From a virus, in IMG/VR virus record IMGVR_UViG_3300032898_000122, positions 1-22,312 of that record: a DNA stretch of 22,312 nucleotides, one strand, 5' to 3'. Each line of letters starts with the position of its first letter. Position 1 is the first letter of the stretch. Both the position numbers and the translations under genes were made by a program. A model generated the notes under the pieces. The model saw only the letters and a program-made list of their open reading frames with translations. It made no database searches and was not told the DNA's origin. Positions 1 through 22,312 of the stretch are shown here, piece after piece.

Positions 1-2
1 TC

Positions 3-473
3 CTATTCGGTAGTAATGCCTGGTGCGGCGGACCACGGCGTGCCGTCCCAGTCGAACCAGTCGGCGATGGTGTCTTCGGTCACGTGGAGCGTTTCGGCGT
101 CGCGACCGGAACGGAGCAGCGAAGCGGCAGAGTCCTGCGCGGCCTGCTCGGCGTCGGCGAGGTTGTCGTACCACTCGGCCCAGGTGACGTCGCCGTAGTA
201 GAGCGCGACGGCCCAAGCGTCGTCGTCAGTCCGGTAGTCGACGCGGTAGCCGATGAAGTAGCCGTCGTCTGCGTACGCGCCCGCGGGTGCCGGGTACGCC
301 CAGATGGTCAGCCAAGCTGCGGCGCTCTCTAGCCAGAAGTGAGCGCCGTACGCGTGGTCGCTAGCGCACCCGTCGTCATCCATCTCGACGCCGCGGCAGA
401 CGAGAATCCGCTGGTCGGCTGCCTGCCAGTCATCCGGGATGGCCGCTCGGCGGCGTCTGGTGAACAGTCCCAT
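3..473 (-). CDS. Hypothetical acidic soluble protein, 156 aa
   Basis: I do not recognise this protein. It starts with a short basic stretch (MGLFTRRRRA), then becomes acidic and rich in Trp, Tyr and Asp, with no signal peptide or membrane segment. The middle (about residues 68-110) has alternating hydrophobic and aromatic residues suggesting a beta-sheet fold, and the segment YYGDVTWAEWYDNLADAEQAA runs into a likely helix. It is the most promoter-distal gene visible of the leftward operon headed by the WhiB gene and begins 6 bases after the stop of its upstream neighbour, so it is probably co-transcribed with the FtsK-type pump. The TAG stop is 3 bases inside the window edge, so the gene is complete. 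The ATG at 473 is the natural start, though its ribosome site is only a loose GGGGAC. The role is unknown; an accessory transfer protein is a guess from context. Confidence 0.7.
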   Translation of the reverse strand: MGLFTRRRRAAIPDDWQAADQRILVCRGVEMDDDGCASDHAYGAHFWLESAAAWLTIWAYPAPAGAYADDGYFIGYRVDYRTDDDAWAVALYYGDVTWAEWYDNLADAEQAAQDSAASLLRSGRDAETLHVTEDTIADWFDWDGTPWSAAPGITTE

Positions 474-479
474 CGCCGG

Positions 480-836
480 TCAGGTCCCCGCGCCTAGCTT
501 GATCGACATGCCGCAGCCCGCCAGCTCGACCCAGCCGTGGTAGACGACGACGCCGGATTGGCCGATGGGTGGCTGGCCGTTGCCGCCTCCGTTCCACTGG
601 GAGAAACCGTCGAGCGGCATCCATCCGGAGTGATACTGCGTCGGCGGCGGGCACGGGCCGTACGGGTCCGGTGGCGCGAACAGGTGATGCACGCCGATGA
701 AGTGCCACGCGAACGGAAACGCGATCAGCCCGGCCACGGCGAGAGCGAGCAGCTTCCTGCCCTGGCCCCTGATCAAGAGCCTGAACACCAAGACGATGAC
801 GACGAGCCCAACGACGATGAGAACCTTGGCGGTCAT
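480..836 (-). CDS. Small membrane protein with exported C-terminal domain, 118 aa
   Basis: There are two predicted membrane helices near the N terminus (about residues 5-21 and 29-46). A Pro/Gly-rich tail of about 70 residues follows, with two cysteines (C62, C108) that could pair outside the membrane. The family is not recognised. The start ATG overlaps the stop of the upstream gene in a 4-base ATGA arrangement, so the two are translationally coupled. In Streptomyces conjugative plasmids, small membrane proteins of the Spd type sit beside the TraB DNA pump and help the plasmid spread along hyphae. The position here, two genes downstream of an FtsK-type pump, makes a similar role plausible, but that is inference from context and not from sequence similarity I can see. 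Confidence 0.75.
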   Translation of the reverse strand: MTAKVLIVVGLVVIVLVFRLLIRGQGRKLLALAVAGLIAFPFAWHFIGVHHLFAPPDPYGPCPPPTQYHSGWMPLDGFSQWNGGGNGQPPIGQSGVVVYHGWVELAGCGMSIKLGAGT

Positions 837-1177
837 GGCTTAGGACCCTTCCAGGTCGGGGTAATGAAGTGGCCGGCGTGCGCGGCGATGTGCTGAAACA
901 ACAGTGCCGTGTGATGCGGGTTGCTCCAGAGGTAGTAGCTGGCGGCGACCATCACGGCGCTAAGCAGGATCTTCAGCCGCGTAGATCCGCGCCGGGCGAA
1001 CGTGTCGACAACGCCGCCGGCCAGAATGACCGCGCACCCGATGCCGATGACCGTCCAGTCGTGCTCGTGCGTGCCGCCAACGAGAGCGATGAGAATGCCG
1101 GCGAACACAAGGCCGCCACCCCACTTGCTGGCCCAGCCCGGTGCCCACTGGCTCATCTGCGGACGTTCGTCGTACAT
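833..1177 (-). CDS. Small multi-pass membrane protein, 114 aa
   Basis: Three hydrophobic segments (about residues 20-35, 41-59 and 68-84) predict a three-pass inner-membrane protein with a short His-rich C-terminal tail. No known domain is recognised. The start ATG is preceded by a good ribosome site (AAAGGAG, about 7 bases upstream), 12 bases after the stop of the ftsK-like gene, and the 3' end overlaps the next gene by 4 bases. Membrane topology, small size and adjacency to the pump fit an Spd-like helper of DNA transfer or an anchor for the pump. The alternative is an unrelated cargo protein. Confidence 0.75.
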   Translation of the reverse strand: MYDERPQMSQWAPGWASKWGGGLVFAGILIALVGGTHEHDWTVIGIGCAVILAGGVVDTFARRGSTRLKILLSAVMVAASYYLWSNPHHTALLFQHIAAHAGHFITPTWKGPKP

Positions 1178-1189
1178 GATCTAGCTCCT

Positions 1190-3193
1190 TTAGGTGAGCG
1201 CAGCCAGGGCCGCTGGGAGGTCTGCAGCTGGTACGAGCACATCGCGTGCCTGTGACCCGGCGGCCGGGCCGACGACGCCCGCGGCCTCAAGTGCGTCCAT
1301 CAGCGCGGACGCCTGGGCGAAGCCGAGCCGGAGTTTGCGCTGGAGCATCGACACGGACCCGAACTGCGTGCTGACTACGAGCTCCGCAGCCTGGGCAAGC
1401 AACTCGGGAACGGCCTCGTGCGGCTCAGGCACCGGCACGGCTGAGGTGGCGGTCGCGGTGGCGGTCAGGGTGACAGCACCTTGCGCCTTGCACTGGCGGA
1501 CCACGTCCCGGATCTCGCGTTCGGACACGAACGCGCCCTGGATCCGCTCGGGGCGCAGCGCGCCTGCAGGCTTGAACAGGGCATCACCCTGGCCGATCAG
1601 TTTCTCCGCGCCCGGCTGGTCGAGAATCACGCGCGAGTCGGTCAGGCTCGCGGTCGCGAACGCGAGCCGTGACGGGATGTTGGCTTTGATCAGCCCGGTC
1701 ACCACATCCACCGAGGGCCGCTGGGTCGCGACGACTAGGTGAATGCCCGCAGCGCGGGCCAGCTGACAGATCCGCACGACCGCGTCTTCGACGCCGAGCG
1801 TGTCGTCGTCGGGGTCGCGGCGTCGCTGCGCTGCCCCGTCGACGATCATCAGGTCAGCTAGCTCGTCGATGATCACGAGCAGGTACGGGTACGGCTCGGC
1901 GGGTTCGCCGTTGCGTCCGCGTAGCCGGCCCGCAGCGACGTTCAGGTTGAAGTCGTCGATCTTGTTGCAGCCGAATGCGGCCATGTCCTCATACCGGCGT
2001 GTCATCTCTGCGATGACCCAGTGCAGCGCGGCGGCTGCCTTTCTCGGGTCGGTAATGATCGGCACGAGCAGGTGCGGCAGCCCCGCGTAGGCGGCGAGCT
2101 CGACCTGCTTCGGGTCGATGAGGATCATGCGTACCCGGTCGGGTGTGGCCCTGGTGAGCACGGATACGATCAGCGAGTTCATGAACACGGACTTGCCTGA
2201 GCCTGTCGCGCCGCCGATCAGCAGGTGCGGCATCTTGGCCAGGCATGCGACGACCGGTCGGCCTTCGACGTCTTTGCCCATGCCTGCGGTGAGCGGGTGC
2301 GGGTCGTTACGCGCGGCGGGTGACCGCAGCACGTCACCGAGGGAGACGATCTCCCGGTCAGCGTTCGGGATCTCGACACCGATCGCCGACATGCCAGGCA
2401 CCGGGGCGAGGATCCGCACGGACGCGCTGCCGACCGCGTAGGCGATGTTCTTAGACAGCCCGGTAACCCGCTCGACCTTCGTGCCGGGACCGATCTGCAC
2501 CTGATAGCGGGTGACAGCCGGCCCGCGAGTCAGGCCGGATACGGCGGCGTCGATGTTGAACGCGTCGAACACGTCGTTGATCGCCGAGCGGACAGTGTCG
2601 TTGGCCGGCGTGCGTGGCCTAGCCGCGGGTCCGGTCTTGAGCAGGGCGGGTCCCGGTGCGGTGTAGGTCTCGTCTTCGTCGAGAGCCGGACCGGCTACGG
2701 GGGTTTCGTAGGCGTCGTCGTCTGTGACTTCAAGATCGTCGGCGACTACGACGCCCCGGACGTGCTGCGGAGCCCAGACCGGGTCGTCGGTGAGTTCGCC
2801 GCGGACGACCTGCCTGCCCGAGTGAATGACCCTGTTGCGGTGCATATGCGGCAGCGACAGGCCGAGACAACCGACGATCAGAAGAATCTGCATGATCCCG
2901 GCCCAGCCCAGCGGGGTCCAGGTAGCGGCGATGAGAACCCACAGGGACCAGAGACCCCAGCCGATGAGTGCTTGCGTGTTGCCGTGCTTGCGGCCCTTAG
3001 TTTTGCGGGCAGTCCAGTACCCGGCGACGCCGACCGCCACTAGCGCGAGCATGTCAGCGCCACCGCCGGGGAACCCGTAACGGGCGATGAACGCGACCAG
3101 ATCAGCGGCAGCGATCCACCCGTAGGGCGCGAGGATGGCGCGGTGCGCGCTGGTGACGGCGCGGACCTGTTCGTGCAGCGGCGGGAGGCTCAT
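1190..3193 (-). CDS. FtsK/SpoIIIE-type DNA translocase (TraB-like pump), 667 aa
   Basis: Membrane-anchored hexameric ATPase that pumps double-stranded DNA, probably the conjugation pore of the element. The N terminus carries about three membrane helices (roughly residues 24-60, 76-92 and 96-114). An acidic/Pro linker (130-200) follows, then the FtsK alpha/beta region (about 200-560) with Walker [10 protein letters not shown] at 327-335, Walker B LLVIIDE at 438-444, and the downstream [11 protein letters not shown] segment at 487. Residues about 598-655 form an FtsK gamma-type winged helix ([20 protein letters not shown]), the part that reads DNA polarity sequences. At 667 aa it is shorter than most chromosomal FtsK proteins, because the linker is compact. 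The ATG lies directly after the stop of the upstream membrane-protein gene. A chromosomal FtsK is unlikely given the neighbours (WhiB, transglycosylase, GntR, phage replication genes). No relaxase is seen, consistent with TraB-style dsDNA transfer. Confidence 0.95.
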
Positions 3194-3814
3194 TTACCGG
3201 CGAGCCCTTCCGCGCGGGGCGACGGCGGTGCGTGGACCGCCGGAGGGTAGTGCGCGCCTGCCCGGCAGCATTCTGGTCGCCGCAGGCTCGGGCTTCCGCT
3301 TCTTGTCCATGCGGATGCCGAGAACGATGAGCGCGACGACTACGGAGACGCCCGCCGCGAGGATCAGGTACCGGTGATCCTTCGGCACAGCTTTCGCGGC
3401 GGCACCGGAATGGATCTTCCGCACGGCTGTTGACAGCGCAGTGCCGGTGCCGCTGGTCGACTTGCCGAGACTGGACAGCATGTCGCTGACGTCGGCGATC
3501 GCCAGGACGAGTGTCACGCCGAGCGTCGCGGCGATGACCGGCGTGCGAATCCGGTGGTGCTTGTGCTTGGCCACCGCTTCAAACATGAAGGCAATAGCCG
3601 AAGCCACCGTGAGTCCGGTCAGCCACACAAGACCTGCGGGAGTGCCGACAATGCCGGCGAGAGCGTTCCGCCACGGCACGATGGCGACGGTGAGAATGAA
3701 CGCGCCCGCGCCGATCAGCCACGCGGTGATGCGGTGCAGCTTCTTGTACGACCACAGCAGGAAGCCGAGCCCGGCGAAGACTGAGCCGAGCGCGAGGACT
3801 TTGGTGTAGATCAC
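3194..3814 (-). CDS. Multi-pass membrane protein, 206 aa (possible Spd-like transfer protein)
   Basis: I place the start at the GTG at 3814, which has AAGGAA 5 bases upstream and sits just after the stop of the preceding gene; the longer open frame reaching 3973 runs into that gene and has no ribosome site. From this start there are five hydrophobic segments (about residues 4-21, 29-47, 60-80, 91-109 and 148-167) and a strongly basic, Arg/Pro-rich C-terminal tail of about 35 residues likely to face the cytoplasm. The stop abuts the ftsK-like ATG, so expression is coupled to the pump. No named family is recognised. Membrane topology and location resemble the Spd proteins of Streptomyces conjugative plasmids; this assignment is inference. 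Confidence 0.8.
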   Translation of the reverse strand: MIYTKVLALGSVFAGLGFLLWSYKKLHRITAWLIGAGAFILTVAIVPWRNALAGIVGTPAGLVWLTGLTVASAIAFMFEAVAKHKHHRIRTPVIAATLGVTLVLAIADVSDMLSSLGKSTSGTGTALSTAVRKIHSGAAAKAVPKDHRYLILAAGVSVVVALIVLGIRMDKKRKPEPAATRMLPGRRALPSGGPRTAVAPRGRARR

Positions 3815-3825
3815 GGTGGTTCCTT

Positions 3826-4299
3826 TCAGCCCTTCCAGGCCAGCAGCGCGACGATCAAGACGGTGAAGACGAGCAGCCAGAACCGCAGCGGCTTGTGGCA
3901 GATAGCGGAGATCGAGTTCCCGAACGCGACTCCCGGCCGGCCGATCAGCAGGTGGTGGATCACGCCGAGCCACTCAAAGACACCGCCGTTGTGACCGGGC
4001 GGCACCCATGCGCGGGACGTGGCGTAGTCGCATTCCTCGCGAAGCGACGGGGGTTTGCCTTCGATCAGAGCGTTGACCGGGCCGCCTTCGCGGCGGGCCA
4101 GGTCACGCAGTCGCGCGGCGGCCATGCGGAACGCGTGGGCGAACGCGGCGGCGGACTGCTCCTTCAGGCTCAACTGGCCTCCGCTGAGACGCACTAGGGG
4201 ACGGGGTTCGGTTGCCGGGGTGGCTGGCTCGGCCGGGGTTGCCGGGGATTCGTCGTCGGGCCGGTGTGCGACGCGGAGGGGCAGGGGCAGCTGCGTCAC
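3826..4299 (-). CDS. Membrane-anchored protein, 157 aa
   Basis: The N-terminal part (about 1-36) is Pro/Thr/Ala-rich and probably disordered. A helical region follows (44-72), then a conserved-looking block, RAWVPPGHNGGVFEWLGVIHHLLIGRPGVAFGN at about 97-128, and a single C-terminal membrane helix (about 138-155). A protein with a C-terminal anchor and a cytoplasmic body would fit a membrane adaptor of the transfer machinery. I cannot name the family. The start ATG overlaps the upstream stop (ATGA), and the gene ends 11 bases before the start of the five-helix membrane protein. It belongs to the transfer operon. Confidence 0.8.
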   Translation of the reverse strand: MTQLPLPLRVAHRPDDESPATPAEPATPATEPRPLVRLSGGQLSLKEQSAAAFAHAFRMAAARLRDLARREGGPVNALIEGKPPSLREECDYATSRAWVPPGHNGGVFEWLGVIHHLLIGRPGVAFGNSISAICHKPLRFWLLVFTVLIVALLAWKG

Positions 4300-4634
4300 T
4301 GGGGGATTCCTTCTTCCTCGGTGGCCCGCTGGAAGCTGGCCTCAAAGACGCCGAGCAGATGGCGCGGAGCTGGGACGCGCGGGCATCCGGGCGGCCGCGA
4401 CGGTTTGTGGGCGTGCAACTGGGCGGCGATGGCGAGGATCGACCCGGCAAGCTCCGCGTCAGTGATTGCAGCGTCGCCGGGGCGGCGGCGACGCAGCTTG
4501 GCGGCTTCGGACTGGAGGGTGCGCAGGGCGAGGTTGAGTGCCTGTTGCCCGGCGCCGGTCTCAAGGGCGTCGATTACGGCAGCCTTGGCGGCCGTGGCGC
4601 GCCCGCTCGCGCGTTCGGTCAGGCTTGCAGGCAT
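4296..4634 (-). CDS. Hypothetical helical protein, 112 aa
   Basis: A small Ala/Arg-rich protein, predicted mostly helical, with no membrane segment or signal peptide. The central part (about residues 20-75) could form a helical bundle; the C-terminal third is Pro-rich and then acidic. The family is not recognised. The ATG at 4634 has GGAG about 9 bases upstream, and the stop overlaps the start of the following gene by 4 bases, so translation is coupled. It is a cytoplasmic member of the transfer operon with unknown function. Confidence 0.7.
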   Translation of the reverse strand: MPASLTERASGRATAAKAAVIDALETGAGQQALNLALRTLQSEAAKLRRRRPGDAAITDAELAGSILAIAAQLHAHKPSRPPGCPRVPAPRHLLGVFEASFQRATEEEGIPQ

Positions 4635-4673
4635 CGGGCTAGGGCTCCGTTTCTGTTAGCGGCTCGGCTGGTC

Positions 4674-4853
4674 TTAGCTGCTGCGCTTGCGGGTGAGCGC
4701 GACGCCCGCGAGGATGAGGACGGCGATCAGCGCGATCAGGAAGACGGCCATTGACGGGCTCTTGTGCGCGAGGGTGCTCCACTGCGCGGCGATGCTCAGC
4801 GGGTGGGCCGGGTGCTTGATAGCACCCAGGGTCGTGATGGTTCCGTTCTGCAT
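4674..4853 (-). CDS. Small single-pass membrane protein, 59 aa
   Basis: From the ATG at 4853 the protein has a short polar N-terminal part, a strong hydrophobic helix at about residues 34-53 (MAVFLIALIAVLILAGVALT) and a basic C-terminal tail (RKRSS), so the C terminus is probably cytoplasmic. An open frame reaches upstream to 5198, but that extension overlaps the transglycosylase gene and has the Arg/Ser/Pro composition of an out-of-frame read, so I reject it. A ribosome site (AAGGAAA) precedes the chosen ATG at a slightly long distance. Tiny membrane proteins of this sort accompany the pump in many conjugative elements of Streptomyces; its exact role is unknown. Confidence 0.7.
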   Translation of the reverse strand: MQNGTITTLGAIKHPAHPLSIAAQWSTLAHKSPSMAVFLIALIAVLILAGVALTRKRSS

Positions 4854-4887
4854 GGCAGGTGGTGTTTCCTTCCGGGGTTGCGGGCAG

Positions 4888-5382
4888 TCAGTAGCCCTCG
4901 TTGTTGTTCGCCCGCTTGAAAGCGAGCGCGGCGCACGGCGAGCCGTAACGTCCGTCGATGTACCGGAGACCCCACAAGATCTGGGCCCGCCGGTTGGATG
5001 AGCCGCCGAGATCAGCGGGCCGCGCGGAGAGGGGCATCTTGGTCGCCGGCCGCGCTTGCGGGATTCCGTAGGCGAAGACCGTCGCGTCGGCAGCGTCCAG
5101 GTGGGATCGCCGGGTGTCGGCGTACTGCGACCAGCCCGACTCGCCTTCCCACAGCGTGTCGAGACACGACCACTGAGTGCCTCGCCAGTCGTAGTCACGC
5201 GCAGCCAGACGGCGGCCGAGCGCGACGTTAGAACCGGCTGAAATCACCGTCGCGGCGGCAGTGTCAGCCGCGCCGCCGCCTGCCGCCGGGTGAGCGTGAG
5301 CGTGAATGTCGTGGACCGCGGCGAGTGCGAGCCCGACACCGATCGCGGCACCTAGCTTGCGAGTGCCCTTGTTCTTGCTCAT
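4888..5382 (-). CDS. Exported lytic-transglycosylase-like protein, 164 aa
   Basis: Probable peptidoglycan-cleaving enzyme acting outside the membrane. The N terminus has a basic start (MSKNKGTRK), a hydrophobic run (about 11-24) and an Ala-rich candidate cleavage region near residue 35, so it is likely secreted. The domain after about residue 66 contains W-CLDTLWEGESGW, with the likely catalytic Glu at 81 in the ESGW motif. Next come FAYGIPQA (about 103-110) and ILWGLRYIDGRYGSPC (135-150). This order is typical of the compact transglycosylase SLT-like domain of actinobacterial secreted proteins. Such an enzyme would thin the cell wall locally for DNA transfer. The start overlaps the stop of the WhiB gene by 4 bases, which ties it to the operon promoter. 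Confidence 0.88.
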   Translation of the reverse strand: MSKNKGTRKLGAAIGVGLALAAVHDIHAHAHPAAGGGAADTAAATVISAGSNVALGRRLAARDYDWRGTQWSCLDTLWEGESGWSQYADTRRSHLDAADATVFAYGIPQARPATKMPLSARPADLGGSSNRRAQILWGLRYIDGRYGSPCAALAFKRANNNEGY

Positions 5383-5669
5383 GACGCCTGTTTCCGGGCG
5401 TCGGCCTGGGCGCGGCGCTGCTCACGTCGGCGACGGTTACGCCGCTCGACCTCACCGGAACCGAAGACGCCGAACTTGTCGCCCCGGGCGCTCGCGGTCG
5501 AGTCGCACTCGTCGCGGACCGGACAGCCTGCGCAGACCTGCTTAGCCTGCTGCTCGCGCTGGTCCCGCTGAGTGCGGGTTTCGCCGTCGGGCCCGAAGAA
5601 CAGATCGATCGGCAAGCCGCGGCATGCGGCTTCGTCTACCCAGTTCCACACCGGTCGCAGGTCACCCAC
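5379..5669 (-). CDS. WhiB-family iron-sulfur transcription regulator, 96 aa
   Basis: WhiB-like proteins bind a [4Fe-4S] cluster and act with the primary sigma factor to control transcription. The four cluster cysteines are visible at C16, C46, C49 and C55 in the usual C-(n)-CxxC-(5)-C pattern. The turn motif GVFGSG at 67-72 replaces the common GVWGG. A highly basic C-terminal helix (about 75-94) follows for DNA contact. The start is GTG at 5669, with GAGGGA a few bases upstream. This is the first gene of the leftward operon containing the transglycosylase and the FtsK-type pump. It probably regulates that operon or host differentiation, as plasmid and phage WhiB proteins can do; which of the two is not decided by the sequence. 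Confidence 0.93.
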   Translation of the reverse strand: MGDLRPVWNWVDEAACRGLPIDLFFGPDGETRTQRDQREQQAKQVCAGCPVRDECDSTASARGDKFGVFGSGEVERRNRRRREQRRAQADARKQAS

Positions 5670-5703
5670 AGTCCCTCGCTTCCCAGGTCCGGCGTACAGT
5701 CCG

Positions 5704-5731
5704 AGGCTAAGCTACTCTTGACAATTGTCAA
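5704..5731 (-). promoter_or_regulatory. Probable promoter of the whiB-ftsK operon
   Basis: On the minus strand a TTGACA box (5731-5726) is followed after 16 bases by TAGCCT (5709-5704), a good fit to the actinobacterial housekeeping promoter (TTGACn and TAGnnT). Transcription would begin near 5697, giving a leader of about 28 bases before the GTG of the whiB gene. The -35 box lies inside the 28-bp palindrome at 5711-5738, so a bound repressor would block RNA polymerase. Confidence 0.6.
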
Positions 5732-5738
5732 GAGTAGC
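5711..5738. promoter_or_regulatory. Perfect 28-bp palindrome, likely GntR operator
   Basis: The 14-base arm GCTACTCTTGACAA (5711-5724) is followed immediately by its exact reverse complement (5725-5738), with no spacer and no mismatch. It sits between the divergent whiB operon and the GntR gene, 15 bases before the GntR ATG, and includes TTGACA in both orientations. Long perfect palindromes in this position are typical binding sites of dimeric GntR repressors, which usually control their own gene and the divergent one. Binding is inferred; the symmetry is directly visible. Confidence 0.8.
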
Positions 5739-5753
5739 ACCGGGAGGCGATGC

Positions 5754-6299
5754 ATGGCTGCAGCGGCGGTTCTGGACGCTGACCTCTACGATTGGGCCGG
5801 TACGGCTGACGAGGAGGGAGCGGCGCTGGTGGAAGCAGCACGGCCGGGCTACCGGCAGGTAGTCGAAGAGCTGCGAAGCCAGATTCTCTCCGGCGCGTTC
5901 CCTCCCGGCTCTACGCTGCCCGCACAGGCAGCACTCGCGAGAGACCTACGCGTCGATGTCACAGTGATCAACCGAGCTGTGACCGCGATGGCGGCAGAAG
6001 GTCTTGTGCGAGTCGAGCACGGCAAGGCGACCGTCGTCTTGCTACGTCAGACATGGCGTATTGAGTTCGGGCTGCAAGCTGCAGAAAAGGTCGCATCGCT
6101 CACCACTGCCTTGCGGCGGGAAGCTAAGGCATTGCCCGCGGTCAGAGGCACAGAAGCAATCCGGGTCGCTGACGGCGCAACCGTGCGAATGACTGTCGAG
6201 TCCGCCGACATCTCGGGCGCAGTGATGGTCGCTCTTGTCCTTGCGCGCCAGGTGATGAACTCAGCGGACATCGTCAGCGTCTCGGCCACGGGTGCTTAG
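5754..6299 (+). CDS. GntR-family transcription regulator, 181 aa (KorSA-like)
   Basis: DNA-binding repressor. The GntR winged helix lies at about residues 33-97, with GYRQVVEELRSQILSGAFPPGSTLPAQ, the recognition-helix region LARDLRVDVTVINRAVTAMAAEGLV and the wing VEHGKATVV. The C-terminal part (about 105-181) is short and is not a full UTRA or FadR ligand domain; it may serve for dimer formation. I choose the ATG at 5754 because GGGAGG lies 6 bases upstream; an in-frame TTG at 5718 lies inside the operator and is rejected. In pSAM2 and other Streptomyces conjugative elements, GntR repressors such as KorSA keep transfer genes silent. The divergent position facing a transfer operon and the palindrome in between support the same job here. 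Confidence 0.9.
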   Translation: MAAAAVLDADLYDWAGTADEEGAALVEAARPGYRQVVEELRSQILSGAFPPGSTLPAQAALARDLRVDVTVINRAVTAMAAEGLVRVEHGKATVVLLRQTWRIEFGLQAAEKVASLTTALRREAKALPAVRGTEAIRVADGATVRMTVESADISGAVMVALVLARQVMNSADIVSVSATGA

Positions 6300-6379
6300 C
6301 CCCGGAACTCGTCTGGCCGTGCAGCTGTGAACTTTGACTGAATCTCGCCCTGCTGTCGGTTTACGTTTACCTACTTTCG

Positions 6380-6407
6380 ATACGGCTTTTAACAATCCGT
6401 GCCGTAT
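6380..6407. repeat. Inverted repeat ATACGGC / GCCGTAT
   Basis: Seven-base arms at 6380-6386 and 6401-6407 with a 14-base spacer rich in A and T. It lies just upstream of a TTGACA hexamer at 6411-6416. It could be a protein-binding site or a weak hairpin. Confidence 0.5.
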
Positions 6408-6585
6408 GTCTTGACAGGAAGTTTCATCGCGAGTCAAGGTCGTACGCGGTGCTCAGGCACCGTAGCGCCGCGACGGCATGGATTGCGGTAGTCACAGTTG
6501 TTTTCCCTGCCCAGGGCGGCTGCGACATATCGCACCGTGCCGTTGCGGCTTCTATTTATTTATGGGCATCTAGCCGGATGCACGT

Positions 6586-6603
6586 CGCTATGTTCAAATA
6601 GCG
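6586..6603. repeat. Inverted repeat CGCTAT / ATAGCG
   Basis: Six-base arms at 6586-6591 and 6598-6603 with a 6-base spacer. It is short and could arise by chance, but it falls within a cluster of repeats in the same non-coding stretch. Confidence 0.4.
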
Positions 6604-6611
6604 CGTAAACC

Positions 6612-6642
6612 GCTGATCACTGGTGAGCGTCAAGTGATCAGC
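6612..6642. repeat. Perfect 10-bp inverted repeat GCTGATCACT / AGTGATCAGC
   Basis: The arms are at 6612-6621 and 6633-6642 with an 11-base spacer. This is the strongest single inverted repeat in the non-coding region. It lies about 60 bases before the next gene, so it could be an operator for that gene, a hairpin, or part of a nicking or pump-recognition site. Confidence 0.6.
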
Positions 6643-6703
6643 TTCCCTGGGCAGGGACCGTTGGTTTTGCAGGTCTGTAGAACTGTAGGGGAGTGCTGCG
6701 TCA

Positions 6704-7648
6704 ATGAGGTCTTTCCGGGCACTATTCCGGACCGTCCGCAAAGAACAAGGCACTGAAACCGAGCAGGCACGCGCAGAGGCAGACGCGCTGCGTCTCGCGC
6801 TCCGGGCCGTAGCCGGGACCGGCACCGAAAGCATCCCGGCCGTCTTGTACGCCGCGTCGAGCATCCGCCAGCAAGCCGGCGACGTCGTGTCAGTCGACAT
6901 CAGCGGCCAGCACGTCATCGCAGTCATCGGCGACGAAGGCGGCACGCCCGCCGAATGGTGGGCTGCACTTCATGCGTTCGCTACGCAGACGACGCCCGGG
7001 CACAGTCCCGGCGTAGTCCGGCTCCGGCGCGTCGCGCTGCCGACCGGCCTGCGCGGGTTCGCTATCCGCGATGCCCGTGAAGTCGTCCTGTCGGTCTCAC
7101 CGGTCGCAGCCTGGGATGAGCGGGCGACGGTCCGGCAGCTCTCCCGGGCGGCCCGGCGCGAGGGGTGGCTCACGTCGCGGATGGCGGCCGTGACAGTGCC
7201 GGCGGCTGTCGCATTCGGGATGGCCCGCCGGCTCTGGCGGCTGCATGCGCTGGGCACGGTCATCGGCGGGGCGACACTGGCGTCTGCGACCGCAGCGGTT
7301 GTCGTAGTCGGGGTGATGCCCGGCGGCGCGCCGTCGCCGCAGATGGCCGGACCAGTGCCGCAACCCGGACGCACATCTGCGCCTGCCGGGCATCATCACC
7401 GTCAGCGACGTACACGGCACCGGGGCCCGTCGCCTGCCAGGTTCGTCCTGCCGACGACGGAGCCGCCGCCCGCCGCGACGGCAGGCACGGCCGGGAACGG
7501 CTCGCCTGCCCCGTCACCCTCGCCGGCAACGTCGCAGCCCGGTTCTTCCCCGACGCCGACGCCGACGCCGACGCCGTCAACCGGGGCCAGCACATGTATC
7601 CCGCTGCCCATCATCGGAATATGCCTCAATGTCGGCTACGGCTCGTAG
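6704..7648 (+). CDS. Single-pass membrane protein with Pro/Thr-rich exported tail, 314 aa
   Basis: No family is recognised. Residues 1-160 form a probable cytoplasmic domain with an Ala/Arg/Glu-rich helix (15-38) and an alpha/beta-looking region. One membrane helix lies at about 183-205. The remainder is an exported, disordered Pro/Ser/Thr stretch including a run of four Thr-Pro dipeptides encoded by four CCGACG hexamers (7550-7573), and it ends in a small hydrophobic segment with two cysteines (C298, C307). The start ATG has GGGGAG (6688-6693) upstream. The topology, with a sensor-like cytosolic part and a wall-spanning stalk, would suit a surface or envelope-signalling protein, possibly anti-sigma-like, but no motif proves this. 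It is followed 38 bases later by another membrane protein, probably in the same transcript. Confidence 0.75.
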   Translation: MRSFRALFRTVRKEQGTETEQARAEADALRLALRAVAGTGTESIPAVLYAASSIRQQAGDVVSVDISGQHVIAVIGDEGGTPAEWWAALHAFATQTTPGHSPGVVRLRRVALPTGLRGFAIRDAREVVLSVSPVAAWDERATVRQLSRAARREGWLTSRMAAVTVPAAVAFGMARRLWRLHALGTVIGGATLASATAAVVVVGVMPGGAPSPQMAGPVPQPGRTSAPAGHHHRQRRTRHRGPSPARFVLPTTEPPPAATAGTAGNGSPAPSPSPATSQPGSSPTPTPTPTPSTGASTCIPLPIIGICLNVGYGS

Positions 7649-7686
7649 ACTTCTTCAGCCCATCACCCAAGGGGGGAACGACCAAA

Positions 7687-8214
7687 TTGAAGTCGGTCAG
7701 GGACGCATGGCACGGTCTCAGCACCACTGCGCGCGTCACGGTTCTGTGTTTCGGATGGCCTGTCGCGCTGTTCTTCCTGGCCGTGCTTCTCGAAAGTCAT
7801 GCACCCCGGATCGTGAGAGACAACGAAGCCGGGGTCATGGTTCTTCTCGCGGTTGCGGGGGCTCTGTGCGCGCAGTCTGTGAAGCGTCGCAGGCAACGGC
7901 AGTGGCGGGAGACCGCAGGCCGGATGACCGAGACGCCGGCGGCTGCGGGCCGGCACGCGCGGCCGCTGACCGACCGGGACCGGATCGACGAGAACCGGGC
8001 GCTGATCGACGACGCCGCGGACCGGCTGACCGAGGCTGAAGCGCGGCTCGACTATCTCGGCCGCAGGTTCGACGGGCTGAGCGAAGGTCTGATCACGGCG
8101 CTGCGCGCCGGCGGCACGCCGCTGCCGGAAGCGCTTGCATGCGAAGCCGACACGGTGCAGATCCCGCGGCGCGCGGTCCTGCGGCTAGTCAGGGAGAACG
8201 AGCAGGCCGGTTAG
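7687..8214 (+). CDS. Two-pass membrane protein with coiled coil, 175 aa
   Basis: The likely start is TTG at 7687, because a very strong ribosome site (GGGGGGA, 7671-7677) lies 9 bases upstream and no in-frame ATG or GTG is better placed. Two hydrophobic segments (about residues 17-36 and 48-64) form a hairpin, a basic stretch (RKRRRQRQWR-like, 66-75) follows, and residues about 97-128 are charged with the heptad pattern of a coiled coil. The cytoplasmic tail ends near residue 175. No family is recognised. The stop codon overlaps the stop of the convergent XRE gene (TAG on plus and TAA on minus share bases 8211-8214). It is probably co-transcribed with the upstream membrane protein. Confidence 0.7.
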   Translation: MKSVRDAWHGLSTTARVTVLCFGWPVALFFLAVLLESHAPRIVRDNEAGVMVLLAVAGALCAQSVKRRRQRQWRETAGRMTETPAAAGRHARPLTDRDRIDENRALIDDAADRLTEAEARLDYLGRRFDGLSEGLITALRAGGTPLPEALACEADTVQIPRRAVLRLVRENEQAG

Positions 8215-8612
8215 CCGGTCCCGGTCCGGCGGCCGCCTGCCTCGCGGACGCTTCGCATGACAGCGATCAGCGCTTCCTTTTCCTGCGGCGTGAGCCCCGG
8301 CGTGTCAGCGATGTGCTGCTCGGCCGGGTCGAGATAACGCGCCGACGCGGGCTCGGCTGCCCGGTCGATGATCGGGTTTCCGCCGCGACGGATCTCGCTG
8401 AGCGATCCCGTGCCCCAGCCGAGAGCCCGCTCGATGGCTGCGCGGTTCTTCGCCCAGGGCCATGTCCCTGCGCGCTCAAGGCTTGAGATCGTGCCGGTGT
8501 CGACGCCGGCTTTGTCGGCGAGCTGCTGCTGCGTCAGCCCGAGCTCGCCGCGCCGGGTGCGAACGTGGTCCGCTACCCGGTCCATGTCTTGAGACGGCAT
8601 GGCCCTCATCAT
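8211..8612 (-). CDS. XRE-family helix-turn-helix regulator, 133 aa
   Basis: DNA-binding regulator. The Cro/C1-type HTH lies at about residues 12-68: VADHVRTRRGELGLTQQQLADKAGVDTGTISSLERAG, followed by a helix ending in LGWGTGSL. The C-terminal half (about 75-133) is charged and Pro-rich and may serve for dimer formation or peptide binding. The start is uncertain: ATG codons lie at 8612, 8609, 8600 and 8585, and none has a strong ribosome site. The gene points away from the second XRE gene at 8747, and the intergenic space between them holds short palindromes, so the pair could form a two-repressor switch like C1/Cro. That functional reading is inference. Confidence 0.88.
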   Translation of the reverse strand: MMRAMPSQDMDRVADHVRTRRGELGLTQQQLADKAGVDTGTISSLERAGTWPWAKNRAAIERALGWGTGSLSEIRRGGNPIIDRAAEPASARYLDPAEQHIADTPGLTPQEKEALIAVMRSVREAGGRRTGTG

Positions 8613-8695
8613 GCCCTAAATGGGGTGGGGGACGCACGGGTGACTCCCTAGGTTTACCAACTTTTGCGCACAGTTTCTAAGTCTTCTTGGCCTAA

Positions 8696-8707
8696 GTTCC
8701 TAGGAAC
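8696..8707. promoter_or_regulatory. Palindrome GTTCCTAGGAAC in the XRE-XRE intergenic region
   Basis: A perfect 12-bp palindrome just upstream of the -35 box of the rightward promoter. A second CCTAGG core occurs at 8649-8654 or within a base of it, and CTAAGT or CTAAGT-like motifs occur in between. These are candidate operators for one or both XRE proteins. Confidence 0.5.
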
Positions 8708-8711
8708 ATCC

Positions 8712-8740
8712 TTGAGACTGTGCCCGAAAGTTGCTAGGGT
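8712..8740 (+). promoter_or_regulatory. Promoter of the rightward early operon
   Basis: TTGAGA (8712-8717), a 17-base spacer and TAGGGT (8735-8740) match the actinobacterial housekeeping promoter well. The expected start of transcription, 7 bases past the -10 box, coincides with the A of the ATG at 8747, predicting a leaderless mRNA for the XRE gene. Confidence 0.75.
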
Positions 8741-8746
8741 CTTCCT

Positions 8747-9031
8747 ATGGCCTCACAGTGGAACAGCGCCAGCGCTGAAGACGTCCGGAAGGGCGCTACG
8801 ATCCGCGCGCTGCGCGACGCGTACGGCCTGTCGACAGTCGAACTCGCGACAGCTATAGACGTCAGCCCCCGGTACATCTCGGCTATCGAGACGGGTCACC
8901 GGCCCGCCCCGATACGGCTGTGCCGGGCGATCGCTGACGTACTGAAGGTCCCGCTCGCCGCGATCACCGTCGAAGGCTACGAGCAGATTCGCGACGCTGC
9001 CGAGTCCGCAGACCAGAGCGCGGCGTCATGA
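8747..9031 (+). CDS. XRE-family helix-turn-helix regulator, 94 aa
   Basis: A small Cro/C1-type repressor. The HTH lies at about residues 15-70 (KGATIRALRDAYGLSTVELATAIDVSPRYISAIETGHRPAPIRLCRAIADVLKV), followed by a short acidic tail. There is no Shine-Dalgarno sequence before the ATG; instead the promoter is placed so that the transcript should begin at the ATG itself. It is the first gene of the long rightward operon and overlaps the next gene by 4 bases, so it probably controls the recombination and replication genes as well as itself. It faces the minus-strand XRE gene across 134 bp. Confidence 0.9.
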   Translation: MASQWNSASAEDVRKGATIRALRDAYGLSTVELATAIDVSPRYISAIETGHRPAPIRLCRAIADVLKVPLAAITVEGYEQIRDAAESADQSAAS

Positions 9032-9567
9032 AGAACCCGTTGAAGAACCAGTCGGGAGAGTCGCTCACGCTGCCCGCGATGTCGTCTGGTGGCTTGCTCC
9101 TATTGCCCGTCTGGCCTAAGACGCATCTCGCCGTCAGCTACTACGGCGTCAAGGCTCACATCCCCCGCCAGGTCTTCGGCGCGGTTGTTGACGGTCGCCT
9201 GTACTACGGCGCGAATTGGCTTTGCGATGGCCACGCCGACCGGATAGTCCTGCTCGCCGACCCCGTAGATCACCCGACTTGCGAGAACTGTCTCAGCAAG
9301 AGCCGACCCGTGGTCTACCGGATGTTCGGCATAGACCGCCAACTGCTCTACATCGGCAGCACGTGCCTGCCTCGCAACAGGTTCCGCCAGCATCAGCAGG
9401 AACAGTCGTGGTGGCCCGAGGTCGTGAAGATCGAAACCACCAGCTACGACAGCATGCCGGCAGCCCGACTCGCTGAGTACCAAGCCATCCTCGCCGAGCA
9501 TCCCCGCTACAACCGGCAGCGCGCCGTGAACCGCCAGGGCTGCGTGTCGCGAAGTGATGCAGCATGA
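9028..9567 (+). CDS. GIY-YIG nuclease-domain protein, 179 aa
   Basis: The C-terminal half has the GIY-YIG nuclease fold: VVYRMFG (95-101) for the first motif, LLYIGS (107-111) for the second, NRFRQHQ with Arg 118 and His 122, Glu at 150 in RLAEYQAI, and the terminal PRYN with Asn 162. The N-terminal half (1-90) is unassigned, but C66, H69, C85 and C88 could bind zinc. GIY-YIG enzymes cut DNA one strand at a time and are found as homing endonucleases, repair nucleases and phage enzymes. Here it is the second gene of the early operon, with 4-base overlaps on both sides. Whether it processes the element's DNA or attacks host or competitor DNA cannot be told. Confidence 0.85.
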   Translation: MKNPLKNQSGESLTLPAMSSGGLLLLPVWPKTHLAVSYYGVKAHIPRQVFGAVVDGRLYYGANWLCDGHADRIVLLADPVDHPTCENCLSKSRPVVYRMFGIDRQLLYIGSTCLPRNRFRQHQQEQSWWPEVVKIETTSYDSMPAARLAEYQAILAEHPRYNRQRAVNRQGCVSRSDAA

Positions 9568-9782
9568 CCGCCGTCGACACCACCGCGCCCGCGCTGACCA
9601 TGTGCTGCGGACGCGTCCGCTGGCGCGGCCTGCGCTGCACCGGCTGCGGACACCGGCAGGACATCAACGGCGTGCCGCCGAAGCAGACCCGCGAACTGGC
9701 ACTGCGCCGTCCGTGGGTCGTCGTCACCGAACTTGCCGGACGTGCCCGCGCTCGCCGCGCAGGCCGGGGGGAGTACCTGTGA
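9564..9782 (+). CDS. Small zinc-ribbon-like protein, 72 aa
   Basis: A short basic protein with cysteines C14, C15, C25 and C28 in a pattern (CC and CxxC, followed by H30) suggesting a single zinc-binding knuckle. The rest is Arg-rich. No family is recognised. Start and stop overlap both neighbours by 4 bases, which supports real translation. It may be a small DNA- or protein-binding accessory of the early operon. Confidence 0.65.
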   Translation: MTAVDTTAPALTMCCGRVRWRGLRCTGCGHRQDINGVPPKQTRELALRRPWVVVTELAGRARARRAGRGEYL

Positions 9783-10024
9783 AGCAACTCGGCCGGGTAA
9801 TCGAGCGTCGGCTCAACGCAGCGAACCGGATAGCGAAGCCCCTCGGTTTCCACGTCTGGCTATCCAGCGCCGGCCACGTCTACGCGACGCACGTCTACAG
9901 TCGCGCCGAGATCGCAGCGCTCGCACGCCGCTTCGGCAACCTGCCCGTACCGGGCGGTCTCACGCTCGACGCGCCGACGATCCCCGCGATGCAACGGGTG
10001 CTGCTGAAGCAGGCCAGCCAGTGA
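9779..10024 (+). CDS. Hypothetical basic protein, 81 aa
   Basis: It starts at a GTG that overlaps the previous stop (GTGA). The protein is basic, with a likely N-terminal helix (VIERRLNAANRIAKPLG), a short strand region (FHVWLSSAGHVYATHVY) and a second helix (SRAEIAALARRFGN). No catalytic motif or membrane segment is visible and I cannot name a family. The position and 4-base overlaps place it in the early operon; function unknown. Confidence 0.65.
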   Translation: MKQLGRVIERRLNAANRIAKPLGFHVWLSSAGHVYATHVYSRAEIAALARRFGNLPVPGGLTLDAPTIPAMQRVLLKQASQ

Positions 10025-10335
10025 CCGGCCGGCACGCCCGCTCGCGCGGCAGGCACGCGAGCCAGCGGCCGAAGCGCGTCAACCGCGAGCGGCTCAGTGC
10101 TCGCGACGCCGACACGATGGAGTTTTTCGCCGGCATTAACGGCGAGGCTCGCGCCCAGGCGCGCCGGTTCGTCCGCGCTCTCGTCCTGCCGGTCATCGCG
10201 TCCGCCGCGGTGGATGAGCGGCGACAGCACGTTGGTCGTTGGTCGCTGAACGCCGGAATCCAGATCACGAAGTTTCTCACCGCTTACGCGCCCGCCGGAA
10301 TGGCGGACGCCCGCATGCCTAGGAGTTACCGGTGA
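10021..10335 (+). CDS. Hypothetical basic protein, 104 aa
   Basis: Translation is taken from the GTG at 10021, which overlaps the upstream stop by 4 bases; the longer open frame beginning near 9733 lies across other genes and is not used. The N-terminal 30 residues are very rich in Arg, Lys and His (possible nucleic-acid contact) and the rest is predicted helical. No family is recognised. The stop overlaps the next GTG start. Confidence 0.65.
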   Translation: MTGRHARSRGRHASQRPKRVNRERLSARDADTMEFFAGINGEARAQARRFVRALVLPVIASAAVDERRQHVGRWSLNAGIQITKFLTAYAPAGMADARMPRSYR

Positions 10336-10673
10336 CCGTCATGACCGCCGTCAGCACGGCCGATCAGATGCTTGTCCTGCTCGCCGATGTCGCGCTCAAA
10401 GCACATCAGGCCGGCCAGCAGGTCGAGCCCGGCCACCTGGCCTGGCAGGTCGTCAGGCAGCACGCCGACGCGTCGCACACCGACGAGACGCTGCTGCTCG
10501 CCTGGACCGACTTCGCTGATCAGGTCGTTGACCGTGCCGCGCTCGACAGTGGCACGCGGCACTGGCGCGACCTGTTCGATCCGGAGGACTGCGCGGGCTT
10601 CGACCACGCGATCGACATGCTTTCCGGCCGGATCGATGACGCATACCGGGTCATCCGCGACGGTGCCCGGTGA
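10332..10673 (+). CDS. Hypothetical acidic helical protein, 113 aa
   Basis: It starts at GTG 10332 with a good AGGAG ribosome site 6 bases upstream (10321-10325); an ATG three codons later is an alternative. The protein is acidic, Asp- and His-rich, all-helical by composition, with no membrane segment. No motif is recognised. It lies immediately before the YqaJ exonuclease with a 4-base overlap, so an accessory role in recombination or a small inhibitor of a host function are both possible; nothing in the sequence decides. Confidence 0.65.
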   Translation: MTVMTAVSTADQMLVLLADVALKAHQAGQQVEPGHLAWQVVRQHADASHTDETLLLAWTDFADQVVDRAALDSGTRHWRDLFDPEDCAGFDHAIDMLSGRIDDAYRVIRDGAR

Positions 10674-11725
10674 CCAGCGCGATCGGCCGGAAGGTCACGC
10701 CGACAGGCGTGCTCGTCGCCCCGTACAACGTGCCCGCAGACGAGTGGCACGCGCTGCGACAGGCCGGCATCGGCGGCTCTGACGTCGCGGCGCTGCTCGG
10801 CATGGACCGGTACAAGTCACCGTTCGGGCTCTGGCTTGAGAAGCGCGGCGAGATGCCCGACCGGCCGGTACCCGAAAAGCTCGCCCGTGCCGCCTACTGG
10901 GGTCACAAGCACGAGCGCGACATGTCGGAGCGGTTCTGCGAACTGACCGGCATGCGGACACGGCGCATCGGCCTGATCCGCCATGAGACCGACGAATGGC
11001 GGCGCGCGAATCTTGACTACCGGGTGCTCGGCTGCCCGGACGGTCCGTGCGGTCTTGAACTCAAGAACCGGTCGTACTACAAGGCTCGCGAGTGGGGCGA
11101 GACCGGCGACCCCGACGGCGTGCCGGACAAGGAAGCACTGCAGACCGTCCACTACCTCGCGGTCACCGGCTTTAGCCACTTCCACGTCGGCGTGCTGCTA
11201 GAAGGCAACGACGATCGCTGGTACCGCATCGACCGCGACGAGCAACTGATCGACGACGTCGTCGCGATGGAACGCTCATTCATGGAGCGTGTCTGGTCAG
11301 GCGAGGCACCGCCGCTCGACGGGCACGCCGCGCTGACGGAACTGATGGCCGTCCTGTACGCCGGCGACGAAGACGCCCGGAAAGAACTCGACCCCGTCAA
11401 AGTCGAGTCGCTGCTCAGCCGACGCGCCATGCTCAAGGCGCAGATCGCCCAGGCCGCAGAAGAAGTCGACGGCTGCGAGAACCAGCTCAAGGAGTTGCTC
11501 GGCGAAGCCGAGGTCGCAGTCGGCCCGGACGGAGAACGGCTCTACACGCGCAAGCAGAACGGCCAGTTCAGCGAGAAGCGGTTCCGCGAGACCTACCCGG
11601 AACTCGTCGAGAAGTACGAGACGACCGTTCCGGCGCTCGACGTCGACGCGATCAAGGCCGACCACCCAGACAAGCACCGCGCCTGCCGGGCGCGGGTTCT
11701 TCGCATCCCCAAGGAAAGAGGTTAA
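10670..11725 (+). CDS. YqaJ-family viral recombinase / exonuclease, 351 aa
   Basis: A lambda-exonuclease-type 5'-3' dsDNA exonuclease that makes 3' single strands for the annealase. Motifs in order: GIGGSDVAALLG (33-44), the helix with WGHKHERDMSERF containing Glu 82, the PD-(D/E)xK core with Asp 116 in NLDYRVLG and Glu 130-Leu-Lys 132 in GLELKNRSYYK, and QTVHYLAVTG with Gln 158. The C-terminal third (about 240-350) adds a coiled-coil-like helix and a tail often seen in phage forms. The gene starts with GTG overlapping the previous stop and its stop lies directly against the recT-like start. Pairing with RecT is the classic two-gene phage recombination system. Confidence 0.93.
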   Translation: MTSAIGRKVTPTGVLVAPYNVPADEWHALRQAGIGGSDVAALLGMDRYKSPFGLWLEKRGEMPDRPVPEKLARAAYWGHKHERDMSERFCELTGMRTRRIGLIRHETDEWRRANLDYRVLGCPDGPCGLELKNRSYYKAREWGETGDPDGVPDKEALQTVHYLAVTGFSHFHVGVLLEGNDDRWYRIDRDEQLIDDVVAMERSFMERVWSGEAPPLDGHAALTELMAVLYAGDEDARKELDPVKVESLLSRRAMLKAQIAQAAEEVDGCENQLKELLGEAEVAVGPDGERLYTRKQNGQFSEKRFRETYPELVEKYETTVPALDVDAIKADHPDKHRACRARVLRIPKERG

Positions 11726-12793
11726 GTGAGTAACAACCGTGGCGGTAATCTCCGCGACCGTGTCGCCGCTCAGCGGAACGGCACGGACGGCGGGGGCGGC
11801 GAGATCGCGCAACGCGACTCGCTAGAAGCGCAAATCAAGCGCATGGCACCCGAGTTTGAACTCGCGATGCCGCACGGCCGCGAGGCTACGCAGTTGGTTC
11901 GTGACGCGATCACCTGTCTGCGGAAGATCGAGAAGCTCGACGCCTGCGACGCGAACAGCCTGCTCGGCGCGCTGATGACGTGCGCGCAGCTCGGGCTGCG
12001 GCCCGCTGTCCTGGGCCATGCGTGGCCGCTGCCTTACTGGGACGGCAAGGCCGGGCGATACCGGGCTCAGCTGGTCATCGGATATCTCGGCTACGTCGAA
12101 CTGGCGTACCGCTCCGGCAAGGTCACGGCGATTACGTCGCGGATCGTCCGGCAGAGCGAGCGGTTCGACATCACCTACCACGAGGACCGCGACGAACTGA
12201 TCCACAAGCCGTCCGTCGACGGGCTGCCCGGCGAGATCCGCGCCTTCTACTCGACTGCGCGGCTGGTGAACAACGGGTACACGGTGACCGAGCCGTGGTC
12301 GGTCGCGCGCATGGAAGCGCACCGCGACCAGCACGCGCCTCGGAACCGCAGCGGCGGTCTCGTCGGGCCGTGGAAGGACAACTTCCCCGCGATGGGCCAG
12401 AAGACGATGGTCTTGCAGAACTGCCGTCTGCTGCCGAAGTCCGAAGAACTAGCGATCGCGATCGACGCGGACGAGGGCCTGCGGGTCAACATCGACCCCC
12501 GGACCAACGCCGCTGAGGTCACCGAGCACCCAGACGCGATCCCCGGCCAGGTCGAGCACTCCGACGAGCCGCCGACGCAGCAGCCGGAACGCGAGTCGAC
12601 CACACTGTCGGAGCCGCCTTCGTCGCAGCGTCGTCCGCGGCAGCAGAGCGCGCCGGCCGCCGAGCAGCCCGGTAGCCAGCAGGACGGCGATCAGTCGCAA
12701 CTGCCGGTCGAAGACCCGCCCGGACTGAACGAGCCCGCTCGCGACGAGAACGGCGGCGTCGACCCAGCCGACCCGAAGATCGCCTGGGGCTGA
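11726..12793 (+). CDS. recT: RecT-family single-strand annealing protein, 355 aa
   Basis: It anneals complementary single strands produced by the neighbouring YqaJ exonuclease. The RecT core spans about residues 30-240 with typical segments: SLLGALMTCAQLGLRP (78-93), GHAWPLPYWD, YRAQLVIGYLGYVELAYRSGKV (112-133) and NFPAMGQKTMVLQNCRLLP. The last 100 residues or so are disordered, rich in Pro, Gln and Glu, and acidic, longer than in Bacillus-type RecT proteins. The start is GTG, immediately after the previous TAA, with AAGGAAAGAGG as ribosome site. No SSB gene is seen in the window, so the protein would work with host SSB; its acidic tail could be a contact point, which is a guess. Confidence 0.95.
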   Translation: MSNNRGGNLRDRVAAQRNGTDGGGGEIAQRDSLEAQIKRMAPEFELAMPHGREATQLVRDAITCLRKIEKLDACDANSLLGALMTCAQLGLRPAVLGHAWPLPYWDGKAGRYRAQLVIGYLGYVELAYRSGKVTAITSRIVRQSERFDITYHEDRDELIHKPSVDGLPGEIRAFYSTARLVNNGYTVTEPWSVARMEAHRDQHAPRNRSGGLVGPWKDNFPAMGQKTMVLQNCRLLPKSEELAIAIDADEGLRVNIDPRTNAAEVTEHPDAIPGQVEHSDEPPTQQPERESTTLSEPPSSQRRPRQQSAPAAEQPGSQQDGDQSQLPVEDPPGLNEPARDENGGVDPADPKIAWG

Positions 12794-12798
12794 CCGCA

Positions 12799-13236
12799 GT
12801 GAGAAGGGCCGGCGCGCTCAAGCGCAGGACGGAACTCAAGCGGGGCAGCACACCGTTGCGCCGCACCGAGCTTCGCCGCGCGCCGAAACCGACCGCAACC
12901 ATCGAGAGCGCGCCGGCCCGCACGACATCACTGAACCGCACGACCCCGATCCGGAAGGTCAGCGCCAAGCGCGCCGCCGAGAACTGTGAGCGCCGCGCAA
13001 TGATCGCCCGGCTCTGGCCCGAGCGTCCGAACTGCGCCCGCCCAGGCTGCGTCCGGCTAGCCGACGACGTCCACGAACCGCTGACACGCGGACGGGGCGG
13101 CTCGATCACCGACCCCGACAACGCCGTGCCGCTGTGCCGACCCTGCCACGACGAAGTGACCTTCACGCCCGAATCGGAACTCGCATGGGCCTACGAATGC
13201 GGGCTGTTGCGCCACTCCTGGGAGACGAACCGATGA
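12799..13236 (+). CDS. HNH endonuclease-like protein, 145 aa
   Basis: The N-terminal 60 residues are extremely basic and low in complexity (repeated RRTELKRG-type segments) and probably grip DNA. The C-terminal part holds an HNH/zinc module: C79 and C84, HE at 92-93, Asn 108 in DPDNAVPL, then CRPCH at 113-117. Such small HNH proteins are common in phage recombination regions, where they process branched or packaged DNA; NinG-type proteins are one analogy. GTG start 5 bases after the recT stop; ATGA overlap with the next gene. A degenerate homing enzyme is the alternative. Confidence 0.85.
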   Translation: MRRAGALKRRTELKRGSTPLRRTELRRAPKPTATIESAPARTTSLNRTTPIRKVSAKRAAENCERRAMIARLWPERPNCARPGCVRLADDVHEPLTRGRGGSITDPDNAVPLCRPCHDEVTFTPESELAWAYECGLLRHSWETNR

Positions 13237-13529
13237 ACCTCAATGTCGCCGCAATCGGCCTGACTGTCGCTGCCGCCATCGGCGCGGTAGCCGCCGTGCG
13301 CTGCTACGGGTGCCGTGCCATCGCGGCCAGACGCAGCCGCAAACGTGAAATCCGCCGTGCCGCTGAACGCGTCTGGCGTGACCGGGCGATGACCTTGACC
13401 CAATACCGGCACCCCGCCGGCCGCAGACGCGGCATGCCCCTGGCGAGCCCGCTCGCCGACCTTGAAGCCCAGGTCGCCGACATCCGAGTCGACGACATCG
13501 TTCGCGCCTACACGATGAAGGAGCACTAA
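13233..13529 (+). CDS. Small membrane-anchored basic protein, 98 aa
   Basis: From the ATG at 13233 (GGAGAC upstream) the protein has one N-terminal membrane helix (about residues 4-22), followed by two cysteines (CYGC, 24-27) and a long basic helix (AARRSRKREIRRAAERVWRD), so the body is likely cytoplasmic. The C terminus is acidic (LADLEAQVADIRVDDIV). No family is recognised. It may anchor replication or recombination proteins at the membrane, but this is speculative. Confidence 0.65.
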   Translation: MNLNVAAIGLTVAAAIGAVAAVRCYGCRAIAARRSRKREIRRAAERVWRDRAMTLTQYRHPAGRRRGMPLASPLADLEAQVADIRVDDIVRAYTMKEH

Positions 13530-13534
13530 CCGTA

Positions 13535-13915
13535 ATGACCGCAACCAGCAACCAGGCCGGGTCGGCTGCAACCGACCCGGCACCAGCCGAGCAGGAGACG
13601 GCAGCGACACGGCCGTCGCTCGCGCTGATTACGCGACCGTCCGACGAGCCGTCCGAGTTTCCGCCCGGCTTTCCGGACCTGCGTCTCGGACGCAGCATCT
13701 TCGCTGAACTCGCACGCGAGCGGACGAACCTGTACGACTACGAGCCGCCCGCGATCGACGGGCTGCTCGACGGGCAGACCGTCGGAACCGACTTCGACGC
13801 CGCGATCATCAACCACCGGATCGCATCCGTGAGCACCGACAAGCTGCTCACCGCCGGGTGGGAACGCGCTGCCCGCAACCGCACCTTCGGCACGCCCGGC
13901 CCGGCCGCCGCATGA
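13535..13915 (+). CDS. Hypothetical protein with disordered N terminus, 126 aa
   Basis: The first 40 residues are Ala/Thr/Pro/Glu-rich and likely disordered. The rest (FPDLRLGRSIFAELARERTNLYDYEPPAIDGLLDG...) looks folded and acidic, with no recognised motif. The ATG is preceded by AAGGAG 11 bases upstream, and the stop overlaps the next ATG by 4 bases. It is part of the early operon; function unknown. Confidence 0.65.
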   Translation: MTATSNQAGSAATDPAPAEQETAATRPSLALITRPSDEPSEFPPGFPDLRLGRSIFAELARERTNLYDYEPPAIDGLLDGQTVGTDFDAAIINHRIASVSTDKLLTAGWERAARNRTFGTPGPAAA

Positions 13916-14298
13916 ACGGCGTAGCTGAGACCGCAGTCGTGTTCGCCGGGTTGAACAGCCTCGCATGGCCCGCGTTGCTCGCAGCCGGCAAGCTGCGCCC
14001 GCCGGGTCAGTCACGCACGCCGGGCCGGTCCCGCGCGCCGCGCGACACCAAGAGCCCCGCCGCCGATGCCGACTTGACTCCGTCGGCGGCGGTCAGTCCT
14101 GAACCCGTTCCGTCCGGGCTGCGGTCGGTCACCGAGACCGACCAGCCCGCAGCCCAGTCCGAAGCATCCGAACCTGCCGCAGCTGACGCCGGGCCGGATT
14201 GCCCGACCTGCCGCAGCAGGAACGAGAAGCTGTCCGAGTTCGCCAGCAGCCGCCCCCGGAGCGGCGGCCGGTTCACGCCGCTCGGGCGTGCGTCATGA
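13912..14298 (+). CDS. Hypothetical low-complexity protein with CxxC, 128 aa
   Basis: The first 28 residues are hydrophobic (AETAVVFAGLNSLAWPALLAAG) and could be a helix or weak membrane anchor. The middle (30-95) is a Pro/Ser/Ala/Glu-rich disordered linker. A CPTC pair stands at 97-100, followed by a basic end. I cannot name it. Both ends overlap neighbours by 4 bases, which is the main support for it being a real gene. Confidence 0.6.
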   Translation: MNGVAETAVVFAGLNSLAWPALLAAGKLRPPGQSRTPGRSRAPRDTKSPAADADLTPSAAVSPEPVPSGLRSVTETDQPAAQSEASEPAAADAGPDCPTCRSRNEKLSEFASSRPRSGGRFTPLGRAS

Positions 14299-14912
14299 GC
14301 CGCCGTCAGATAATCGCCGATACGGAAACCTCGGGCTTGGACCCGACCTTCCATGACATTTACGAAATCGGCCTGATCGAACGTGACAGTGCCGCGCGCA
14401 TCGAGCATCGCTGGCTGATACAGCCAGACGAGTCCCGCGCCGACAAGAAGTCACTCGACATCGGCGGCTACCACAAGCGCACCGCGGGTGTCGTTCACGG
14501 CATCGGCGCCGTCGACCTGATGCCGATACCCGAAGACCGGGAACGCGATCTGTGGTCCGACCCGTACGCGCTCGCGTCCGAACTGTGCCCCCTGCTGTAC
14601 GACGTGACCCTGATCTGCGCCGTGCCGACGTTCGACTCCGGGTTCCTTGACAAGTTCCTGCTCAGGCACGGCTGCCGTCAACGCTGGCACTACCGGGTCC
14701 GTGACATCGGCTCAATCGTCTACGGATACCTGTGCGCCCTGGCCGAGTTCGGCACCTACTTCGGCGAAATCCCATCCATCGACGCTGGCACCGACGAGTT
14801 CGCTCGCGCGCTCGGCATCAACCTGGACCGCTACGACCGGCACACCGCGCTCGGTGACTGCCGGCTCGTCGCCGACATGCTCGACGCCGTCGAAGGCGTG
14901 GTGACCCCGTGA
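14295..14912 (+). CDS. DEDDh 3'-5' exonuclease (DnaQ-like), 205 aa
   Basis: An exonuclease of the DnaQ/RNase T superfamily. The three Exo motifs are visible: Exo I DTETSGLD with Asp 9 and Glu 11; Exo II PTFDSGFLDKF with Asp 114; Exo III HTALGDCRLVADML with His 183 and Asp 188. All five catalytic residues (D, E, D, H, D) are therefore present. The protein is just the nuclease domain, so it probably trims 3' ends in recombination or replication, or proofreads with a host polymerase. The ATG at 14295 overlaps the upstream stop; the longer open frame back to 14199 is out of context. Confidence 0.92.
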   Translation: MSRRQIIADTETSGLDPTFHDIYEIGLIERDSAARIEHRWLIQPDESRADKKSLDIGGYHKRTAGVVHGIGAVDLMPIPEDRERDLWSDPYALASELCPLLYDVTLICAVPTFDSGFLDKFLLRHGCRQRWHYRVRDIGSIVYGYLCALAEFGTYFGEIPSIDAGTDEFARALGINLDRYDRHTALGDCRLVADMLDAVEGVVTP

Positions 14913-15277
14913 TCGCCGCGATTGTCGGCACCGTCGGCCTGGTCTACGAGACCTACCTGCTCGCATGGCTGATCCGCCGCGACAGGCACCGGCAGCAGGT
15001 AGCCCACGCCCAAGCGCGGCTCGTCGAGCTCGCGATACTGAACCCGTCGTCCGAAGCCCAGCCGCAGCCTGTGCGGCGGCGCTGGCACGACGACACCCAG
15101 CTCGCGCCCGGCGCGTCTAGGCCGGGTGAGCCTGCGTGGGTCCGCCCGTACGTGAAGTACATGCCGTGGATCGAGCCCGGCGCGCTGCCCGACCGGCTGC
15201 GAGGTCAACTGATCATCGCTGGCACCGTCGCACAGGCACTCGTCGCCTACCGGCCCGCCGAGCAGGTGACCCGGTGA
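14909..15277 (+). CDS. Hypothetical membrane-anchored protein, 122 aa
   Basis: An N-terminal hydrophobic helix (about residues 2-20), a basic stretch (RRDRHRQQ), then a Pro/Arg-rich cytoplasmic part. The segment AWVRPYVKYMPWIEPG and the helix LRGQLIIAGTVAQALVAY follow. The family is not recognised. The GTG start and the stop overlap both neighbours by 4 bases. It lies between the exonuclease and the resolvase genes, which suggests co-expression with them, not necessarily joint action. Confidence 0.65.
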   Translation: MIAAIVGTVGLVYETYLLAWLIRRDRHRQQVAHAQARLVELAILNPSSEAQPQPVRRRWHDDTQLAPGASRPGEPAWVRPYVKYMPWIEPGALPDRLRGQLIIAGTVAQALVAYRPAEQVTR

Positions 15278-15849
15278 GCCCGCGAGTGTGCGGTCTCGAC
15301 CTGTCGATCACGTCGACCGGTCTCGCGTCGATCAAAGGCGGACTAGTCGCTACCGAACGGTTCCGCACAGCAACCCCGGCAGACGTGAAGACCCGGACAA
15401 CTGCCTGGTACCGGACTAGCCACGACCGGATGACGAAGATCGCCGACCGGGCGGTCGCCTACTGCGACGGCGCGGACCTCGTCGTGATCGAAGGTCCGTC
15501 GCTCCACGCTAAAGGCAGTTCAGTCGACCGGATGTTCGGCATGTGGTGGATCGTCACCCGCGCATTGCACGAGGCCGGCATTCCGTACGCGGTCGTCGCC
15601 CCGACCCAGCTGAAGAAGTACATGACCGGGTCAGGCGGTGCCGGTAAGGACGCCGTACTAGCCGCGGTGATCAAACGGCTGCCCGGCGACGTATCCGGCA
15701 ACGACGAGGCGGACGCGCTCGCTGCCGCCGCGATGGGCGCCGACTATCTCGGCTATCCGGTCGCCGCGCTGCCGCAGGCTCAGCGCGCCGTGCTAGCGCT
15801 GCTCGACTGGCCGGCCGATCTGCGGCTGATCGAAGACGAGGCGTCATGA
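15274..15849 (+). CDS. RuvC-like Holliday junction resolvase, 191 aa
   Basis: A structure-selective nuclease of the RNase H fold. Visible motifs: CGLDLSITSTGLASI with Asp 9; ADLVVIEGPSLHAKG with Glu 73; the KK-containing PTQLKKYMTGSGGAGKDAV region (110-128); and GNDEADALAAAAMG with Asp 144 and Asp 147. These supply the four acidic residues expected in RuvC. It resolves recombination junctions generated by YqaJ and RecT, or debranches replicating DNA. GTG start, with 4-base overlaps on both sides. Actinophage and plasmid early regions often carry such a resolvase together with a DnaQ-like exonuclease, as seen here. Confidence 0.92.
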   Translation: MSPRVCGLDLSITSTGLASIKGGLVATERFRTATPADVKTRTTAWYRTSHDRMTKIADRAVAYCDGADLVVIEGPSLHAKGSSVDRMFGMWWIVTRALHEAGIPYAVVAPTQLKKYMTGSGGAGKDAVLAAVIKRLPGDVSGNDEADALAAAAMGADYLGYPVAALPQAQRAVLALLDWPADLRLIEDEAS

Positions 15850-16070
15850 CCGGGCACATCGTCGTCGCCGCGCTGCTCATCCTCGCTGGCATGCTGTTCG
15901 CCGCGGGCATCACCGTCAAAGCACAGTCGACTCGCGCACGCAGGCGAACTGTCGCCAAGGCGATCGCGACCGCGGTCCAGCTTCAGCAATCCGGCATCCA
16001 CTGGGCTGCCGGGATCGACGAGATCGCGGCACGGATCGAAGACGCGGCCCGGACCGAGGCTGCGCCATGA
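15846..16070 (+). CDS. Small single-pass membrane protein, 74 aa
   Basis: One strong N-terminal membrane helix (about residues 5-24, IVVAALLILAGMLFAAGITV), then a basic patch and an Ala-rich amphipathic helix in the cytoplasm. No family is recognised. ATGA overlaps join it to the resolvase and to the HNH gene. It is one of several small membrane proteins in the early operon. Confidence 0.65.
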   Translation: MTGHIVVAALLILAGMLFAAGITVKAQSTRARRRTVAKAIATAVQLQQSGIHWAAGIDEIAARIEDAARTEAAP

Positions 16071-16594
16071 ACCACGCCGACGGCACGGGCCTGATCTTTG
16101 AGAACGGCCAAGCGCGGACCGCTCGATACGAGTATTACGACCTGCGCGTCTGCCCAGCTTGCGGCGAGACGCGTTACATCGCTCGACGTGCGACCTTCTG
16201 CTCTAACTCATGCAAAGCGTTCAAGGGCGATGCAGCGAAGTACTCGGCCTGTCACGCACGCGTCTACCGTGCTCGCGGCGCGGCCGTGTCTTGCGTCTGG
16301 GGATGCGAGTCGAACAAGTACGAGTGGGCCAACCTGACGGGCGACCTGACCAACCCCGACGACTACGCCGCGATGTGCCACAGCTGCCACAGCCGCTTCG
16401 ATGCGGGTCGGGCGTCTATCGAGCCCAACGCGCGGCCTTCGAGGACTCCGGTAAAGCTCAACCCGGACATTGTCCTCCAGATTCGCCGCCGCCATGCGGC
16501 GGGCGAGACGACGCGGGCTATCGCAGGAACGTACGGAGTCAACCAGGCGACCGTGAGTTTCGTGCTTACGGGTCGGACTTGGGGGTGGGTCTGA
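16067..16594 (+). CDS. HNH nuclease with zinc ribbon and C-terminal HTH, 175 aa
   Basis: Three parts are visible. Residues 29-49 contain a CxxC and CxxxC pair (C29, C32, C45, C49), a zinc ribbon. Residues about 60-112 form an HNH-type module with His 63, Cys 76 and Cys 80, and the ending MCHSCHSRFD with C104, C107 and H108. Residues 130-172 form a helix-turn-helix (DIVLQIRRRHAAGETTRAIAGTYGVNQATVSFVLTGRTW). This build resembles free-standing homing endonucleases of phages, where the HTH directs the nuclease to a target. It may be a selfish insertion or a domesticated nuclease. It overlaps its neighbours by 4 and 10 bases. Confidence 0.85.
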   Translation: MNHADGTGLIFENGQARTARYEYYDLRVCPACGETRYIARRATFCSNSCKAFKGDAAKYSACHARVYRARGAAVSCVWGCESNKYEWANLTGDLTNPDDYAAMCHSCHSRFDAGRASIEPNARPSRTPVKLNPDIVLQIRRRHAAGETTRAIAGTYGVNQATVSFVLTGRTWGWV

Positions 16595-16959
16595 TCTCCA
16601 GGTACAACGACCCGCGGGTCATCGAATGGGCCCGGCACTACGGCGGCAAGAAACGAGCACTCCGCGCGCTCAAACGGCTTGAAGCCGAAGACCGCGACGC
16701 CCGGACCCTGGAGCACAAACGCCGGTCGTACTGGCGGGCACTCACCATTCTCGATTCACCCGACCAGCTGCAGCCCGGCACGTGTCTCTGGCCGTGGAAG
16801 GACGCCTACCCCACGCAGCGGACCGCGCTAGCTGCACTGAACGGAATGGACCGGCACCGCAAAGGCCAGGGCTTGCACCCGTACCCGTGCCGTGCCGGTC
16901 ACTGGCATCTCGGTCGTCTGCTGCGTCGCTCCACTGTGGCGTGGAAGGCGGTTGCCTGA
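16585..16959 (+). CDS. Small Cys/His protein, 124 aa
   Basis: The N-terminal half is a basic helical region (RVIEWARHYGGKKRALRALKRLEAEDRDARTLEHKRR). The C-terminal half contains C67, then C102, H106 and H108 in PYPCRAGHWHLGR, a candidate zinc site found in short proteins of actinobacterial phages and plasmids; I cannot assign a biochemical role. The likely start is the GTG at 16585, which overlaps the preceding stop by 10 bases; open frame further upstream lies over the HNH gene. It is the last recognisable gene of the long rightward operon. Confidence 0.7.
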   Translation: MGLISRYNDPRVIEWARHYGGKKRALRALKRLEAEDRDARTLEHKRRSYWRALTILDSPDQLQPGTCLWPWKDAYPTQRTALAALNGMDRHRKGQGLHPYPCRAGHWHLGRLLRRSTVAWKAVA

Positions 16960-17029
16960 TGCGAAAACAGGGCTGGCCGGTCTAGTCAGCCGGCGCACAG
17001 ACGGCCCCGCGCGAGGGGGGCTAGCGGTG

Positions 17030-17071
17030 CTGTCTCGTCTCTCGCCGTCCGCCCGGTGAGAGACGAGACAG
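17030..17071. terminator. Strong hairpin, probable bidirectional transcription terminator
   Basis: CTGTCTCGTCTCTC (17030-17043) pairs perfectly with 17058-17071. Four further pairs (one of them G-T) extend the stem to 18 bp, leaving a 6-base loop at 17048-17053. It lies between the end of the rightward operon and the end of the leftward gene at 17122-17364. No long T run follows, which is usual for Actinobacteria. A termination function is inferred from position. Confidence 0.7.
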
Positions 17072-17090
17072 GCCGCATTTGAGGGGACAG

Positions 17091-17127
17091 CGACTCAGGA
17101 GGGGATCAGCGAGTGATCGACTCAGGA
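17091..17127. repeat. Direct repeat CGACTCAGGA
   Basis: Two identical 10-base copies at 17091-17100 and 17118-17127, 27 bases apart. The second covers the stop codon of the minus-strand gene. The significance is unknown. Confidence 0.4.
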
Positions 17128-17364
17128 CCCGGCCGGCTTCTTACGAGCGGTGCCTACGACGGCGGCCGTCCTGCGGCTTATGGTGCCGCGCTCGATCACG
17201 CCTTCGAGCAGTGTCTCAATGTCCTTCGGCCCGAGACCCTTCTCGACCCGGAGGACTGGCAGCAGCTCGTTCAGCCGCGCTATGTCCGCGTTGTATGCCG
17301 CAAGGTGGCGCTTAGCCGACCTGGCGCGAGCAACAGCTTCATCGACCACGTCCGTCACCCTCAC
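17122..17364 (-). CDS. Hypothetical helical protein, possible HTH, 80 aa
   Basis: An 80-residue protein with a long N-terminal helix (VVDEAVARARSAKRHLAAYNADIARLNELLPVLRVEKG) and then a segment, LGPKDIETLLEGVIERGTISRRTA, that resembles a degenerate helix-turn-helix. This protein-like composition is more convincing than the competing plus-strand reading. It is divergent from the initiator gene and may regulate it. The start may be GTG at 17364 or 17358; neither has a strong ribosome site. The family is not recognised and function is inferred only from position. Confidence 0.6.
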   Translation of the reverse strand: MRVTDVVDEAVARARSAKRHLAAYNADIARLNELLPVLRVEKGLGPKDIETLLEGVIERGTISRRTAAVVGTARKKPAGS

Positions 17365-17463
17365 AGTTTCCGCATCCGTACGCCTGTGCGCAACAACATG
17401 TGCCGTGGCGTGCTTAGCGGCAGGCTACCACGTCACGCGCAGCGGCATGTTCTCAGGCATGAC

Positions 17464-17493
17464 TTGCTCCATGCGCCTGCGCATGCGTAGGAT
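17464..17493 (+). promoter_or_regulatory. Probable promoter of the initiator operon with internal palindrome
   Basis: TTGCTC (17464-17469), an 18-base spacer and TAGGAT (17488-17493) form a reasonable promoter. The spacer contains the inverted repeat CATGCGC-CT-GCGCATG (17470-17485), so a protein bound there would block transcription. The predicted start of transcription is about 17499, at an ATG. Confidence 0.6.
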
Positions 17494-17498
17494 CACTT

Positions 17499-17564
17499 AT
17501 GCGTGCCGCAGTTGCCCAGGTACATCAAGGACATCAGGAATGGCAGGGGCACCACCAGGAATGA
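17499..17564 (+). CDS. Possible leader peptide before the initiator gene, 21 aa
   Basis: An ATG exactly at the predicted transcription start opens a 21-codon frame rich in His and Gln (MRAAVAQVHQGHQEWQGHHQ and a final Glu). It ends with a TGA that overlaps the ATG at 17561 of the initiator frame (ATGA). It may be a leaderless coupling or attenuation ORF controlling initiator synthesis, or chance. It is supported only by its position and the overlap. Confidence 0.35.
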   Translation: MRAAVAQVHQGHQEWQGHHQE

Positions 17565-18562
17565 GTCTCGAAGCGATGCTGTGGGCTCTCAAGCAGGCCC
17601 CGGACGTGCCATCGCAGTGCGTCGGTGTCCTGATGGGTCTCGCCGAGGCAGCGGACCGGCGCGGCTGCGGCGCGCATCCGAGCGCGCTCACACTCGCCGC
17701 TTACGCTCGCAAGAGCGAACGGCAGGTCCGTGCTGATCTGCAGCTGCTAGCCGATGCGAAGTTGATCCGGCCGGGCGACCAGTCCGCTGCCGCATACATC
17801 CCGGTCAATCGTCGCCCGGTGGTCTATGACCTGGCTCTCGAACTTGTCTCTGACCTGCAGTCCACTGCACCCCGGGGGAAGGTACGGGGCAGCCATCCGC
17901 GAGGGGTGCAGCCGACTGCTGACCGGCAGTCCACTGCACCCCAGCAGTCCACTGCACCCCAAGGTGCCGGTGACATGCAAGAACACGATGACATGCAGTC
18001 CACTGCACCCCAAGGCGCGGAAGTTCTGGGGTGCAGTCCAGCGTCGCCAGGGGTGCAGTCCACTGCAGACAAACCCAAGAACATAAACCCAAAGTCAAAA
18101 CCTTCTTCTCGTCAGAGCGATCTCAACGCCGGCCGCGAGGACGCCGAGCGACTGTGCGTCCATCTCGCTGACCGCGTCCAAGCGAACGACCCTGACGGCA
18201 AGCGACCCCCGATCGGCAAGCAATGGCTCGACGCGGCCCGGCTGATGCTCGATACCGACCATCGCACCGAGGACAAGGTTCACCGCGCGATCGACTGGTG
18301 TCAGGACAGCGAGTTCTGGCGGCGCAACATCCGGTCGATGCCAAAACTCCGCGACCAGTACGCGCGGCTCCAGATGGAAGCCGACGCAGAGCGCAAGAAA
18401 CAACTCGCGCTCGCTAACGGCCGCGCGGCCGGCAACGCGCCCCGGCCGTCTGCCACGGACGCACGGGTCGCCGCGATACAGGCGCTCAAGAACCAGCCGC
18501 CGTCGTCGCCAGATGCACCTGAGACAACCCACCCGCCCGTCATCCAAGGGAGCATCCTGTGA
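17540..18562 (+). CDS. Replication initiator (lambda-O-like) containing the origin, 340 aa
   Basis: This protein probably opens the origin and recruits the helicase. The N-terminal winged-helix domain (about residues 8-80) contains LMGLAEAADRRGCGAHPSALTLAAYARKSERQVRADLQLLADAKLIR, typical of phage and plasmid initiators. Residues 107-177 are a low-complexity linker with five QSTA(P/D) units, encoded by iterons. The C-terminal part (198-280) with FWRRNIRSMPKLRDQYARLQ resembles the helicase-contacting end of phage O-type and DnaD-related initiators. The start at 17540 has AAGGA 8 bases upstream; ATG 17561 (333 aa, overlapping a leader ORF) is a real alternative. The stop overlaps the loader gene, which is followed by dnaB, the O-P-B-like order. 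An in-gene iteron origin is known for lambda; finding it here is direct sequence evidence. Confidence 0.85.
   Translation: MAGAPPGMSLEAMLWALKQAPDVPSQCVGVLMGLAEAADRRGCGAHPSALTLAAYARKSERQVRADLQLLADAKLIRPGDQSAAAYIPVNRRPVVYDLALELVSDLQSTAPRGKVRGSHPRGVQPTADRQSTAPQQSTAPQGAGDMQEHDDMQSTAPQGAEVLGCSPASPGVQSTADKPKNINPKSKPSSRQSDLNAGREDAERLCVHLADRVQANDPDGKRPPIGKQWLDAARLMLDTDHRTEDKVHRAIDWCQDSEFWRRNIRSMPKLRDQYARLQMEADAERKKQLALANGRAAGNAPRPSATDARVAAIQALKNQPPSSPDAPETTHPPVIQGSIL
17856..18067. repeat. Iteron cluster inside the initiator gene (probable replication origin)
   Basis: Seven copies of an 18-base motif, TGCAGTCCACTGCACCCC or close variants. Four are in plus orientation at 17856-17873, 17925-17942, 17943-17960 and 17994-18011; two of these are exactly adjacent. 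Three are inverted, beginning GGGGTGCAG, at 17903-17919 (degenerate), 18028-18040 (half) and 18050-18067. Each carries the small inverted repeat GCAGT-CC-ACTGC, so the half-site is ACTGCACCCC. The repeats encode QSTAP units of the initiator. Confidence 0.85.
18071..18110. other. AT-rich patch next to the iterons, candidate DNA unwinding element
   Basis: 25 of 40 bases are A or T, with A runs on the plus strand, in DNA that is otherwise strongly GC-rich. It begins 3 bases after the last iteron, the arrangement of the lambda origin (iterons then AT-rich melting region). It lies within the initiator coding sequence. Confidence 0.6.
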
Positions 18563-18948
18563 CCCGCGACGAAGTCATCGACCTGCTGGCGATCATCAGC
18601 GGCGTCAACGGCCGCACTGTCGGCGAGACCGATGTCGCCGTGTGGCTCGAACTCGTCGGCGACATGTCCTTCGCTGACGCGAGTGCCGCAGTTAAGGCGC
18701 ACTACATGGAATCCGATCGGTGGATCATGCCGTCGCACATCCGCGACCGCATCAAGGTCATGCGGCACGAACGTCTCGCCCGAACCCCGCTGCCTGACGT
18801 GCCTGACGAAATCGTTGACGACGCGGCCGCCTACCTAGCGTGGGAACGCGCCGCGCGCCGGCTGATCGCCGACGGCTTGACCGACCCGAAGGTCATCACG
18901 GCCAGGGCTAGCCGCACGCTCCGCGCAATCGAGGCCGGTGACCGGTGA
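18559..18948 (+). CDS. Probable replicative helicase loader (G39P-like), 129 aa
   Basis: A small, mainly helical protein between the initiator and the DnaB genes. The sequence MTRDEVIDLLAIISGVNGRTVGETDVAVWLELVGDMSFADASAAVKAHYMESDRWIMPSHIRDRIK resembles the N-terminal pattern of phage helicase loaders of the SPP1 G39P type: a helix, a VxxW segment, an F-A-AxxAVxxHY segment, and a W-(M/P)P-xxIR ending. It lacks an ATPase motif, so it is not a DnaC-type loader. GTG start and stop overlap both neighbours by 4 bases. Gene position is as strong evidence as the sequence; a search with a loader profile would settle it. Confidence 0.7.
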   Translation: MTRDEVIDLLAIISGVNGRTVGETDVAVWLELVGDMSFADASAAVKAHYMESDRWIMPSHIRDRIKVMRHERLARTPLPDVPDEIVDDAAAYLAWERAARRLIADGLTDPKVITARASRTLRAIEAGDR

Positions 18949-20306
18949 CCGGCGAAGATTACGACCGCACCCCGCCGCATGATCTCGGCGCGGAGCAATG
19001 CGCGCTCGGCGGCATGATGCTGTCGAAAGACGCGATCACCGACGTTCTCGACGTGATCAAGTCGCCGAGAGATTTCTACCGGCCGGCGCATCAGCTCGTG
19101 TTCGGCGCGGTACTCGACCTGTTCAGCCGCGGTGACCCGGCCGACGCTGTCGCTGTCGGCGCGGAACTGGCCCGCAAGGGCGAGCTCGTCCAGATGGGCG
19201 GCGCGCCGTACTTGCACACCCTGATTGCTGCGGTGCCGACCGCCGCGAATGCGGGGTATTACGCGCGGATCGTCGCCGAGCGGGCTGCGTTTCGGCGGCT
19301 GATCGAGACCGGCACCCGGATCGTGCAGACCGGCTATGCGGGCGATGTTGAACCTGGGCAGGCGTTCGACGCGGCACGGAACTGGCTCGACACGGCGGCT
19401 GGGACTGGTGACGACAGCACCGGTCATGATGTCGGTCCGTTGATGTGGGAAGTGCTCGGTTCGATCGAGGCTCCGGACAGCGAGACTCCGGGCTTGCCGA
19501 CCAGCCTGAGTGATCTCGACGCGGTTCTGAACCGGTTGCGCCGCAAGCAGCTGATCGTCATCGCGGCGCGCCCAGGCGGCGGCAAATCTGCCCTGGCCCT
19601 CAACATCTCTGCGGAGAACGCGATCCGGGGCGGCACCGGGGTTCACTTCTGGTCACTTGAGATGGCCCGCCAAGAACTAACGCTGCGGCTACTCGCAGCC
19701 GAAGCGCGGGTGCCGTTGATGCACCTGCTGCGCCGCGAACTGTCCGACCGGGAATGGGGACGGCTCGGCGGCGCCCAGGTCGACATAGGCGAAGCACCGC
19801 TCAAGATCTTCGACCCGTCGCACGCGTCGCTGACTGACATCCGGTCCGAGCTGCGTGCCGCCGAGCGGCGCAAGGAACTCCCCGGCCTGGTCGTCGTCGA
19901 CTATCTGCAGTTGATGACCGGGACGAGACGTGCGGAGAACCGGCAGCAGGAAGTGTCCGAGATCGCCCGCGGGCTGAAGCACATCGCTGGCGACTTCGAC
20001 TTGCCGGTGATCGCGCTCGCGCAGCTAGGTCGCGGGTCGGAACACCGGCTCGACAAACGGCCGATCGTCGCTGACCTCCGCGAGTCCGGTGAGATCGAGA
20101 ACAGCGCCGACGTTGTGATCCTGCTGCACCGCGAAGACATGTACGACAAGGAAACGCCGCGCGCAGGCGAGGCAGACATCATCGTCGGCAAGCAGCGCAA
20201 CGGCCCGCAGGCGAACGTTGTCACGGCGTGGCAGGGCGATCTGGTGCGGTTCGTCGATATCGCCCCCGAGTCGTGGCGGCCGTCGAACGCGGCTGGTGCA
20301 GCGTGA
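18945..20306 (+). CDS. dnaB: Replicative DNA helicase DnaB, 453 aa
   Basis: A hexameric 5'-3' helicase that drives the replication fork. The N-terminal DnaB domain (about 12-115) begins PPHDLGAEQCALGGMMLSKDA. The RecA-type ATPase domain (about 180-440) has Walker A ARPGGGKSALA (208-218), the SLEM motif (237-240), Walker B LVVVDYLQLM (315-324), ALAQLGRGSEHR (357-368) and DLRESGEIENSADVVILLHR (377-396), with KQRNGP (416-421) carrying the arginine finger region. The length is that of ordinary bacterial DnaB and no intein is seen. GTG start, overlapping the loader stop; overlaps the methylase start too. With the upstream initiator and loader it forms a self-sufficient replication start module. 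Confidence 0.97.
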   Translation: MTGEDYDRTPPHDLGAEQCALGGMMLSKDAITDVLDVIKSPRDFYRPAHQLVFGAVLDLFSRGDPADAVAVGAELARKGELVQMGGAPYLHTLIAAVPTAANAGYYARIVAERAAFRRLIETGTRIVQTGYAGDVEPGQAFDAARNWLDTAAGTGDDSTGHDVGPLMWEVLGSIEAPDSETPGLPTSLSDLDAVLNRLRRKQLIVIAARPGGGKSALALNISAENAIRGGTGVHFWSLEMARQELTLRLLAAEARVPLMHLLRRELSDREWGRLGGAQVDIGEAPLKIFDPSHASLTDIRSELRAAERRKELPGLVVVDYLQLMTGTRRAENRQQEVSEIARGLKHIAGDFDLPVIALAQLGRGSEHRLDKRPIVADLRESGEIENSADVVILLHREDMYDKETPRAGEADIIVGKQRNGPQANVVTAWQGDLVRFVDIAPESWRPSNAAGAA

Positions 20307-21898
20307 CGGCGATCGTGGTCCGCGGAGACGCCCGGAGCCTGCCGCTGCCCGACGAGTCGGTCGACTTGATCGTCACGAGCCCGCCGTACTACAACATTCG
20401 GTCGTACGAAGATGCTGGCGAGCACTACGCCGGGCAGATCGGCGACGAGAAGACGCCCGGCGAGTACATCGACAATCTGCTCGACTGCACTGCCGAGTGG
20501 ATGCGTGTCCTGAAGCCGACCGGGTCGATCTTCGTCAACATCGGCGACGTCTACTCAGTCCGAGCGGACGGCTCAGCTGCGCGGACCTGGCGTGCCGACC
20601 GCGCCAACGCGATCCCCGGCCGCCGGAACACGACGAGCTTCGCCCGGCGTAAGAGTCTCCTAGGGCTGCCGCAGCGTTACATGCTCGCGTGCATTGACGA
20701 GCTCGACCTGATCTGCCGCGCCGAGATCATCTGGGCTAAGCCGGACGCGACACCAGAGTCAGTGAAAGACCGGGTCCGTCGCGCTCATGAGCAGGTGTTC
20801 CACTTCACGAAGGAGCCGGTCTACTACTCGGCGATCGATGACATCCGGATCGAGAACAGCGGCTACATCCGCAATAACGCTACCCGGAAGACTGCGCCCG
20901 GCCAGAAGCCGCGCACGCTTGCAGACCGGGTCAACCCGCTCGGCGCTCTGCCCGGTTCAGTGTGGGAAATCGCAGCGCAGCCGCTCAAGTTGCCGGCCGA
21001 ACTAGGCGTTGAGCATCACGCAGCCTTTCCGCTGAACCTGGCAAGGAAGGTTGTTCTCGGATGGTCGCCGACTGGCGTCTGCGTTGCATGCGGCGAAGGT
21101 CGCCGCCCGGTCCCGGTCGCTGTAGCTCTCGACATGAGCCGCCCGCAGGCGCGCCGCGCACACCAGTTGGCCGAGCAGGCCGGACTGACCGAGAATCACC
21201 TAGCCGCGTTGCTATCGGTTGGCATCAGCGACACCGGCCGCGGTGCCGCAACCCAGTCAGGCACCGGGAAGAACACGCCGGAGGTCTACGCCCTAGCAGA
21301 CCAGGCAAGAACGGTTCTCGGCGGATACGCCCGCGAGTACCTGCTCCGGCGCCCGACTCGCTTCGACTATGCATGCGACTGCACCCCGTACACCAACCAT
21401 CCTGAGCGGCGCGGCACCGATCTGCACTCGCAGACGTCCCGCTCGGTGCGTGGAATGAACGACGGTCGCGCCGGCGAGCGCTATCGGCAGTCCGCGCTGG
21501 CCTGGACTTGTTCGGCGATACCGCAGTCGTCCGCCTGTCGAGCCAGGGCGACCGGCACCGGTCCCGGCCGCCATTCGCCGACGCGCTCGGCGCGATCACC
21601 ACGACCCGCGATGAGGCAATCGCGACTGCGCCGTTCCTCACGTTGCTGCGGTCCGGACGGGACCGGAACATCGGCATCGACGAGCCGCTTGCGACCATCG
21701 TCGCTAACGGGTCGAATCACGGCCTGGTGCTGCCGCTCGGCGGCTTCAACCGCAAGGCCGATCCCACTACGACCGGCGAGCCGTTCCGGACCCGTGTCAC
21801 CCGTGACACTGAGGCGCTGTTCACCAACGAGCCGTTCATCACGATGCTCCGCAACAACCAGACCGTGCGCGGCATCAGGACGCCGATGGCGACGGTGA
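20303..21898 (+). CDS. N4/N6-type DNA methyltransferase, C terminus disrupted by frame change
   Basis: A beta-class DNA amino-methyltransferase. From the GTG at 20303 (overlapping the dnaB stop) the catalytic motif IV SPPYYN is at residues 26-31. GLPQRYMLACID, IIWAKPDATPES, FHFTKEPVYY and GSVWEIAAQPLK follow, and AAFPLNLARKVVLGWSP at about 240-255. A zinc-like CVAC (260-263) and CDC (358-360) surround an inserted helical region. Beta-class enzymes should then have the DPFxGxGTT motif for S-adenosylmethionine; none is present. The reading frame becomes meaningless (Arg/Ser/Pro-rich) after about position 21499, where the next base frame takes over sensible coding. The stop at 21898 is therefore artificial. 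Either the gene is a remnant, or the sequence has a missing segment or base. Confidence 0.75.
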   Translation: MTAIVVRGDARSLPLPDESVDLIVTSPPYYNIRSYEDAGEHYAGQIGDEKTPGEYIDNLLDCTAEWMRVLKPTGSIFVNIGDVYSVRADGSAARTWRADRANAIPGRRNTTSFARRKSLLGLPQRYMLACIDELDLICRAEIIWAKPDATPESVKDRVRRAHEQVFHFTKEPVYYSAIDDIRIENSGYIRNNATRKTAPGQKPRTLADRVNPLGALPGSVWEIAAQPLKLPAELGVEHHAAFPLNLARKVVLGWSPTGVCVACGEGRRPVPVAVALDMSRPQARRAHQLAEQAGLTENHLAALLSVGISDTGRGAATQSGTGKNTPEVYALADQARTVLGGYAREYLLRRPTRFDYACDCTPYTNHPERRGTDLHSQTSRSVRGMNDGRAGERYRQSALAWTCSAIPQSSACRARATGTGPGRHSPTRSARSPRPAMRQSRLRRSSRCCGPDGTGTSASTSRLRPSSLTGRITAWCCRSAASTARPIPLRPASRSGPVSPVTLRRCSPTSRSSRCSATTRPCAASGRRWRR

Positions 21899-22312
21899 CC
21901 ACTTCCGGTTCTCATCACGCACTCACGGTGCCGCCGTTCATGCTGCGGAACTACGGCGGCAACTGCGAGCCGCAGCACAACGTAGAACGGGTCACCGAGC
22001 CTGTGGGCACGATCACGGTCCGGGACCATCACGCCCTCGTGATCCCTTATCGCCGCGGCAGGGCGACAACGACCCGCGAGCCCATGCACACCGTCGCGAC
22101 CCGCGACTCAATGGCCATGGTGCAGCCCGATGACACCGACATCGCCGAGTGCCGGCTGCGGATGCTGAAGCCCCGCGAGCATCTGCGCGCCCAGCGGTTC
22201 CCGGACGACTACATCGTGACCGGCAATCAGGGCGAGCAGACCATGCAGGCGGGCAACGCGGTCAGCTCCAACGTCGCGCACTGGCTCGGCCGCGCTGTCG
22301 CGAAGGTGCTGT
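21499..22312 (+). pseudogene. C-terminal half of a C5-cytosine DNA methyltransferase (partial)
   Basis: The frame beginning GLDLFGDTAVVRL at 21499 stays open to the window end. It shows several repeats of the target-recognition type found in phage and actinobacterial C5 methylases (LATIVANGSNHGLVLPLGG, EPFITMLRNN, MATVTTSGSHHALTVPPF, VGTITVRDHHALVIPY). The closing motifs IX and X are visible: RLRMLKPREHLRAQRFPDDYIVTGNQ and MQAGNAVSSNVAHWLG. The catalytic first half (FxGxGG, the PCQ loop, ENV) is absent upstream. No ATG or GTG with a ribosome site opens this frame. It is in -1 relation to the upstream methylase frame, so it is a fused remnant or a sequencing or assembly artefact. The true end lies beyond the window. 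Confidence 0.75.

Follow-up and report, generated by a model that had tools for sequence, protein, structure and literature searches.

Replication origins located inside initiator genes are already known from lambda, SPP1, pSK41 and the repABC plasmids. The lambda initiator gene contains four 18-bp iterons and, linked to them, an AT-rich sequence of 38 bp (PMC3349717); these iterons are bound by dimers of the initiator (PMC3985674). Similarly, gp38, the origin-binding protein of the Bacillus phage SPP1, binds direct repeats that form part of oriL and are located within gene 38 itself, beside an AT-rich unwinding element; its partners are the loader gp39 and gp40, the DnaB-type helicase of the phage (PMC6316719). 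The rep gene of the staphylococcal plasmid pSK41 (RepA_N) carries an origin with Rep boxes in its central part, the N-terminal domain of Rep binds this origin, and the central linker encoded by the origin is dispensable as protein (PMC5703833). In the repABC plasmids the origin lies inside the initiator gene repC near an AT-rich stretch, without iterons (PMC3155836).

The DNA analyzed here (the window) is an IMG/VR record of 22312 bp that is classed as viral and may be a fragment. Positions 17852-18110 of the window very likely serve a phage or phage-like element as its replication origin and lie within the gene for its own initiator (Table 1). The computed support for this comes from the repeats themselves, which are conserved as DNA in every reading frame and sit between two folded domains, from the AT-rich neighbour and from the homology of the initiator and the helicase. 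A lambda-like layout with the origin in the initiator gene had been proposed in the first-pass annotation for 17856-18110, a range whose best limits are now about 17852-18110, and it agrees with the lambda description (PMC3349717): iterons and an adjacent AT-rich stretch lie between two domains of a protein with an O-like PHROG match, and a DnaB gene follows downstream. Iterons next to an AT-rich stretch within the initiator gene are common to lambda and the window. The window differs in the sequence and number of its iterons (seven sites in both orientations), its protein is without a Pfam lambda-O match, and the element encodes its own DnaB helicase. The layout of SPP1 gene 38 and oriL, likened here by description, also resembles that of the window, whose repeat family consists of GGGGTGCA dyads. 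The likeness to pSK41 rep is one of layout with no sequence relation shown, and with repC the window has in common a candidate origin in the initiator gene near an AT-rich stretch, but the window has iterons whereas the repC origin has none.

Table 1. Coordinates of the candidate origin, the initiator gene and its downstream neighbours in the window
Feature	Position	Strand	Basis
O-like replication initiator gene, 333 aa from ATG 17561	17561..18562	+	PHROG profiles
N-terminal winged-helix DNA-binding domain, residues 1-101	17561..17863	+	AlphaFold2 pLDDT 83-97
DNA coding for predicted disordered linker, residues 102-185	17864..18115	+	AlphaFold2 block pLDDT about 44-63
Iteron 1, right arm ACTGCACCCC perfect	17852..17873	+	Repeat scan, shuffles
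Iteron 2, inverted, GGGGTGCAGC arm	17903..17924	-	Repeat scan, shuffles
Iteron 3	17921..17942	+	Repeat scan, shuffles
Iteron 4, core directly abuts iteron 3 core	17939..17960	+	Repeat scan, shuffles
Iteron 5	17990..18011	+	Repeat scan, shuffles
Iteron 6, inverted half-site, reading frame unlike other copies (codes LGCS)	18028..18049	-	Repeat scan, frame analysis
Iteron 7, inverted, adjoins AT-rich patch; 22 bp from iteron 6	18050..18071	-	Repeat scan; spacing kept in L004
AT-rich patch, putative unwinding element, AAACCCAA twice	18070..18116		AT content ranking
Helical C-terminal domain, residues 190-290	18128..18430	+	AlphaFold2; profile matches
Small downstream gene	18559..18948	+	phrog_8924 (annotated unknown function)
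DnaB-type replicative helicase gene	18945..20306	+	PF03796 1.7e-79

The initiator matched phrog_391 ('replication initiation O-like') with an E-value of 1.1e-21 over residues 8-287 and phrog_1032 (replication initiation protein) with 4.8e-16. An alternative ATG at 17540 would give an initiator of 340 aa, and the relatives begin at an MSxxAMxW motif. No Pfam family was matched by the window protein at E<=0.01, and the 25 families that 22 relatives matched most often did not include the Pfam phage replication protein O; by its profile matches the protein is O-like according to PHROG and stands outside the Pfam lambda-O family. Every one of the 22 family members gave a match to HTH_36 (PF13730) at E<=1, the best with 5.8e-14; the window protein scored 13.5 bits (E 0.06), below the curated cut-off of 25 bits. 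The RepC N-terminal profile was matched by 13 of the 22 members (best 1.6e-5), with no match of the window domain at E<=1. Searches of the PDB by sequence and by fold retrieved generic winged-helix matches only, none of them significant, including 4pql ('N-Terminal domain of DNA binding protein', E 0.16) and 4pt7 ('Structure of initiator', E 0.59). The region of the C-terminal domain was matched by phrog_22834 as well as by DnaD-like loader and replisome organizer profiles. In the AlphaFold2 model, built on a 35-row alignment, two folded blocks flank a linker predicted to be disordered, and the iterons together with the AT-rich patch encode almost exactly this low-confidence stretch, which bears out the earlier placement of the array within one ORF between a DNA-binding and a C-terminal domain.

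Scanning of the whole window revealed seven copies of CTGCACCCC inside the initiator gene (17865+, 17903-, 17934+, 17952+, 18003+, 18028- and 18050-; span 17865-18058), four on the plus and three on the minus strand. The 18-mer with up to 3 mismatches matched eight times in the window, seven of these matches within 17856-18071 and the one at 18054+ overlapping that at 18050-, while dinucleotide shuffles of the whole window yielded 0.03 matches on average and never more than one. The seven 18-base units in two orientations described earlier stand far above the shuffles, and two of them are exactly adjacent as stated (17925-17942 and 17943-17960), but the sixth (18028-) is only a half-site, and a 22-bp interrupted palindrome, GGGGTGCA-N6-TGCACCCC, describes the unit better. 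Window copies of this dyad have one good arm apiece and degenerate second arms. Of the earlier view that the half-site is palindromic about a CC centre, the interrupted palindrome could be retained, but CC is an asymmetric spacer and not a symmetric centre. DnaA boxes were rejected as an identity for the iterons: the centre GTCCAC resembles part of TTGTCCACA, of which the window contains one near-match only, at 1003, below chance. A search against RNA families gave no match.

A viral scan with the DNA-binding domain detected relatives encoded on 375 stretches; 80 of these were retained, and 47 non-redundant initiators were analyzed. At least three GGGGTGCA cores were present in 32 of these 47, and the initiator ORFs contained 173 cores in total compared with 6 in 324 kb of flanking DNA, a 234-fold enrichment. 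All but one of the 173 lay within the linker, in roughly the first 90 codons past the DNA-binding domain. The most frequent core spacing was 22 bp, and all three frames were occupied, coding for GVQ, xGC or RGA. Among named phages, those of Arthrobacter and Pseudomonas encode relatives of these initiators, with the repeat in the corresponding position. L004, the nearest relative at 55% identity, has seven sites, several of them complete 22-bp dyads (e.g. GGGGTGCAACCCACTGCACCCC), and mostly encodes QPTAP where the window has QSTAP; between the two, the spacers have diverged while the site DNA is conserved, as are the final three spacings (51, 38 and 22 bp). On the 182-kb Kineococcus plasmid pKRAD01, 8 of 9 copies of ACGGGGTGCA are found at the same place of the homologous gene. 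The GGGGTGCA array of this plasmid (L122) is located at 152425-152581 within an unnamed helix-turn-helix gene; it is probably the plasmid's replication origin, and no other replication initiator is annotated on pKRAD01 in a gene table that is incomplete. The full palindrome pattern gave two matches in viral contigs, both in ORFs unlike initiators.

The forward copies lie in one reading frame, so repetition at the level of the peptide had to be ruled out. Codon-level duplication expanding a QSTAP peptide linker, with the DNA motif as its by-product, would account for the five forward window copies sharing one frame (spacings 69, 18, 51 and 60) and for a linker predicted to be disordered. It is contradicted by the inverted copies and the copy in another frame, by the 22-bp phasing in the relatives, which gives three different peptides from one DNA motif, and by the destruction of the motif in synonymous shuffles, and we regard it as extremely improbable. 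None of 5000 synonymous-codon shuffles that kept the peptide and the codon usage reached seven copies. All six threonine codons of the linker are ACT, a codon that makes up 11% of the threonine codons elsewhere (p = 2e-6). Most repeats follow one another at a phase of 22 bp, so that the motif appears in all three frames with varying peptides, and the relatives keep it while the encoded peptide changes (GVQ, xGC, RGA, xAP). The first-pass annotation had named the same QSTAP peptide over a destroyed DNA motif as a pattern in relatives that would speak against its reading; the opposite was found, the motif being kept and the peptide changed. Its claim that the repeats force QSTAP units upon the protein describes the copy in this window but not the relatives, which encode other peptides from the same motif. 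The constraint acts on the DNA and not on the peptide, and as part of the origin explanation the protein sequence of the linker is in all likelihood mostly a by-product of the DNA sites.

A different role for DNA sites of this kind would be that of operators, through which the initiator regulates itself or another dimeric regulator acts, considering that 22-bp dyads resemble repressor operators and that the window encodes repressor-like and GntR regulators. Operators are nevertheless hard to reconcile with sites that lie mid-gene, often in 5-8 phased copies, that are followed by an AT-rich patch in nearly all relatives and that are tied to the same DNA-binding domain across phages and plasmids with different neighbours, and we consider this role improbable.

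The AT-rich patch that had been reported 3 bases past the last unit (unit end 18067) was confirmed. Its best 40-mer is 62.5% AT and ties for the window maximum as one of the three most AT-rich 40-mers, compared with an ORF mean of 35% AT. Among the 32 motif-bearing relatives, the stretch 3' of the last core ranked in the top 2% of the AT-rich 40-mers of its own ORF in 30. Iterons can also serve as control loci. The array could accordingly be a locus at which initiator binding mediates incompatibility or handcuffing, the true origin lying at another place of the element, and GC skew gives an origin at this place no support: in five plasmid relatives the cumulative skew does not point to the initiator gene and is uninformative. 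Since there is no second array in the window, where the sole other exact half-site ACTGCACCCC is at 21378, and since an AT-rich element adjoins the last iteron as in lambda (PMC3349717), such a locus is a very improbable explanation.

If the array is the origin, replication would start there with the initiator bound to the repeats. The N-terminal winged-helix domain would bind the GGGGTGCA-N6-TGCACCCC palindromes at seven full or half sites, with the initiator probably acting as a dimer, and the assembled complex would open the adjoining AT-rich patch. The C-terminal domain, which probably contacts a loader or the helicase, would then help with the delivery of the DnaB helicase that the element itself encodes (gene at 18945). 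The small protein encoded between the two genes perhaps assists in this delivery, and its position suggests that it is possibly the helicase loader.

At the corresponding place, the half-sites of some relatives were of other types (GGGGTGAC, GGGGTGTC, GGGGGGAC, CGACCGGAC and TACGACA). An out-of-sample search of 395 genomes identified 15 with the DNA-binding domain; the linkers of seven of these beat synonymous shuffles with exact 8-mers, and most of the remaining linkers also contained palindromic repeats as judged by eye. The C-terminal domain of the window type was also found joined to N-terminal domains of a quite different kind, accompanied by other repeats. Streptomyces phages with another N-terminal domain had 7-bp GAACAGG tandems in their linkers, and the initiator linkers of L006, L007, L009, L016, L017 and L023, where a C-terminal domain related to that of the window follows a different N-terminal one, exhibited 7-bp (GAACAGG) or 8-bp tandems coding for NREQGTG-like peptides. 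L010:6261-6480 combined yet another N-terminal domain with a linker containing several near-perfect AAACCCCGCAGGATCCTGCGGGGTTT-type palindromes.

In many relatives (L013-L020, L032, L043, L165, L169, L174 and others), the iterons are followed by direct repeats of a second type, approximately GAACCGTCCTT, which are spaced 11 bp apart and enriched about 21-fold at this place. This second repeat is read in three frames (TVL, EPS and NRP), co-occurs with different iteron types and is hardly recognisable in the window. The initiator gene of the window may belong to a cross-phylum family of self-contained origin cassettes, each made up of a winged-helix domain, its own palindromic linker iterons and the 11-bp GAACCGTCCTT that persists when the iterons change, in which initiator specificity and origin would be exchanged as one piece and the 11-mer would be read by another conserved factor; we hold this proposal tentatively, at slightly less than even confidence.

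Elsewhere in the window, a leftward cluster on the minus strand (1190-5382) encodes an FtsK-type translocase (alpha, motor and gamma domains) and a transglycosylase-like protein, with a GntR regulator gene nearby on the plus strand (5718-6299). The conjugation module assumed in the first-pass annotation could not be established, because the FtsK-type translocase and the GntR regulator, the only components found in this record classed as viral, do not separate a phage from a conjugative element; the cluster could be a conjugation module or phage genes. Neighbouring genes for a YqaJ/RecE-like exonuclease and a RecT annealing protein, a phage-type recombination pair, are located at 10670-12793.

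In the open-access literature no description of GGGGTGCA iterons was found, the one match in a phage paper being a table of att sites, and an earlier description is possible; nor were embedded origins in such phages found there. Added to the known systems here are an iteron common to phages of Actinomycetota and Pseudomonas and a plasmid, the differing iteron types of the relatives, and the adjacent 11-bp repeat. The occurrence of one DNA motif in three reading frames makes this an unusually clear case of a coding sequence shaped by DNA function. In natural variants of the family a change in the DNA-binding domain goes together with a change in the iterons, which makes it a ready-made set for deciphering a protein-DNA recognition code and for building compatible replicons in actinobacteria.
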